A stretch of 64,000 bases of DNA from Thermoguttaceae bacterium (GTDB lineage: Bacteria; Planctomycetota; Planctomycetia; Pirellulales; Thermoguttaceae). The stretch is from the NCBI GenBank assembly GCA_029975295.1, contig JARKPK010000156.1, forward strand, positions 1 through 64,000, in the 5' to 3' direction. Numbering within the stretch: position 1 is the first letter of the stretch; each line of letters opens with the position of its first letter. The notes below the pieces were generated by a model that saw only the letters and a list, made by a program, of their open reading frames with translations, was not told where the DNA came from and did not search any database. Positions 1 to 64,000 of the stretch are shown piece after piece. A program made the position numbers and the translations under genes.

Positions 1-3000
1 ACGAAACGGCGGGCAATTGTGTGAACGACTTGGCTTTCCGGGCGAGCCCGGCGGCTCGGCACACCCACCGTTGGGTTCGGATCGTCGCTCAAGCCGCCCA
101 TGCCCACCTGGGCGGGAGTCTGCACCGCCACACCGCCGGCAAATGCCGCGGGCCGCATCGGCATCGCCACGGCGGCCGGCACAACGCCCGCGCCGGTCAA
201 GGCGTCGGCAGCAGTCGGCCCAACCGACACCTCCGCCGCCGCACCGCTCACATCGGGAAGCAGAGAGGATCGGGCCGACCGGATCTCGCCCGGGGCGTTC
301 TCTCCCGCTTCGCCGCTGCTCGGTGCGCGACGCCGCACCGAAATCGCCTGGGCGACGGATGCTTCGCCCGATGGTCCGGCGATCGCGCCGGGCAGCCCGG
401 CCGCCGGCATCGAACCATCGCTTGCCTGTTTGGCAAGAGTCATCGCACCGGCAACCGCCACCGCGCTCCCATCCCGCCCCGAAGCCGCCGGGCCGACCGG
501 ATTGCGTTCACCCGACTCGGCCGGGTCGGTCGTCGTCGCGGCAAGGCTAACCGGCGTGAGCCCGCGACCGACCACCTGCGGCATGGCTTGCGCCATCGAA
601 TCGCTCCCGCCGCCCGATCGGTTATCGCGGCGAGAACGACGCGACGATTCGGCCGGAGCGGGCGACGCCGCCGGGTCGGACGCCACCTCGACGGTCATCC
701 GCGACGCTCCCGAAAGGCCCATTGCCGCCGAGCTGCTGCCCGAGCCGACACGGGCGACTTGGATCTCCGAGCTTTGCGGACGGGGCGTATCGGCCGTGGT
801 TGGCCCGCGAGCCGCTCCTGGGGGCTGAGTTTCGCCGGTTGCTCCCGGCGAGCCAACGGACGGACCAACGTTGGCATCAACCTGGGCAACAAGAGTCGCT
901 CTACCGGCCCGGGCTGCTGCCGACGCGGGCGCAACCGGGTCCGGCGTTGCGGTCGAGTCGATTCGGCCCGGCAAACGCATCGAGGCCGAGGCGCCCATCG
1001 CCAGGGCCTCGCCGCCGACAGGCGACTCGAAGTCGGCCGCAGGAGTGCCCGACGTGGTTCGGCCCACGGCAACTTGTCCGAGCTTAGGGAGATCGCCGGC
1101 TGAGGCTTGCCCCTGTTCACTCATGCCGGCAATGCCGGTTTGCGCCATTTCTTCGGTTGGTTGGGCTGGTGCATGAAGCTCAATTCCTCGGGCGGTGCGC
1201 GCCACGGTGGAGGCGCGCTCGGCGCCGGTCGCATCGCTAGCCTGGCTGCGTGCGCTCCCCACAACCCGAGCTCGCACAGCAGCGGTCGGCGACGGATCAC
1301 CAACGGCTGTCTGAGATGTTACAACCCCTGCTGCGGGCGATGAAACAATCTGCCCTGGCGGCCCAACCACTTGCCGTTGCATGCCCCCGATATTCGGCTC
1401 CAACGGACTGCCCGCCGGCCCCGTTTCTCCGCTCGAAGCAGCCACCGTAGCCGACGAGCTTTCGGCTCCCTCGACCGGAAGCTCCGAGTTGCTCGGCGTT
1501 CTTGCCGGCCGGACAGCGCCACCGCCGCTGATCTCCGTTGGCTTCGACTCGTGCCGCGCAACCCGTGATACTTGGGCGACCCCGACGGCGCCGGCGGTGC
1601 CACTCGTTCCGGTCGGTCCGCTGCCCGGGGTTGCAATTTCAGTTGCCAGCACAGTGCGTCCGCTGCGCTGCGGCTGCGTTGCCTGCGGTGTCGGGGTTGT
1701 TCCGGCAGGTCGATTAGGGCCCGCCGCGGCAATCGGATTTGCCGAAGCTCCGGGTTCGCCTTGCGCCAACGAACCGAACTCGGCTGCCGCTGTCGTCCGT
1801 GATGGGCGAGGTGCCGCAGCGTTGGGCGAGGGAACAGAAGCGGCCGAACTGGCTCGCCCGCGAGGCGCCCCTTGACGTGCAGCGGCCAAGGCAGCGCCGG
1901 TCGTGGATCGCTCGGTCGCCGTCTGCGGTTGCGGCGACTCGAACTGCTGCCCGGCCAGCGCCGCCGACGCGGCGTTCCTCACCATGGGCACAGATCGAGG
2001 CTCGACAGCCAGAGTGCTCGGAGCGACTTGACCGGCAGATGCGGCAAGCGATCCGCTGTCGGCCGTCGAAACCGCGGAGGAAATAGCCGGCATTTCAGCA
2101 CGGCGCTGAATCGATGAACTGGCGGAATCGGCCACAGCAGCGGCACCACGATCGGCGACCGACGACCGACGAACCGGAAGCGACGGCCTTTGGGGGGCCG
2201 ATGCGTCGGCCACCACCGGCGGCGTTGGCGCAGCGTTGGACATGGCCGCGGACGGCGCAGACTGACGTGCAACCTCAGTCGTCGGCGGACGAACAACGGC
2301 CGACGTCTCGCTGCCATCGCCTGCCGGTTGAGTCGCCGACAACGCTTCAGCCGCGCCTGTCACCGCGACACTCGCAATCTGCCGGCCGGCAGATGATGAC
2401 GGCGATGCGGACGATTCCGCCTGCGAAGGTCGCTGCTGACGCCTGACCGCCGCCGCGGGGTTCGGTTGGCTACGGTTCTCGGCCAGTTCGTTGGGGGCGG
2501 GCAGCGACGGTTGGGGCTGCGGCAGCGAAGATGCCGCGCGCTGCGCCGCGGCCGTCTCCCGCGGCGTAGGCTGAGGCGACGCCCTCTCGGCCGCAACAGT
2601 CCTCTCCGGCTCGGCGGGCTCGGCTTGCTGCGTTGGAAGGATCGGCGCGTTGGCCAGCCTTCGACTCGGCGACTCGGCCGCAGCCGTGGCCGTCGTTTCG
2701 GGCCGTGATTGCTCGTTCCGGCGCATGGGCGCAGGCGGCTCAACCGCGGCCTCGGCCGAGGGAACGGCAAGCTCGCGCTGAGCCGGAGAAATCGCTTGCG
2801 AAACTTTGCTGGCTGCCGACGCGGCAGCCGGCAGCGGCTCGGTGCGGCTCTTCGGTTGCGGCACAGCAATCTGAGGTTGAGGGATCGGCTCGCCCACCTC
2901 CGTTTGCAATTGGCGCGGCTGACGGCTGATCTGCCCGCCTCCGGCGATATCTCGGCGCGGTGCTGTCAGATCGTGGCGTTTCAGCTCGGCCGGATTCGGT

Positions 3001-3575
3001 TGCGAAACCGGCGGCGATCGCTCTTCAACCGGTTTGCGCGACTGAAACGGCAGGTCTTGTTCGACGACTCGCTCGATCAATGGCTCGGTTTCCGGCTTCG
3101 GCGTCGTGGGGGTCGATGTCGGCTCGTCGTACGTGCTTTGGAACTCCGATGGTCGCTCGTCGGTAATATGGTAATCGGGGGTCGTCAGGCGATCGGCCGG
3201 ATCTTCCACGGCCTCGCGGCGGCGGTTCTCCATTTCCGCCCTCGCCTCGAGATAGCTGCTGATCAAATAGACATCGATCCAGAAATGGACCAGCAGGCTC
3301 ACTAAGATGCAGAACTGCACCCGTCGCAGCACGCGACCTTCAAGCCAACGGATGGCCGCGAACAACGCCAGAACGATCAATCCCACCAAACCCAGCCGGA
3401 CATAGCCGTTGTAAAGCAGGCGCGAATCGTCGAAATCGCTGACAGCCACCACGACGCCGACAATCGAACCCGCCAAAATCAACAGGGCGCAATTGATCAG
3501 CCACGATTGATCATCGAAATCGGCGCGTGGCGCCGGCTCGATTTTGCGGACGGTCTTTCGGCTGCCGAGGGGCAT
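1..3575 (-). CDS. Very long Ala/Pro/Ser-rich membrane protein, C-terminus beyond the left edge
   Basis: A reading frame runs on the minus strand from an ATG at 3575 to the left edge without a stop, about 1190 codons. I checked the frame codon by codon. The N-terminus MPLGSRKTVRK is followed by three hydrophobic segments at about residues 26-45, 58-76 and 86-107. An acidic, charged stretch comes next, and from about residue 150 the protein is almost entirely Ala, Pro, Ser, Thr, Gln and Arg, with no recognisable domain up to the edge. It is the last visible gene of the TPR-ExbB-ExbD operon, 172 bases after ExbD. By position and by its membrane anchor plus long flexible region it could be a TonB/TolA-like transducer, but this is inference: no TonB or TolA C-terminal domain is visible and the true C-terminus lies outside. 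The family is not recognised. Confidence 0.8.
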   Translation of the reverse strand, partial: MPLGSRKTVRKIEPAPRADFDDQSWLINCALLILAGSIVGVVVAVSDFDDSRLLYNGYVRLGLVGLIVLALFAAIRWLEGRVLRRVQFCILVSLLVHFWIDVYLISSYLEARAEMENRRREAVEDPADRLTTPDYHITDERPSEFQSTYDEPTSTPTTPKPETEPLIERVVEQDLPFQSRKPVEERSPPVSQPNPAELKRHDLTAPRRDIAGGGQISRQPRQLQTEVGEPIPQPQIAVPQPKSRTEPLPAAASAASKVSQAISPAQRELAVPSAEAAVEPPAPMRRNEQSRPETTATAAAESPSRRLANAPILPTQQAEPAEPERTVAAERASPQPTPRETAAAQRAASSLPQPQPSLPAPNELAENRSQPNPAAAVRRQQRPSQAESSASPSSSAGRQIASVAVTGAAEALSATQPAGDGSETSAVVRPPTTEVARQSAPSAAMSNAAPTPPVVADASAPQRPSLPVRRSSVADRGAAAVADSASSSIQRRAEMPAISSAVSTADSGSLAASAGQVAPSTLAVEPRSVPMVRNAASAALAGQQFESPQPQTATERSTTGAALAAARQGAPRGRASSAASVPSPNAAAPRPSRTTAAAEFGSLAQGEPGASANPIAAAGPNRPAGTTPTPQATQPQRSGRTVLATEIATPGSGPTGTSGTAGAVGVAQVSRVARHESKPTEISGGGAVRPARTPSNSELPVEGAESSSATVAASSGETGPAGSPLEPNIGGMQRQVVGPPGQIVSSPAAGVVTSQTAVGDPSPTAAVRARVVGSARSQASDATGAERASTVARTARGIELHAPAQPTEEMAQTGIAGMSEQGQASAGDLPKLGQVAVGRTTSGTPAADFESPVGGEALAMGASASMRLPGRIDSTATPDPVAPASAAARAGRATLVAQVDANVGPSVGSPGATGETQPPGAARGPTTADTPRPQSSEIQVARVGSGSSSAAMGLSGASRMTVEVASDPAASPAPAESSRRSRRDNRSGGGSDSMAQAMPQVVGRGLTPVSLAATTTDPAESGERNPVGPAASGRDGSAVAVAGAMTLAKQASDGSMPAAGLPGAIAGPSGEASVAQAISVRRRAPSSGEAGENAPGEIRSARSSLLPDVSGAAAEVSVGPTAADALTGAGVVPAAVAMPMRPAAFAGGVAVQTPAQVGMGGLSDDPNPTVGVPSRRARPESQVVHTIARRF

Positions 3576-3747
3576 AGAGGATATCCTTATGGCAGTTCTC
3601 GCGCGTCACAAGTTTCCATCGTCGTTCACCGCGACTGAACACGCATCCAGCAAACCGACTCCGCCGTGAACCTGGCGCCGGTGCGCCGCTCCGCGAGCGG
3701 CGCACGGCTTCGCTCGCCGACCGCGGCCGACGATGCCGCGATTCGAC

Positions 3748-4176
3748 TCAGGACGGACCTTCCCGCGTCGTCACGCGATAGTCGCGTATCTTGGCTTTAT
3801 TGCAAGCGTCCATCACGGCCACGACGTACTTCCAGGGGCAACGCTCATCGGCGCGGATGATTACAGTCGCCCGCCCCGGATTATTGACATACGTCCGATT
3901 GAGAATCTGTTGCAACTCGGTTCGATCGACGATCTTGCCCGTGACGAAGTAACGGCCCTGATCGGTCACGTTGACGAAGAGTTCTTTCGGCCGGCTGGTG
4001 ATCGGCTGCGCCTCGGCCGCCTCGGGCAGGCGAACGGCCATCTCTTTCTCTTCCTCGGCAAACTCAGTGGCGACGAGAAAAAAGATGATCAACTGGAACA
4101 CGCAGTCGATCATCGGAGTAATGTCGAACAGAGTGGACTTGCCCGAATGTATCCGAATAGCCATCGGTTGCCTCAT
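3748..4176 (-). CDS. exbD: ExbD/TolR-type biopolymer transport protein
   Basis: This 142-residue protein has the ExbD/TolR layout: a short basic N-terminus, one membrane segment at about residues 21-40 and a periplasmic domain. The segment begins ITPMIDCVFQL, and Asp24 matches the conserved membrane aspartate that ExbD/TolR uses in proton-driven energy transfer. It should act in the inner membrane with the ExbB encoded just upstream (4340-5335). The first ATG (MRQPMAIRIHS) is taken as start. A gap of 163 bases separates it from ExbB. Whether it serves a TonB-type uptake system or a Tol-type envelope system cannot be told from sequence; the TPR partner favours a Tol-like role. Confidence 0.9.
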   Translation of the reverse strand: MRQPMAIRIHSGKSTLFDITPMIDCVFQLIIFFLVATEFAEEEKEMAVRLPEAAEAQPITSRPKELFVNVTDQGRYFVTGKIVDRTELQQILNRTYVNNPGRATVIIRADERCPWKYVVAVMDACNKAKIRDYRVTTREGPS

Positions 4177-4339
4177 CCCGCAACATGCGGCGATCGCTCT
4201 TCAGCCGATCGATCTCGTATCTTGTCGAAGGCGCCCCAGCGGCAATCGCGGCGAGCCGCCGACCGATCGGCGCCTCACCTGCAAGCCCGGTTGTGTCGCC
4301 CTTGTTGATCGTCCTCAGCAATTCCTCGAAAACAAGAAC

Positions 4340-5335
4340 CTACCGCCTTGCACCGGCTGTTGCCGCCGTTCCCGTTTGCCCGACCGCACTGGTTCCGCCC
4401 CCTGCCGGCGACGAGGGGGGGGGTGGCGGCGGGCTTTCAAGCTGATCTTGGTTGATGCGCAACTTGCCCTCGAAGCGTTCCAGTTGCGGCATGATGCCCG
4501 CAATCGCCTCGTCCAACTCCCCGAATAGACGATGGATCTTCCCTTCAAAATAATGGGCAAGCATCGCCGCCGGAATAGCCACGCACAGCCCGCCGAACGT
4601 CGTCACCAAAGCCACGTAGATGCCCTCGGCCAAGTAGCGGGCCTTGTTCACGCCCGTGGGCAGATTGGCCGTCATGTAGAAGGCCATAATCATGCCCTGA
4701 ACCGTGCCCAAAAGGCCCAACAGCGGCGCAATGCCCGCGGACAGATTCAGCCAGCGCACATTGCGGTAGAGCTTGTTGGCCTCGCGCTCCGAAGCGTCGT
4801 GAACGGTTTGCTCCAATTCCGCATGGGGTCGCCCGACCTTCAAGAGCATGGCGCGAATCACATTGGCGGCCGCCGACGGAAAGTGGCGACACGCCTTATA
4901 TGCCGATCGCGGATCGAGACCGCCCTGCTGGCGCGACAGCCGGCCCAGTTGCTCGATCAGCCCGGAAGGCAACACCTTTCCGCGCCGCAGCGCCAGAGCG
5001 CGTTCCAAACCGAAAAGCACCACCAAGAACGACAGCGCCGTGATGGGATACATCAAAACGCCGCCGTCGAGATAAAGCTTCCACAAGCTGATTCGCGGCA
5101 CTTCCGCCGCCAAATCGGCCGCCTGGCGGGTGTTGGATTCCTCGACCGAGGAAGGCGCCCGAAGCGCTTCCTCGGCCGCCCGCTCACCTTCGGCAATCTT
5201 CTCCGACGGCGGCGGCTCGGCCGAAGGCCCCCCCTCGGCGCCGGACGCGGTGCACGGCGCAACGCCCAAGACGGTTGCAGCCAAGACGCAAACCAGCGAA
5301 TACTTCGGCTTCCAAACGAAGATGCTCTGTTTCAT
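4340..5335 (-). CDS. exbB: MotA/TolQ/ExbB proton channel family protein
   Basis: This 331-residue protein has an N-terminal signal-like hydrophobic segment (residues 10-30), a long acidic Ala/Glu-rich stretch and then the MotA/TolQ/ExbB channel domain (about residues 90-300). That domain shows a membrane helix near MYPITALSFLVVLFGLERA and the typical pair of helices around ISAGIAPLLGLLGTVQGM-like sequence (here LNLSAGIAPLLGLLGTVQG). The N-terminal extension before the channel domain is common in planctomycete and proteobacterial ExbB variants. The C-terminus carries an eight-proline cluster and a Gly/Ala tail. It begins 8 bases after the stop of the TPR gene, so the two are surely co-transcribed. 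It should form the proton channel with the downstream ExbD. Confidence 0.92.
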   Translation of the reverse strand: MKQSIFVWKPKYSLVCVLAATVLGVAPCTASGAEGGPSAEPPPSEKIAEGERAAEEALRAPSSVEESNTRQAADLAAEVPRISLWKLYLDGGVLMYPITALSFLVVLFGLERALALRRGKVLPSGLIEQLGRLSRQQGGLDPRSAYKACRHFPSAAANVIRAMLLKVGRPHAELEQTVHDASEREANKLYRNVRWLNLSAGIAPLLGLLGTVQGMIMAFYMTANLPTGVNKARYLAEGIYVALVTTFGGLCVAIPAAMLAHYFEGKIHRLFGELDEAIAGIMPQLERFEGKLRINQDQLESPPPPPPSSPAGGGTSAVGQTGTAATAGARR

Positions 5336-5343
5336 CGCATCAC

Positions 5344-8300
5344 TTACTGTTTCTTGAGGATGGCAATGCGTTCCTTGGCCAACGAGGCCTTGTCGCTGTT
5401 GGGATACTTCGTCACAAGCTCCTCGTACAGCTTCAGAGCCTGTTCGGTCTTCTTCAAGACTTCAAAACAACGGGCCGCCTCGTACGATGCGTCGGCCTGC
5501 CACTGCTCGAAACCGTAGCCGTAAATCACGCGGAAGAAGCTCTTGATGGCCTCTTCGTGCTGCTTCTGCTCAAACTGAATCTGCCCAATCATAAACTGCG
5601 CCCGGGCTGCCACCTCGCGCCCCGTGGCGGCGACTACCGCCTCCCACGCTTTGACGGCATCGCCGGGCTTGTCGAGGGCCCGAAGCGCCATGCCCTTTTC
5701 GAAGAGGGCCTCGGGAACAAGTTCGTTGTCGGCATGCTCCTTGATCAACTGATCCAACAGCCGCAACGCATCGGCCCATTTCTTCAATTGCGCATTGGCC
5801 TGCGCGCAATGCAACAACGACAACACCTCGGCGTTGGCAATCGCGCTTTTCGGCGCAGAGGCATAAGCGGCCGCCGCCAAATCGTACTTCTTCTGCTGGA
5901 ACAACGATTCGGCGATCATAAACGCCGCATCGGCCGACAGCGGCCCCTTCGGCCAACGGCGTCGTTGTTCCTCAAACGCGGCCTGAGCGGCCGGATAGTC
6001 GGGCTTCATGTAAAGGCTCCAACCCAACTTGTGTTGGGCCTTTTCGGCCAAGTCGTCGTTGCCCGCCTTGGCGACCGCCTGGGCGTACTGCTTTGCGGCA
6101 TCGTCAAAACGGGCGGCCAAGTAGTCGCGCTCGCCCAAATGGAAGGCGCACTCGCCCACCAACGGGCCTTCGGGGTTCGCCGCCGCCGCCTGCGCAAACG
6201 CTTTGTAGCCGTCCTCCGCCTTCCCTGCCGACTTCAACGCCCAAGCGAGTTCGTAATTCACCTTGTCGGCAAAGGGCAGCGGCGGTTGGGCGGCCGCCAA
6301 TGGCTTCAACGTCGCCGCGGCCTCGTCGTATCGTTCGAGCCCCGACTGGCAAAGGGCCAACAAGTAAAGGGCTTCGGCCTTCTCCTGCTCCTTGAGGTCT
6401 TGTCGCAAATAGGCTTCGAGATCGGAGATCCCTTCGGCAAACTTGCGGAGCTGCTGCCGCGCCATGCCGCGCAGGTAACGGGCCTTGAGAAATGCGGGAT
6501 GATCCCTGAAGCCCTGCTCCAACCGCCCGAGGGTAGCCTCGGCCCCGGCGTAGTCCTGCGTCTGAAATTGCGTCCAGGCAAGCCCAAGCAAGGCATAGGG
6601 CGCCATTTCGCCTTCGGGCCAGTCTTGCAGCGCCTGTTTGTACTCTTGCGCCGCTGCGTCCCATTGCTTCTGCGCGGCCAGATATTCGCCCAACCGGTAA
6701 CGCCCCTGCTCCGCCATTTTGCTCTTCGGATACTCGGCCAACATCTTCCGCAGCGTTGCCACAGCCGCATCGGTCGCCTGACTGGCATGCTGCGCCTGGG
6801 CGAGCAACAGCAGCACTTCGTCGGCCTGACGCCATTTGGTCGACGCCTGCTGCGAAGCCGTGAGCGCCTCGATCGCCTGGCGATGCTCGCCCGCGGCAAG
6901 CCTGCTCGCGCCGATAAGGTAATGCGCCTCGGCCAGCGTTTCCGGCGAAGCAATTCTCTTCAGAGCGGGCTCTAGGGCTGCAATGGTTTCGGCATGCTTC
7001 TTCTGAACGAAAAACACTACCGCGCGGCGAACGGTCCACAGTTCCGCGTCGGCATGTCCCGCGTGATCGGTCAACAACCGATCGAACATTTTCTGAGCCT
7101 GCGCGTAGTCCTTAAGTTGCAGGGCCGCCTCGGCCGCCACAGCCAACACGTCCGGCGTCAGTTCATGACCGGGATGCTCTTTGAGAAACTTCTCCGCGTG
7201 CGCCCTCGCCGACTCGTACTGGCGCACTTCCAACGCCGTAAACGCCGCCAAATACGCCGCCTGTGGGGCGTCGGCCGACTTTGGGTGCTTCTCCGCGATT
7301 TCGGCATACGCCGCCACCGAGGCCGCGCGCTGCTCCGGGGTTTCGTACATTGCATCGGCCCGATCCAACAACAGCGTCGGAACCCAAGACGACTTCGATA
7401 GCCCCGCGATCACAGTCGGCGTCAGCCGCGCAAGGACCTCTTGAGGCGTCCCCTCTTTAAGCCAGCATCGGGCGGCCCAATGCCAAGCCTCGGCCCGAGC
7501 CGCCACCGAGGCTTCATCGTCTTGGCCGCCGGCGAGCACCGGCTCAAGCAAACTCCGTGCCTTCGCATACTCGCCGATCTGAAAATACGCCCGCGCGCCG
7601 GCCAATCGGGCGGGTGTTGCATGCGCCGACTTGGGGAACTTCTCGGGCAGCGACGCGTACAGCTTCGAGGCGTCGGCCCACTGCTTGCTCTTGGCCAAGG
7701 CATCGGCGTTGCGCAACAACGCATAGTCCGCCAATGCGAACCCTTCCGTGCCCGCCGCCACGGCAAACCGCTGGGCCGCGGCAGCGAAGTCGCCCGCCGC
7801 AAAATCGCAATCGCCCCGGCGCATCAACACTTCGGTGCGGAGGGGGTGCTCCTTGAACTGTTCCAGGAAGCGATCGTAGGCTTTCGCCGCCGCCGGATGC
7901 TCGTTCAATTCCTCCCGCGAAACTCCCAAAGCATACAAAGCGTCGGCCGCCAATTTTTCGCCGGGATTCTTCGCCAGCGCCGCTTCGTACAGTTTCGCTG
8001 CTTCCGCCTTCTGTTGTCGGGCATAACGGCTTTCGCCCTGGTAGAACAGGGCCTCGGCCACGCGCTCGCTCTTGGGGAACTTCTCGACGAACGCCGCAAA
8101 TGCAGCGGCGGCCGCATCGAACTGTTCCGCCTTGCCTTGCTGACCGGCGATATAGTTGGCCAGCCCCTTGAAAAACCAAGCCGACTCGATGTACTTCGAA
8201 TCGGCATAATTGTCAATCACACTCTCGAACGCATCGCGGGCCGAGTTCGCGTTTCCCAACTTCAACTGGCAGATGCCCAAGTAGTAGAAAGCCCGATCGC

Positions 8301-8532
8301 GCCGCGGATCTTCTTTGTTCTCCGAGAGGAACTTGGTCCACTCGTCGGCCGCCAATGCGTATTCGCCCTTGTTCTGCAGGGCGACAGCAGCAGCGTACTG
8401 CCGCGAGGCCGCGTCGGCCCTTTCTTCCGCGGCAGAAGCTAAGTCGTGAAACGACGGCGGCGAGGCCCAGTGAACCAAACCGATGACCAACCCAAGCAAA
8501 CCCGCTTTTGCCACCAAGATCTTCATCGGCAT
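5344..8532 (-). CDS. Giant exported TPR protein of the ExbBD operon
   Basis: This 1062-residue protein opens with a signal peptide (about residues 1-36, hydrophobic core ILVAKAGLLGLVIGLVHWA). The rest is tetratricopeptide repeats with the usual A-x-x-x-Y/F-x-x-G pattern, for example near residues 45-80 and repeatedly to the C-terminus, ending in a classic unit with EQALKLYEELVTKYPNSDKA. It lacks any enzyme motif and is probably a periplasmic scaffold. The CpoB/YbgF protein of the Tol-Pal locus is a much smaller TPR protein in the same genomic setting, so an analogous role beside ExbBD is a reasonable inference. A GGGAGG ribosome-binding site lies 4 bases before the ATG at 8532 and 10 bases before an in-frame ATG at 8526, so either may be the start. 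Confidence 0.92.
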   Translation of the reverse strand: MPMKILVAKAGLLGLVIGLVHWASPPSFHDLASAAEERADAASRQYAAAVALQNKGEYALAADEWTKFLSENKEDPRRDRAFYYLGICQLKLGNANSARDAFESVIDNYADSKYIESAWFFKGLANYIAGQQGKAEQFDAAAAAFAAFVEKFPKSERVAEALFYQGESRYARQQKAEAAKLYEAALAKNPGEKLAADALYALGVSREELNEHPAAAKAYDRFLEQFKEHPLRTEVLMRRGDCDFAAGDFAAAAQRFAVAAGTEGFALADYALLRNADALAKSKQWADASKLYASLPEKFPKSAHATPARLAGARAYFQIGEYAKARSLLEPVLAGGQDDEASVAARAEAWHWAARCWLKEGTPQEVLARLTPTVIAGLSKSSWVPTLLLDRADAMYETPEQRAASVAAYAEIAEKHPKSADAPQAAYLAAFTALEVRQYESARAHAEKFLKEHPGHELTPDVLAVAAEAALQLKDYAQAQKMFDRLLTDHAGHADAELWTVRRAVVFFVQKKHAETIAALEPALKRIASPETLAEAHYLIGASRLAAGEHRQAIEALTASQQASTKWRQADEVLLLLAQAQHASQATDAAVATLRKMLAEYPKSKMAEQGRYRLGEYLAAQKQWDAAAQEYKQALQDWPEGEMAPYALLGLAWTQFQTQDYAGAEATLGRLEQGFRDHPAFLKARYLRGMARQQLRKFAEGISDLEAYLRQDLKEQEKAEALYLLALCQSGLERYDEAAATLKPLAAAQPPLPFADKVNYELAWALKSAGKAEDGYKAFAQAAAANPEGPLVGECAFHLGERDYLAARFDDAAKQYAQAVAKAGNDDLAEKAQHKLGWSLYMKPDYPAAQAAFEEQRRRWPKGPLSADAAFMIAESLFQQKKYDLAAAAYASAPKSAIANAEVLSLLHCAQANAQLKKWADALRLLDQLIKEHADNELVPEALFEKGMALRALDKPGDAVKAWEAVVAATGREVAARAQFMIGQIQFEQKQHEEAIKSFFRVIYGYGFEQWQADASYEAARCFEVLKKTEQALKLYEELVTKYPNSDKASLAKERIAILKKQ

Positions 8533-9241
8533 CTGACCTCCCTAATACCAATCAGCGGCAACCGCGATCCCTTCAACAAGTTGCACAACACCGGCCCGTC
8601 GTCAACACACCCCGAGCAACAAGACAGCCATCGGCGACGTGAGACCAAGTCCTGCCAACCGGCCCATCGCCGCAGGAGCAATGCCTCTCCAAGAATTCGC
8701 CAACCGATCTGACAAGGCCCGGCCGTGGGCGTAATCACCGATCACACGAACGATCCGACCGAACCGGCGCCCCATCGATACACCCGCGCCATCCGACTCT
8801 CATTCTTGCCTACCCGAATCGCGGCGATGCGGCCGCTCGGCAAGGTGTCGTGGCTCTGCAAATGGAGGGAAATCTGTTCCGACCGGATATTATAACGCCC
8901 CCCTGCCCCGTCAACTACCATTTCCACAGCTAAGCGGACATTCGGACCCAATATCCATCGGTTTCATCCATCGGCCTCGCATGCCGCCCAAGCCATTGAG
9001 CCACGCGGAACACTCTGTTCGGGCTTGCCCGGTTCGCCGTCGAACCAGTGGCCTTCGCTGCCGCCCGCGCCTATAATTCCGCCGGTTCGTAGCCCTTGAA
9101 GACCCGTTGCTGCCATGCCGAGCCGGTGCTTAGCGGGGCGGGCTCGACAAACGCGACGTTGAGCGATTGCGCGGTCGGGCATTTCCCGCCCACTCGGTCG
9201 GTTTGTTTCGGTTCCGGTTTCCAACAGACGAAGACCACGAA
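8533..9241. other. Gene-free stretch between the TPR/ExbBD operon and the DUF309 gene
   Basis: No convincing gene is seen in these 709 bases. Short open frames here have no family resemblance and overlap each other on both strands. The stretch is the divergent upstream region of the minus-strand operon and the plus-strand DUF309 gene, and it holds one promoter-like site for the minus strand (8889-8914). Confidence 0.6.
8889..8914 (-). promoter_or_regulatory. Possible promoter of the TPR-ExbBD operon
   Basis: On the minus strand a perfect TATAAT (8889-8894) follows TTGACG (8909-8914), but the spacer is only 14 bases, shorter than the usual 16-18. If used, the operon would have a leader of about 350 bases. 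Confidence 0.3.
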
Positions 9242-9703
9242 ATGCCGCATACCGACCCACTCGCTTCTTCCGACCCGCCCGAGGACGAGCGATCGCCCAG
9301 CTTTTTCGAAGGCACGACGGCGTTCAATCGCGGGGCATACTTCCTTGCGCACGAGCGGTGGGAAGAATGGTGGATTGCCTCGGGACGCCCCGAGCGCGGT
9401 ATCTCGAAGGCATTGATTCAACTGGCTGCGGCAATGTACCATTTGCAACGGGGAAACCGGCGCGGATGCGCCAAGTTACTGGATTCCGCCCGGTTGATTC
9501 TCGCACAAAACGCGCCCAGCGCGATCGGCCATGCAGCAGGCTCCCTGGCACAGGCCATTGCCAAGTGTTCCGACGCCGCTGTGCAAGGCGGTCTTCGGCC
9601 GCCGGCTCCGCTGTTCAACGCCGTTGCGATTGCCGAGCGCGAATCACCGGCTGTGTCGCCAGACGCATTTATCATCGAGCGAGATGTCCCCCGCTCAACA
9701 TGA
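9242..9703 (+). CDS. DUF309 domain protein
   Basis: This protein of 153 residues contains the DUF309 signature: an N-terminal helix with FNRGAYFLAHERWEEWW, in which the His-Glu and Trp-Glu-x-x-Trp residues are conserved, followed by the helix LIQLAAAMYHLQRGN. The function of DUF309 proteins is not known; they are small helical proteins of plants, archaea and bacteria. The ATG at 9242 is preferred to in-frame upstream codons because the conserved region starts about 25 residues later and the extra N-terminal sequence looks non-coding. The C-terminal 40 residues are not conserved in any way I recognise. The LON-domain gene follows 179 bases downstream on the same strand. Confidence 0.8.
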   Translation: MPHTDPLASSDPPEDERSPSFFEGTTAFNRGAYFLAHERWEEWWIASGRPERGISKALIQLAAAMYHLQRGNRRGCAKLLDSARLILAQNAPSAIGHAAGSLAQAIAKCSDAAVQGGLRPPAPLFNAVAIAERESPAVSPDAFIIERDVPRST

Positions 9704-9882
9704 TTTGCCCGGACAAGTCCACACACGCAAGGGAAAACGGCTGCCTTCGCAGCAAGGCGGGTAGGTGCGTACGCCATGCGTGTGGCCCGCATGGCTCTTT
9801 CGGCGATGGGATTCAGTGGGTCGAAGCTCAGACGATCGCGCCTTGCCGAGGCCGTCGGAACATAACTGATCGGGAGTTGTCC

Positions 9883-10578
9883 ATGTCGGCTCACGAAACC
9901 CCGGAGAACTGGGAAATCGCCTTTCGAGGCACCGTACGGCTCTTTCCTTTGCCCAATCTCGTGCTCTTCCCACACGTGATGCAGCCGTTGCACATATTCG
10001 AACAACGATATCGGGCAATGCTCGAAGCGGCCCTGACGAGCGACGGGCTGATCGGAATGGCCCTGCTTGCGCCGGGATGGGAGTCCGAGTACGAGGGTCG
10101 CCCGCCCCTGATGCCCATGGGTTGCCTGGGGCGCGTGGCCGCCCATTGCCGCCTTGACGACGGCACCTACAACCTTCTTCTGATGGGCTTGCAACGTTTC
10201 GAGATTATCGAGGAGCTTCCGCCCTCGCAATTGTTTCGTGAAGCCCGCGTGCAATTGCGACGCGATTGCGTTGCAGCCAATCAGGCCGAGAAACAGGCCG
10301 AATCGTTCCGACGCCTCCAAGCCGTCTTCGCCCGATTCACTCCGTTTCTGCCCGAGGCGCGCTACCAGATCGACCGGCTTATCGGCGGCAAAATCGATCT
10401 GCCTACCCTTACGGACGTGATTGCGTATATGATGGATATTCCGGTGGCCGACAAGTACGCGCTGCTGGCCGAGACTGACGTTCTGGCCCGCGCCGCCTAC
10501 TTGTTGGAACGGCTCGAGTCGCTCGATGCCGCGCAGTCCGCGGCCGTCGAGTTTCCGCCGCGCTTCAGCGCGAATTAG
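9883..10578 (+). CDS. Stand-alone LON substrate-binding domain protein
   Basis: This 231-residue protein matches the N-terminal (substrate-binding) domain of Lon protease, with VRLFPLPNLVLFPHVMQPL near residues 17-35 and the following IFEQRYRAML. The AAA+ and Ser-Lys protease domains of Lon are absent, so it is one of the widespread stand-alone LON-domain proteins. Their role is unclear; binding of unfolded segments is the usual inference. The ATG at 9883 is chosen because GGGAG lies 8 bases upstream and the LON domain starts directly after it, although the open frame extends much further 5'. It is followed after 76 bases by an exported hydrolase gene. Confidence 0.9.
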   Translation: MSAHETPENWEIAFRGTVRLFPLPNLVLFPHVMQPLHIFEQRYRAMLEAALTSDGLIGMALLAPGWESEYEGRPPLMPMGCLGRVAAHCRLDDGTYNLLLMGLQRFEIIEELPPSQLFREARVQLRRDCVAANQAEKQAESFRRLQAVFARFTPFLPEARYQIDRLIGGKIDLPTLTDVIAYMMDIPVADKYALLAETDVLARAAYLLERLESLDAAQSAAVEFPPRFSAN

Positions 10579-10654
10579 CACAGCACTCCGGCCCCGCTGC
10601 CGCCAAAAGCGCGCAACAGGAAACCATTCCGGGCTCTTTCAGCAAGGCATCGCC

Positions 10655-11743
10655 ATGAATCGTACCGCCGCGCTGTGTTCCTTGATTTTGACGGCAACAG
10701 TCCTCGCCGATTGGGGCCAGTCGGCCGCCCCGCCCAAGTTCGCCGAAACCCCATACGGCCCTGCCGCGGGCACTCACGAGATCGAGACCGCCTTGTTCGA
10801 TTGGCGCGATACGAAACGCGACCGGACGGTTCCGGTGAAGCTCTATCTGCCGAAGGCTTCGGCGAAGCCCGCTCCTGTGGTCGTTTTCTCGCACGGCCTA
10901 GGAGGGTCGCGTCTGGCGTACGAGTATTTGGGCAGCCACTGGGCTTCGCACGGTTATGCCGTCGTTCACCTGCAACATGCCGGAAGCGATGTCGAAGTTT
11001 GGCGCGGCTCGGCCAATCCACTGCAAAGCCTCCGAGAATCGCTCACAAAACCCGGTGTCGCCTACGACCGGTTGCGCGACGTGTCGTTCGCTCTCGATCA
11101 AATGGAGCGGCTCGACCGCGACGATTCGCAATATAAAGGCCATTTCGACATGAAACACATCGGCATGTCGGGGCATTCTTTTGGCGCCGTCACGACGCAA
11201 GGCATCGCGGGGCTTGGTCGGACGGCACTGGCTCGCGAATTCCGATACGAAGAAACGCGGGTGAAGGCGGGCATCGCCCTGAGCCCGTCGCCGCCGAGCG
11301 GCATTGCCGACAATCCGAGCAAGCTTGAAGAGGCGTTTCGCGGCATTCGCGTTCCGATGCTCTACATGACCGGCACGCGCGACGACGGCGCGCGAATCAC
11401 TAATGTCACCCCCCAGCAACGCCTGCTGCCGTTCGAACACACTAGATCTGTCGATTGCTTCCAACTCGTCTTCACCGACGGCGATCATGGGGTGTTCGCA
11501 GGCGTCAGCCGGCCGGGGTCGATTTTGCGACGCCAAGAAGGCCCCGATCCCGAAGCCGTTCGGGCCGTTGTCCGAACGGTGAGCACCGCGTTCTGGGATG
11601 CCTACCTCCGGCAAGACGAAGAGGCCAAACGCTGGCTCGCCTCCGACGCTTGCCGCCGCTGGATCGACACGATGGGCGACTGGAAATGGCGGAAAGCAGC
11701 CGATCGGTCGAATGACGCCGGCACCGAGCAGAAGCCCCTTTGA
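10655..11743 (+). CDS. Exported alpha/beta hydrolase, PAF-acetylhydrolase/dienelactone-hydrolase-like
   Basis: This 362-residue protein starts with a signal peptide (MNRTAALCSLILTATVLADW) and then shows an alpha/beta hydrolase fold. An oxyanion-type HGLGG follows the strand VVVFSHG at about residue 80. The nucleophile elbow is GHSFG with Ser175, and a late GDHGVF segment near residue 277 probably supplies the catalytic histidine. The layout resembles platelet-activating-factor acetylhydrolase-like esterases. It probably cleaves an ester in the periplasm, but the substrate cannot be read from the sequence. The ATG at 10655 is chosen because it gives the signal peptide. The gene is convergent with fmdB. 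Confidence 0.88.
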   Translation: MNRTAALCSLILTATVLADWGQSAAPPKFAETPYGPAAGTHEIETALFDWRDTKRDRTVPVKLYLPKASAKPAPVVVFSHGLGGSRLAYEYLGSHWASHGYAVVHLQHAGSDVEVWRGSANPLQSLRESLTKPGVAYDRLRDVSFALDQMERLDRDDSQYKGHFDMKHIGMSGHSFGAVTTQGIAGLGRTALAREFRYEETRVKAGIALSPSPPSGIADNPSKLEEAFRGIRVPMLYMTGTRDDGARITNVTPQQRLLPFEHTRSVDCFQLVFTDGDHGVFAGVSRPGSILRRQEGPDPEAVRAVVRTVSTAFWDAYLRQDEEAKRWLASDACRRWIDTMGDWKWRKAADRSNDAGTEQKPL

Positions 11744-12018
11744 CGCTCGCGCAAGCGACGCAGCGAAGTCGACAAACCAGTGTGACCAATCTCGCGACCG
11801 TGCTCCTGTTGCGCGACGCGACCTACTCCACCTGCCGACTACACTGGCGTCCAAGAGGTCATCGGCCGTCGCATTTCGGCCGTCGCAATTCCGCCGACAG
11901 CCGGGCAGCGACAATCGGGCATCAATGATCGGGCGGTTTCGGCACAGCCGAATATCGACCTGCGCCTGCCCGCCCGCTGAAGTGCCGCTTTGATAGCAGT
12001 GGCCCGCCCCTTTGGCGA

Positions 12019-12249
12019 TTACTGGCCCCAATCGCCCATGCCGCAATTCTGACCGCAACAATGCTCGGCTGGGCACGAACTGCGCTGTGGGCAATCACTT
12101 GCAGGCCCCGAAGCATGGGCCGCCGGCGCACTGAACTGCTTCTCAACCTGCCGGCTGTGACAGGTCGGACAAATCGGAGTCTCGTCCGATCGCACCAACA
12201 ATTCGAACTCGTGGCCGCATCGGCCGCAAACATATTCGTAGATCGGCAT
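12019..12249 (-). CDS. fmdB: FmdB-family zinc-ribbon protein
   Basis: This 76-residue protein begins MPIYEYVCGRCGHEFE, the hallmark of the FmdB putative regulatory family. The zinc ribbon is formed by Cys8, Cys11, Cys27 and Cys30 (ICPTC). A Cys-rich C-terminal tail follows, with six further cysteines. FmdB proteins were first linked to regulation of formamidase or amidase genes, but their real function is unsettled. The start is placed at MPIYEY, five codons inside the open frame, because the family starts there. It lies 98 bases downstream of the epimerase gene on the same strand and may be co-transcribed. Confidence 0.92.
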   Translation of the reverse strand: MPIYEYVCGRCGHEFELLVRSDETPICPTCHSRQVEKQFSAPAAHASGPASDCPQRSSCPAEHCCGQNCGMGDWGQ

Positions 12250-12347
12250 GCCGAACATCTCCACTGGCGCCGAGGGCCGCGAAAGCGCCTCAGCAAAAGC
12301 CGCCCGTCAATCACCTGCTCTTGTCGCCCCTTCGCGACGTGTGCGTT

Positions 12348-13163
12348 TCAGCAACATCGCCCCTCGACGAATTCCTCGTACCATTGCCGAGAGTGGCTCA
12401 GCAGGGACGTATATGCGTGCCCCTCCAACTCCTCACCAAGCAATTCTACGTCGTAACCGCCGTCGTATCCGGCAGATTTCAGCGCCCCGACGATCTCGCG
12501 CAGCGGCAGCGTTCCCTCACCAAGCCGGCACCGGTTCTGTTCCCCGATCGGAGGAGCGCGCATATCTCCGAGTTGAACCAGAGCAATCCGACCGGCAATT
12601 TGCGGAATCAGCTCGACGACTCCGGGCGCCCAGCCCAAATGGTACGTGTCGAACACCAATTTCAACCTTGGTGATGGGACGGCCTCGATAATATCGATCG
12701 CCTGTTCCAATGCCGTAACAAAGGTCCAGTCTGCGGCACAGCCCGGGTGCATCGGCTCCAATGCCAAATCGATTGCCAGAGGGTCGGCGACGACAAGAAG
12801 TTCCTCGATGGCCGACACGAGCAGGCGTCTGGCGTGATTCAGCGTATGTCCGCCCCGGGCGCCGCTGCACAAAACAACCGTGCCCGCTCCGATCGCCGCG
12901 GCTGCCCGCACTGCCTCAACTCCGTCGTCAACGCTTTCGCGAAAGCTGCGCCCGTCTGAGCCGGTGAAACCGCCCGCCCAGAACAACGACTGGGCCCTGA
13001 CGCCATGCTGCCGCAGCAGTTCCGATGCCTTGGCGATTCCGAAGTCGGACAGCTTCTGCCGCCAGACGGAGATCGCCGAATAACCTTCGGCAGCGCAGCG
13101 CGTCACATCCTCCTCAAACGACCAACGAAATGTGGTGGTTTGATTCACCGAAAGCATTGCCAT
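12348..13163 (-). CDS. Sugar phosphate isomerase/epimerase, xylose-isomerase-like TIM barrel
   Basis: This protein of 271 residues has the AP-endonuclease-2/xylose-isomerase-like TIM barrel. Expected metal ligands are visible: Glu in LALEPMHPG, Asp and His in LVFDTYHLGW, and a late Glu in YDVELLGEEL. Family members isomerise or epimerise keto-sugars or process inositol and related compounds; the substrate here cannot be assigned. The open frame goes on for a further 96 codons upstream, but that part is unlike protein sequence and a GGGGAG site lies 9 bases before the ATG at 13163, which fixes the start. The next ATG two codons later is an alternative. Confidence 0.88.
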   Translation of the reverse strand: MAMLSVNQTTTFRWSFEEDVTRCAAEGYSAISVWRQKLSDFGIAKASELLRQHGVRAQSLFWAGGFTGSDGRSFRESVDDGVEAVRAAAAIGAGTVVLCSGARGGHTLNHARRLLVSAIEELLVVADPLAIDLALEPMHPGCAADWTFVTALEQAIDIIEAVPSPRLKLVFDTYHLGWAPGVVELIPQIAGRIALVQLGDMRAPPIGEQNRCRLGEGTLPLREIVGALKSAGYDGGYDVELLGEELEGHAYTSLLSHSRQWYEEFVEGRCC

Positions 13164-13994
13164 CCCTGCAAACTCCCCATCGCATCGCGACCGGATTGAA
13201 CGTTCCGGCCTCGAAACCAATCGGTCGGCGGCGTCCGCGCGGCGGGCCGCGACGCCACCCATTTCGGCTCCAATCAAATTCTTCGACGCTCCGAACACCA
13301 ATGCAACACAACGCGGCCGAACAACGGCAGACCGCTTCGCGCAAACCGACGGCGATCTCGCGGCTGCATAGCATGGGCGCGAATCAATCAGCGAGCCAAC
13401 GCGCCTGGCCACAGCACCACGAACAACCGACGCGTTTCCAAGCGCGGGCAATGGCCCATGTCCCTAGGTGGATCGGCATCCACGCACCGGCGGCAACCGC
13501 CGTCAAACACCACGACAGCTCGGCCGTGCGTTGGCATCGCAGTCTGTTGCCGACGATGCATTCGTTGCTCGCGGTTTATTAGTATATCGAGCCGACGGGA
13601 TTCGAAAACCCCGCAGCTTCGTTCCTTCCCACGGCAATCTACCGAGAGGATTCAGCAGCGCCGGCAAGCGAGGATCGCTTGCGAGCAAGCCCGCCCGGCA
13701 GTCTGCCCCAATTCGGATTTTCCCGATTACGATCCGCCAGATGGTGCGCTTTGCCCCCGCGACGACTCGTTGATCGCCTTGGCCTGCCCTGTGTCGCAGC
13801 AAAGACTCGGCCGATGCGGTACACGCCAACCAATAGTAGTCCGGGGATATGCGTTCCTTCGGCGATCCGAAGCATGCAACGTGGGAATTCGCAGCCCGAC
13901 AGCACCTTTCGGCATCAATCGGAGAGAACGGCCGAAGAAATCCTCGCCGTCCGCAATTCCGCGACATCCAACCAAAGCAACAATCTATAAGTAT

Positions 13995-14003
13995 TGTTAT
14001 AAT
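13995..14003 (+). promoter_or_regulatory. Extended -10 promoter-like element
   Basis: TGTTATAAT is a perfect TGnTATAAT extended -10 element. No good -35 hexamer is found at the right distance, which extended -10 promoters do not strictly need. It lies in an AT-rich pocket inside GC-rich sequence. Confidence 0.45.
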
Positions 14004-14009
14004 AGGGCC

Positions 14010-14104
14010 TTGCGCCGGCTTGAGTCCGTCCTCGGCGACCCGGCCGCAACCCCAACAACGGGCCGCTGGCTTTCACCCCCTAGTACCGTCGGGGGGCGTT
14101 TTTT
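14010..14104 (+). ncRNA. Candidate small RNA of about 95 nt
   Basis: The start follows the extended -10 element at 13995-14003. The end is a hairpin of CCCCC (14076-14080) and GGGGGG (14091-14096) followed by six T (14099-14104). Between them GCCGG/CCGGC and CGGCC/GGCCG pairs could form one internal stem. It lacks the SRP RNA core (GGAAGC) and matches no RNA I know. The case is weak to moderate because short GC stems arise easily in this genome. Confidence 0.3.
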
Positions 14105-14394
14105 GGTAAGATATCGCGGTTTCGTACGAGCGGAGATCCGGCGGTTACTCCCTCGTGGCGGAACCTGCATTAAGCATTCACCGAGGTTGTTGCAGCGCGC
14201 GTGCCGCAGACTAGCCTTCGGTCCATCATTCGGATTCACCGCCAAACCGTTTCGGCGGTCTTTGGTGTCGCCGCGACGACAGGCTGCCTGAGTCCGTATC
14301 GGGCGAGGCGCCCTGCGGCACGGTTGGCGGCCCATTGGCGTGCGATTCGAGGCGGTGATACGCGACTCGATGATCGAGTTGGGAGACAGTGGTG

Positions 14395-15036
14395 ATGACA
14401 AACAAGATCAGGGTGCTCATTGCCGACGATCATGAGGTCGTTCGCAGCGGACTGAAAAGCCTTTTGGCCGGCACGGAAATCAAGGTCGTCGCCGAGGCCG
14501 TCACTGGTTCGGCAGCTATAAAATACGTCATGGAGAACGACGACGTCGATGTCGTGCTCCTCGACATTCGCATGCCCGATGGCGACGGACTCGGGGCGTT
14601 GGGGCGCATCAAGCTGGAGAAGCCCCAATTGCCCGTGCTGATGCTTTCGACCTTCGACAATCCGACCTGCGTGGCGCGAACGGTGGCTCTCGGCGCAAGC
14701 GGCTATTTGCTGAAAGGCTGCACGCGCGAAGAACTGATCGAGGCGATCCGCAAAGCCGCCCGAAAAGAATCTGTCTGGACGCGGGAAGAGCTTCGCCGAG
14801 TGACCGGGGCGTTGGCCACGCCGCGACTGACCTCCGAGGTCGATGTGCCGCTGACCCAACGCGAGAGCGAAGTGCTCCGTCAACTGGCCTACGGCCTGAC
14901 CAATAAAGAGATCGCCGCCGCGTTGCACATCAGCTACGAAACGGTCAAAGAACACGTGCAACACATCTTGCGGAAGATCGGCGTATCGGACCGCACGCAG
15001 GCGGCCGTTTGGGCCGTGCGGAAGGAATTAGTCTGA
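14395..15036 (+). CDS. NarL/FixJ-family response regulator
   Basis: This 213-residue two-domain regulator has an N-terminal receiver domain and a C-terminal LuxR-type helix-turn-helix. In the receiver, Asp11 and Asp12 (IADDHE) bind the metal, Asp57 (LLDIRMPDG) is the phosphorylation site, Ser85/Thr86 and Lys107 complete the switch. The DNA-binding part shows LTQRESEVLRQLAYGLTNKE and the recognition helix in YETVKEHVQHILRKIG. No histidine kinase gene is adjacent, so it is an orphan here. The ATG at 14395 has GGGAGA about 8 bases upstream; two in-frame GTG codons precede it. The downstream GH115 gene is 222 bases away, and regulation of it is possible but not shown. Confidence 0.93.
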   Translation: MTNKIRVLIADDHEVVRSGLKSLLAGTEIKVVAEAVTGSAAIKYVMENDDVDVVLLDIRMPDGDGLGALGRIKLEKPQLPVLMLSTFDNPTCVARTVALGASGYLLKGCTREELIEAIRKAARKESVWTREELRRVTGALATPRLTSEVDVPLTQRESEVLRQLAYGLTNKEIAAALHISYETVKEHVQHILRKIGVSDRTQAAVWAVRKELV

Positions 15037-15258
15037 CCGCTGCACAGCATTGCCGCGGGGCGATTCCAGCGTCCTTGTCGGCCGGTGTTGCGCAGATTTC
15101 GTTCGGTTTGCGATTCGGCCGAAGCGACAGGCGCGTCGCTGGAAATCCATGTTGCTCACCCGCCGGCGGTGCGGTCCTGTTGCCGCCGCTGTTCGGCCGT
15201 CCCTACGGCGTTCCCGAATCTTTCCGCAGGCGGCCCGTTGAAGAAAGGGCACATCTCC

Positions 15259-17358
15259 ATGCTGCGATTGCTCGGCCTGTTGTTCGCTTCCTGGGCCGCG
15301 TTGGCGGCCTGTGCGGCCGCCCGACCGGATGAACGGCCGTTCGTGCTGGCCGACGCGGACGGAGCGGCCGAGATCGTCGTTTGCGGGCAATTGCCGGCAT
15401 TTCTTCGAACGGCCGCGGAAGATTTGGCCGGCGACTGCGAGCGAATCACCGGCAAACGGCCGAAGATCGTCTCGGGCATCGACGACACCGGACCGAACCT
15501 GGTTCTTCTGGTTAGCAGCGAACAAGCGGACTCGCTCGTTCAATTGCGCAGCCTGGGCATCGAGCCAACCGAGAAATCGGGCCTCTGGGAAAGCTACCAC
15601 GTGCGCACGGCGGTCTGCCCGAAGTCGCCCGGCAAGAGCGTGCTGGTGATCGAGGGCGGCGATCATCGCGGAACAATGTTCGGACTGTACGCCTTCTGCG
15701 AGCAGTATTTGAAAGTCGATCCGTTCTATTTCTGGGCCGATCGTCCTCCGAAGAAAAGAGATCGGCTCGAATGGGATCGGGTCGAAATTTCCTGTGGCGA
15801 GCCGACGTTCCGCTACCGCGGTTGGTTCGTCAACGACGAAGACCTGTTGACCGAATGGCAGGGCAGCGGCGGCCCGCGACGGATCGACTATCGTTATTAC
15901 CACCAAGTCGTTCCGGCGATCGTTTCCGATCGGGTGTTCGAGGCGATGGTCCGCGCGCAATTCAATTTGGTGATTCCGGCGTCGTTCGTCGACATTCGCA
16001 ACCCGGCGGAGGAGCGGCTGGTGGCCGACGCTGCCCGGCGAGGGCTGATGGTCAGTCAGCATCACATCGAGCCGCTCGGTGTAAGCGCCTTCGCGTTCGA
16101 CAACTACTGGAAGGGCAAAGGCCGAACCGTGCCCTACTCTTTCGTTCGCCATCGCGCCGAGTTCGAGGAGATTTGGCGCGACTCGGTCCGCCGATGGTCG
16201 CGTTATCCGGGTGTGGTCTGGCAGCTCGGGCTACGGGGGATCGCCGATCGGCCCGTTTGGGCGAGCGACCCGGCCGTGCCCCGCGATCCGGCCGCCCGCG
16301 GCAAGCTCATCTCTGAGGCGATGGCGCTTCAGTGGAAGATCGTTGGCGAGCTTGATCCGCGCCCCCGGCCGCCTGCCACAACGACGCTTTGGATGGAAGG
16401 AGCCGAATTGCACGCAAAGGGGCATTTGTCGTTTCCCGAGGGCGTCATTGTCGTCTTTTCCGACAACAGCCCGGGCTGGCAATGGCAGGACGACTTCTTC
16501 CGCGTCGTCCGCGAGCCATCGCGCCGCTACGGGGTGTATTACCACCATCAGCTTTGGAACCAGGGGCCGCATCTGATTCAGGGCCCATCGCCGCAGAGAA
16601 CCTATCGGCTGATGGGGTTGGCCGTCGAACGGCAATCGCACGACTACGCGATGCTCAATGTGGGCAACGTTCGCGAGTTCGTACTGGGGTTGCACGCCTC
16701 GTCGCAAATGCTGCGTCGCTTCGACCAATTCAATCCTGATCAGTTCATGCAACGCTGGACGGAGGAACGCTTCGGGCCGGCCGCCGACAACGCCCGCGAA
16801 GCATATCGTTTGTATTTTGCCAGTTTTGAACTGGGGGCGAACCGCCGCGGCCTGCTCGACGGCGAGTTGCTCGCCGCCGGCGTGCGCATGTACACCCAGC
16901 TGCTCAAGCAAGCGGGCGAAGGCGCGAAGTTGCAAGCTCCCAACCGGGTCCGCGAACTGCTCGCCGCAGTGAGTGAGCAGCGAACCGCTTCGGAAAAGGC
17001 CGGCGCGCACTTCGACGAAATCGCTTCCGCCCTGCACGATGACGATCGCCGCTTCTTCGAAACGAATCTTGTAGCGCACTATCGCATCATGATGGGGCTG
17101 CTCGATTGGGTCGCCTCGGCGTCTCGGGCGTCGCTGGCGCTCGACCAGGGCGACGCGAAGGCTGCCGTCGAACATTCGGCCGCCGGACGCGAGGCGTTCG
17201 CCTTGATCCGCTCCGGCCAGGCCCTTGGCACTCGCGGCGCGTGGAAGGATTGGTACCGCGGCGACCGAAAGATGAACCTGGCCGCCGCCGAGGAGCTTAC
17301 CGTAAAGGCCGCGGACGCTGTGGCACGCCGTCACGGCGCCGCAGCGGCTTCACGTTGA
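15259..17358 (+). CDS. Glycoside hydrolase family 115-like alpha-glucuronidase
   Basis: This 699-residue protein has a signal peptide (MLRLLGLLFASWAALAACAAA) and then resembles GH115, the family of xylan alpha-1,2-glucuronidases that release (4-O-methyl)glucuronic acid from xylan side chains. The clearest matches are GDHRGTMFGLYAFCEQYL near residue 134, the following FYFWADRPPKK, and FRYRGWFVNDEDLLTEW. It is shorter than many GH115 enzymes, which can carry extra C-terminal domains. It likely acts in the periplasm or outside the cell. Start at 15259 gives the signal peptide and has AAAGGG upstream. It is convergent with the enolase-superfamily gene, which fits a shared role in uronic acid use. 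Confidence 0.85.
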   Translation: MLRLLGLLFASWAALAACAAARPDERPFVLADADGAAEIVVCGQLPAFLRTAAEDLAGDCERITGKRPKIVSGIDDTGPNLVLLVSSEQADSLVQLRSLGIEPTEKSGLWESYHVRTAVCPKSPGKSVLVIEGGDHRGTMFGLYAFCEQYLKVDPFYFWADRPPKKRDRLEWDRVEISCGEPTFRYRGWFVNDEDLLTEWQGSGGPRRIDYRYYHQVVPAIVSDRVFEAMVRAQFNLVIPASFVDIRNPAEERLVADAARRGLMVSQHHIEPLGVSAFAFDNYWKGKGRTVPYSFVRHRAEFEEIWRDSVRRWSRYPGVVWQLGLRGIADRPVWASDPAVPRDPAARGKLISEAMALQWKIVGELDPRPRPPATTTLWMEGAELHAKGHLSFPEGVIVVFSDNSPGWQWQDDFFRVVREPSRRYGVYYHHQLWNQGPHLIQGPSPQRTYRLMGLAVERQSHDYAMLNVGNVREFVLGLHASSQMLRRFDQFNPDQFMQRWTEERFGPAADNAREAYRLYFASFELGANRRGLLDGELLAAGVRMYTQLLKQAGEGAKLQAPNRVRELLAAVSEQRTASEKAGAHFDEIASALHDDDRRFFETNLVAHYRIMMGLLDWVASASRASLALDQGDAKAAVEHSAAGREAFALIRSGQALGTRGAWKDWYRGDRKMNLAAAEELTVKAADAVARRHGAAAASR

Positions 17359-17560
17359 ACGCGGCACGCATGGGCGGCATTGTGTTCCTGCGATTGGAAC
17401 GACCGCGATTTCCTGCTATTCGCACTAAATCCATGCGCCTGTCCGACGACCGGTGATTCGCAGGCCTTCAAGCGATTCGCAAGATTCCCACGTTACGGGG
17501 ATCGCCGTTTCCAGTGGGTTTGCGCGAGGACGTTCCTTTTCTGGGCAAACGCGGGCAGAC

Positions 17561-18799
17561 TCATTCGCCCGAGAAGGGGCGAAATCGAGCCAGTTCCGCC
17601 GGGTCGATCGTTATTCCCAGCCCCGGGCCGGCAGGAACCTCGACTTCTCCATTCTTAATGCTGAGCGAGGGCGACATCCAGCCGGGCGGCCGTGCGGCCG
17701 CGTTGTATTCTTGGAACGGCCCGATGTTGGGCACGGCGGCGGCAAACTGAGCGAGCGTGGCCCATTGCAGCCCCGATTGCGGCGCGTGGGGGGTGATGTC
17801 CATGCGGTAGGCCGCGGCAAGCCGAGCGATCCGCAGCGCGCGGACGAAACCGCCGCAGTACATCACATCGGGCTGGATGATGTCCACCGCACGCTGACGG
17901 ACCATCCAACGAATCTTCTCCCAACTGGTGTCTTGCTCGCCGCCGGCGATCGGCAGGCCGAGCGCATCGGCCACCTGCTTGGTCGCCTCGAAATCTTCCC
18001 ACGGGCAAGGTTCCTCGAAGAACGCCACCCTGTGTTCGGCCAACATGCGGCCGATCTCGATCGCTTTGGGAGCATCGTAGGAGCCGTTCGCATCGACGTA
18101 GATCGCCACCGCGTCGCCAAACGTGTGCCGCGCCAACGGCACCAGCCGATCGGTTCGCCCGGCCGCCGCGTCGGCATTGCGGCTCATCCGTCCGCCGATC
18201 TTCAGCTTCACCGCACGGGCCCCGGTCTCTTCCAGACGCCGGCCCATCCAACGGACCTCTTCCTCGGACGTGGTATCGCGGCGCAAACTCGAAAGATAAA
18301 CGGCAATCGACTTCCTTTTCGCCCCTCCCAACAGTTGAGCCACCGGCTTATCGGCCGCTTTGCCGAGCATATCGAACACGGCCGCCTCGAGGCAGCCCGC
18401 GCACACCCAAAACGGCACCCCCGCCAATTTGTAGTTGCTTTGATGCACGTAAACGGCGTCGATCAGCGTTTCGATATCTCGGGCGTCTTTGCCGACGAAG
18501 AATGGCGCCACCCGCTGAAGAAAGACGGGATAAAGATAGTCGAATCGCTCGCTGCCGGCGGCAATCCCCTCCGCGCCATCGCGTGAACGAACGCGGACCA
18601 GCCATTGCGATTGGTTCCTGAGAAGCTCGACGGAAGCGATCTCCAGCCGTGCGCGCAGCGGCGAGTACAAATCGAGAAGTGGTTCACGATCGTGCCCCTC
18701 GGCGGCCAACGTCCGTTCCGGCCGTGCAATGCGGGCGGCGACCGCTGCGGCAGTAAGCAGAGAACCACCGTGCAAAAGGCCGCGTCGGGTGATTTTCAT
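17561..18799 (-). CDS. Tat-exported enolase-superfamily protein (mandelate racemase/muconate lactonizing type)
   Basis: This 412-residue protein opens with a twin-arginine-type signal (MKITRRGLLHGGSLLTAAAV) and then shows the mandelate racemase/muconate lactonizing enzyme fold. The K-x-K base pair is in AVKLKIGG at about residue 197. Metal ligands are Asp in YVDANGSYD, Glu in FFEEPCPWED and Glu in AGGEQDTSW, and the second base is His in DITPHAPQSG. Lys-plus-His acid-base pairs are found in sugar acid dehydratases such as those acting on galactonate or glucarate, so a sugar acid dehydratase is likely. Export of such an enzyme is unusual outside planctomycetes. The extended open frame upstream of 18799 is dismissed because the Tat signal begins here. 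Confidence 0.88.
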   Translation of the reverse strand: MKITRRGLLHGGSLLTAAAVAARIARPERTLAAEGHDREPLLDLYSPLRARLEIASVELLRNQSQWLVRVRSRDGAEGIAAGSERFDYLYPVFLQRVAPFFVGKDARDIETLIDAVYVHQSNYKLAGVPFWVCAGCLEAAVFDMLGKAADKPVAQLLGGAKRKSIAVYLSSLRRDTTSEEEVRWMGRRLEETGARAVKLKIGGRMSRNADAAAGRTDRLVPLARHTFGDAVAIYVDANGSYDAPKAIEIGRMLAEHRVAFFEEPCPWEDFEATKQVADALGLPIAGGEQDTSWEKIRWMVRQRAVDIIQPDVMYCGGFVRALRIARLAAAYRMDITPHAPQSGLQWATLAQFAAAVPNIGPFQEYNAAARPPGWMSPSLSIKNGEVEVPAGPGLGITIDPAELARFRPFSGE

Positions 18800-18885
18800 G
18801 GCGTAATCTCGTTGTCTGTTGTCACACGGGCTGGGCCTTGCTCGGCCGTCGCTGCCGCCCGAGGGCGGAAGCCGCGCCGGTGCTC

Positions 18886-20016
18886 TCAGCCCGTGCGCTG
18901 GAACAGGGCGTCGAACTCGCTGCGCATACCGCCGCTTTTCAGGGCGGAATGGATCATCATCCACTCGGCGATGTTCTCCATCGTGATCAGACCGACCAGT
19001 TGACCATTATGGACCACGGGCAGGGCCGGACAGTCGGCCTCGCGCATCCGCTGGAAGGTGCGTTCGAGCATCTCGTTGTCGTCCACGGTGAAGCAGTGCG
19101 GGCGCATCAGTTCGCCGACGGTGGCGTCGGCCCGACCTTGGGCCAGTGCCTGCATCAGGTCGGAGCGGACGAGGATTCCGACCAAACCGTTCTGCGCGTC
19201 GATCACCGGAAAATCGGTTTGATAGCCGGCCAGCAGTTCGGAAACGACCGTCGAAAGCGGATCGGTGTCGCGCAACGTGCGGAATCGTGTAACCACCGCC
19301 GCACGCACCGGCACACCGCGAAGCAGCGATTTGACCTCGGCGGCCTGCGATTCCTGTTGCGCGCCAAGGAAAACAAACAACGCGATGAACAACAGCATCC
19401 ACATTCCCGGCACGAGCAGCCCGATGATCGCGAATAGTATGGCGATGCCTTGCCCCACCGCCGCGGCCACCTGGGTGGCGAACATGTAGTTGAACCGTGT
19501 GGCCAACAGCGCCCGAAGCACCCGCCCGCCGTCCATCGGAAATGCGGGTATCAGATTGAAGCCCACCAATAGAATATTGATCCACATCAGCCCGATCAGA
19601 AAACCGCTTCCGATCGGTTGCAGGTTGGTCAGTTCCGCGGTTTTGTTGAGCACGATCAAAGCGACGAGAACCACCGCGGCAATCACGACATTCACAGCCG
19701 GGCCGGCCAAAGCCACCCACAGCTCTTGCAGCGGCTGCTCGGGCATTCGGGCCAGCCGGGCCACGCCGCCGATGGGCAACAGGGTGATATCATGCGTTTC
19801 GATCCCAAACCGCCGGGCTGCCAACGCATGGCCCAACTCGTGCAGCACGACGCACCCGAACACGGCCGCCACCATCGTCAAACTGGCGATCGCGGCCTCA
19901 GGCGAACCGCCCTGCACCATATGGGCGACTACGATCCAAGCGATCAGAAGCCAAAACGTCCAATGAATGTAGATGCCGATTCCCGCCAACGCACCGATGC
20001 GTGTGGACCATCTCAT
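18886..20016 (-). CDS. Site-2 protease family (M50) membrane metalloprotease with two CBS domains
   Basis: This 376-residue protein has five or six membrane segments and the two M50 signatures: HELGH at residues 59-63 for zinc, and NLIPAFPMDGGR near residue 170 for the third ligand. After the membrane domain come two CBS domains (about residues 230-365), which usually sense adenine nucleotides. The layout matches the Rip3-like/SpoIVFB-like branch of intramembrane proteases with CBS tails. It probably cleaves a membrane-bound regulatory protein inside the bilayer, with the substrate unknown. It lies between the epimerase and the enolase-superfamily gene on the same strand, with gaps of 131 and 86 bases. 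Confidence 0.93.
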   Translation of the reverse strand: MRWSTRIGALAGIGIYIHWTFWLLIAWIVVAHMVQGGSPEAAIASLTMVAAVFGCVVLHELGHALAARRFGIETHDITLLPIGGVARLARMPEQPLQELWVALAGPAVNVVIAAVVLVALIVLNKTAELTNLQPIGSGFLIGLMWINILLVGFNLIPAFPMDGGRVLRALLATRFNYMFATQVAAAVGQGIAILFAIIGLLVPGMWMLLFIALFVFLGAQQESQAAEVKSLLRGVPVRAAVVTRFRTLRDTDPLSTVVSELLAGYQTDFPVIDAQNGLVGILVRSDLMQALAQGRADATVGELMRPHCFTVDDNEMLERTFQRMREADCPALPVVHNGQLVGLITMENIAEWMMIHSALKSGGMRSEFDALFQRTG

Positions 20017-20147
20017 AACACACCTGCCCAGCGAACTGCCAATTGCCTATTGCCTAAACCGTTCGTTTGCTGCGAGCCGTTTGCCGCCGCGGAGAGACAC
20101 TCGCGCGATGATCTCCCCTGGGGCAAGGCTGAAGTGTGGGCTGCCGT

Positions 20148-21182
20148 TCAATAAGTCTCGATGCCCAATTCCGCCAGTGTTGACCTTAGCCACTTCAGCG
20201 ACCGTTCGATCATCGGGCCGCCCTGCCCTTCGCATTCGATGCTCAATACGCCGTTGTAGCCTTGATCGCGCAGCAATGCGAGACAGGCGCAGATGTTCTC
20301 GGCGTTGACCCCGTCGCCCACCGCGCAATGGCTTAGGGCAATGCCCGTATCTTTGCCGCGCAGTTGATCGGCCAACGACTTCGACACATCTTTGACATGG
20401 ACGTGACTCACCCGATCGATGAACCGTTCCAAGAATGCCCGCGGATCGCGCCCGGCGATGAACGTGTTGCCGGTGTCCATGTTCAGTCGCAGGTAGTCAC
20501 TTTCGCAGAAGTCGAGCATCTCGGCCATGAAGTCGGGATTGGTGGTGAAATACCCGTGCGGCTCGATGTTGACGACGATTTGATGAGCGACGGCCACCTC
20601 CATGATCTGCTCGTAGCAGCGGCGCATCAGGTCGAGCGCTTCGCGGTCGGAAAGCCCTTCGGGGCGGTGCAGGCCATCGGTGGTGTCCACCCGGGGGCTG
20701 CCCGCCTGGGCAGCCCAAGCGATCGCCCGCAGCACATACGGCACGCCGCGCGGCATGCCGTCTTTGCCCGAGAGTGGGTAGGCCGCATCCACCTGCGAGA
20801 ACTGAACGCCGTAGCGTTCCATCTTCCGCCGCAGCAGCACGGGATCTTCGTAGAGGGCCACATGGGGCATATACCCCAGCCCGTGAATCCAGCATACCCC
20901 GTCAATCAGTCCGCACTCGATGAAATGCACTTCGTTTTGCTCGGCCCATTGCAGGCACTTCTCGAAATTCCAGTACGACGAGTTGAACGCGTCGGTGTGG
21001 AAGCCGACGCCCATCCTCGGCCCGCCGTTTGCGGCCGTGTGGCGGGCCAATTCCGCCTTTGTCGCCGACGAACGCACGGAGACTCTTCGGCTTTTGGACC
21101 CCTGCGCGCGCAACGGAGAACCCGCGCCACTCGTCTTCACTTTGGCCGACGCGCTTCGTTTTGAACTGGCTTTGGCCGACAT
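20148..21182 (-). CDS. Sugar phosphate isomerase/epimerase with a basic N-terminal extension
   Basis: This 344-residue protein has a TIM-barrel isomerase domain (about residues 55-340). Likely metal ligands lie in VNIEPHGYF, LNMDTGNTF, VSHVHVKDV and SIECEGQGG, which give the Glu-Asp-His-Glu set of the xylose-isomerase-like family. The first 45 residues are Lys/Ser/Arg-rich and low in complexity, without a signal peptide; they may be a tail or a start chosen too early. The alternative start is an internal Met at about residue 57 (MGVGFHTDAF). The substrate is not known. Its neighbours (GH115, enolase-superfamily, GH43-like) point to plant or algal sugar use. Confidence 0.88.
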   Translation of the reverse strand: MSAKASSKRSASAKVKTSGAGSPLRAQGSKSRRVSVRSSATKAELARHTAANGGPRMGVGFHTDAFNSSYWNFEKCLQWAEQNEVHFIECGLIDGVCWIHGLGYMPHVALYEDPVLLRRKMERYGVQFSQVDAAYPLSGKDGMPRGVPYVLRAIAWAAQAGSPRVDTTDGLHRPEGLSDREALDLMRRCYEQIMEVAVAHQIVVNIEPHGYFTTNPDFMAEMLDFCESDYLRLNMDTGNTFIAGRDPRAFLERFIDRVSHVHVKDVSKSLADQLRGKDTGIALSHCAVGDGVNAENICACLALLRDQGYNGVLSIECEGQGGPMIERSLKWLRSTLAELGIETY

Positions 21183-21619
21183 GGTTCAACCCTTCCGCTT
21201 TCTATTTCGAAGTGAAATCATGCTATGAGCATCGCATCAAGCATCCTAAGCAAGCCGCGAAGGCGCCCCCGCGCCGCCCCAAGCCGGGCACATCATCCGA
21301 CCTAGCACGCAATGTAATGAAATCGGTGAGCGAATGAAAGCAGCGCGGCCCGGCAGACAGATCGGCATCGGGCGACGCGCCGCGGAGGGGCTTGCCCTAT
21401 CTTTCCCCGCTTCGCCGGCCCGGTCCGCCGCCGCCCGAAGACCATGGGAGTTTCTGCCCGTTTCGTGGTTGTAGCCGCGGGCATTACCGATCAGAATAGT
21501 GGTCAGTTGTTCCGGTGGCGAGCTGGTTCCAAGTTCGTTGAAGACAAATCAACCAAATGAAGCGACGCGAACCGCCGGCGACGATTCGCGCAGATACCCC
21601 CGATAGCGGAGCCCTTCCT
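21183..21619. other. Divergent intergenic region, nothing clear
   Basis: These 437 bases separate the minus-strand epimerase from the plus-strand GH43-like gene. I see no gene, no convincing promoter and no repeat in it. Confidence 0.5.
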
Positions 21620-22669
21620 ATGACGCTCGCCCGACGTGCTTGGTTCACCTTTTCAATGGGTGTTATTGCATGGGCGGGCGCGCTGCTGCCGGTGCCTGCA
21701 TTGTGCCCCGCTGCCGAGCTAAACCCGTCTGTTTCGCAAGAGCAGCGGCCGCCAGCAGAGCATCCAGCGCCGCAGATCGACGGCGCGTGGTGGAAAGTGG
21801 CGGGCAACCCCGATTTGGGCCCGTGGACGAATCCGAAGCAGCAGCCGGTCGATTTCGCCATTTGGCAAGCGGCCGATGGCTCTTGGCAGCTCTGGTCGTG
21901 CATCCGCCACACTCAGTGCGGCGGACACACGCGGCTTTTTCACCGCTGGGAAGGCAAGCGGTTGACCGACCCCGATTGGTGCCCCTGCGGCGTGGCCATG
22001 ACCGCCGACGAGAAGTATGGCGAGGCCCCCGGCGGGCTGCAAGCGCCGCACGTAGTTCGCCTGAACGACGGCTGGAAGATGCTCTACGGCAACTGGCACG
22101 GAATCGCCTTGGCCCAAAGCGGCGACGGCAAGCAGTTCCAGCGCGTGCTCGACAATTCGGGCAGCAGCCAAGTGTTCACCGAAGACCTACGTGAGACGCC
22201 CGCCAACACGCGCGATCCGATGGTGCTGCCGATCGTGTCGGCCGACGGAGTTACGTTCTATTGCTATTACACGGCCCACCCGAACAAGAAAGGTGCTGTT
22301 TATCTTCGCACATCGAAAGACCTGAAGCATTGGAGCGATTCGAAGATCGTCGCTCGCGGCGGTCGAGCAGGCGACGGCCCCTACTCGGCCGAGTGCCCCC
22401 ACGTGGTCGCCCGGCATGGGGCCTACTACCTGTTTCGCACGCAGCGCTACGGGAAGAACGCCCAAACGCTGGTATATCGCTCGACCGACCCGGCCGACTT
22501 CGGCATCGATGACGACCGCTGCCTGATCGCCGATTTGCCCATTGCTGCGCCGGAAATCATCCACTTCGAGGGCGTCGATTACATAGCCGCCTTGCTGCCG
22601 ACGCTCGACGGCATTCAGATCGCCAAGCTGCTTTGGCAGAAACTGCCGCCGCCGAAAACCGATCGATGA
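21620..22669 (+). CDS. Exported GH43/GH32-like five-bladed beta-propeller protein
   Basis: This 349-residue protein has a signal peptide (MTLARRAWFTFSMGVIAWAG) and then repeats typical of the five-bladed propeller of the glycoside hydrolase 43/62/32/68 superfamily: WQLWSCIRHTQCGGHTRLFH, TRDPMVLPI, YYTAHPNKKGAVYLRTSKDL and GAYYLFRTQRYG. The conserved Asp of TRDPMV and the Glu of SAECPHV are candidate catalytic residues, but a definite family cannot be fixed by eye. It probably acts on oligosaccharides in the periplasm. The ATG at 21620 has GGAG 8 bases upstream and gives the signal peptide; an ATG at 21557 is an alternative that would bury it. Confidence 0.8.
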   Translation: MTLARRAWFTFSMGVIAWAGALLPVPALCPAAELNPSVSQEQRPPAEHPAPQIDGAWWKVAGNPDLGPWTNPKQQPVDFAIWQAADGSWQLWSCIRHTQCGGHTRLFHRWEGKRLTDPDWCPCGVAMTADEKYGEAPGGLQAPHVVRLNDGWKMLYGNWHGIALAQSGDGKQFQRVLDNSGSSQVFTEDLRETPANTRDPMVLPIVSADGVTFYCYYTAHPNKKGAVYLRTSKDLKHWSDSKIVARGGRAGDGPYSAECPHVVARHGAYYLFRTQRYGKNAQTLVYRSTDPADFGIDDDRCLIADLPIAAPEIIHFEGVDYIAALLPTLDGIQIAKLLWQKLPPPKTDR

Positions 22670-23038
22670 GTTCCGCCGCTTTGAAGCGTCAGCGGATGAA
22701 ACACAATTGTTTTGGTCAGCGGAGATGGTAGAATAGAAGCTTGTGCCATCACGAGTTGGCTTCGAGCGGCCAGTAGCGTCCCGGTTTCCCGCTGCGAAAG
22801 CAGCCCAAAGGCGAGCAATCGTTCGCCAAGTTGCACCGGGCCAAAGTTGACGTGCTCGGGAAGGCCGCAACACGTCGGTGCGAATGGTTTTGATCAAGGG
22901 CCGAAAGAGATCGGGCTCGGCGATTGGGCCCGCCAACCTGCCGAAAACGTGCTGATCGATCGGCGATGAAAGCTGTCGATTTGCCGAACGGAAGAACACA
23001 CGATATCGCCTCCTGTTTCCTGCGGTTGCACAGAGATC
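22670..23038 (+). other. Structured 5' leader of the TPR gene
   Basis: After the promoter-like site at 22707-22734 the leader can fold. CCCGGT (22780-22785) and ACCGGG (22835-22840) close a junction. Inside it, GCTGC-GAAA-GCAGC (22791-22804) ends in a GNRA tetraloop and GGCGA/TTCGCC (22810-22827) forms a second arm. GACGTG (22849-22854) pairs with CACGTC (22871-22876) just after. No known riboswitch core is recognised. Confidence 0.35.
22707..22734 (+). promoter_or_regulatory. Promoter-like site upstream of the TPR gene
   Basis: TTGTTT (22707-22712), a 16-base spacer and TAGAAT (22729-22734) give a fair sigma-70-type promoter. The start would fall near 22741, leaving a leader of about 300 bases before the ATG at 23039. 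Confidence 0.5.
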
Positions 23039-24478
23039 ATGGCCAGCGAAGAACAAACCCCTCAGCCCGAACCGGAGCGAAAGGCCGAGCGCAAGCCGCT
23101 AACCCCGGCGACGCGCAAGCGCCTTCAGAAATGCTTTGAGCACGCCACGAAGCAAACCAACCAGAACAACCACGATTATGCCACGCAACTTCTAACCGAA
23201 TGTGTGATGGGCGACCCGATGAGCCTGCCCTATTTGCGCAGTTTCATCGAGAACCTCCAGAAGAAATACAACAACAACCGCAAAGGGGCCTCGCTCGCCC
23301 AACTGCAAACGATGCGGTTGCGCCGCAACCTGCAAAAGGCCCTCTCCGAAAGCAAGTGGGACGATGTTATTCGCACCGGACTGGAACTCTTGGCGTTCAA
23401 CCCGTGGGACGTAGTGACGCTTCGGCACATGGCCTCGGCCATTCAGGCCGTGGCGCCCTTAGCCGAAACCGAGCTTTACCTTCTCAAGTGCGCGTTGGAA
23501 GCCAACCCGAAGGATGTAGAAACCAACAAGCAGTGCGCCCGGGCAATGGCCGACCGCGGCCAGTTCGACCAAGCCATCGCCTGCTGGCACCGGGTCGAGC
23601 AGGTGATGCCCAACAACGAAGAAGCCCAGAAGGCGATTTCCGACCTTGCCGTGCGAAAGACCCTGACCACGCTGGAACAGCGAAAACAGGCGGAACGCCA
23701 GCGCACGCTGACAACGCCCACGGCCGATAACAGCCAAGAGGTTTCGCCCGACGAGGCATTGCGCCGACGCATCGCGGCGAACCCCAAAGATTTGGCCTCG
23801 TATTACGAGCTAGCACAGCTTTATATCAACGCCGATCGTTTTGACGACGCCGAAAAAGTGTTTCAAGAGGCGTTCGATGCCACGGGCGACAACGACGTGC
23901 GCGAGAAGTGGCAAGACGTCCAAGTCCGCCGCCTTCGCCATCTGACCATCCAAGCGCGAGCCAAGCGAAAAGAAAGCGAGAAGGCCGAAGCCGAGTACCG
24001 CCGTCTGCGCAAGGAATTGAACGAAAAGGAGCTGGAGGTTTGTCGGTATCGCGTCGAGCGGTATCCGAACATTCTTAGATACAAGTACGAGTTGGGGTTG
24101 CGCTACCAGATCGGCAAACAGTACAACGAAGCGATCAAGCAGTTTCAGGCGGCGCGGAACGACCCCCGCGTCAAAGGGGTTTGCTTGCTTGGGTTGGCTC
24201 AGTGCTTTCAGGCGATCAAGCAACCTCGGCTGGCAATGAGCCATTACGAACAGGCCATTTCGGAAATCCCAGACCGGGATGCCGACAATAAAAAAGAGGC
24301 GCTCTATCAGGCGGCGAAGATGGCGTTCGACGAGCTTCGCGACCTCGATACGGCCGAAAAGCACCTGACAACCTTGGCGGGAATGGATTTCGCCTACAAG
24401 GACGTTTCGGCCCTACTGGACAAGATCGCCCAAGTCCGCGAAAATGGCGGGTTTACGTCGGAGGCCGGGGGCGCGTAG
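23039..24478 (+). CDS. Soluble TPR-repeat protein with coiled-coil segment
   Basis: This 479-residue protein has no signal peptide or membrane segment and is very rich in charged residues and Gln/Asn. Helix pairs of TPR type are seen at about residues 100-200 (AMADRGQFDQAIACWHRVEQ), 255-290 (YYELAQLYINADRFDDAEKV) and 350-440 (YKYELGLRYQIGKQYNEAIK). Between them a stretch near residues 300-335 rich in Lys/Glu/Arg could form a coiled coil. It is probably a cytoplasmic scaffold; no partner is evident. The start at 23039 is the first Met and is followed by a typical soluble N-terminus. Ribosomal protein S20 follows 95 bases after its stop. Confidence 0.9.
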   Translation: MASEEQTPQPEPERKAERKPLTPATRKRLQKCFEHATKQTNQNNHDYATQLLTECVMGDPMSLPYLRSFIENLQKKYNNNRKGASLAQLQTMRLRRNLQKALSESKWDDVIRTGLELLAFNPWDVVTLRHMASAIQAVAPLAETELYLLKCALEANPKDVETNKQCARAMADRGQFDQAIACWHRVEQVMPNNEEAQKAISDLAVRKTLTTLEQRKQAERQRTLTTPTADNSQEVSPDEALRRRIAANPKDLASYYELAQLYINADRFDDAEKVFQEAFDATGDNDVREKWQDVQVRRLRHLTIQARAKRKESEKAEAEYRRLRKELNEKELEVCRYRVERYPNILRYKYELGLRYQIGKQYNEAIKQFQAARNDPRVKGVCLLGLAQCFQAIKQPRLAMSHYEQAISEIPDRDADNKKEALYQAAKMAFDELRDLDTAEKHLTTLAGMDFAYKDVSALLDKIAQVRENGGFTSEAGGA

Positions 24479-24499
24479 CGATCGCCGCTCCGCGGCACG

Positions 24500-24521
24500 C
24501 CCGTTGCTGTTGTGCAACGGG
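24500..24521 (+). terminator. Hairpin between the TPR gene and rpsT
   Basis: CCCGTTGC (24500-24507) and GCAACGGG (24514-24521) form an 8-bp stem with a 6-base loop. No T tract follows, so it is either a processing/attenuation hairpin or a weak terminator. As S20 genes are often regulated in their leaders, a leader role is also possible. Confidence 0.4.
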
Positions 24522-24573
24522 TGAATAAGCCTACAACGTTGCCTGTCAACCACTTACAGACACCGATTCAGCC

Positions 24574-24843
24574 ATGCCGAACATTGCCAGTGCGAAGAAG
24601 CGATTGAAGCAGTCGTTGGTTCGTCGCGCGAGAAACCGTGCCGACAAGCGCCAGATCAAGACGCAATGTAAGAAGGTTCTGACCGCGGTTGCCCAGAAAT
24701 CGGTCGAAACGGCCGACGCCGAATTCCGCACGGCCGCCAAACTGCTCGATCGGGCAGCGGCCAAGCGGCGTATTCATCCCAACGCGGCTGCGCGAACCAA
24801 GTCGCGGCTCTCCGCCAAGATCAAACAACTCAAAGGCAAGTAG
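24574..24843 (+). CDS. rpsT: 30S ribosomal protein S20
   Basis: This 89-residue, very basic protein is S20, which binds the 5' domain of 16S rRNA in the small subunit. It starts MPNIASAKKRLKQSLVRRAR, the family's typical first helix, carries the conserved DRAAAKRRIHPNAAARTKSR segment, and has the normal length. It is a single cistron after the TPR gene and is followed by a convergent radical SAM gene. Confidence 0.97.
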   Translation: MPNIASAKKRLKQSLVRRARNRADKRQIKTQCKKVLTAVAQKSVETADAEFRTAAKLLDRAAAKRRIHPNAAARTKSRLSAKIKQLKGK

Positions 24844-24942
24844 CTTCGAGCGAGGCTCAGAAAAGCTCTGCTCGAAGGCCGCCGGAAGGCTGGCCGGGTT
24901 TCGCCCAACTCCAATCCGCCCCCGTCATTGCGAATCTGCGGG

Positions 24943-25986
24943 TCAACCGGCGATCTTTTCGGGCGGGTCCGACCATCTTCGTCCTTGATAACGGCCGGAC
25001 CGCTGCATGGTCTGGCGCAGCCGGTCGAGAAATTGCGACTTTCGCAAACACCACTGAGGCCCAAGCAAATAATCGGCCGGAGCGTCGCCCAACAATCGAT
25101 CGATCACCACGTTGGGCGGCAGATGCTCTAAGACGTCGATCACCGTGGCGGCATGCTCCTCTTCGGTCGGCAAACGAACTTCGCCGCGCTCAACCAATTG
25201 CGCTAGGCGGGTTCCGCGCACTGCGTAAAGCTGGTGAATCTTCAGCGACTCAACGCCCAGGATGGCCAGTTGGCAGGCCGACGCGCGCATTTGCCCCACG
25301 TCTTCACCCGGCAGACCGAAGATCAGGTGCGCGCCGATTCGCAGGCCAAATTGCTTCGTTCGGGTCACGGCGTCGATGATTGCTTGGCGATCATGCCTCC
25401 GGTTCATCCATTGCAGCGAACGTTCGCAGAGTGATTGCGCGCCGATCTCGATCATCAACCAGGTCTGACGGGCCAACACGGCCAGTTCGGCCAGAAGGTC
25501 GTCGGCCAGGCAATCGGGCCGTGTCCCGATAATCAAGCCCACCACCCCCTCCTGCCGCATGGCCTCGCGGTACAGGTCCAACAGCAAATCGCGATTGCCG
25601 TACGTGTTGGTCCCCGGCTGGAAGTAAACAACAAGAAGCGGCCGCCCGCCCAATGCCCCCGCGCCCCGACCGCTCCGAAAAGCGGCCTCTCGGGCATGGA
25701 CGACCTGTTGTTCAATCGTGGCGGCCCCATCCCTTCGCGCTTTGCTAAACGAAGCGGGCTCGCAAAAGACGCAGCCCTCTCGGCCCAGCGTGCCGTCGCG
25801 GTTCGGACAATCACAGCCCGCATCGACGGGGACCTTAGTCACTCGCCGCCCGAACAATCGACGCCAGTGGACTGCCAAACTGTGATACGTCGAGCCGGCG
25901 CGACGCCAGTACCAAGGATCGCTCGCTGTTCGGTCGCCGGAAGCTGATTGGTCGCCGGAAAACGTCATTGCACCAACAAGTCGCAA
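24943..25986 (-). CDS. TIGR01212/YhcC-family radical SAM protein
   Basis: This 347-residue protein has the YhcC/TIGR01212 form of the radical SAM cluster, CPNRDGTLGREGCVFC (Cys60, Cys72, Cys75), instead of the common CxxxCxxC spacing. Further family signatures are YFQPGTNTY, GTRPDCLADD and LMIEIGAQS, then HLIFGLPGE and KIHQLYAVRGT. It uses a [4Fe-4S] cluster to cleave S-adenosylmethionine. The substrate of this family is not known to me. The C-terminal part carries the usual PNVVIDRLLGDAP. The start is uncertain: ATG at 25986 or the ATG six codons later. The gene ends 99 bases from rpsT in a tail-to-tail arrangement. Confidence 0.92.
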   Translation of the reverse strand: MRLVGAMTFSGDQSASGDRTASDPWYWRRAGSTYHSLAVHWRRLFGRRVTKVPVDAGCDCPNRDGTLGREGCVFCEPASFSKARRDGAATIEQQVVHAREAAFRSGRGAGALGGRPLLVVYFQPGTNTYGNRDLLLDLYREAMRQEGVVGLIIGTRPDCLADDLLAELAVLARQTWLMIEIGAQSLCERSLQWMNRRHDRQAIIDAVTRTKQFGLRIGAHLIFGLPGEDVGQMRASACQLAILGVESLKIHQLYAVRGTRLAQLVERGEVRLPTEEEHAATVIDVLEHLPPNVVIDRLLGDAPADYLLGPQWCLRKSQFLDRLRQTMQRSGRYQGRRWSDPPEKIAG

Positions 25987-26434
25987 CGTGCCCGAGAGTG
26001 TTTGGCAATCCGCTCCGTTTCGCGTCTGCCTGCCGTCGCGTGAATTCGTTCAGTTTATCGCGCACCGCCGACGGAAACCAAGAGCTCACCGCATTGCATC
26101 GCATCGCCCGCCCCAGCGGCCGTAAGTGCCGCAACATGGGCGACGGGCGGAACAGTCTCCGCTCGTTGGATTTAGCGGCACGGAACCCGATAGGCGGCAT
26201 TATCGTGCCCCCGCCCGCGGCCGGCTGCTGCTTGCGAACCCCGCCCTAACGCTTTCCGACCGCATCGATATGAACTACAATCATGCGTGCGCGGCTGATA
26301 GAGTGTTCATACCGACACATTCCAAGAGGGGTGTTGCGCAACTCGGCAGAATATTGCAGCGGCGATTCGGCAGCAACGCATGACCGATGCGGCGCCGTCC
26401 GCCCGCCGTTTTCTCTTTGGTTTGGACCCAGTTT
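25987..26434. other. Divergent intergenic region upstream of the FHA protein
   Basis: No gene is supported in these 448 bases. A TACAAT hexamer preceded at 17 bases by TTTCCG, in the last 200 bases on the plus strand, is a weak promoter candidate for the FHA gene. Nothing else stands out. Confidence 0.4.
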
Positions 26435-28120
26435 ATGGCCGATTTGCAAGTGCTGATGGGAGCCGAGCCGGGACGCACCTTCCCGCTTCTGGCCGATGAG
26501 ACCATCGTGGGGCGCAACCCGGACTGCGGAGTATTCTTGAATTCTCCGTCCGTCTCGCGTCAACACGCGCGAATTTCTCAGCGCAACGGGTCGTTCATCG
26601 TCGAAGACTTGCAAAGTCGCAATGGCACCTACGTCAACGGCGAACTGCTGCTGCGTCCGCGCGCACTCCACGACGGCGACCAAGTGACGATCTGCGAAAC
26701 CACCCTGGTTTTCCGCATGCGGACCCCCGAAGCGGACGACTCGGAGAGTCTGCCGGCCGACCCGCGCACCGCCACGTCGATGGTGGACGATGAGCAGGCC
26801 TCGGTCGATTCGAAGATCGTTTCGCGCGTCGAGTTGAGCAGCGGGCCGCAAAGTTTGGTTTGGCAGGTCAATAGCGAGGGCAAACTGAAAGCCCTGTTGG
26901 AGATCACCAAGGGGCTCGGCAAAACGCTCGATTTGCGCGAAGTGCTCGCTCGCATTCTCGAAGGACTGTTCCGCATCTTCGTTCGCGCCGACCGCGGATT
27001 CGTCATCATTCGCGATCACCGCACGGGGCGATTAGTGCCGATGGCCGTCCGATGCCGCAAGGCGTGCCACGCCGAGACAATCCGCATCAGTCGCACCATT
27101 GTCAACACGGTGATGAACAGCCGCGAGGCCGTTCTTTCCGCCGACGCCGCAACCGACTCGCGGTTCTTGCTGTCGGACAGCATCGTCGATTTTCAGATTC
27201 GCTCGATGATGTGCGCGCCGTTGGTGGGCAGCGACGGCCGAGTGCTGGGAGTGATTCAGATCGACACGCTCGACCAGCGCAATCGTTTTACCCGAGAAGA
27301 CCTCGATGTTCTGGCCGCGGTGGCCGTACAGGCCGCCTTCGCCGTCGAAAACGCGGAATTGCACGAGGCGGTGCTCCGCGAGCAGGCCCTTGCCCGCGAA
27401 TTGGCCGTAGCTCACGAAGTGCAGCGCGGCCTATTGCCGGCCGACGCTCCTCTGATCGACGGCTACCAATTCTTCGCGTTCTATGAGCCCGCCCGTCAAC
27501 TCGGCGGCGACTACTACGACTATGTGACGCTGCTTGACGGGCGCGTGGCCGTGGTCATTGGCGACGTGGCCGGCAAGGGGATTTCGGCTTCGCTGCTGAT
27601 GGCGCGTCTTTCGGCGCAAACTCGATACTGCCTCGGCAGCCGATCGTCGCCGGCCGAAGCCCTGCGAAGGCTGAACATGGCGTTTTGCGAAAGCGGATGG
27701 GACGATCGGTTCGTCACGTTCGCCGTATGCGTGCTCGACGGCCGACGACATGAGGCGACCGTGGTGAACGCCGGGCACCCGCCCCCGCTGCTTCGTCGTG
27801 CGGATGGAGAGATCGCGCCGTTGGCGGCCGATGCGGGCGGCCTGCCCCTGGGGGTGGAGCCGGCGGCGCGATACGAGCAAACAGTAGTGCCGCTGGCGAT
27901 TGGCGACTGCATGGTGCTCTACACCGACGGCATTACCGAGGCGCTCAATGATGCCGACGAAGTGTACGGTCGCGAGCGGCTCGAAGCTCAACTGGCGGCC
28001 GCTCGCGGCTGCCCGCGCGAAATCGGCGAGGCCATCCTGGAAGACGTCCGCCGTTTTGTCGGCTCCCGGCCTCAAAGCGACGATATTTGCCTGAACATCG
28101 TCGGGCGAGTTGCGTGCTAG
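26435..28120 (+). CDS. FHA-GAF-PP2C (SpoIIE-type) serine/threonine phosphatase
   Basis: This 561-residue signalling protein has three domains in order. An FHA domain (residues 1-95) has the phosphopeptide-binding residues GR (26-27), SRQHA (41-45) and NGTYVNG (63-69). A GAF domain lies at about residues 150-315 and ends in a helix that leads to the next domain. A PP2C/SpoIIE phosphatase domain (about 330-560) shows the metal-binding motifs GGDYYDY, GDVAGKGISA, NAGHPPP, YTDGITEA and SDDICL. It should read a phosphothreonine partner through FHA and dephosphorylate a target, with a small ligand or signal sensed by GAF. The start at 26435 sits directly before the FHA domain. A Tat-exported epimerase gene follows after 104 bases. 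Confidence 0.94.
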   Translation: MADLQVLMGAEPGRTFPLLADETIVGRNPDCGVFLNSPSVSRQHARISQRNGSFIVEDLQSRNGTYVNGELLLRPRALHDGDQVTICETTLVFRMRTPEADDSESLPADPRTATSMVDDEQASVDSKIVSRVELSSGPQSLVWQVNSEGKLKALLEITKGLGKTLDLREVLARILEGLFRIFVRADRGFVIIRDHRTGRLVPMAVRCRKACHAETIRISRTIVNTVMNSREAVLSADAATDSRFLLSDSIVDFQIRSMMCAPLVGSDGRVLGVIQIDTLDQRNRFTREDLDVLAAVAVQAAFAVENAELHEAVLREQALARELAVAHEVQRGLLPADAPLIDGYQFFAFYEPARQLGGDYYDYVTLLDGRVAVVIGDVAGKGISASLLMARLSAQTRYCLGSRSSPAEALRRLNMAFCESGWDDRFVTFAVCVLDGRRHEATVVNAGHPPPLLRRADGEIAPLAADAGGLPLGVEPAARYEQTVVPLAIGDCMVLYTDGITEALNDADEVYGRERLEAQLAAARGCPREIGEAILEDVRRFVGSRPQSDDICLNIVGRVAC

Positions 28121-28224
28121 CCCACGGCTCGGTCCTGCCGGCCGAGCGAGTCGTTTTTCCCAAACCTTGCGTCAGCCGCGATCGAACAACCCTCGCTTCA
28201 CATCTATCGGAAAGGACCAAGAAC

Positions 28225-29136
28225 ATGCGATTCACTCCCGAGCAGCCCGAACCGGTTTCCATCAGCCGCCGGAGGCTCTTGCAGTTGAGCAGCCTGGCCG
28301 TGGCCGGCGCGTGCGCCGCACAAGGCGCCAACGCATTCACCGCCGAGGCTTCGATCGTCGGGGCAGTTGATTCTGCGGCCGATGCGTCGGTTCGTCGCCC
28401 GGGGCTGAAGCTCGGCCTGGCTTCGTATAGTTTTCGCAAGTTCGACCTGGATCAGACGATTGCAATGACGAAACGGGCGGCCCTGCCCTACATCTGCCTG
28501 AAATCGTTCCACCTGCCGCTCGATGCCGACGACGAACGGATCCGCGCCGCGGCTGCAAAGGTGCGTCAGTCCGGTTTGAATCTCTACGCCTGCGGCGTCG
28601 TTACCATGCATACCGAGGCCCAGGTGCAGCAAGCGTTTCATTACGCCAAAACGGCCGCAATGGAGATGATCGTCGCCGCTCCTTCGGCCGAAATGCTCTC
28701 CGTCATCGACAAATACGTGCAGCAGACGGGCATCCGCATTGCTATTCACAACCACGGGCCGGGAGACAAGCACTTTCCCACCCCGGAAAGCGCATACGAA
28801 AAGATCAAGGGCCTCGACAGCCGCATGGGCCTTTGCATCGACGTTGGGCACACGGTCCGCATTGGGGGCGACCTGTTGGCAGCCACCAAACAATGCGCCG
28901 ACCGGCTCTTCGACATCCACATCAAGGACGTTACCGAAGCCACGCCGAAAGGCCGAGAGATCGAGGCCGGGCGGGGCGTAATCGACCTGGTGGCACTGCT
29001 TCGTCTGCTCCGCGAGATTCAGTACGCCGGGGTAATCGCATTCGAACACGAGTCCGACCCGAACGACCCGTTGCCCGGACTGTGCGAGTCCGTTGGATAC
29101 GTCCGCGGAGTCTGGGATACACTTAAGAGACAATAA
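28225..29136 (+). CDS. Tat-exported sugar phosphate isomerase/epimerase
   Basis: This 303-residue protein has a twin-arginine signal (SISRRRLLQLSSLAVAGAC) and a xylose-isomerase-like TIM barrel. Candidate metal ligands are His in IAIHNHGPGDKH, Asp and His in LCIDVGHTVR, His in LFDIHIKDV and Glu in IAFEHESDP. It is a third member of this family in the window and, like the enolase-superfamily protein, is predicted to act outside the cytoplasm. The ATG at 28225 has GGAAAGGA 8 bases upstream. An open frame upstream of it overlaps the FHA gene and is unlikely to be coding. The substrate is unknown. Confidence 0.9.
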   Translation: MRFTPEQPEPVSISRRRLLQLSSLAVAGACAAQGANAFTAEASIVGAVDSAADASVRRPGLKLGLASYSFRKFDLDQTIAMTKRAALPYICLKSFHLPLDADDERIRAAAAKVRQSGLNLYACGVVTMHTEAQVQQAFHYAKTAAMEMIVAAPSAEMLSVIDKYVQQTGIRIAIHNHGPGDKHFPTPESAYEKIKGLDSRMGLCIDVGHTVRIGGDLLAATKQCADRLFDIHIKDVTEATPKGREIEAGRGVIDLVALLRLLREIQYAGVIAFEHESDPNDPLPGLCESVGYVRGVWDTLKRQ

Positions 29137-29251
29137 ATATCATCCATAAAGTAATGTATTATTCGCGCCCGGTTGGGCTGTGTCTTCGTCGGTATCTTGT
29201 TTTGATGACAAGAATAGCGCGTTTTAATTCTGAGGTGGGGGATTGATTTTC

Positions 29252-29272
29252 CGACAATAAAGTTTATTATCG
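29252..29272. promoter_or_regulatory. Imperfect 21-bp palindrome upstream of cysteine synthase
   Basis: CGACAATAAA and TTTATTATCG are inverted around a single G with one mismatch. The site lies in an AT-rich patch (about 29137-29330) of otherwise GC-rich sequence, 120 bases before the cysteine synthase start. It looks like an operator for a dimeric regulator, but no regulator is identified. Confidence 0.4.
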
Positions 29273-29391
29273 TGCATAGGTTTTTTGTCGAAATTATGGT
29301 ATAAGCCCGGTGTCGCATTGCCGGGCGTGTCGTCGGTCCTGTTTTATTTCCACGCGACGGTCGGCCGGTGGGCCGCGAAAGGACGATGTCG

Positions 29392-30327
<936 letters not shown>

Positions 30328-30475
30328 CGAGCAAGGCCCCTGCCGGCCTCACACCGCTCGACCTTCAAACGGCGATCGGCCGCCCGCTCAACCGCGGCCC
30401 AAAGGCACACTTCGTTTCGCGGCGAAGCGGCCTTTGGCCGAGCAACACGGCGAGCGACCGGACGGCTCCGCTGGC

Positions 30476-32743
30476 TCAATCGCCCCACGGGCTTTTCGGC
30501 GATCCGCGCTGGTAGAGCACCGGCCGATCCAGCGGTTCCGTGCGGATTTCTCGATTGCCCTGGCGTTCGATCAGCATGTGCCAGGTGCGCGGGTCCACCC
30601 CTTCGCCGGCGAAATGCTCGGGGGAACCGTCGCCGGGAAACCGCGGCGAATCAACCAGATTCGTCGCCAAGAAGTTCGGCGTGTCGCTGATCGTGAACAG
30701 CGCGTGGCCCGCCGCAGCCGAGGCGTTCCCGCCGTAGCCGAACAGGCGAATGTGGTCGCTGCCGCTGACGGCCACGATCGGCTTCGAGTACTCGCCCTTG
30801 ATGCCGTAGAGCGACACATGCTTCGCGCTGCGGATTTCCAGATTCGCGTCGCCGCGGGCGTGTTCGGGATTGCACTGGTAGAAATGGAGCGGTTCGTCCG
30901 TGCCCTCGATCAGCATGTGTCGATAGTTCGGGCCGTGCCAGCGCCACGACTCTTGATGGAAGTTGTACCATTTGCCCCCGCCGTGCCCGCGGACCAAAAC
31001 CAGCGGGTGATGAAAAATCGGCTCCTGCGGCTTCTTCCTTTTGCCCCATGGTTGCAGGTTGGTGTTCACATCGCGGAAGATCGAATGCCGCCCGCAACGC
31101 CAATCGAGACAGAACGCGCCGGGGTGATCAACGTCGGCGCGCAGCCCGAAGAACGCCAGATTCGTTCGCCCGTCCGCCGCATCGGCGGTTTCAATCAGCG
31201 GCTGCGGACGATGGCCATCGTCGAACGCCCCGCCATCGCGCGGGATGATCCACGAAAAACAGCGTCCCGCTCCCAGCAGAGTGGTGTTCGGCCGCAACCG
31301 CAACGGCCGTGACACTGCATAAATGCCCTTGGGCAGGAAGACGACCGCCTTCTCGTCGATCGCTTTCTGGAGGGCTAAGTAGTCGTCGGCCTGACCGTCG
31401 CCGCGCGCCGAATACGGCGTTTGCTTGACGTTGGCGACCTCGGGCGATTGCCAACTCGGGAAGTCGGCCGTCCAGAGATGCCGTTCGATCAGATTCCGCG
31501 GCGGTTCGCCGGCAACCACCTCGGCCAGCGGCGCAAGCGTGCGGTTTCCGTCAATGTAGATCGGGGCTTCGTACCGCAAGCCGGGCATGGGCGACCTCTT
31601 GCCGGTGGGCGGGGGGCGAATACCCAGGGCGAATTGGCGCACGTGCAGCCAGCCGTCGCCGCCGGCCCGAGGGGATCCTATTCCGCCGCGAACGATCGTG
31701 CCGGCGTTCTTCACATACACATCGTGCATCGTGATCCCGGCGGCGGCCGCAATGGCCGTGTTGTCACCGGGCGACTCGAACTCGATCAAACAATCGACCA
31801 TCGACATCTGGCCCTGATGCGGAGCCGATTGCCTTGTCTCAATCATCGGTCCGCTTGTTTTCGACACGATGCGACAGCCCACAACCGTCAACGCCTGCCT
31901 GCTGGCCGAGAGAATCGCCCGCTCGGTTTGATCGATCAGTTGGAACCCGACGATCGTCGGCGCCGGCTGCGTCAAACGATAATCCACGCCGATCCGCCCG
32001 CCGATCACCGTCACGTTGAAGTGCGACCCGCCCGAGCCGGCCCCGCCTTCAAGCCCCGTCAGCCCATGCCGCGCGTCGATGGTGCAATCTTGCACGCTCG
32101 ATCCTTGGGCCGCCTGATGCTTGATCGCCACCGCGCCGGGATTGCCCGCGCCGATCTCAACGTCGATGCCGATCAGCATCTGATTCATGTTGATGTTCGG
32201 CTGCGGCTCGGCTGACGGCATCTCCTTGCCGTCGCCCCGCGACCAGAAATGGAGCACGTACTTCGGGCGGTCGGCGTCGCCGTAGCCGGGTGAGCGCGGG
32301 GCCAGACGGATTTTCGGACGTTTCGGTCCCGAGCGGTCGCCCACAAGGATGCACGGGTAGTCGCGACCGCCGCGAAGCACGCCGATCAGCGGATCCCGTC
32401 GCCCGTGCAGGCACTCAATCGTATCGCTCACCAGATACTCGCCGGCCGGAAAAAACGCCGCCATCTGATGCTCTCGGGCGAACACGATCGCCCGTTGCAG
32501 CGAGCCGGTGCTGTCGGCCCGACCCGTGCGATCGGCGTTGAACGGTGCGGCCGAGACATCGACAAACCCCAGCTCGGCCAACGGCTGATTGCCCAAGTCG
32601 GCCAACGTCAGCCCGGCAATCGGATTATTGCTCGCCGAGCCGATCGCTTCCGCGGCCTGCGCCACGGAACAGACGACCAAAGCGAAGAATACGATTGCAA
32701 GACCGCAAATGCGACGGTCGCAAGTGAACCAAGAGGACTTCAT
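30476..32743 (-). CDS. Exported right-handed beta-helix protein, pectate-lyase-3 type
   Basis: This 755-residue protein starts with a signal peptide (MKSSWFTCDRRICGLAIVFF, cleavage near VAQAAEA). It contains two pectate-lyase-superfamily modules. The first opens with FNADRTGRADSTGSLQRAI, and the second with YSARGDGQADDYLALQKAID, VVFLPKGIYAVSRPL and LLGAGRCFSWI. Both signatures mark the start of a right-handed beta-helix. Such proteins are lyases or hydrolases of acidic polysaccharides, but the catalytic residues cannot be placed by eye. The extended frame upstream of 32743 (72 codons) is rejected because the signal peptide begins there. It is divergent from the BSP-type peptidase gene. Confidence 0.85.
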   Translation of the reverse strand: MKSSWFTCDRRICGLAIVFFALVVCSVAQAAEAIGSASNNPIAGLTLADLGNQPLAELGFVDVSAAPFNADRTGRADSTGSLQRAIVFAREHQMAAFFPAGEYLVSDTIECLHGRRDPLIGVLRGGRDYPCILVGDRSGPKRPKIRLAPRSPGYGDADRPKYVLHFWSRGDGKEMPSAEPQPNINMNQMLIGIDVEIGAGNPGAVAIKHQAAQGSSVQDCTIDARHGLTGLEGGAGSGGSHFNVTVIGGRIGVDYRLTQPAPTIVGFQLIDQTERAILSASRQALTVVGCRIVSKTSGPMIETRQSAPHQGQMSMVDCLIEFESPGDNTAIAAAAGITMHDVYVKNAGTIVRGGIGSPRAGGDGWLHVRQFALGIRPPPTGKRSPMPGLRYEAPIYIDGNRTLAPLAEVVAGEPPRNLIERHLWTADFPSWQSPEVANVKQTPYSARGDGQADDYLALQKAIDEKAVVFLPKGIYAVSRPLRLRPNTTLLGAGRCFSWIIPRDGGAFDDGHRPQPLIETADAADGRTNLAFFGLRADVDHPGAFCLDWRCGRHSIFRDVNTNLQPWGKRKKPQEPIFHHPLVLVRGHGGGKWYNFHQESWRWHGPNYRHMLIEGTDEPLHFYQCNPEHARGDANLEIRSAKHVSLYGIKGEYSKPIVAVSGSDHIRLFGYGGNASAAAGHALFTISDTPNFLATNLVDSPRFPGDGSPEHFAGEGVDPRTWHMLIERQGNREIRTEPLDRPVLYQRGSPKSPWGD

Positions 32744-33205
32744 CGGGCAGGCCTCGATTGTGGCAGGGGAAGTGTCAGCGCGTGCAGCAGCCGTCAAGGA
32801 GCCGTCCGGTAGTCTAACCGCGGCGGACAGATTCCCGCAACTGCTCGAAAACCGCATCGATAGAACAGGAATCGCTTGGCCTTGCCATCGCTGCGGCGCC
32901 GCCGGTCGCGTCCGGCGCGATCGACCATCTACCGGGAAGTTCGACCGAGATTCGGTCATAGACTAGCTTCTGCTTCTTCTATCGTTCACAATGGAGAGCA
33001 GTGAGTCCGCCATCGACAGGCCCGGCGTGGTTCAGGCACTTCCAGACCGGAGAAATGTCGACCGAAGCAATCTCGTTCCATGCGCCGTTGCATGGCCATT
33101 GCGGCGTTCGCTGCGCTCGTGGGGCAATCACACTGCCCATCGTCACAGCTTTTCTTTTCTGTGGAACAATTCAGCGTTCTCATCCAACAGCATTGGGAGA
33201 AGGCG
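32744..33205. other. Divergent intergenic region, nothing clear
   Basis: These 462 bases hold the upstream regions of the beta-helix gene (minus) and the BSP gene (plus). I saw no convincing promoter hexamers or repeats. Confidence 0.45.
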
Positions 33206-34585
33206 ATGAGCCTAAGTCATGTTCATCTTCGGGCAATCGGATTCTTGCTTCTCGGTTCGATCTCGGCCGCGGCCGCCGCGGCCCGCGCAGAAGTCCGAGT
33301 CGATGTCGAGTATCAAGCGAACCCGATCGGGCGGTTCGCCCTCGAAAAGCTGCCGCTGCCGGCCGACAACGATGCGGCGACGAAGGCCGAGTTCACGCTG
33401 ATCGACGGCCGGCGCGACCCCAACGGCGGCGAGCTGGCCGTGCTGCACGACGGCCAAGTTCCCAACAACGAAGACCAACCCTCGCGCAGTTTCTTCTTCC
33501 AGGCCGGAACTGACGGAGGACGAATCCGCATCGACCTGGGACGTGCGATCGCCGTCAAACAGATCAACACGTACTCGTGGCATCGCAGCAGTCGCGGCCC
33601 GCAGGTCTTTTCGCTCTACGCGGCCGTGGGCGACGAGTCGGGCTTCGATGCAGCGCCAAAGCGAGGCGTCGATCCGACCACCGCGGGCTGGAAACGCATC
33701 GCAGAGGTTGACACTCGTCCCAAGCAAGGAGAAGGCGGCGGGCGTTACGCCGTGTCGATCTCCGACAGCGCGGGCGTCGTCGGCCGGTTTCGCTATCTGC
33801 TTTTCGACGCTTCGCGCACGCAACAACGAGATCCGTTCGGCAACACATTCTTCGGCGAAATCGATGTGATTGACGCCGACGGACCGCCGCCCAGCACACT
33901 GGTCGAAAAAGCTCGGCTGATCACCTTCGGAACCGACGACGGCAAGTATCAGTTCGTTATCGACGCCACGGAAGCCCCCGACTTGGCCGAATGGTCGGAG
34001 AAAAGCCTCAAGCCGGTGATCGTCGAGTGGTATCCGAAGATCGTCGATCTGCTGCCCGACGAAGGCTTCGAGGCGCCCAAACGCATTTCCTTGCGATTTC
34101 GCAACGATATGGGAGGCACTCCGGCCAGCGCTGCCGGCCCGAACGTCAATCTCAACGCCCGCTGGATGCAAAGCCAGATTCGCGGCGAAGCGTGCGGGGC
34201 GGTCGTCCACGAGCTGGTGCATGTCGTGCAAAGCTACCACAGCCGGCGCAATCGGTCGCCCAACGGCACAGCCCCCGGTTGGGTCGTAGAAGGCATTGCC
34301 GACTACATCCGCTGGTTCCTCTACGAGCCGCAAACCCGCGGCGCGGAGATCACCGCCCGAAACCTCGATGCCGCCCGTTACGACGCCAGCTACCGAGTGT
34401 CGGCCAACTTCCTCAACTGGATTGTCAAGACGTACGACAAGGAGATTGTCGCCAAATTGAATTCCGCGGCGCGGGCGGGCCAATACGACGAGGGCCTCTG
34501 GAAAGAGTGGACTGGCAAGACCGTGCAGGAGCTGGGCGACGAATGGAAAAATCATCACGCTCAGCGGATCAAGGCCCGACGCTAG
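33206..34585 (+). CDS. Exported metallopeptidase of the plant-and-bacterial BSP family
   Basis: This 459-residue protein has a signal peptide (MSLSHVHLRAIGFLLLGSIS) and a discoidin-like N-terminal region (about residues 60-220, with GRIRIDLGRAIAVKQINTYS). The C-terminal half matches the basic secretory protein family (peptidase of plants and bacteria). The zinc motif is HELVHVVQSYH with His335, Glu336, His339 and His345, followed by APGWVVEGIADYIRW, a family hallmark. It is probably a secreted zinc endopeptidase. The ATG at 33206 has GGGAGAAGG just upstream; the long 5' extension of the frame is dismissed. Confidence 0.9.
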   Translation: MSLSHVHLRAIGFLLLGSISAAAAAARAEVRVDVEYQANPIGRFALEKLPLPADNDAATKAEFTLIDGRRDPNGGELAVLHDGQVPNNEDQPSRSFFFQAGTDGGRIRIDLGRAIAVKQINTYSWHRSSRGPQVFSLYAAVGDESGFDAAPKRGVDPTTAGWKRIAEVDTRPKQGEGGGRYAVSISDSAGVVGRFRYLLFDASRTQQRDPFGNTFFGEIDVIDADGPPPSTLVEKARLITFGTDDGKYQFVIDATEAPDLAEWSEKSLKPVIVEWYPKIVDLLPDEGFEAPKRISLRFRNDMGGTPASAAGPNVNLNARWMQSQIRGEACGAVVHELVHVVQSYHSRRNRSPNGTAPGWVVEGIADYIRWFLYEPQTRGAEITARNLDAARYDASYRVSANFLNWIVKTYDKEIVAKLNSAARAGQYDEGLWKEWTGKTVQELGDEWKNHHAQRIKARR

Positions 34586-35095
34586 ATAAGCGATCGGCTG
34601 GGGCTCGCATGCCGAAAAGTCTGCCTTTCAGGCGACCTCAAACGCCGCCGATCGCACTTACAAACCGCTAACCGTTTCTTCATCATGGCAATTGCCGGCG
34701 CACCAACAGGTGCCGGCAGTCGAGGCTTGGCGCGGGGGCGGGCACGGGTGTCGCGAGCAAAGTGCAACCCGCAAGCCCGCAAGAAGACAATCCGCACGCA
34801 AGCGAAAGCTCCGCCTTTCGCTTGCCGAAAAGCGACCAGGCGGGTAAACTAAAGAGTTCCCCACTAGTTTCGGGGGTAATCCTTGCTGCTCGGCCCGGTG
34901 CGGCATCCTTGCGCGTTCCGTGCGCGGGCTGCTCCGTTTGAGCCGGTCTGCGGCGGCCCGGTCACCGACTCTGTTTGGGTGACGACCGCCAAATGCAAGG
35001 GTTGGCGGCAAAGTGCCGCGATCCCCCCTGCGAACGTGGGCGGTTGACCGCCGCCCGTGCATGACTCGGTGGGACACAACTCGTTGGATTCAGAG
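34586..35095 (+). other. EF-G upstream region with structured leader
   Basis: No gene is supported. AGCGAAAG/CTTTCGCT (34801-34822) is a perfect 8-bp hairpin just before the promoter. In the leader, GGTCACC pairs with GGGTGAC (about 34958-34983), and GGCGG-TTGA-CCGCC near 35040-35053 forms a tight hairpin 40 bases before the start codon. Confidence 0.4.
34822..34850 (+). promoter_or_regulatory. Promoter-like site for elongation factor G
   Basis: TTGCCG (34822-34827), a 17-base spacer and TAAACT (34845-34850) match a sigma-70 promoter in 4 of 6 positions each. Transcription would start near 34857 and give a 240-base leader. Confidence 0.5.
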
Positions 35096-37192
35096 ATGAA
35101 CGGCAAGAATCTGAGAAACATCGGCATTGCAGCGCACATCGACTCGGGCAAAACGACCCTGAGCGAACGCATTCTTTACTACACCGGCCGCATCCATCGC
35201 ATCGGCGAAGTCAAGGGCGACGGCGCCGGGGCCACGATGGATCATATGGAATTGGAACGCGAGCGGGGAATCACGATCACCGCAGCCGCCACGAGCGTCC
35301 GCTGGGGCGACGCAGCCATCAACCTGATCGACACCCCCGGGCATGTGGATTTCACGGTCGAGGTGGAACGCAGCCTGCGTGTGCTAGACGGGGCCGTGCT
35401 TGTTCTTTGCGCAGTCGGCGGGGTGCAAGCGCAATCGCTGACGATCGACCGCCAGATGCGACGTTACCGCGTCCCGCGTTTGGCGTTTATAAACAAAATG
35501 GACCGCGTTGGGGCCGATCCGGAGCGTGTGGTGGCGCAACTCCGGGAAAAGCTCGGCTGCGACGCGGTTTTGATGCAGCTTCCGATCGGCCGCGAGGCGG
35601 ATTTCGCCGGCGTGATCGACCTGATTCGTCGGCAGGCCGTGTACTTCGACGGGTCGAACGGCGAGATAGTTCGAGCCGAACCGATCCCGGCCGAAATGGC
35701 AGAAGTCGCTGCCTCCGCTCGGCGACATTTGCTCGAAGCGCTTTCGATGTACAGCGACGAATTGCTGGAATTGCTGCTGGAAGAAAACGAACCGCCCGAA
35801 TCGCTGATTCATGCAACGATCAAAGCAGCCGTGCTTTCGCAGCAGCTCACGCCGGTGTTCTTGGGGTCGGCGTTCAAGAACAAAGGCGTCCAGCCGCTTC
35901 TCGACGCGGTTGTCGAGTATCTTCCATCGCCCGAGGAATGCGAGACGCGGGCGTTCGCCGTCGGCGATCAGGCAAAGGTTGTGGAACTCAGCTCCGACCC
36001 GCATCGGCCGATGGTGGCAATGGCGTTCAAGATCGTAGAAGACCCCTACGGAACATTGACCTATTTACGCATTTACCAGGGCGCGGTGGAAAAAGGGGCT
36101 TCTTATTACAACCAACGCACGGGCCGCAAAGAGCGATTCAGCCGCATTGTTCGGATGCACGCCGACCAACGGGAAGAAGTCGAGTCGGCACAGTGCGGCG
36201 ACATTGTGGCCGTTTTGGGGTGCGACGCGTCGAGCGGCGACACCTACGCTGGCGAATACCCATATTGCACGCTTCAGCAGATGCACGTGCCCGACCCGGT
36301 GATCCGCATGGCCATTGCACCGGCCGACCGCGACGGCGCTGATCGGCTTTCGAAGGCGTTGCATCGTTTTCGCAAAGAAGACCCAACGCTGAACGTTTCG
36401 ACCGATGAAGAGACCGGCGAAACGATCCTGGCCGGCATGGGCGAGCTCCATCTGGAAATCTACATCGAACGAATTCGCCGCGAATTCGGGGTCGAAGTCG
36501 AAGTGGGCGCCCCGAAAGTGAATTACCGCGAAGCCCCGACTCGACCCGTCGAGTACAACACCCGCCATCGGAAGCAGACAGGCGGATCGGGCCAGTACGC
36601 GCACATCGTCGGAACGCTTGAGCCCCTGCCCGAAGACGCCCAACCCGAAGAGTCGTTTGTCTTCGAAGAGTCGGTGGTCGGCGGTCGGGTGCCCAAGCAG
36701 TACATTCCGGCCGTGGAAAAGGGGTTTCGCTCGTGCTTGAAAAAGGGCCCGATCGCGGGCTACCCCGTGGTGGGCCTGAAGGCCACGCTGACCGACGGTT
36801 CGTATCACGAAGTCGATAGCTCAGACCTCGCCTTTCAGATTTGCGCGCAGACGGCCATGCGAGAGAACTTCCCGCTGACCAGCCCCGTACTGCTCGAGCC
36901 GGTAATGCGGATCGAGATCGAATGCCCCAGCTCGTTCCAAGGCGCCGTGGTCGGCAATCTGACCGCGCGCCGCGGCATTGTGATGGCTACCGAAGTGAAA
37001 GGAAACGAGGCCCGAATCGAGGGCGAAGTGCCGCTGGCGGAGACGTTTGGGTATTCCACCGACTTGCGAAGCCTGACCCAGGGCCAAGGCACCTTCTCGA
37101 TGGAGTTCGCCAAGTATCGCCGGATGCCGCGAAGTATTGAGGAAGAGGTGATCGCCGAGCGCCGCAAGGCCCAAATGGCTGGCTCGTGTTGA
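35096..37192 (+). CDS. fusA: Elongation factor G, spdEFG1/mtEFG1-like subfamily
   Basis: This 698-residue translational GTPase drives translocation on the ribosome. Motifs are G1 AHIDSGKTT (13-21), switch-I region RGITITAAATSVRW, G3 DTPGHVDF and G4 NKMD. Domains II-V follow with the loop PVEYNTRHRKQTGGSGQYAH and the C-terminal TFGYSTDLRSLTQGQGTFSM. The DSGKTT P-loop and MDHMELERERGITI are typical of mitochondrial EF-G1 and of the spd (spirochaete, planctomycete, deltaproteobacterial) EFG1 subfamily; canonical bacterial EF-G has AHIDAGKTT. The start at 35096 gives the normal N-terminus. It stands directly upstream of the rRNA promoters. Confidence 0.95.
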   Translation: MNGKNLRNIGIAAHIDSGKTTLSERILYYTGRIHRIGEVKGDGAGATMDHMELERERGITITAAATSVRWGDAAINLIDTPGHVDFTVEVERSLRVLDGAVLVLCAVGGVQAQSLTIDRQMRRYRVPRLAFINKMDRVGADPERVVAQLREKLGCDAVLMQLPIGREADFAGVIDLIRRQAVYFDGSNGEIVRAEPIPAEMAEVAASARRHLLEALSMYSDELLELLLEENEPPESLIHATIKAAVLSQQLTPVFLGSAFKNKGVQPLLDAVVEYLPSPEECETRAFAVGDQAKVVELSSDPHRPMVAMAFKIVEDPYGTLTYLRIYQGAVEKGASYYNQRTGRKERFSRIVRMHADQREEVESAQCGDIVAVLGCDASSGDTYAGEYPYCTLQQMHVPDPVIRMAIAPADRDGADRLSKALHRFRKEDPTLNVSTDEETGETILAGMGELHLEIYIERIRREFGVEVEVGAPKVNYREAPTRPVEYNTRHRKQTGGSGQYAHIVGTLEPLPEDAQPEESFVFEESVVGGRVPKQYIPAVEKGFRSCLKKGPIAGYPVVGLKATLTDGSYHEVDSSDLAFQICAQTAMRENFPLTSPVLLEPVMRIEIECPSSFQGAVVGNLTARRGIVMATEVKGNEARIEGEVPLAETFGYSTDLRSLTQGQGTFSMEFAKYRRMPRSIEEEVIAERRKAQMAGSC

Positions 37193-37284
37193 TTCTTGCC
37201 GCCGGTTTGTCGCCATTCGCCTGCCGGCAAGTCACCGCCGAGGCAAGGCGGCCCGATATCCGGAAAAAGTGAATGGGCGACCGC

Positions 37285-37312
37285 TTGTCGGGCGATAAGA
37301 CTCCGATATAAT
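37285..37312 (+). promoter_or_regulatory. rRNA promoter P1
   Basis: TTGTCG (37285-37290), a 16-base spacer and a perfect TATAAT (37307-37312). It is the upstream one of two similar sites that precede the 23S gene. Confidence 0.65.
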
Positions 37313-37403
37313 TTCGTTTGGGCGTTAGGTTGGTGTTGAAGGGCGGGCGACTTTCGGGCGAAAGAATTTCAGAAAAATCCCCACGGCAAGCGATAATACC
37401 CCT

Positions 37404-37431
37404 TTGACAACTCCCGGCGATTTGATAGAAT
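37404..37431 (+). promoter_or_regulatory. rRNA promoter P2
   Basis: A perfect TTGACA (37404-37409), a 16-base spacer and TAGAAT (37426-37431). Transcription would start near 37438, about 415 bases before the 23S rRNA 5' end. Confidence 0.7.
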
Positions 37432-37574
37432 TGCGTTTCTCCCAATGAGGGAAGGGAAAGATTGATCGCGATCGACGCGGAAGCCGTTCTTTCTAAGTTG
37501 TTGCTTGGTAAAGAGTTGCTTCCCTGTCGATTTCGGCAGTAGAGGTAAGGCCCATTTTGGGCGCGAGCCTTGCG

Positions 37575-37589
37575 TGTTCTTTGACAATT
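37575..37589 (+). promoter_or_regulatory. boxA-like rRNA antitermination element
   Basis: TGTTCTTTGACAATT in the leader resembles the boxA sequence (TGCTCTTTAACAA) that NusB-NusE bind in rRNA operons. Its place between promoter and mature rRNA fits that role. The embedded TTGACA could be mistaken for a -35 box, but no good -10 follows. Confidence 0.55.
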
Positions 37590-37853
37590 CGGTTGTTTGT
37601 GGAATTTGTGGCATCTTGTGAGCCGCATTGTTCGGCGGTGTTGGAAAACATCGTTGCGATGCGGTTTCCGAGGCACTTAGTCAGGCCGCACATTGGTTCG
37701 TCGGGTCAAAAGCCGACGAAGAAGTGTTGTGGCCGCGAGCAATCGTTACTTGAAGCGAGTGGCCGGCCAGCGGAGCTGGTTGAGGCCACCGGATCGAGTA
37801 GAGCCGCGTGGACGGACGATTTCGGCGAAGAGCCGCGAGCGTTTGATTCATGT

Positions 37854-40763
<2,910 letters not shown>

Positions 40764-40859
40764 CATGAATCAAATGCTCCTGGTGGCCTCGCACAATGCC
40801 GCAGTCTGCAAACAACCGAACAAAAGATGCCGTTGTCTCTCAACGGACGCGGCATCACT

Positions 40860-40969
40860 TTCCGGTGACGATATCCGAAAGGCCACACCCGTTCCCATCC
40901 CGAACACGGCAGTTAAGCTTTCGGAGCCGATGGTAGTGCCGCAAGCGCGAGAGTAGGTGTCGCCGGATC
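40860..40969 (+). rRNA. rrf: 5S ribosomal RNA
   Basis: About 110 bases. The ends pair as TCCGGTGAC (5') with GTCGCCGGA (3'). The conserved CCCATCCCGAACACGG and GCCGATGGTAGTG-like and GCGAGAGTAGG segments are present. The gap from the 23S 3' end is about 96 bases, without a tRNA. Confidence 0.95.
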
Positions 40970-40978
40970 TCATTCAAT

Positions 40979-41021
40979 ACACCCCTCGGGCGCCCCTTGC
41001 GTCCGAGGGGTGTGCTGTTTC
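40979..41021 (+). terminator. Rho-independent terminator of the 23S-5S unit
   Basis: ACACCCCTCGG (40979-40989) pairs with CCGAGGGGTGT (41003-41013) as an 11-bp perfect stem, followed by the T-rich GCTGTTTC stretch. Confidence 0.8.
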
Positions 41022-41430
41022 TTGCTCCGTCCCGCGTTTGGATTTGTCGTAGCCGCATCGCCGCCGGCAAGGTATGGCGGGCTCGGCCTCGACACTCCCA
41101 TGCCGCACCAAGGGCGGCTCGTTCTGTGCAACGCATCAGGTGCCGGCCACGCTGTCTGCGACAGCCCTGCCCTCTGCGCACGCACAGCCTATCGCGCCAT
41201 TCCCGCCGGGCGATTGTGTTTTTTCCTGATCGCCGCAGGTACAATACCGCATGTCACAGGTGGCACGCGGGGCAGAGCCAACTGATAGTTCGTCCCAGCC
41301 GACACACCACCCTTTACCGACTGGCCACGCCCCGATCCCGCCCCGCCAGGCCGCGATCGGCCTTCGTCTGCTTTGCGGCCGATCGATGGTCGCTCAATGG
41401 CCAACCATCCCCCGAGAGAAAGGAACTGCC
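41022..41430 (+). other. Intergenic region upstream of the SGNH gene
   Basis: No gene is supported in these 409 bases. TACAAT at 41242-41247 is the best -10-like hexamer, with a T-rich but poor -35 region. Nothing else is seen. Confidence 0.4.
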
Positions 41431-43263
41431 ATGCCTCGTTCGATTCTCATATTTCTCTGCCGCCCGATGCTCGTCCTTGGCATGCTGTCGCAAGCGGCTT
41501 CAGGCGACATGACCAAGGATTCGCCGATCACGTTTCCCGAAAAAGGCGCCCTGCCCGCCAAGTATCCGCCCGATGTGCGAACCGAAAGCTTACCGGCCGA
41601 GAAGGACTACGCCATCTTCGGCACGCCGCAGCGGTCGATGAAACAGATCTACGCGATTCGGGCGGAAATGCCCGCCGGCCGCTTCACCCCGCCGCCGCAC
41701 GATTGGACGCATCTGCCGCGCACCCGAAAGCTGCTGACCGACGGCAGCAAGCTCACGCTGCTGGCGATGGGCGACAGTATCGTCAACGACACGATGCGAT
41801 CCGGTTGGGTGGCCGAGCTGCAATCGATCTATCCGCGGTGCAAGATCGAAGCCTTCGTTTACGTCCGTGGAGGCGGAGGGTGCCAACACTATAAAGAGGA
41901 GAATCGGGTCGCCAAATATGTGGTGCCGCGCAAGCCCGATCTGGTATTGATCGGGGGGATCAGCCAGCGAAGCATTGACGACATCCGCACCGTCATCGGA
42001 CAGATTCGCGAGGCTCTGCCCGACGTCGAGTTTCTTCTTTTCACCGGGACGTTCGGCACAGCCGACCCGCGCGAGCCGGACGAACTCGCCCGTGCCGCCC
42101 ACAGCGGAACCGGCGCCTACGGCAAGTCTCTACGGCAGCTTGCGGCCGAGCAGCGATGCGCGTTTCTCGACATGACTTCGCCTTGGGCCGAATATATCCG
42201 GTCTGCGAAAGTCCATCCGCACTTATTCTATCGCGATCGAGTTCATGCCAACGAATACGGCGAGCAGATTCTAGCGAGGATCATCACCGCCTTCTTCGCC
42301 GCCCATGAGTTTCGCGTTGAGGAAAGCGACGAACGGATCAGCATCAAAGGCCCGACGATCGAGGCGTCTGTGCGGAAGAAGGGCTACGTCAGCGGCGTTG
42401 AGGGCGGATCATTCCTTGATGTGAAGACCGGGGCACGGGACCTGGGCTTCGGGCTCGACATCCAAGACTGGATCATGGAGCCGGGCAGCGACGCCGCCTA
42501 CCGCGATCAGCTCGAAGGCGACCTGCCCTACGATTACAACAACCTATTTCACGGCAAACGGCCGAAGCGAAGCGTCGAAGGGCCGCAAATCTGCACGCAG
42601 GCCAAACAGTTGGTTCCCCGGGTGATCGAAGGCCGCGGGTTCGTTGCCGTCGAGCAGCAGTGGCAGTATCGCATCGCCGCGCCCGGCCGAAACGCCGGTT
42701 CGCTTTGGAAGCAAACTTTGGTCTTCCCCAACGGGCGTCGCTATTTCTATTCCTCCAACCGGGTCGTCAGCCGCAACAGTGGCGAGGCGTTGTTCTTTCG
42801 CCACGACCTGCCCGGCCACATCAAACACAACAAGGGTGACACATTCAGCGAGATCTATCTGAGCTATGCCGGCCGGATTCCCGCCGGGGAATTCCTTAGC
42901 GATTTCGCGCCCGACGAGAAATTCAATTACCGCCGCGATCGCGACGGAGTGCCGGAGCGGATGATCCGCGCGTATCGCATTCGGAACCGGCAGACCGGTG
43001 GCGAAGGCCCGTGGCTAGCCGGTCTAACGCTCAACCCGGCCGACACCTCGGAGGCCTGGTGCCATCAGCGCGGCTATGTGTGCATGATCCACGAGGTGGG
43101 CGAACGGCCCGTGCGCGAGGGGGAAACATTCGGCGCGGTGTTCATCATCGGCTTCTTCGATTCAATCGAAGAAATGCACGCCGTTTACGATGCGCATCTG
43201 GGATTCAGCGGCCTGGAACTGGCTCCCGATGGTTGGCGGCTGACCCGTCAAGCCGTGCCGTAG
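41431..43263 (+). CDS. Exported SGNH/GDSL hydrolase with large C-terminal domain
   Basis: This 610-residue protein has a signal peptide (MPRSILIFLCRPMLVLGMLS). An SGNH-type domain follows (about residues 100-295): block I is LLAMGDSIVND with the Ser nucleophile, block V is DRVHANEYGEQI with the Asp and His of the catalytic set. After it, about 310 residues (from EESDERISIKGP to the end) form a beta-rich domain I do not recognise. The pair suggests an exported carbohydrate esterase. The ATG at 41431 has GAAAGGA upstream. The extension of the frame to 41251 would mask the signal peptide. Confidence 0.85.
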   Translation: MPRSILIFLCRPMLVLGMLSQAASGDMTKDSPITFPEKGALPAKYPPDVRTESLPAEKDYAIFGTPQRSMKQIYAIRAEMPAGRFTPPPHDWTHLPRTRKLLTDGSKLTLLAMGDSIVNDTMRSGWVAELQSIYPRCKIEAFVYVRGGGGCQHYKEENRVAKYVVPRKPDLVLIGGISQRSIDDIRTVIGQIREALPDVEFLLFTGTFGTADPREPDELARAAHSGTGAYGKSLRQLAAEQRCAFLDMTSPWAEYIRSAKVHPHLFYRDRVHANEYGEQILARIITAFFAAHEFRVEESDERISIKGPTIEASVRKKGYVSGVEGGSFLDVKTGARDLGFGLDIQDWIMEPGSDAAYRDQLEGDLPYDYNNLFHGKRPKRSVEGPQICTQAKQLVPRVIEGRGFVAVEQQWQYRIAAPGRNAGSLWKQTLVFPNGRRYFYSSNRVVSRNSGEALFFRHDLPGHIKHNKGDTFSEIYLSYAGRIPAGEFLSDFAPDEKFNYRRDRDGVPERMIRAYRIRNRQTGGEGPWLAGLTLNPADTSEAWCHQRGYVCMIHEVGERPVREGETFGAVFIIGFFDSIEEMHAVYDAHLGFSGLELAPDGWRLTRQAVP

Positions 43264-43332
43264 CAATCGAGATTGTTTGCGGCAGGAAAGTCGGGCGTAG
43301 CGACCGACGGGCGGCAGTGCGGTTGGCACCGT

Positions 43333-44064
43333 CTAAGAGATTTTGCCAATTGTGGCGTCGGGCGAGGTCGGGCCTCCACAGCGGGCGTCCCATTTCTCCT
43401 CGGCGGCCGCACGGCGACTGTACACGGGCAGCAAGGTCCAAAGGTCGTCGCATCGTCCCGATTGATAGTCGCGCCATCCGACCGTTGCGACCAGCGCGGC
43501 GCGGGGCCGATGGAACTTGGATGCGGCAAGCTGAACACCGGGCGGCAGCAACCCAACGTCGATCCGTTTTCCGACGGCTGGTCCGGCAACAACCGTGCCC
43601 GGCGACAGTTCTCCAAGCCATTTTTCGACGGGCAAAACGCGCATGGGCCCCAGCGCGACGGGCCGCCCGGAGTCATCCCCCACGAAGCACTGCCCCGCCA
43701 CATCGCCGCGCTGGGCGTCGACCGCGGCTGCTGCGTGGGTCCAGCCCTCGGGCAGCCCGGCGACCAGGGCTTCCAGCGTGTTCACCGCAACAACCTCTGC
43801 GCCAACCGCATAGGCAAAGGTCTTCCCGGCCGTCACACCAACCCGCAGCCCAGTGAACGACCCCGGCCCAACAGAAACCGCCACCAACTGAACGTCTTGA
43901 GGGCGCCAGCCCACGCGCCGAAGCAACTCGATCATACCGGGCGCAATCGACCGGGCACTGCGTTCGTCGGCCGGCAGTTCCATTTCGACAAGCAACCGAT
44001 CGCCCTCGGCGGCCGCCAAAGAGGCCATGGCATCGCTGGTTTCAATCGCGAGAATCCGAGTCAT
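43333..44064 (-). CDS. tsaB: tRNA threonylcarbamoyladenosine biosynthesis protein TsaB
   Basis: This 243-residue protein is TsaB, the ASKHA-fold partner of TsaD in the complex that forms t6A37 in ANN-decoding tRNAs. It starts MTRILAIETSDAMASLA, carries the conserved DERSARSIAPGMIELLR region and the family signature VSVGPGSFTGLRVGVTAGK. The start is set at MTRIL, three codons inside the frame's first ATG. It is divergent from the metallophosphoesterase gene and tail-to-tail with the SGNH gene. Confidence 0.95.
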   Translation of the reverse strand: MTRILAIETSDAMASLAAAEGDRLLVEMELPADERSARSIAPGMIELLRRVGWRPQDVQLVAVSVGPGSFTGLRVGVTAGKTFAYAVGAEVVAVNTLEALVAGLPEGWTHAAAAVDAQRGDVAGQCFVGDDSGRPVALGPMRVLPVEKWLGELSPGTVVAGPAVGKRIDVGLLPPGVQLAASKFHRPRAALVATVGWRDYQSGRCDDLWTLLPVYSRRAAAEEKWDARCGGPTSPDATIGKIS

Positions 44065-44273
44065 CCCACTCAATCCGTGTCGGGGCCGCCCGATCTTGCC
44101 AAAGCGTCAAAGAAGAACCCGCCGCCGCGTCGCCCCCCGGGGGCGATTGCTGGCCCAGGTCGGCTCGACTTGACCGCAACTGCATGTAACAATACACTTT
44201 GTGAGGCAGTCTGATCAAGGACGGCCTCGTTAGCGGACTGTAGCGTATCGTCTATTTCGGGAGATTCCTCGGC

Positions 44274-45020
44274 GTGAAGAGGGCGTTGATCAGCGATTTG
44301 CACAGCAACCTCGAAGCGCTCGAGGCGGTGATGGCCGACATACGCGCTCAGGGGGTCGCTGAAGTCTATTGCCTCGGCGACCTGGTCGGCTACGGTCCGA
44401 ATCCGCGGGAAGTCATCGATGTGGCCATGAAATGCCGCGTCTGTCTCCTGGGGAACCACGACCAAGGCGCACTGTTCGATCCCGAGGGTTTCAACTCGGG
44501 CGCAGAGCGAGCCATCTTTTGGACTCGCCAGCAGTTGGAGAACGGCGACAGCCCGGCGCAATGCGACAGGCGGTGGGATTTTCTCGGGGCGCTTCCGCGG
44601 ACCCACCAAGAAAACGGCATGCTGTTCGTGCATGGTTCGGCGCGCAACCCGCTCAACGAGTACGTTTTTCCGGAAGACATCTATAACCGCCGCAAGCTCG
44701 AGAAGATTTTCTCGCTGATTTCCAAGTTCGCGTTTCAAGGTCACACGCACGTCCCGGGAGTCTTCACGGAAGACTTCAACTTCGTAAGTCCGGACGAGAT
44801 GAACTACGAGTATCGCCTCGGTGCGCAGAAGGCGATGATCAACGTGGGCTCCGTCGGCCAGCCCCGCGATGGCGACCGCCGAGCGTGCTACGTCATTGTC
44901 GAGGACGACATAGTGCGGTTTCGACGGGTTGAGTACCCGGTCGAGCAAACCGTGGCCAAGATCTACGCGATTCCGGAACTCGACAACTACTTGGGCGACC
45001 GTCTTCTCTCGGGCCGTTGA
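44274..45020 (+). CDS. YfcE/MJ0936-type metallophosphoesterase
   Basis: This 248-residue protein begins with a GTG start (GGGAG 11 bases upstream). It has the calcineurin-like metal motifs: SDLHSN (7-12), GDLVGYG with Asp36, GNHD near residue 60, VHGSAR and GHTHVPG. The [10 protein letters not shown] and [12 protein letters not shown] segments mark the group of predicted phosphodiesterases related to diadenosine tetraphosphatase and YfcE. The substrate is not known. It is convergent with cysS, whose stop is 22 bases away. Confidence 0.93.
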
Positions 45021-45042
45021 AGCCGCCTGATCGCCGGACAGT

Positions 45043-46593
45043 TCAATTGGACTTAACGCTCCAAAGCGTTTCGCCGGGCCGGTCTTCCAAGACAATGCCC
45101 AAATCGCCCAGGGCCTTGCGAATGGCGTCGGCCGTGGCGAAGTCCTTCTTCTTTCGGGCCTCCGCCCGAATGTGAATAATCAGCTCCATCAACCCCTGAA
45201 CAATGCGTTGATCGCCTCCGGCCGGCGCGGTTTGCGGCGCGTTTCGGAACAATCCGAGTGTAAGCGACAGCTCTCGAAACACGGTCGTAGCTCGGCACAG
45301 CGCCGCCACGTTCTGCGGCGACCGTCGGGCAGGATCGTCGAGCCGCTCTTCATCGCAAAACTTGTTGAGCAATCGCAGAAACTCGAAAAGCACCCCGATG
45401 GCTCCGCCGGTGTTGAAGTCGTCGTCCATCATTTCAAGGAACCGGCGGCGATGCTCGGCAGCCGACTGATCGATCGGCTCGGTTCCGCTGGGCCGATCAC
45501 CCTCGCTTCGGCATAAAGGCGCCGCAAGCGAAAAGAACGGTTTACCCGTGATTCGCTCGAATCTTCTGAAGAAACGATAGAAGGCGTCGAGCGCGGTTTC
45601 GGTCTCTTTCAGGCGACCCTCGCTGTAGTCGATGGGCCGCCGATAGTGCGTCGAAAGAAGAAAGAAACGGATGGTTTCCGGCTGGAACTCCTGAAGCAGT
45701 TCGCGGAACGGCCGCGACCCTTTCGACTTGCTGATCTTGCCCGTTTGTTGCGACTCGATGTCGCCTTCGCTCGGCCGGGTGCTGCGGCCGCCCACCTTGC
45801 CCACCTCGTCGGAGGCTTGCATCAGGCCGTTATGCAGCCAATACTTGGCCATCGGCCGACCGTGGCAGCATTCGCTTTGGGCGATTTCGTTTTCGTGGTG
45901 CGGAAAGACCAGATCGAGCCCGCCGCCATGGATGTCGAACGTTTCGCCCAGCAGCCGGCGACTCATCGCCGAGCACTCGATGTGCCAACCGGGCCGCCCC
46001 TTGCCCCAAGGACTGTCCCAAGCCGGCTCTCCGGGCTTTGCGCTTTTCCACAAAGCGAAATCGGCGTTGGATCGTTTCCGCTGGGCCATTTCGCCGCCTT
46101 CACCCTGCATCGAGTCGCGATCACGGTTGCTCAACTTGCCATACTCGGCGTCTTTGGCCACGTCAAAATAAACGTCACCATCGGCCTGATAGGCGTATCC
46201 CCGTTCAATCAATGCCGTAATGAAGCGGATGATCTCATCGATGTTCTCGGTGCATCGCGGGAAGTGGTCGATCGAGTCCACCCCCAGCTCCGCGATATTC
46301 CGCATGTAGTCTTCCGTCATCCGCGAGGCCAACTCCGGCATCGGCAGCCCGCACTGCTGCGATTCGGCGATCAGCTTGTCATCAACATCGGTGATGTTCA
46401 CCACCAACGTCACTTGATAGCCGCTATAGACGAGATACCGTTTGATCGTGTCGAAGATCACCGGCCCGACCATGTGCCCGATATGGCTGGGCTTGTACAC
46501 GGTCGGGCCGCAAAGGTAGATGCCCACTCGGCCTTCGCGAACCGTTTGAAAAGGCTCTTTTGATTTGGTCAGGGTGTTATACACGCGAATCAT
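45043..46593 (-). CDS. cysS: Cysteinyl-tRNA synthetase
   Basis: This 516-residue class I synthetase charges tRNA-Cys. It shows LCGPTVYKPSHIGH with Cys28 as a zinc ligand and the HIGH motif, then WHIECSAM and HHENEIAQSE with further zinc ligands. The KMSKS loop reads KISKSKG. Before that loop there is an insertion of about 20 residues (KVGGRSTRPSEGDIESQQTG) compared with E. coli CysRS. The C-terminal DALR and small extra domain are normal. The start at 46593 gives MIRVYNTLTK; a further 33 upstream codons are rejected. AAGGA lies 11 bases upstream. Confidence 0.95.
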   Translation of the reverse strand: MIRVYNTLTKSKEPFQTVREGRVGIYLCGPTVYKPSHIGHMVGPVIFDTIKRYLVYSGYQVTLVVNITDVDDKLIAESQQCGLPMPELASRMTEDYMRNIAELGVDSIDHFPRCTENIDEIIRFITALIERGYAYQADGDVYFDVAKDAEYGKLSNRDRDSMQGEGGEMAQRKRSNADFALWKSAKPGEPAWDSPWGKGRPGWHIECSAMSRRLLGETFDIHGGGLDLVFPHHENEIAQSECCHGRPMAKYWLHNGLMQASDEVGKVGGRSTRPSEGDIESQQTGKISKSKGSRPFRELLQEFQPETIRFFLLSTHYRRPIDYSEGRLKETETALDAFYRFFRRFERITGKPFFSLAAPLCRSEGDRPSGTEPIDQSAAEHRRRFLEMMDDDFNTGGAIGVLFEFLRLLNKFCDEERLDDPARRSPQNVAALCRATTVFRELSLTLGLFRNAPQTAPAGGDQRIVQGLMELIIHIRAEARKKKDFATADAIRKALGDLGIVLEDRPGETLWSVKSN

Positions 46594-46809
46594 TTGAAAT
46601 CCGTTCCTTGCTCCAAGGCGACACTCGGCCGTTGAGCTGCATCCCGCCGGCTGGCTATTTCTGATGACTCGGTCAACGGCCAATGCCATCATTCCTACGC
46701 AGGAACACTGGCCGCGTCGCCGGAAAACCCGATATCTTCGTTGAGTTCCTTGGTTGAAGACTGCACCACCCGCGGCACTGATGCCGGAACGTTCGGGCAG
46801 CGGGTCTCG

Positions 46810-47280
46810 CTACATTTCAGAAGCCAAGAGGACCACGCACATCGCCTCGATCGCCTCTTCACGGCCGACCGGCCCAACGCTCTCGCCGGTCTTGCCCTTC
46901 AATCCGATCTGTTCCGGTTCGATTCCCATGATATCGGCCAATCGCTGCCGAATTAGTTGTCGGTAGGGCAGCAATTTGGGACGCTGCGCGCAGACCACGC
47001 AATCGAGATTGACCACCCGCCAGCCGAGAGCCCGAACGGCATCAAGTGCCGCGCGAAGCATTTCCGCCGAATCGCGGCCGCGATGCGCCAAATCCGTGTC
47101 GGGAAACATCTGTCCGATATCGCCCAGGGCCGCCGCTCCCAAAAGGGCGTCTGTGATGGCGTGCAGTAGCACATCGGCATCGCTGTGTCCGATCAATTCC
47201 CGGTCGTGCGGAATATCGATCCCACCCAGGCGCAACGGGCCGCCGGGCCGGATGCGGTGCGTATCGTGACCGAGCCCCAC
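46810..47280 (-). CDS. ispF: 2-C-methyl-D-erythritol 2,4-cyclodiphosphate synthase
   Basis: This 156-residue enzyme of the MEP isoprenoid pathway converts CDP-methylerythritol 2-phosphate into the cyclic diphosphate. The zinc ligands are in GLGHDTHRI (Asp6, His8) and the IGHSDADVLLHAITDALLGA segment; the GDIGQMFPDTD and late GKTGESVGPVGREEAI motifs match IspF. The start is a GTG with AGGA 6 bases upstream. An in-frame TGA a short way upstream leaves no better start codon. cysS follows on the same strand after 216 bases. Confidence 0.94.
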   Translation of the reverse strand: MGLGHDTHRIRPGGPLRLGGIDIPHDRELIGHSDADVLLHAITDALLGAAALGDIGQMFPDTDLAHRGRDSAEMLRAALDAVRALGWRVVNLDCVVCAQRPKLLPYRQLIRQRLADIMGIEPEQIGLKGKTGESVGPVGREEAIEAMCVVLLASEM

Positions 47281-47890
47281 GCGTATCCTGTCCGTGGTAA
47301 TTCCCCTTCCTCAATCGAGCCCGACGGCAAAATGGTTCCCCCCGGGCAAATTGGCGTCTCAGCACCGATTCAGCGTCTCAAAGCCGATTCGAAGGCGAAG
47401 ACGCCGGGTTCACCACATGGGGCCAATGTTTTTTCCAAAAAGGGCAATAGTTTCGGCCGATTATAGCGATCAATCTCGAGCAAGCATAGTCAAAACAGGC
47501 AAGGCCACGGGCGGGGCGGGGGCAGACCGGCGGTTGGAGTCGCACAGCGGTCTTTGCGATCCTCCTGCGCAAGACCAGCGATCCACCAAGGAACACGCTG
47601 GTCTCGACCCGAGGGCTGCCCCCGAAGTCTGCATAAACGACGACCATCAGGCGTCCCACGGCGGACGCAGTGCCGACGATGTGACGATTGGAAGACGATT
47701 GGAAGTGGACTGCCTAGGTGTCAGCAAAGGGCGGGGCCAGCCGGTAGTGAGAGTTCCGGCTTAGGAAGCGCCTCGGCAATTGCCAAATTGGACACGCCGG
47801 ATCGCGAGTTTTCTTGGCGCTTCCAACCGCGGCTGATAGACTTAGAGGGTGAGGGGGGGTCTGCGCGCAGGGTGCAACCAGGAGGGGGAG
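47281..47890. other. Divergent intergenic region between ispF and the toroid protein
   Basis: No gene is supported in these 610 bases. A TATAAT on the minus strand (47460-47465) may serve ispF, but the nearest TTGACT is 22 bases away, which is too far for a normal spacer. Confidence 0.4.
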
Positions 47891-49837
47891 ATGGCCGGCA
47901 GCGAATCGAATATTCAACCGGGCCCAGTCTATTTTCCTGGCGGTGTACCACCCCAGCCCCTCGGCCCGCAATCGCCGATGCCCGCACCTGTTCGGCCCGT
48001 TGCCGCTGTTCCCGGTGCGCCCCAGCCCGCCGTGCCGTCCGCCCCTGGGGTTCAGCCGAGTGGTGTGGTTCCCGGCTCTCCGGCCGCCTACCCAGCGGCA
48101 CAGCCCGTTGCCAACAACGCCCGTGTCGTGCCGGGCGCCGTGCCGGTTCAGCCCTCAGCCGTGCCTGTCCAGCCCGTTGCGCAACCCTACGCCGAGGGTT
48201 CATCAGCCGGTCAGCCCCGCGCAGCCACCGTTCCAACTCCGGCGGCAACCGCGGCGCGTTCGGCCGCTGCTGCTCGGCCGCAGGCGGCAGCGGGTCAACC
48301 GGCCCGTCCCCGACCTGTCGCCGCAGGAGCCGCGGGCCAAGCCCAGGCCATGGCCGGCGCGCAGGAAGGGGAAGAAGACGAAGACCTGTACGAAAAGGCC
48401 GTTCGGAACACGCCGCCCTGGCTGATCAGCACGGCTCTTCACATGCTGCTGATGATCATCCTGGGGCTGATCGCCGCAGGCGCGGCGGCCGTCGTCTCGT
48501 CGGTGGAACTGACTGCTGAAGCTGAAGAATCGGTGGACGACGAACTGATCTACGCAGAGCAGTTGGGCAACCAAGTCGAGATCGACTCACCCCTGGCTGT
48601 CGAAGACGACTTCACCGTGCAGAAGCCGGTTTTGGCTGAGGCGAATCTTCCGCCCGTCGAGAATCCGTTTGCCACCCCATTCAGCGAAACGGAGCCTTCA
48701 CCCGACGGAACAACGGCCGTCAGCGATATTGCGGCCAACGCAATCGGCCTGGCGCTCGATGGGCGCGACGCCGGCGTGAAGCGAGCCCTGCTCGGCCGCT
48801 ATGGTGGAAACGCGACCACGGAAGAGGCCGTGCTCCGCGGGCTCGAATGGTTGGCACGTCAACAGCAACGCGATGGCTCGTGGAGCCTTTCAGGGCCGTA
48901 TCGCGACGGAGTCGAAAAAGCGTTCGACAATCCTCAGGCGGCTACGGCCATGGCGTTGCTCGCCTTCCAAGGTTATGGCGATACGCACGTCGAGGGTCGA
49001 TTCAAGTCAAACGTCTCGAAAGGTTGGCAATGGCTCCTCAAAGAACAGAACGCTGACGGATGCTTCTTTGTGGAAGGCCCGTTCAACCACCGGTTCTATA
49101 CGCAGGGGCAATGCACCATTGCCGTGTGCGAAATCTTGACCATGACCAAGGACCAACGGTTCCGCGACGCTGCCGAACGGGCGGTGCAGTACTGCCTGAA
49201 GTCGCAAAGTTCCGAGGGCGGCTGGCGCTATAGTCCGAACGCCGACAGCGACCTTTCCGTCACGGGCTGGATCGTCATGGCCCTGCAAAGCGCACGGATG
49301 GCCGGGATTGAAGTGCCGGCCGACAATCTACACCAGGTCGAGCGTTTTCTCGACCGCATCGCTCAGGCCGACGGTTCGCGCTATCCCTACCAGAAAGGCG
49401 GCGAACCGAAATTGTCGATGACGGCTGAAGCCATGCTGTGCCGCCAGTATTTGGGCTGGCGACGAACCGACCAGCGGATGGTTGACGCAATGGATTGGAT
49501 TACCCGCGACGACAACCTCATCAGCTTTACGAAGAACCGCGATGTTTACTACTGGTACTACGCCACGCAAGCCTGCCACCACCTGGAGGGCGAATGGTGG
49601 AAACGCTGGAACACCGTGATGAGGCAGATCATGTGCGAGCAGCAGGTGAAAAGCGGTCCCGAGTCGGGCAGTTGGGATCCCTATCGCCCCAGCGAAGACG
49701 CTTGGACCCGGCACGGCGGCCGACTCTACGTCACTTGCTTGTCGATCTACATGCTCGAAGTGTATTACCGCCACCTGCCGATTTACACAAGGGTTTATAC
49801 CGACCTGCTCAAGTCGGGTCGGACACCGGGCACCTGA
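47891..49837 (+). CDS. Membrane-anchored prenyltransferase/squalene-oxidase-repeat protein
   Basis: This 648-residue protein has three parts. Residues 1-160 are Pro/Ala/Val/Gln-rich and look disordered. A single membrane segment (about 176-201, PPWLISTALHMLLMIILGLI) follows an acidic stretch. Residues 300-640 form alpha/alpha-toroid repeats of the prenyltransferase/squalene-oxidase type, with LEWLARQQQRDGSWS, GWQWLLKEQNADGCF, YCLKSQSSEGGWRYSP and GSWDPYRP. The catalytic DxDD of squalene cyclases is not evident, so it may be a binding or structural toroid, not a cyclase. GGAGGGGGAG precedes the ATG directly. Its last 29 bases overlap the convergent thiamine gene. Confidence 0.88.
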   Translation: MAGSESNIQPGPVYFPGGVPPQPLGPQSPMPAPVRPVAAVPGAPQPAVPSAPGVQPSGVVPGSPAAYPAAQPVANNARVVPGAVPVQPSAVPVQPVAQPYAEGSSAGQPRAATVPTPAATAARSAAAARPQAAAGQPARPRPVAAGAAGQAQAMAGAQEGEEDEDLYEKAVRNTPPWLISTALHMLLMIILGLIAAGAAAVVSSVELTAEAEESVDDELIYAEQLGNQVEIDSPLAVEDDFTVQKPVLAEANLPPVENPFATPFSETEPSPDGTTAVSDIAANAIGLALDGRDAGVKRALLGRYGGNATTEEAVLRGLEWLARQQQRDGSWSLSGPYRDGVEKAFDNPQAATAMALLAFQGYGDTHVEGRFKSNVSKGWQWLLKEQNADGCFFVEGPFNHRFYTQGQCTIAVCEILTMTKDQRFRDAAERAVQYCLKSQSSEGGWRYSPNADSDLSVTGWIVMALQSARMAGIEVPADNLHQVERFLDRIAQADGSRYPYQKGGEPKLSMTAEAMLCRQYLGWRRTDQRMVDAMDWITRDDNLISFTKNRDVYYWYYATQACHHLEGEWWKRWNTVMRQIMCEQQVKSGPESGSWDPYRPSEDAWTRHGGRLYVTCLSIYMLEVYYRHLPIYTRVYTDLLKSGRTPGT

Positions 49838-50912
49838 TCGCAACCTGCGATTCGGCCGCCGCGGCCAATCGCTGGTTCAATCGACGTGCAGCCTCGGCGG
49901 GCGAGGGCGATCCGACCACCGCGTGACTGACCGCTACGCGCGCGATGCCGCAGCCCAGCACGGCATCGAGGTTCTCTTCGGTGATTCCTCCGATGGCAAA
50001 CGCCGGCAGACGGATTTCTGCGGCGACAGCGCGCAACAACGGGAGCCCCGGATACGCATCGAATCCTTTCGTGACGGAAGGAAACGTCGGTCCAACCCCG
50101 ATGTAGTCGGCCCCGTCGAGAACGGCCTGACGCGCCTGCTCGATCGAGTGCGTAGAAACACCGACCATGCCGCCGGGGCCGAGCACGCGACGAGCGTCAC
50201 GAACGCTCAGTTCGCTTTGCCCGACATGCACGCCCGAAGCGCCGCTCAAGACAGCCAAGTCGGGACGATCGTTCACCACGCATAAGGTATCTGAACCTCG
50301 AACGATCTCGCTCATCGATCGCGCCCGATCCAGCAGATCGCGATCGGCCAACCGTTTGTCGCGCAATTGCAGCACGCCCACCCCGGCCTCGACCAACGAC
50401 TCGCACAAACGGCGGAAACGCTCGATCGACTCGCAGCCGTCCACGAGAACGTAAAGCCGCGTAGAGGCGAACCGAGACTGGTTCGAAAGCGACAACTGCA
50501 AGCTTCGCGAAAGAGTGTACACGTGATAGCGAAGCTGTTTCACCTCGGCGGCGCGTTCTGCATCGAACAGCTTCAGCCATTCTTCCAACGATCGGAGCGA
50601 CTCCTCCGCCCGCGCCCCGTTGGCGGCAACAACCTCCGCCACCCCCATCCGGCTCGACTCAGCCGCCGTGCTCAAACCGGTGCCCACGTCGCCAAGAGTG
50701 TTGCGAGCCTGAATTCGATGGTCGCTCGGGATGACGGCCGCCGCGGCGCACAGTTGATGCCGGAGGGCCTTGTAGCGGTCGGTCAAATGCCGATCGTCGA
50801 GCGCGAATCTCGCCACGTCTTCCAGCACTCGCAACGCTTCGCGGGCGCGGTTCTCGGCCGCATCGATTGCTCGAACCGCCGCGATCCGTTCGCCCGGACT
50901 CAAATTGTCCAT
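49809..50912 (-). CDS. thiE: ThiD2-ThiE fusion: thiamine phosphate synthase
   Basis: This 367-residue protein has two domains. The N-terminal part (about residues 8-140, AAENRAREALRVLEDVARFA and GDVGTGLSTAAESSRMGVAE) matches ThiD2-type HMP-phosphate kinase domains fused to ThiE in several phyla. The C-terminal part (about 152-360) is thiamine phosphate synthase: RLYVLVDG, VLQLRDKRL, VVNDRPDLAV, GVHVGQSEL, VGVSTHS, DYIGVGPTFPS and AIGGITEENL. It would make HMP diphosphate and couple it with the thiazole. The start is MDNLSPGERI at 50912 with AGGTGG upstream. The 3' end overlaps the toroid gene by 29 bases. Confidence 0.92.
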   Translation of the reverse strand: MDNLSPGERIAAVRAIDAAENRAREALRVLEDVARFALDDRHLTDRYKALRHQLCAAAAVIPSDHRIQARNTLGDVGTGLSTAAESSRMGVAEVVAANGARAEESLRSLEEWLKLFDAERAAEVKQLRYHVYTLSRSLQLSLSNQSRFASTRLYVLVDGCESIERFRRLCESLVEAGVGVLQLRDKRLADRDLLDRARSMSEIVRGSDTLCVVNDRPDLAVLSGASGVHVGQSELSVRDARRVLGPGGMVGVSTHSIEQARQAVLDGADYIGVGPTFPSVTKGFDAYPGLPLLRAVAAEIRLPAFAIGGITEENLDAVLGCGIARVAVSHAVVGSPSPAEAARRLNQRLAAAAESQVAIRCPVSDPT

Positions 50913-51202
50913 TTGTCCACCTGGCCAAACGCATGGATTGCGAAGCACCACCGGTTTCTATACCGATTGTCGCAAAACGACTTGTGCCCATCAATCCGGC
51001 AACAACGCCCCATGCTTGTTTACCTTGATCCGATACGGTCCGACGGTTACAATTCCAAAGCACGCAGACAATTGCGCCCAAGCGTCCTCGCACCACCACC
51101 CCCGCGAAGTGCGGTTTCTATCCACCGAACCGGGTAGTGAAGGCGACAAGGTAGAGCTTGGGCCACGGCATGGCGCATGATGGATCGTGCGGGAGGAATC
51201 TG

Positions 51203-51988
51203 ATGGGCAAGATGCCTTGGGCGGCTTTCCTTTGGCCGGGCCTGCCTTTTCTCTACCGCGGGCAAACATGGGGATTGGTCGTGGCTCTGGCCACGACGGC
51301 GGTGCTGAATTTGGCGTTGCTCAGCACGTTTGTGTGGATCGAGCTGCTCGGGCACGCCGTGCGTGTGGCTCTGTGGTTCGTGCTGGCCTCGGGATGGGCC
51401 GCTGCGGCATGGTGGGCTTGGCGGGCCCTGCACACCGACGCGGCACTGCCACCGGAACCGCCGACGGAACAAGGGTTTGCGTCGGCAATGCACCATTACT
51501 TGCGAGGCGACTGGTTTGAAGCGGAACGGCTGCTTGTTGGGCTGCTCACGCGCAACGAAGAAGACGTGGAATCGCGGCTGATGCTCGCCACGCTGCTCCG
51601 CCATCGCAAGCGATTTGACGAAGCGCTCGGGCATCTGGAGTTCCTTCAAGGGATCGAGGCCGCCGGCGCTTGGCACTGGGAGATTTGCCGCGAACGGCAA
51701 TTGTTGGCCGAGGCCGAAAACCGAGATGAAACCGCTGGGCCGGTTGGAACGGAAATAACATCAGAGCCGGAGCGACCAGACGACGGACAGTTGCTCGAAA
51801 GCGAACCATCCTCTGATCGGAGCCGCGCAACGACTGATTGTGGCACGGCGGGCCATGACGATTCGGGTTGCATCGATTGCAGCGAGGCGCTCGATTTTGA
51901 CGACGGCAGCAACCAAGGAGAGCTTGGCAACGAAGCGGCTTCGGGAAACCGATGGGGTCCTTCGCCCAAGTCGTTGCGCGTGGCATAA
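51203..51988 (+). CDS. Small membrane protein with TPR-like helix repeat
   Basis: This 261-residue protein has two or three hydrophobic segments near the N-terminus (about residues 5-20, 24-44 and 48-72). A soluble part follows (residues 90-165) with one TPR-like unit: AMHHYLRGDWFEAERLLVGL and LATLLRHRKRFDEALGHLEF. The last 90 residues are acidic and low in complexity. No function is recognised. The start at 51203 has GGGAGGAA 6 bases upstream. It is the gene directly before clpC (272 bases apart) and after the divergent thiamine gene. Confidence 0.85.
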   Translation: MGKMPWAAFLWPGLPFLYRGQTWGLVVALATTAVLNLALLSTFVWIELLGHAVRVALWFVLASGWAAAAWWAWRALHTDAALPPEPPTEQGFASAMHHYLRGDWFEAERLLVGLLTRNEEDVESRLMLATLLRHRKRFDEALGHLEFLQGIEAAGAWHWEICRERQLLAEAENRDETAGPVGTEITSEPERPDDGQLLESEPSSDRSRATTDCGTAGHDDSGCIDCSEALDFDDGSNQGELGNEAASGNRWGPSPKSLRVA

Positions 51989-52260
51989 TTGCGGCAGCGG
52001 GGGCAACACGGGAAAAATCGTCGTCCTCGCTCGGCTTCGGCAGGCCGTGAAAGCTAGTGTTGTGCGGATCGGCCTTTCGGCGTATTGCTGTCGGTTCGGA
52101 GTCGCTCGCTTGCCGAAGGCCGCCGGACAAAAGACCCGAGGGTTCGCCGGCGCGGGCCATTGCTTCTGCTCGCAACATGATGATCGACGTTAAGATAAGA
52201 GGCGCCTCCGGTCGCTTCAACGAGACTGGAATAACGTAGCACGTTTCGAGGTTATTGAAG

Positions 52261-54795
<2,535 letters not shown>

Positions 54796-55092
54796 TTCGG
54801 CGCCGCGACGGAAGAATCGCGCGAATCTGTTGCGTAGGCTGCTTGCGCGTCACGAACCGTCGCCGTGACCACCGCCGAAAAGCCTTTGCCCGGGTGCAGT
54901 CGCCGCCCGGGCGGTCGGCCCCGCAGTTCTGGCCGATGACCGCGCCGCCGATGGCCTGCCGCTAAAAGTCCGACGACTCTCGGACGGCGAGTCCGACTTC
55001 GGAGCGTCTGCGGAAACGCAGTGCTGCCGCGCCCGTTGCGATTCTTTGGAAATCGGGCGGTTGAATTCGTGAATTCCTCGAGGGGGGTGACC

Positions 55093-56100
55093 GTGCCGCG
55101 TCTGACGCAGTACGTATCGAGCACCGGCGTGCGAATCTATCGGATTCCCTGCCTCGCCTTGCCCGACTTGCCCCTGCGCGTTTATCTGCTCGTCGGCGCC
55201 GGCGAGCCAACCCTAATTGATGCCGGCAGCGGCATTGGCAACTGCTCCTCGGAAATTGTTGCGGGCATCGACCGAATCCGGCACGAGTTCAATGAACCAA
55301 TCGCTCCGTCCGACATTCGGCGCATCATTATCACGCACGCCCATCTCGATCATTTCGGCGGACTCAGTCAATTGGTTCGGATCATGCCCGCCGAGGTGGT
55401 CGCCCATCCGCTCGATGCCGGCGCGCTGGCGGCTTGGGAAGAATATGCCGTGATGAGCAAGCAGCGCCTCGGGCTGTTCTTCCGCGAAGCCGGAGTGGAG
55501 GCCCCCCTTGGCCAGCAGCTTCTGGCGGCGTCGCGGTTCGAACGAACCCGACTCACACCGGTGCCCGTCGATCGCTGGCTGTCGGATGGCCAAGAACTCG
55601 ACGGCATGAAGATCATCCATACCCCGGGCCACTCGGCCGGACATTGCTGCATTGCCGTGGGCGACGTCTTGCTGACGGCCGACCACATTCTCGCCCGAAC
55701 CGTGCCGCAGCAATGGCCCGAACGCATCAGCCCCTTTCTCGGCTTGTCGCACTACCTCCAGTCGCTCCAGCGAATCGAACAGGCCGACGCTTTCCGCCTC
55801 GGCCTCGCCTCGCATGAAGAAGCCATTCACAACTTGGCCCATCGCATCGACACGATCCGTCAAAGCCACCGCCGCCGGTGCGATCGTCTGCTGGGGTTCA
55901 TTGCCGACGCTAGGCAGCCGCCTACTGTGGCCGAACTCGCTCATCGGATGTATGGAGAGTTGGCAGGCTTTCGCGGAGTGCTAGCTCTGACCGACGTCGG
56001 CGCCCGAATCGAATACCTCCAACAGCTCGGAGAGGTTCGACTCGGCAATCTGGACGAAGTCGAGGCAGACCATCTGGCGCCATGGCGATTCGTCCGCTAG
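55093..56100 (+). CDS. MBL-fold metallo-hydrolase
   Basis: This 335-residue protein has the metallo-beta-lactamase fold: LIDAGSGIG, the metal motif THAHLDHFGG at about residues 81-90, IHTPGHSAGHCC and LTADHILA. After the core, a helical C-terminal domain of about 80 residues (from RIDTIRQSHRRRCDRLLGFI) matches the winged-helix-like tail seen in this group of hydrolases. The likely activity is a thioester or phosphoester hydrolase; no substrate can be named. The start is a GTG at 55093, chosen because GAGGGG lies 7-8 bases upstream and the protein core begins directly after. A GTG two codons earlier is possible. Confidence 0.9.
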   Translation: MPRLTQYVSSTGVRIYRIPCLALPDLPLRVYLLVGAGEPTLIDAGSGIGNCSSEIVAGIDRIRHEFNEPIAPSDIRRIIITHAHLDHFGGLSQLVRIMPAEVVAHPLDAGALAAWEEYAVMSKQRLGLFFREAGVEAPLGQQLLAASRFERTRLTPVPVDRWLSDGQELDGMKIIHTPGHSAGHCCIAVGDVLLTADHILARTVPQQWPERISPFLGLSHYLQSLQRIEQADAFRLGLASHEEAIHNLAHRIDTIRQSHRRRCDRLLGFIADARQPPTVAELAHRMYGELAGFRGVLALTDVGARIEYLQQLGEVRLGNLDEVEADHLAPWRFVR

Positions 56101-56177
56101 CAACCCTTTTGAGGGGGCGCACCGCTTGCGGCATCCGTCAGCCGACGAAGAATTCGGAAAGTTTTTACCAGCCGCAC

Positions 56178-56206
56178 TTGACATTATTGTTGCCGCAGAC
56201 AATAAT
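56178..56206 (+). promoter_or_regulatory. Near-consensus promoter of the candidate RNA
   Basis: A perfect TTGACA (56178-56183), a 17-base spacer and AATAAT (56201-56206, 5 of 6) form the best sigma-70-type promoter of the window outside the rRNA region. It stands in a gene-free gap, with the expected start at about 56213. Confidence 0.75.
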
Positions 56207-56212
56207 TCTCTT

Positions 56213-56472
56213 GGGTGAAGAACATCCTTGTCGCAGGCTCATGGCAAGCCTGTCGGGATGTGTGGGAAGCTTGTGGTGACTTCTTTCGGAGCCTCGTCGC
56301 GTTGGTGTGTGGCGCGGCGAGGCTCCACTGAAAAGAACAGCACGAGGCCGAAACGGTTCGTCCGCACCACTCAGTTTCGGTTGCACGAATCGATCGACCT
56401 TGCGCTTTGAATAGACCGTTCCCCCCGGTAGCGGCTGCACTCCGATGAGTAGTCGGGGTGCAGCCGTTTTTT
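56213..56472 (+). ncRNA. Candidate structured noncoding RNA of about 260 nt
   Basis: The transcript is framed by a near-consensus promoter and a strong terminator. Three stems lie before the terminator. Stem A: ACATCC/GGATGT (56222-56227 with 56256-56261) with inner CAGGCT/AGCCTG (56234-56239 with 56247-56252). Stem B: 14 pairs, GGAGCCTCGTCGCG (56288-56301) with CGCGGCGAGGCTCC (56313-56326), one G-U, loop of 11. Stem C: CCGAAAC/GTTTCGG (56348-56354 with 56374-56380). It lacks the hallmark sequences of SRP RNA, tmRNA, RNase P and 6S RNA. A 60-codon frame (56228-56410) ends 21 bases before the terminator stem, but has no ribosome-binding site and would have to code through stem B; an mRNA for a small basic protein is the main alternative. 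Confidence 0.6.
56432..56472 (+). terminator. Rho-independent terminator
   Basis: CGGCTGCACTCC (56432-56443) pairs with GGGGTGCAGCCG (56455-56466) with one G-U, loop of 11, then six T (56467-56472). It overlaps the far upstream part of the methyltransferase open frame and therefore argues against starts before 56473 for that gene. Confidence 0.85.
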
Positions 56473-56607
56473 GTTGCCACCATGCCCCCAATCCAAGTTG
56501 GCAGGCGCGGGGCATCTCGGGACCGGTATCGTATCGCGGATTCGTTCTTCTCGCGACGTTCGGGTTACGTCTTGTTGCCGTGGGTGGTTCGGGACAAAAT
56601 ACTGGAC

Positions 56608-59127
56608 ATGCCTGCCCGAAGCCGTGCGTCTTTGTCCGCATCTCTACCGCATGCAATCACTCGTCTTTTCGGCCGTCGCTCATCAATTGCCGGCCCGTCG
56701 ATAAGCCGTTGCGCCCGGTTGATCGAGAACCAACTGCCGACCGAGCCGAGCGACGCCTCGGAGACAGCAGGCCGCCTCGCGGTCGAGCAATACTACCGTG
56801 CTGTCGTTGCCGCCGTAACCGCCGCGATGTTCGCATCGTGGCCTCTCGATGTGGTATTCGATCTGCTCGGCCGTTGCGAGAGCGAACCGGCCGAAAGCGG
56901 TCGGCAATCGGGGCGCCACGCCCGTCCCGACCGTCGCTTCTGCTCCGAGCCGTTTGTCAGCCTAGGCAGCGAGTTGTCTCAGACCCCGCACCTGCGAGCC
57001 GAGATCGAGCGCCATCTCGAACGTTCCGGCAACGAAGCCCTGCGAATCGAGGGCGATCTTTTCAAAGACCTGCACCACGATCTGTTCTCGCGATCATGGC
57101 GGCACGGGCACGGGGAATACTACACCCCCGATTGGCTCGCCCGCCGACTCCTCGATGCCGTCGGCTACCGCGGCGATTCAGACGGGCGTTTGCTTGATCC
57201 CGCATGCGGCTCGGGCACGTTCCTTTGCGAAGCGGTTTCCAGACTCATTGCCGGCCGGCCATCCGATCGAATTGCCGGCAATCGGCGTGAGGTGGTCGAG
57301 CAGGTGCTCCATTCCGTCGCTGGAGTCGATGTCAGCCCATTGGCGGTCTGGACGGCGCGCGCCAATCTGTTGGCGGCACTGCGAGGGCTGATCGACCAGG
57401 CGCCCGCGGAGCTGCCCGTTTTCGTTGCAGACTCGATTCTTGCGCCGCCAACGACGGGCGTGTTCGGCCGGCCGTTCGACTTCGTCGTTGGCAACCCACC
57501 ATGGATATCCTGGGACCGGTTGCCTGTTGGCTACCGCAACGCGACGAAACCGTTGTGGTCGCACTACGGTTTGTTCTCGCTCGGCGCGGCCGCCGCGCGC
57601 CACGGCGGCGCAAAAAAAGACCTTTCGATGCTGATGGTGTACGTGGCAGCCGATCGCTACCTGCCCCCAGGCGGGCGTTTGGCAATGGTGCTGCCGCAAA
57701 TCGTGTTGCAATCGGCCGGTTCGGGCGATGGTTTTCGCCGTTTCGTCTTGCCTGACGGAACGAAGCTCGGCGTCTTTCGCGTTGATGATTATTCGCGGGT
57801 GCGCGTGTTCGCCGCAAGCAATTGGACCTGCACACTTTGTCTGGAGAAAGGCCGCCCGACAGAGTTCCCCCTGGAGTATGTCCGTTGGTATCCGTCAACG
57901 GCAGCGAGAAGCGGCGACGTACAGTCGCCTAGTCGGAGCGAGCGGGACCAAATTGCGATGGGAGATACTGAGGAGGCGGCAGACACAAGTGCGGCTCGCC
58001 CAACCACAGACGCAGCCGACGTCGCCCTTCAGCCGGTTGATCCGGCCTGGGGCGGCAATAGCCCCGCCCGAAAACCGAAGCACGGTCCACCAACGCTCGT
58101 GGCCCAACACTGCCAAGCGGCGCCTTTGCGAACGGATTCGCCCGGCGCCCCTTGGATCATTCAATCGCCCGAGTCCGCATTCAGCTTGGCTGCTTTCGTC
58201 GGCAAGTCTGATTATCAGGCTCACCTGGGAGCAAATAGCGGCGGGGCCAACGCCATCTATTGGCTGCGGATTGTGGGCAAAGCGCCGGATGGGGTGCTCG
58301 TCGAGCCTGTCGCGGCTTCCAAAAGACGCCGGGCGGAAAAAGACGAGATGCCCGCTTGCGCCAAAGCCGGCGCCAGTCGGGAATCGCTGGTGATCGAGCC
58401 CGATTTGCTCTACCCTTTGGTCCGTTGGGGAGATGTCGATCGCTTCAGCTTGCAGCGCGGCGATGCTGGGCCGTTCGCAAACGGAACGACCGGCGGGCGA
58501 CTTGCCATCTTGTTGGTTCAAGACCCCAACACGCGCAGCGGCATCAGTGCTTCGCAGTTGTCGGCAACCTGCCCGCGCTGCCAACAGTATCTTGAGCGGC
58601 ACCAATCAACCCTGTTGAGAAGGGCGGCCTATCAACGCTATCAGGCGAAGGCGCCATTTTGGTCGATGTACAACGTCGGCCCCTACACGATCAGCCCCTA
58701 CAAGGTTATCTGGCGGCGGATGGACAAGATCATTCGGGCCGTTGCCTTGGGGCCGTGCCGAGATGAATACCTCGGAGAAAAACCGTTCGTTCCGCAGGAA
58801 ACTTGCGTTTTCGTCGCGTGCCGCGCCATGGCCGAGGCCTTCTACCTGGCCGCCTTGCTGAACAGCGAGATTGTCGGCCAACTCGCCTCGGCCCAAAGCG
58901 TCGTCGGCGGAAAGGGCTTCGGTACGCCAGGTATGTTCGCGCAACTGAACATTCGCCGGTTCTCCAACGACAATCCGAGGCACCGACGGCTGGCATTCTT
59001 GGGCGGTGAAGCCCATCGGCAACCACACACCTGCGATGTAGTGCTTCAAGAGATCAACGCGATCGCTCGCGAAGAGTACCTCGCGAACCCGCAAATTCGC
59101 GGACGGCCGACCCGCTTGCACGACTAA
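56608..59127 (+). CDS. Class I DNA adenine methyltransferase (Eco57I/N6-methylase type)
   Basis: This protein, about 839 residues if it starts at 56608, is an N6-adenine DNA methyltransferase of the gamma class. GEYYTPDWLARRLLD (near residue 169) and LLDPACGSGTFL (195-206) form the SAM-binding region, and VGNPPWISWD (near 294) is catalytic motif IV. An N-terminal helical region with AVEQYYRAVVAAVTAAMFAS precedes them, and the long C-terminal part (from about 430) resembles a target recognition domain. No nuclease motif was recognised and no restriction gene lies beside it. The start is uncertain: the frame is open from 56458, but a terminator covers the first candidates; an ATG at 56482 is possible, and 56608 could be leaderless. 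Confidence 0.85.
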   Translation: MPARSRASLSASLPHAITRLFGRRSSIAGPSISRCARLIENQLPTEPSDASETAGRLAVEQYYRAVVAAVTAAMFASWPLDVVFDLLGRCESEPAESGRQSGRHARPDRRFCSEPFVSLGSELSQTPHLRAEIERHLERSGNEALRIEGDLFKDLHHDLFSRSWRHGHGEYYTPDWLARRLLDAVGYRGDSDGRLLDPACGSGTFLCEAVSRLIAGRPSDRIAGNRREVVEQVLHSVAGVDVSPLAVWTARANLLAALRGLIDQAPAELPVFVADSILAPPTTGVFGRPFDFVVGNPPWISWDRLPVGYRNATKPLWSHYGLFSLGAAAARHGGAKKDLSMLMVYVAADRYLPPGGRLAMVLPQIVLQSAGSGDGFRRFVLPDGTKLGVFRVDDYSRVRVFAASNWTCTLCLEKGRPTEFPLEYVRWYPSTAARSGDVQSPSRSERDQIAMGDTEEAADTSAARPTTDAADVALQPVDPAWGGNSPARKPKHGPPTLVAQHCQAAPLRTDSPGAPWIIQSPESAFSLAAFVGKSDYQAHLGANSGGANAIYWLRIVGKAPDGVLVEPVAASKRRRAEKDEMPACAKAGASRESLVIEPDLLYPLVRWGDVDRFSLQRGDAGPFANGTTGGRLAILLVQDPNTRSGISASQLSATCPRCQQYLERHQSTLLRRAAYQRYQAKAPFWSMYNVGPYTISPYKVIWRRMDKIIRAVALGPCRDEYLGEKPFVPQETCVFVACRAMAEAFYLAALLNSEIVGQLASAQSVVGGKGFGTPGMFAQLNIRRFSNDNPRHRRLAFLGGEAHRQPHTCDVVLQEINAIAREEYLANPQIRGRPTRLHD

Positions 59128-59418
59128 GACCGCAGGACTGCAACCGCCGGACAACAACTTGTGGATCAAGCGGCCCAAACGGCCGAAGCGCGTTCCCGGT
59201 TCGCTTCACCGCGCCAGCGGGCGACTTCTCTGTCGTGTGGTTCGAGGGAGGCGTGTGATGATCGCCGGCGAACGGGCGCAGGCGTCCTCGGACATCGCAC
59301 GCCATAACGGTCTGCCTCGCCCGCGCCGTGAATATGCGGGGATTCGGTAAGACATCGCCGCAGACCGCCGACCGCGGCACTCCGATTGGCCGAAACCGCC
59401 TTTGATTGCGGCGGCTGC

Positions 59419-59970
59419 TTAGTAGAGAAACACGGCCGAAGCGACAACCGTGGTCCACAGGCCGTTCTTGTCGCCCTCGGCCGTTTGCACGCAGGCGCGC
59501 GTCCGAATAATCTTTCCCGACATCAAATAGATTTCCTTGCGCTTGTCGTAGGCCGTTTCGGGGTCGAACTCGATCCCCAAAGTGGTTGCCAACATTGTGG
59601 CGGCCATGTCCTCGACCAAGTCGCGCAAGCGGGGTTCGGTGATGCCGTAGTCGTGGTGTTCGCTGATGTAGCCGTACTGCTCGCCCTGAGCGGGCTGTGC
59701 CAAACCGATCCCGGCGCCGACCAAACGCGAAGGCTCGTTCGTCGAGGCCTCCGCCAACACCACGTGGGCGATCTGCCCCGGTTGCAGTTTGCCCATCCCC
59801 AACTTGGTGGAAACCAGTTTGCAGTGTGGCGGGAAAATGCTCGACACCCGCACCAAGTTGCATTTCTCGATGCCCGCATCGCGCAACGCCAACTCGAAAC
59901 TCTGCAACTTGTTACGGTGTTTGCCCACGCCCTTAGTGAAAAAGGCCTCTTTGGGCACGATTGGCTCCAT
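59419..59970 (-). CDS. pdaD: Pyruvoyl-dependent arginine decarboxylase
   Basis: This 183-residue proenzyme converts arginine to agmatine, the first step of one polyamine route. It self-cleaves to make the pyruvoyl group: the motif [10 protein letters not shown] with Ser43-Ser44 is the cleavage site. Other family segments are [28 protein letters not shown] and GAGIGLAQP. It has the normal length. The start at 59970 ([10 protein letters not shown]) has GGAGGG about 10 bases upstream; a further 93 codons upstream are rejected. This type is common in archaea and scattered in bacteria. It is divergent from fliD. Confidence 0.94.
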
Positions 59971-60391
59971 CACGCCACGACCCTCCGATAACAAAGGACT
60001 TTCGTTTGCTTTACTCCTGACGAAACGGCGACCGACCCAAGAAGGCCCCACGCCCGAGAAGCCACAACCTGAGCCAGCGGTTTTCGCCCATCGCCCTGCC
60101 GCAAAACATAAGAAGCTACCCTGCCCCAGATGATTTCGCAAGATGCGCAACAAGGAAAAATCGCTTGGAACGCTGCCAGGCGACGATCGATTCAACCGAT
60201 GTAATACGCACATTCTTCCGGCTCCGCAAGTTTTTCTGTCCCTGCCCATCTTCCCCGAACAGAAAAACTTCGGCTATCTCGGCCCAAGAGCCGATCAGAA
60301 AACATTAAGGAGTGTTCTGCGCCAGTGGTCGGGGCGATCGCCCCCGTGCCGCGGGAGCCGATTTTGCCGGTCATTTCATTCGCTTTCAGCC
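59971..60391. other. Divergent region between pdaD and fliD
   Basis: No gene is supported in these 421 bases. TCGGCT/AGCCGA is a 6-bp stem just before an ATTAAGGAG stretch in the fliD leader (about 60270-60315). No clear sigma-28 or sigma-54 promoter was found. Confidence 0.45.
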
Positions 60392-63142
60392 ATGCCTAGC
60401 ATTCAAACAAGCACAGGCCTGATCACCGGGCTCGACATCGTCGGCACGGTCGAAAAGCTGATGACGATTGCGGCGCGGCCCCAGAAGCTGCTCAAATCGC
60501 GCGGCGAGACCATGCAGAACGAGCTGTTGGCCGTCACAGGGCTCACGGCCCTGCTGGTTTCCACTCGCTTCATGACCGATAACCTCGGCAAAGAGACGAT
60601 CTATCAAACACGAGAGGTTGCCAGCAGCGACATCGCGGCATTGGCCGCCAGCGCTAGCGACAAACCGGCCATCGGGCAATATAGTTTCACCCCTCTACGC
60701 ACGGCGAGCAACCAACAATGGCTCAGTAGCGGGGTGCTTTCTAACACTGCCGCCCTGCCCGCCGGCACGCTCTCGTTCCGTTACGGCAGCACGGTTGAGC
60801 GCGACGCCCGGGTCGAACTCCTGTCGAACGATCAAGGTCTCGGATTCGCTCGCGGAAAGATTCGCATCACCGATCGCAGCGGGGCATCAGCCGAAATCGA
60901 TCTTTCCTCGGCACTGACGATTGACGACGTCCTCAAAGCAATCAACGACAACCCGACGATCAACGTATCGGCGGCGGTGCAGAACGGCCGCTTGGTGCTT
61001 ACCGACAACACCGGACTCCAAATAGCCAATCTGCGCGTGCAAGAGGTCGGCAGCGGCCGCACGGCCGCCTCGCTGGGCTTGGCCGGCATCGACGCAGCGA
61101 ACTCTTCGGCCTCCGGGGGCCTGATCTGGCGCCTTCAAGGCTCCACCTCGCTCGACGAATTGAACGACGGCCGCGGAATCCGCATCAGCACCGTGCTGCC
61201 CGACATCGCCTTCCAATTGCGCAACGGCACGAGCGGCGAGATCGACCTCTCGCCGTTGTTGCCCAACAGCTCCGCAATTGAACACGACTTGACGCTCGAC
61301 GATGTGATTTCGAGGATCAACGAGGCGGCCCCGGGCAAACTTCGCGCGGAGATCGCTTCCGACGGCTCGCGGTTGATCGTCTCTGACCTGACCGAAGGGG
61401 ATGGCGAATTCGCCCTGACGGCATTGAACGGCAGCGCGGCACTTGCCGACCTGGGATTGGCGCACCAGGCCGAGGACGGCCAAATCACCGGTCGCAGGAT
61501 CCTCAGCGGATTGAAGACCGTTCTTCTGTCGAGCCTCGACGGCGGCCGTGGGCTCGGCCCTCTCGGGCGGCTCCGCCTGGTCGATCGCAGCGGCAACGAG
61601 GCAATCGCCGACCTGTCTTCGGCCGAGACTCTGGACGACGTTGTCCGGGAAATCAACGCCCGAGGCCTGCAAATCAAAGCGGCGATCAATTCTTCAGGCA
61701 ACGGCATTGAACTGAACGATCTTTCCGGAGCCACGGCATCGAATCTCGTCGTTGCCGACGCCGACGGCGGCTCCACCGCGCAACGGCTTGGGCTGGCCGT
61801 CGACGCGTCGGTGACTCGCATCAACGGCGGCGACCTCCGGCTGCAAGTCGTCGCGGAAAACACGTTGCTTAGTTCGCTCAACGGCGGCGCCGGTGCGGCC
61901 AAGGGAACGATCGTCATCCAAGACACCCAAGGGCTACGATTCACAGTCAACCTGCGCGACGCGCAAATCAAGACGGTCGGCGATGTGATTCGGGCGATCA
62001 ATCATCAGGCGGGCAACGTCCGAGCCGAGATCAACGAACGGGGCGACGGCATCCGTCTGATCGACGCCCAAGGAGGTTCGGGCGAATTGGTCGTCAGCGA
62101 GGGCGACTCCACCGCCGCCCGCGATCTGGGCCTGCTGCGCGCAGCGGCGACTCGGCAAATCGACGGCGCATCGGCCAAGGTGATCGATGGTTCGACGAGA
62201 GCCGTGGTCGAACTGACCGGTTCCGAATCGCTCAACGAGTTGGCCGAGAAGATCAACGGACTGAACGCCGGCGTGTCGGCGGCAGTCGTTTTCGACGGCT
62301 CATCGAGGCCCTATCGAATCGCGTTGACGAGCCGACAATCGGGCCGAGCCGGAAACCTGGTGATCGACTCGTCCATCGACGGACTGACATTCCATCAGAC
62401 TGTGGCCGGCGACGACGCATTGCTGCTGTTCGGACCGGGCAACCTGCTCGTTTCGTCTTCGACCAACAAGTTCCAGAACGTCGTGCAGGGAATCGAACTG
62501 GAGGTTAAGCAGGGTTCCGGAAAGCCCGTAACCGTGACCGTCTCGGCGGGCACGGCCAATATGGTGGCCAGCGCGAAGACGTTCGTCGACAACTACAACA
62601 AGTTCCGCGAAAAATTGAAGGAGTTGACCAAGTTCGACTCCGCCACGGGCAAGGGATCAATCCTGTCGGGCGATCCGACGGCGGTTCGGCTCGACGCTGA
62701 GTTGTCGCGTTTGCTATCGGGGAGAATCGACGGGGCCGGCCGACTGCGAACCCTCAGCGACGTGGGAATCACAATCGGCGATCAAGGGCAACTCAGCCTC
62801 GACGAAAGCAAACTGCGATCCGCCTTCGCTGCCGATCCCGAGGCCGTGCAGCAGTTCTTCACAACGGCCGAAAAGGGTTTCTCGGCCCGCTTCAAGACGG
62901 CTGTCGATCAACTCGCCGGCGACGACCGCTCGATGCTCTCGCGCCGGATCGACGCGCTTAATCGCAAGATCGCGATGAATCAGGAACGAATCGACTTCAT
63001 GCAGAAGATGCTCGATAGCCAGCGAGAACGGTTGCTGCTCCAGTTTTACAATATGGAACTGGCGATCGGCAAAATAAAAAACAACCTGACGGCCATCGAC
63101 TCGATCCAGCCGATCACAATTCAGGGTTCTGGATCAAGGTGA
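60392..63142 (+). CDS. fliD: Oversized flagellar hook-associated protein 2 (filament cap)
   Basis: FliD caps the growing filament and guides flagellin folding. This protein of 916 residues is much longer than usual (about 450-670). Its N-terminus IQTSTGLITGLDIVGTVEKL is the FliD start, and the C-terminal FliD domain begins near VVQGIELEVKQGSGKPVTVT and ends in a coiled-coil-like QERIDFMQKMLDSQRERLLL. Between them lie about four flagellin-hook-IN-like repeats, each with a R/K-x-x-D-x-x-G...ID/ADLS...T-x-x-D-V-x-x-I-N pattern (around residues 150, 290, 395 and 510). Start at 60392 gives the conserved N-terminus. fliS follows after 74 bases. Confidence 0.92.
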   Translation: MPSIQTSTGLITGLDIVGTVEKLMTIAARPQKLLKSRGETMQNELLAVTGLTALLVSTRFMTDNLGKETIYQTREVASSDIAALAASASDKPAIGQYSFTPLRTASNQQWLSSGVLSNTAALPAGTLSFRYGSTVERDARVELLSNDQGLGFARGKIRITDRSGASAEIDLSSALTIDDVLKAINDNPTINVSAAVQNGRLVLTDNTGLQIANLRVQEVGSGRTAASLGLAGIDAANSSASGGLIWRLQGSTSLDELNDGRGIRISTVLPDIAFQLRNGTSGEIDLSPLLPNSSAIEHDLTLDDVISRINEAAPGKLRAEIASDGSRLIVSDLTEGDGEFALTALNGSAALADLGLAHQAEDGQITGRRILSGLKTVLLSSLDGGRGLGPLGRLRLVDRSGNEAIADLSSAETLDDVVREINARGLQIKAAINSSGNGIELNDLSGATASNLVVADADGGSTAQRLGLAVDASVTRINGGDLRLQVVAENTLLSSLNGGAGAAKGTIVIQDTQGLRFTVNLRDAQIKTVGDVIRAINHQAGNVRAEINERGDGIRLIDAQGGSGELVVSEGDSTAARDLGLLRAAATRQIDGASAKVIDGSTRAVVELTGSESLNELAEKINGLNAGVSAAVVFDGSSRPYRIALTSRQSGRAGNLVIDSSIDGLTFHQTVAGDDALLLFGPGNLLVSSSTNKFQNVVQGIELEVKQGSGKPVTVTVSAGTANMVASAKTFVDNYNKFREKLKELTKFDSATGKGSILSGDPTAVRLDAELSRLLSGRIDGAGRLRTLSDVGITIGDQGQLSLDESKLRSAFAADPEAVQQFFTTAEKGFSARFKTAVDQLAGDDRSMLSRRIDALNRKIAMNQERIDFMQKMLDSQRERLLLQFYNMELAIGKIKNNLTAIDSIQPITIQGSGSR

Positions 63143-63216
63143 TCTTCAGCAGAACGCGTCCTCTCGCTCGCCAAATCGGTCGCACAAAACCGCACACGCA
63201 AGGAATCCTTCGAGCC

Positions 63217-63741
63217 ATGTCGATCGCGTACGAGAACTATCTGGAAACGGGCGTCCTGACGGCGAGCCCGCAGAAATTGCAATTGCTGCTGATCGAAGCG
63301 GCAATTCGATCGATTCACCGCGGCAAGGAGGCGTCGTCAAGAGGCGACGAAGCGGCAGCCTCCGAGCATTTCATCCATGCGCAAGACTGCGTCGGTCAAA
63401 TGCTCGCCGGGCTGAACTACAACGGGGCCGCCGAAATCGTCAAGAGGTTGGCCGCAGTCTATGTTTTCATCTTGCGGCAGCTTGCCGAGGGCTCACTCAA
63501 CCGAGACACGGCAAAACTCGACGACGCTGTTCGAGTGCTCGAAGTGGAACGAGAGACCTGGCGGCAGGTTTGCGAGCAGTTCGGCTCCGAAACGGCGGGC
63601 AACAATCCGCCCACAATCGATCGCGCCCAGTCCCAGCCTCAGAGCAACGGTTCCACGCGCATCGACAGTTCGCAAGGCGAGCTCGCGCCGGCCGACGCCT
63701 CAGATTTCTCCCCACGTGGGGGCTTCTGCCTAGACGCATAG
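63217..63741 (+). CDS. fliS: Flagellar export chaperone FliS with C-terminal tail
   Basis: FliS binds flagellin and prevents early polymerisation. The core (residues 1-120) matches the family: MSIAYENYLETGVLTASPQK, LLLIEAAIRSIHRGKEA and LDDAVRVLEVERETWRQVC. The last 50 residues are Ser/Gln/Pro-rich and extend past the usual length of about 130 (174 here). The ATG at 63217 fits the family start; AAGGAA lies about 12 bases upstream. It directly follows fliD, as in most flagellar loci. Confidence 0.92.
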   Translation: MSIAYENYLETGVLTASPQKLQLLLIEAAIRSIHRGKEASSRGDEAAASEHFIHAQDCVGQMLAGLNYNGAAEIVKRLAAVYVFILRQLAEGSLNRDTAKLDDAVRVLEVERETWRQVCEQFGSETAGNNPPTIDRAQSQPQSNGSTRIDSSQGELAPADASDFSPRGGFCLDA

Positions 63742-63798
63742 GCCTGGACACAACGAACGACTGAACGCAAACCGCGGCCCAAACGAGCGGCTTACCGC

Positions 63799-64000
63799 TT
63801 ATGGCTCTCGTTTCGCCACGCCCAACTCGGCCAACTTGGCGGCTACATCTTTGGCGTGGTTGGCCGTGTTCACGCTCTTGTCGATCGCTGCGATCTTCCC
63901 ATCTTTGCCGATAATGAACGTCCAACGTGTGGCAGTCTGCTTGCCCGGCGCCAACACTCCGAACGCGCGCGCGGCCTTGCCCTCGGGATCAGCGAGAATC
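63799..64000 (-). CDS. Peroxiredoxin (AhpC/TSA family), C-terminal part
   Basis: The stop TAA lies at 63799-63801 and the gene runs off the right edge, giving 66 codons. The fragment ILADPEGKAARAFGVLAPGK, then TRWTFIIGKDGKIAAIDKSV, matches the C-terminal part of the thioredoxin-like peroxiredoxin fold, with TFIIGKDGKI as the characteristic strand. The catalytic cysteine lies outside the window. It is convergent with fliS. Confidence 0.85.
   Translation of the reverse strand, partial: ILADPEGKAARAFGVLAPGKQTATRWTFIIGKDGKIAAIDKSVNTANHAKDVAAKLAELGVAKREP

Follow-up and report, generated by a model that had tools for sequence, protein, structure and literature searches.

A conserved C-rich linker and terminator hairpin as the core of a putative small noncoding RNA in the family of Thermogutta

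A C-rich linker joined to a Rho-independent terminator hairpin forms what we regard as a real, family-specific RNA element, undescribed as far as the literature was searched; the family is, in our reading, the one that includes Thermogutta. One member lies in the window, by which we mean the whole 64,000-nt stretch of DNA analysed here, between an MBL-fold hydrolase gene and a DNA methyltransferase gene. We consider it probable that this locus specifies a functional noncoding RNA. Towards the fuller statement, in which a small noncoding RNA has this 3' module as its core, either has a promoter of its own or forms the 3' end of an mRNA, and pairs in trans through its linker, we lean with distinctly less assurance.

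The locus in the window

The features of the locus and its neighbours are as follows.

55093..56100, + strand: upstream MBL-fold hydrolase gene (Pfam Lactamase_B), unlinked to the module in relatives
56178..56206, + strand: sigma-70-type promoter-like site TTGACA-N17-AATAAT, 11/12 matches
56213..56472, + strand: predicted transcript of ~260 nt, its presumed start placed 7 nt past the -10 hexamer (fold -122.2 kcal/mol, z = -5.07 against 200 shuffles)
56222..56261, + strand: predicted 5' hairpin, from the fold, not conserved, with no relatives found
56288..56326, + strand: predicted 17-pair hairpin, from the fold, not conserved, with no relatives found
56339..56406, + strand: predicted third hairpin, from the fold, not conserved, with no relatives found
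56403..56474, + strand: conserved 3' module, linker plus terminator hairpin (covariance model R2; HMM trained without the window)
56420..56431, + strand: C-rich linker UCCCCCCGGUAG, presumed base-pairing seed, the most conserved stretch (1.58 bits per column over 20 loci)
56433..56472, + strand: terminator hairpin and T run, stem 56433-56446 with 56452-56465 (covariation over 20 loci)
56482..59127, + strand: type IIG-like DNA methyltransferase gene (Pfam N6_Mtase; PADLOC REase_MTase_IIG, 1.3e-123)

An earlier, sequence-only reading of this gap had outlined a 260-nt structured RNA with its own promoter, a terminator and three stems between them, and each of these parts could be found again. The promoter-like site is the only one in 1.5 kb (shuffled mean 0.2) and one of three in the window with at least 10/12 matches. 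The terminator, at 56430-56472, has a stem of 17 pairs with G-U allowed and a T run, and the three stems are present as the predicted pairings listed above. Since the scan admits stems of only 5 pairs, terminator-like sites by themselves are not unusual: the 1.5 kb has 2, and shuffles average 1.4. By contrast, the combination of a promoter with a same-strand terminator of 12 pairs or more, no further than 350 nt downstream, occurs in the 64-kb window only at 56178-56472, and in none of 60 dinucleotide shuffles of the window. Judged by its sequence, the locus has the promoter and the intrinsic terminator of a free-standing transcription unit, and the 260-nt outline is plausible for transcription in the window's genome, but it does not appear to be the unit that evolution has kept.

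The T run ends 9 bases before ATG 56482, which is in frame with the methyltransferase ORF, so close that a leader role has to be considered. The start of the methyltransferase is uncertain (GTG 56458, ATG 56482 or ATG 56608), and the ORF as listed begins at the GTG, within the terminator.

The sequence-only reading had also set aside SRP RNA, tmRNA, RNase P and 6S RNA, in agreement with the Rfam covariance models, none of which matches the candidate stretch at its gathering score; the best sub-threshold match is gyrA RNA, at 23.9 bits against a cut-off of 45. Rfam models gave no match at the loci of seven relatives either. The genome's 6S RNA candidate sits on another contig (L142, G000:C115:4679-4877) and scores 46.9 bits against an Rfam cut-off of 46.4. 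Among the RNAs given for the related T. terrifontis are RNase P, SRP RNA, tmRNA and three riboswitches, whereas a 6S RNA is not reported there (PMC5673643). Elsewhere in the window, at 37854-40968, are 23S and 5S rRNA genes; no 16S match was found in the 64 kb, which points to an unlinked 16S rRNA gene.

Relatives of the locus

Searches by DNA similarity of 119 genomes of the family returned, besides the locus itself, only short, chance-like matches (best E 0.0015 over 31 nt), and the candidate stretch resembled no phage or plasmid. Beside 29 homologues of the MBL gene we found neither clpC nor a methyltransferase in flanks of up to 1.5 kb per side, several of them cut by contig ends. A covariance model built from the single sequence (R1) had hits in four other genomes, at E 2e-7 to 1.4e-5, and weaker ones, starting at E 0.044, in a further four. 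The alignments show that these matches are due mainly to the 3' end of the transcript; the opening portion of the G004 match falls in a protein-coding gene.

Six 3' ends, aligned without a model (alignment A3), were the basis of a second model, R2, which places the module at 20 loci in 19 of the 119 family genomes (12 of 40 genera) at E <= 3.5e-6, six of these loci being its own training sequences. The next match lies at E 5.9e-5, and rows of this search at 29.4 bits and less were not counted as members. The locus of G001 was seen at two contig ends (L201 and L215) with the same letters, and L215 is not counted separately. One member contig, JABMRB010000821.1 (L006), is titled 'Candidatus Nealsonbacteria', yet its length and match coordinates equal those of contig C688 of family genome G016, and the label is probably wrong. 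Against our main reading, 100 of the 119 family genomes have no strong R2 match, so the RNA is dispensable or diverged in most of them.

A sequence-only HMM from which the tested sequence was left out found 18 of the 20 loci again at E <= 1e-5, calculated for a 10-Mb database, missing the two weakest members, G007 (E 1.6) and the second copy in G016 (E 1.2). Training kept congeners for many loci and none for the window, which is the sole genome of its genus among the family genomes searched and was recovered at E = 1e-5.

Beyond the family, model R3 found 18 family genomes at 48.8 bits or more among 396 genomes of the order, followed by one family genome at 32.5 bits and four non-family genomes at 29.2-31.4 bits. 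Among 392 genomes of the phylum it was strong in the window and G023 only, with one weak match at 32.5 bits. Both searches scored 12 first-look candidates per genome under stricter filters, and diverged members may be missed. The weak matches at 29.2-32.5 bits (G080, G154, G238, G283, G346 and G750) were left out as members.

Conservation of the 3' module

The conserved part is the last ~70 nt, 56403-56474, in which the C-rich linker UUCCCCCCGGUAG is joined to the terminator hairpin. Across loci the linker has the consensus (U)CCCYCCCGGUDG, with the hairpin directly after it. In A3, which is unfitted, 84 of 84 cells are paired, all 14 stem pairs being present in all six sequences, and seven of the 14 have changed on both sides. 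The 20-row alignment A4 was made by fitting to the model and favours the model's structure; of its 276 cells 97.1% pair, against 41-46% in slid controls, and 12 of the 14 pairs show changes on both sides.

The linker is better conserved than the hairpin. Over the 20 loci, mean information is 1.58 bits per column in the linker (columns 20-32), 1.24 and 1.28 in the stem arms, 0.90 in the loop, 0.83 in the tail and 0.45 in the first 14 columns. The module has in this linker the conserved C-rich stretch expected of C-rich sRNAs that pair with Shine-Dalgarno sequences. The window itself reads CCCCCC where CCUCCC is commoner, a point against our main reading. Nine pairs of relatives were compared, and in seven of them identity is higher over the module than in either flank; the exceptions are G018/G069, which stays at 80-96% downstream, and G063/G012, which stays at 72-88% upstream. 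The window/G016 pair has a low peak: past the GG of the linker, the two bins of the module are 76 and 68% identical.

These results redraw the RNA first proposed. Its 5' ~190 nt and inner hairpins have no detectable relatives, so 260 nt cannot be upheld as a conserved structured unit, and the three inner stems, for which a check of compensatory changes had been suggested, have none to show. The suggested covariance search owed its first matches mainly to the 3' end, and there it led to a covarying module of ~72 nt. The 60-codon frame that might have made the transcript a small mRNA (56228-56410) ends ahead of the linker and covers neither linker nor terminator. A noncoding RNA is nonetheless the best reading, because the ~72-nt module is kept with covariation, in differing gene contexts, with a frequent promoter-like site and no reading frame common to all loci.

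Frames across the module have an upstream start in 6, 12 and 10 of the 21 listed loci and none does in all, which leaves no shared small protein; the third-position pattern visible in the linker (CCY-CCC-GGD-WGY) belongs to a frame with an upstream start in only 6 of the 21. A dispersed terminator repeat was rejected as well: allowing one mismatch at most, the linker pattern occurs 14 times in its own genome, and the reversed control 33 times. Exact linker matches there number two, the module and one on C77, the latter with no terminator after it by eye.

Gene context and promoters in relatives

A type IIG-like methyltransferase lies downstream of the module at 8 of 20 loci (window, G004, G064, G016, G063, G015, G012 and G069). 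A YHS-domain gene, assigned by Pfam on the G023 copy, ends 14-100 nt upstream at 6 of 20 (G004, G036, G023, G114, G115 and G060). A Cys-rich ORF lies upstream at three (G063, G015 and G012), the G015 copy being without a Pfam match, and a HAD hydrolase gene lies upstream at 9 of the 21 listed loci. In G061 and G062 the module is followed by a gene that we take, from its sequence, to be pdxJ. The ancestral order was, in our reading, HAD - YHS/Cys-rich - module - methyltransferase; since then the module, with or without the methyltransferase, would have moved or survived alone.

Where the methyltransferase does follow, it does so in the same orientation, and in the window, G016 and G069 the two occur together outside the YHS context. 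With the short distance from T run to ATG, this is what would be seen if promoter, RNA and terminator formed a cis-acting leader, an attenuator of the methyltransferase in which binding of a protein or ribosome to the linker determines whether transcription reads through. The constant association of module and methyltransferase expected of such a leader was, however, not found. Downstream of the module at 12 of 20 loci, the available sequence showed no methyltransferase (among them G018, whose contig ends ~680 nt past the module, with downstream sequence 80-96% identical to that of G069), at six loci the module follows the YHS gene, and R2 applied to 80 methyltransferase loci gave strong matches at two (L029 and L006) and a weak one, upstream of the gene, at one (L005). 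We judge the leader unlikely. The weak match, L005:3310-3390, retains a copy of the linker but has an altered hairpin that is very rich in G; it lies upstream of the methyltransferase, after the YHS sequence also present in G004, and may reflect either decay or an assembly error.

The module might instead be a terminator only, ending upstream transcription and resembling its relatives through descent from one ancestral intergenic region, with no RNA function of its own. The YHS gene ending within ~100 nt at 6 of 20 loci would suit this, as would the HAD hydrolase upstream at 9 of 21, which makes many of the positions orthologous. A terminator, however, has no need of the unpaired linker that is better conserved than the hairpin, and the module stands out against both flanks in all but the two pairs named above and persists where the ancestral neighbours are gone. 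We hold this explanation to be improbable, more so than the leader.

Promoter-like sites of at least 9/12 matches within 250 nt upstream were found at 10 of the 14 loci without a YHS gene and at none of the six with one; at those six the module would form the 3' end of the YHS-gene transcript. Downstream controls reached 9/12 at 1 of 14 non-YHS and 2 of 6 YHS loci (3 of 20). The scan left out L201, which only 30 nt precede, and used the other contig end, L215. At the ten loci, 0-11% of shuffles reach the promoter score; single 9/12 sites are common enough in shuffles (1.5-11%) that only the sum over loci is informative. The 11/12 sites of the window and G016 were reached by none of 200 shuffles, and G016 has ahead of its module the same hexamers and spacing as the window (TTGACA-N17-AATAAT).

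The transcripts predicted for relatives with such a site are about 60-170 nt long. In G018 and G069 the site starts ~37 nt before the module and the predicted RNA is 76 nt in each. At the second G016 locus an 11/12 site lies directly before the module, giving a predicted RNA of 60 nt of which linker and hairpin are nearly the whole. This last locus (L214, ~2527-2700) carries two promoter-like sites in tandem, both with a short terminator hairpin behind them. The hairpins are similar, the upstream one has its own TATAAT-type site, and the whole looks like a duplicated mini-transcription unit.

Proposed mechanism

Base-pairing is the most likely mechanism and, in our analysis, the most economical idea. 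The functional core would be the 3' module, the C-rich linker followed by the terminator hairpin. In the window's genome its own promoter would yield the ~260-nt RNA, the 5' extension being private to that genome. Relatives would make the module from promoter-like sites, in RNAs of ~60-170 nt, or at the 3' end of a YHS-domain or Cys-rich gene's mRNA. From these sequence features we infer transcription, pairing, targets and repression: the RNA would act in trans, its anti-Shine-Dalgarno-like linker pairing with the G-rich ribosome-binding regions of target mRNAs and lowering their translation, while the hairpin would end and protect the RNA. CCCYCCCGG in the linker is similar to CCUCC, the core of the anti-Shine-Dalgarno sequence. 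In the window, GGAG-type ribosome-binding sites precede 31 of 107 first ATGs (ORFs >250 aa), against 4.5% of random positions.

Accessibility of the linker is uneven. In seven other predicted transcripts its mean unpaired probability is 0.44-0.58, with the C run mostly open in most. For the window, as for G064, the predicted fold has most of the linker paired with upstream sequence (mean unpaired 0.33), which in the window's case counts against the main reading and could reflect masking or an uncertain fold.

No Hfq match was found in any of the 19 module-bearing genomes, against 5 of 14 control genomes, and CsrA matches occur in all 19, 2-18 in each (6 in G000; the highest count, that of G064, comes from a 9%-contaminated assembly). 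The hairpin-loop GGA might be a CsrA site, with the RNA either titrating CsrA or having it as a chaperone. GGA occurs in 12 of 20 loops, mostly as ANGGAU, where shuffles average 3.9 and none of 2000 reaches 12 (relatedness not corrected). It is absent, however, from the window's loop and seven others, the three GGA of the window's transcript lie in or at stems of the predicted fold, and a single site per RNA is unlike the CsrB/RsmZ sponges. This is to us the least probable of the alternatives. A combined version is about as improbable as the terminator-only explanation: the linker would be an anti-Shine-Dalgarno seed, the loop GGA would dock a chaperoning or masking CsrA, and the RNA would switch between mRNA 3' end and free-standing gene, the GGA often being lost in free-standing genes, as in the window. 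The module would then mark an RNA family of Hfq-free planctomycetes working through an enlarged CsrA set.

Relation to known RNAs

Literature searches on planctomycete sRNAs and noncoding RNAs, Thermogutta, C-rich sRNAs, and CsrA or Hfq in planctomycetes returned no paper that describes the module in its title or abstract opening. One candidate structured RNA listed for Planctomycetes is the Rhodopirellula-1 motif (Weinberg et al. 2010, PMC2864571); by its table description it is probably cis-regulatory and also occurs in Proteobacteria. The literature searched holds little on planctomycete regulatory RNAs, for which the module offers a defined, covarying core with a clear taxonomic range. One member lies in G023, on the minus strand at C1:2944347-2944420. 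G023 is taken as T. terrifontis R1, for which strand-specific RNA-seq has been published (PMC5673643), so expression of the member can be checked, although the 270-bp inserts of that data set may miss short RNAs. If the RNA acts, it does so in genomes with no Hfq match and several CsrA copies.

Three known classes invite comparison with the putative base-pairing RNA proposed here. CsrB and RsmZ are CsrA-binding RNAs that act as sponges. The module is like them in the GGA of its hairpin loop at 12 of 20 loci, and unlike them in having at most one such loop site, and none in the window, where they have several GGA-bearing loops. The sRNAs derived from 3'UTRs are likewise a known class, which the module matches as a conserved 3' end downstream of the YHS gene at six loci, and from which it departs at the ten other loci with a promoter-like site of their own. 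The third class is that of the C-rich, Shine-Dalgarno-pairing sRNAs of Firmicutes, to which RoxS/RsaE also belong. In IsrR, C-rich regions are reported to serve target recognition independently of Hfq, and FsrA pairs with Shine-Dalgarno sequences (PMC9410917). The module comes from another phylum and has no Rfam match, and its terminator is part of what is conserved, where the terminator sequence of IsrR is poorly conserved. It shares with IsrR and FsrA, as described there, a C-rich stretch set beside stem-loops and a Rho-independent terminator, in the case of IsrR with reported independence of Hfq (PMC9410917).
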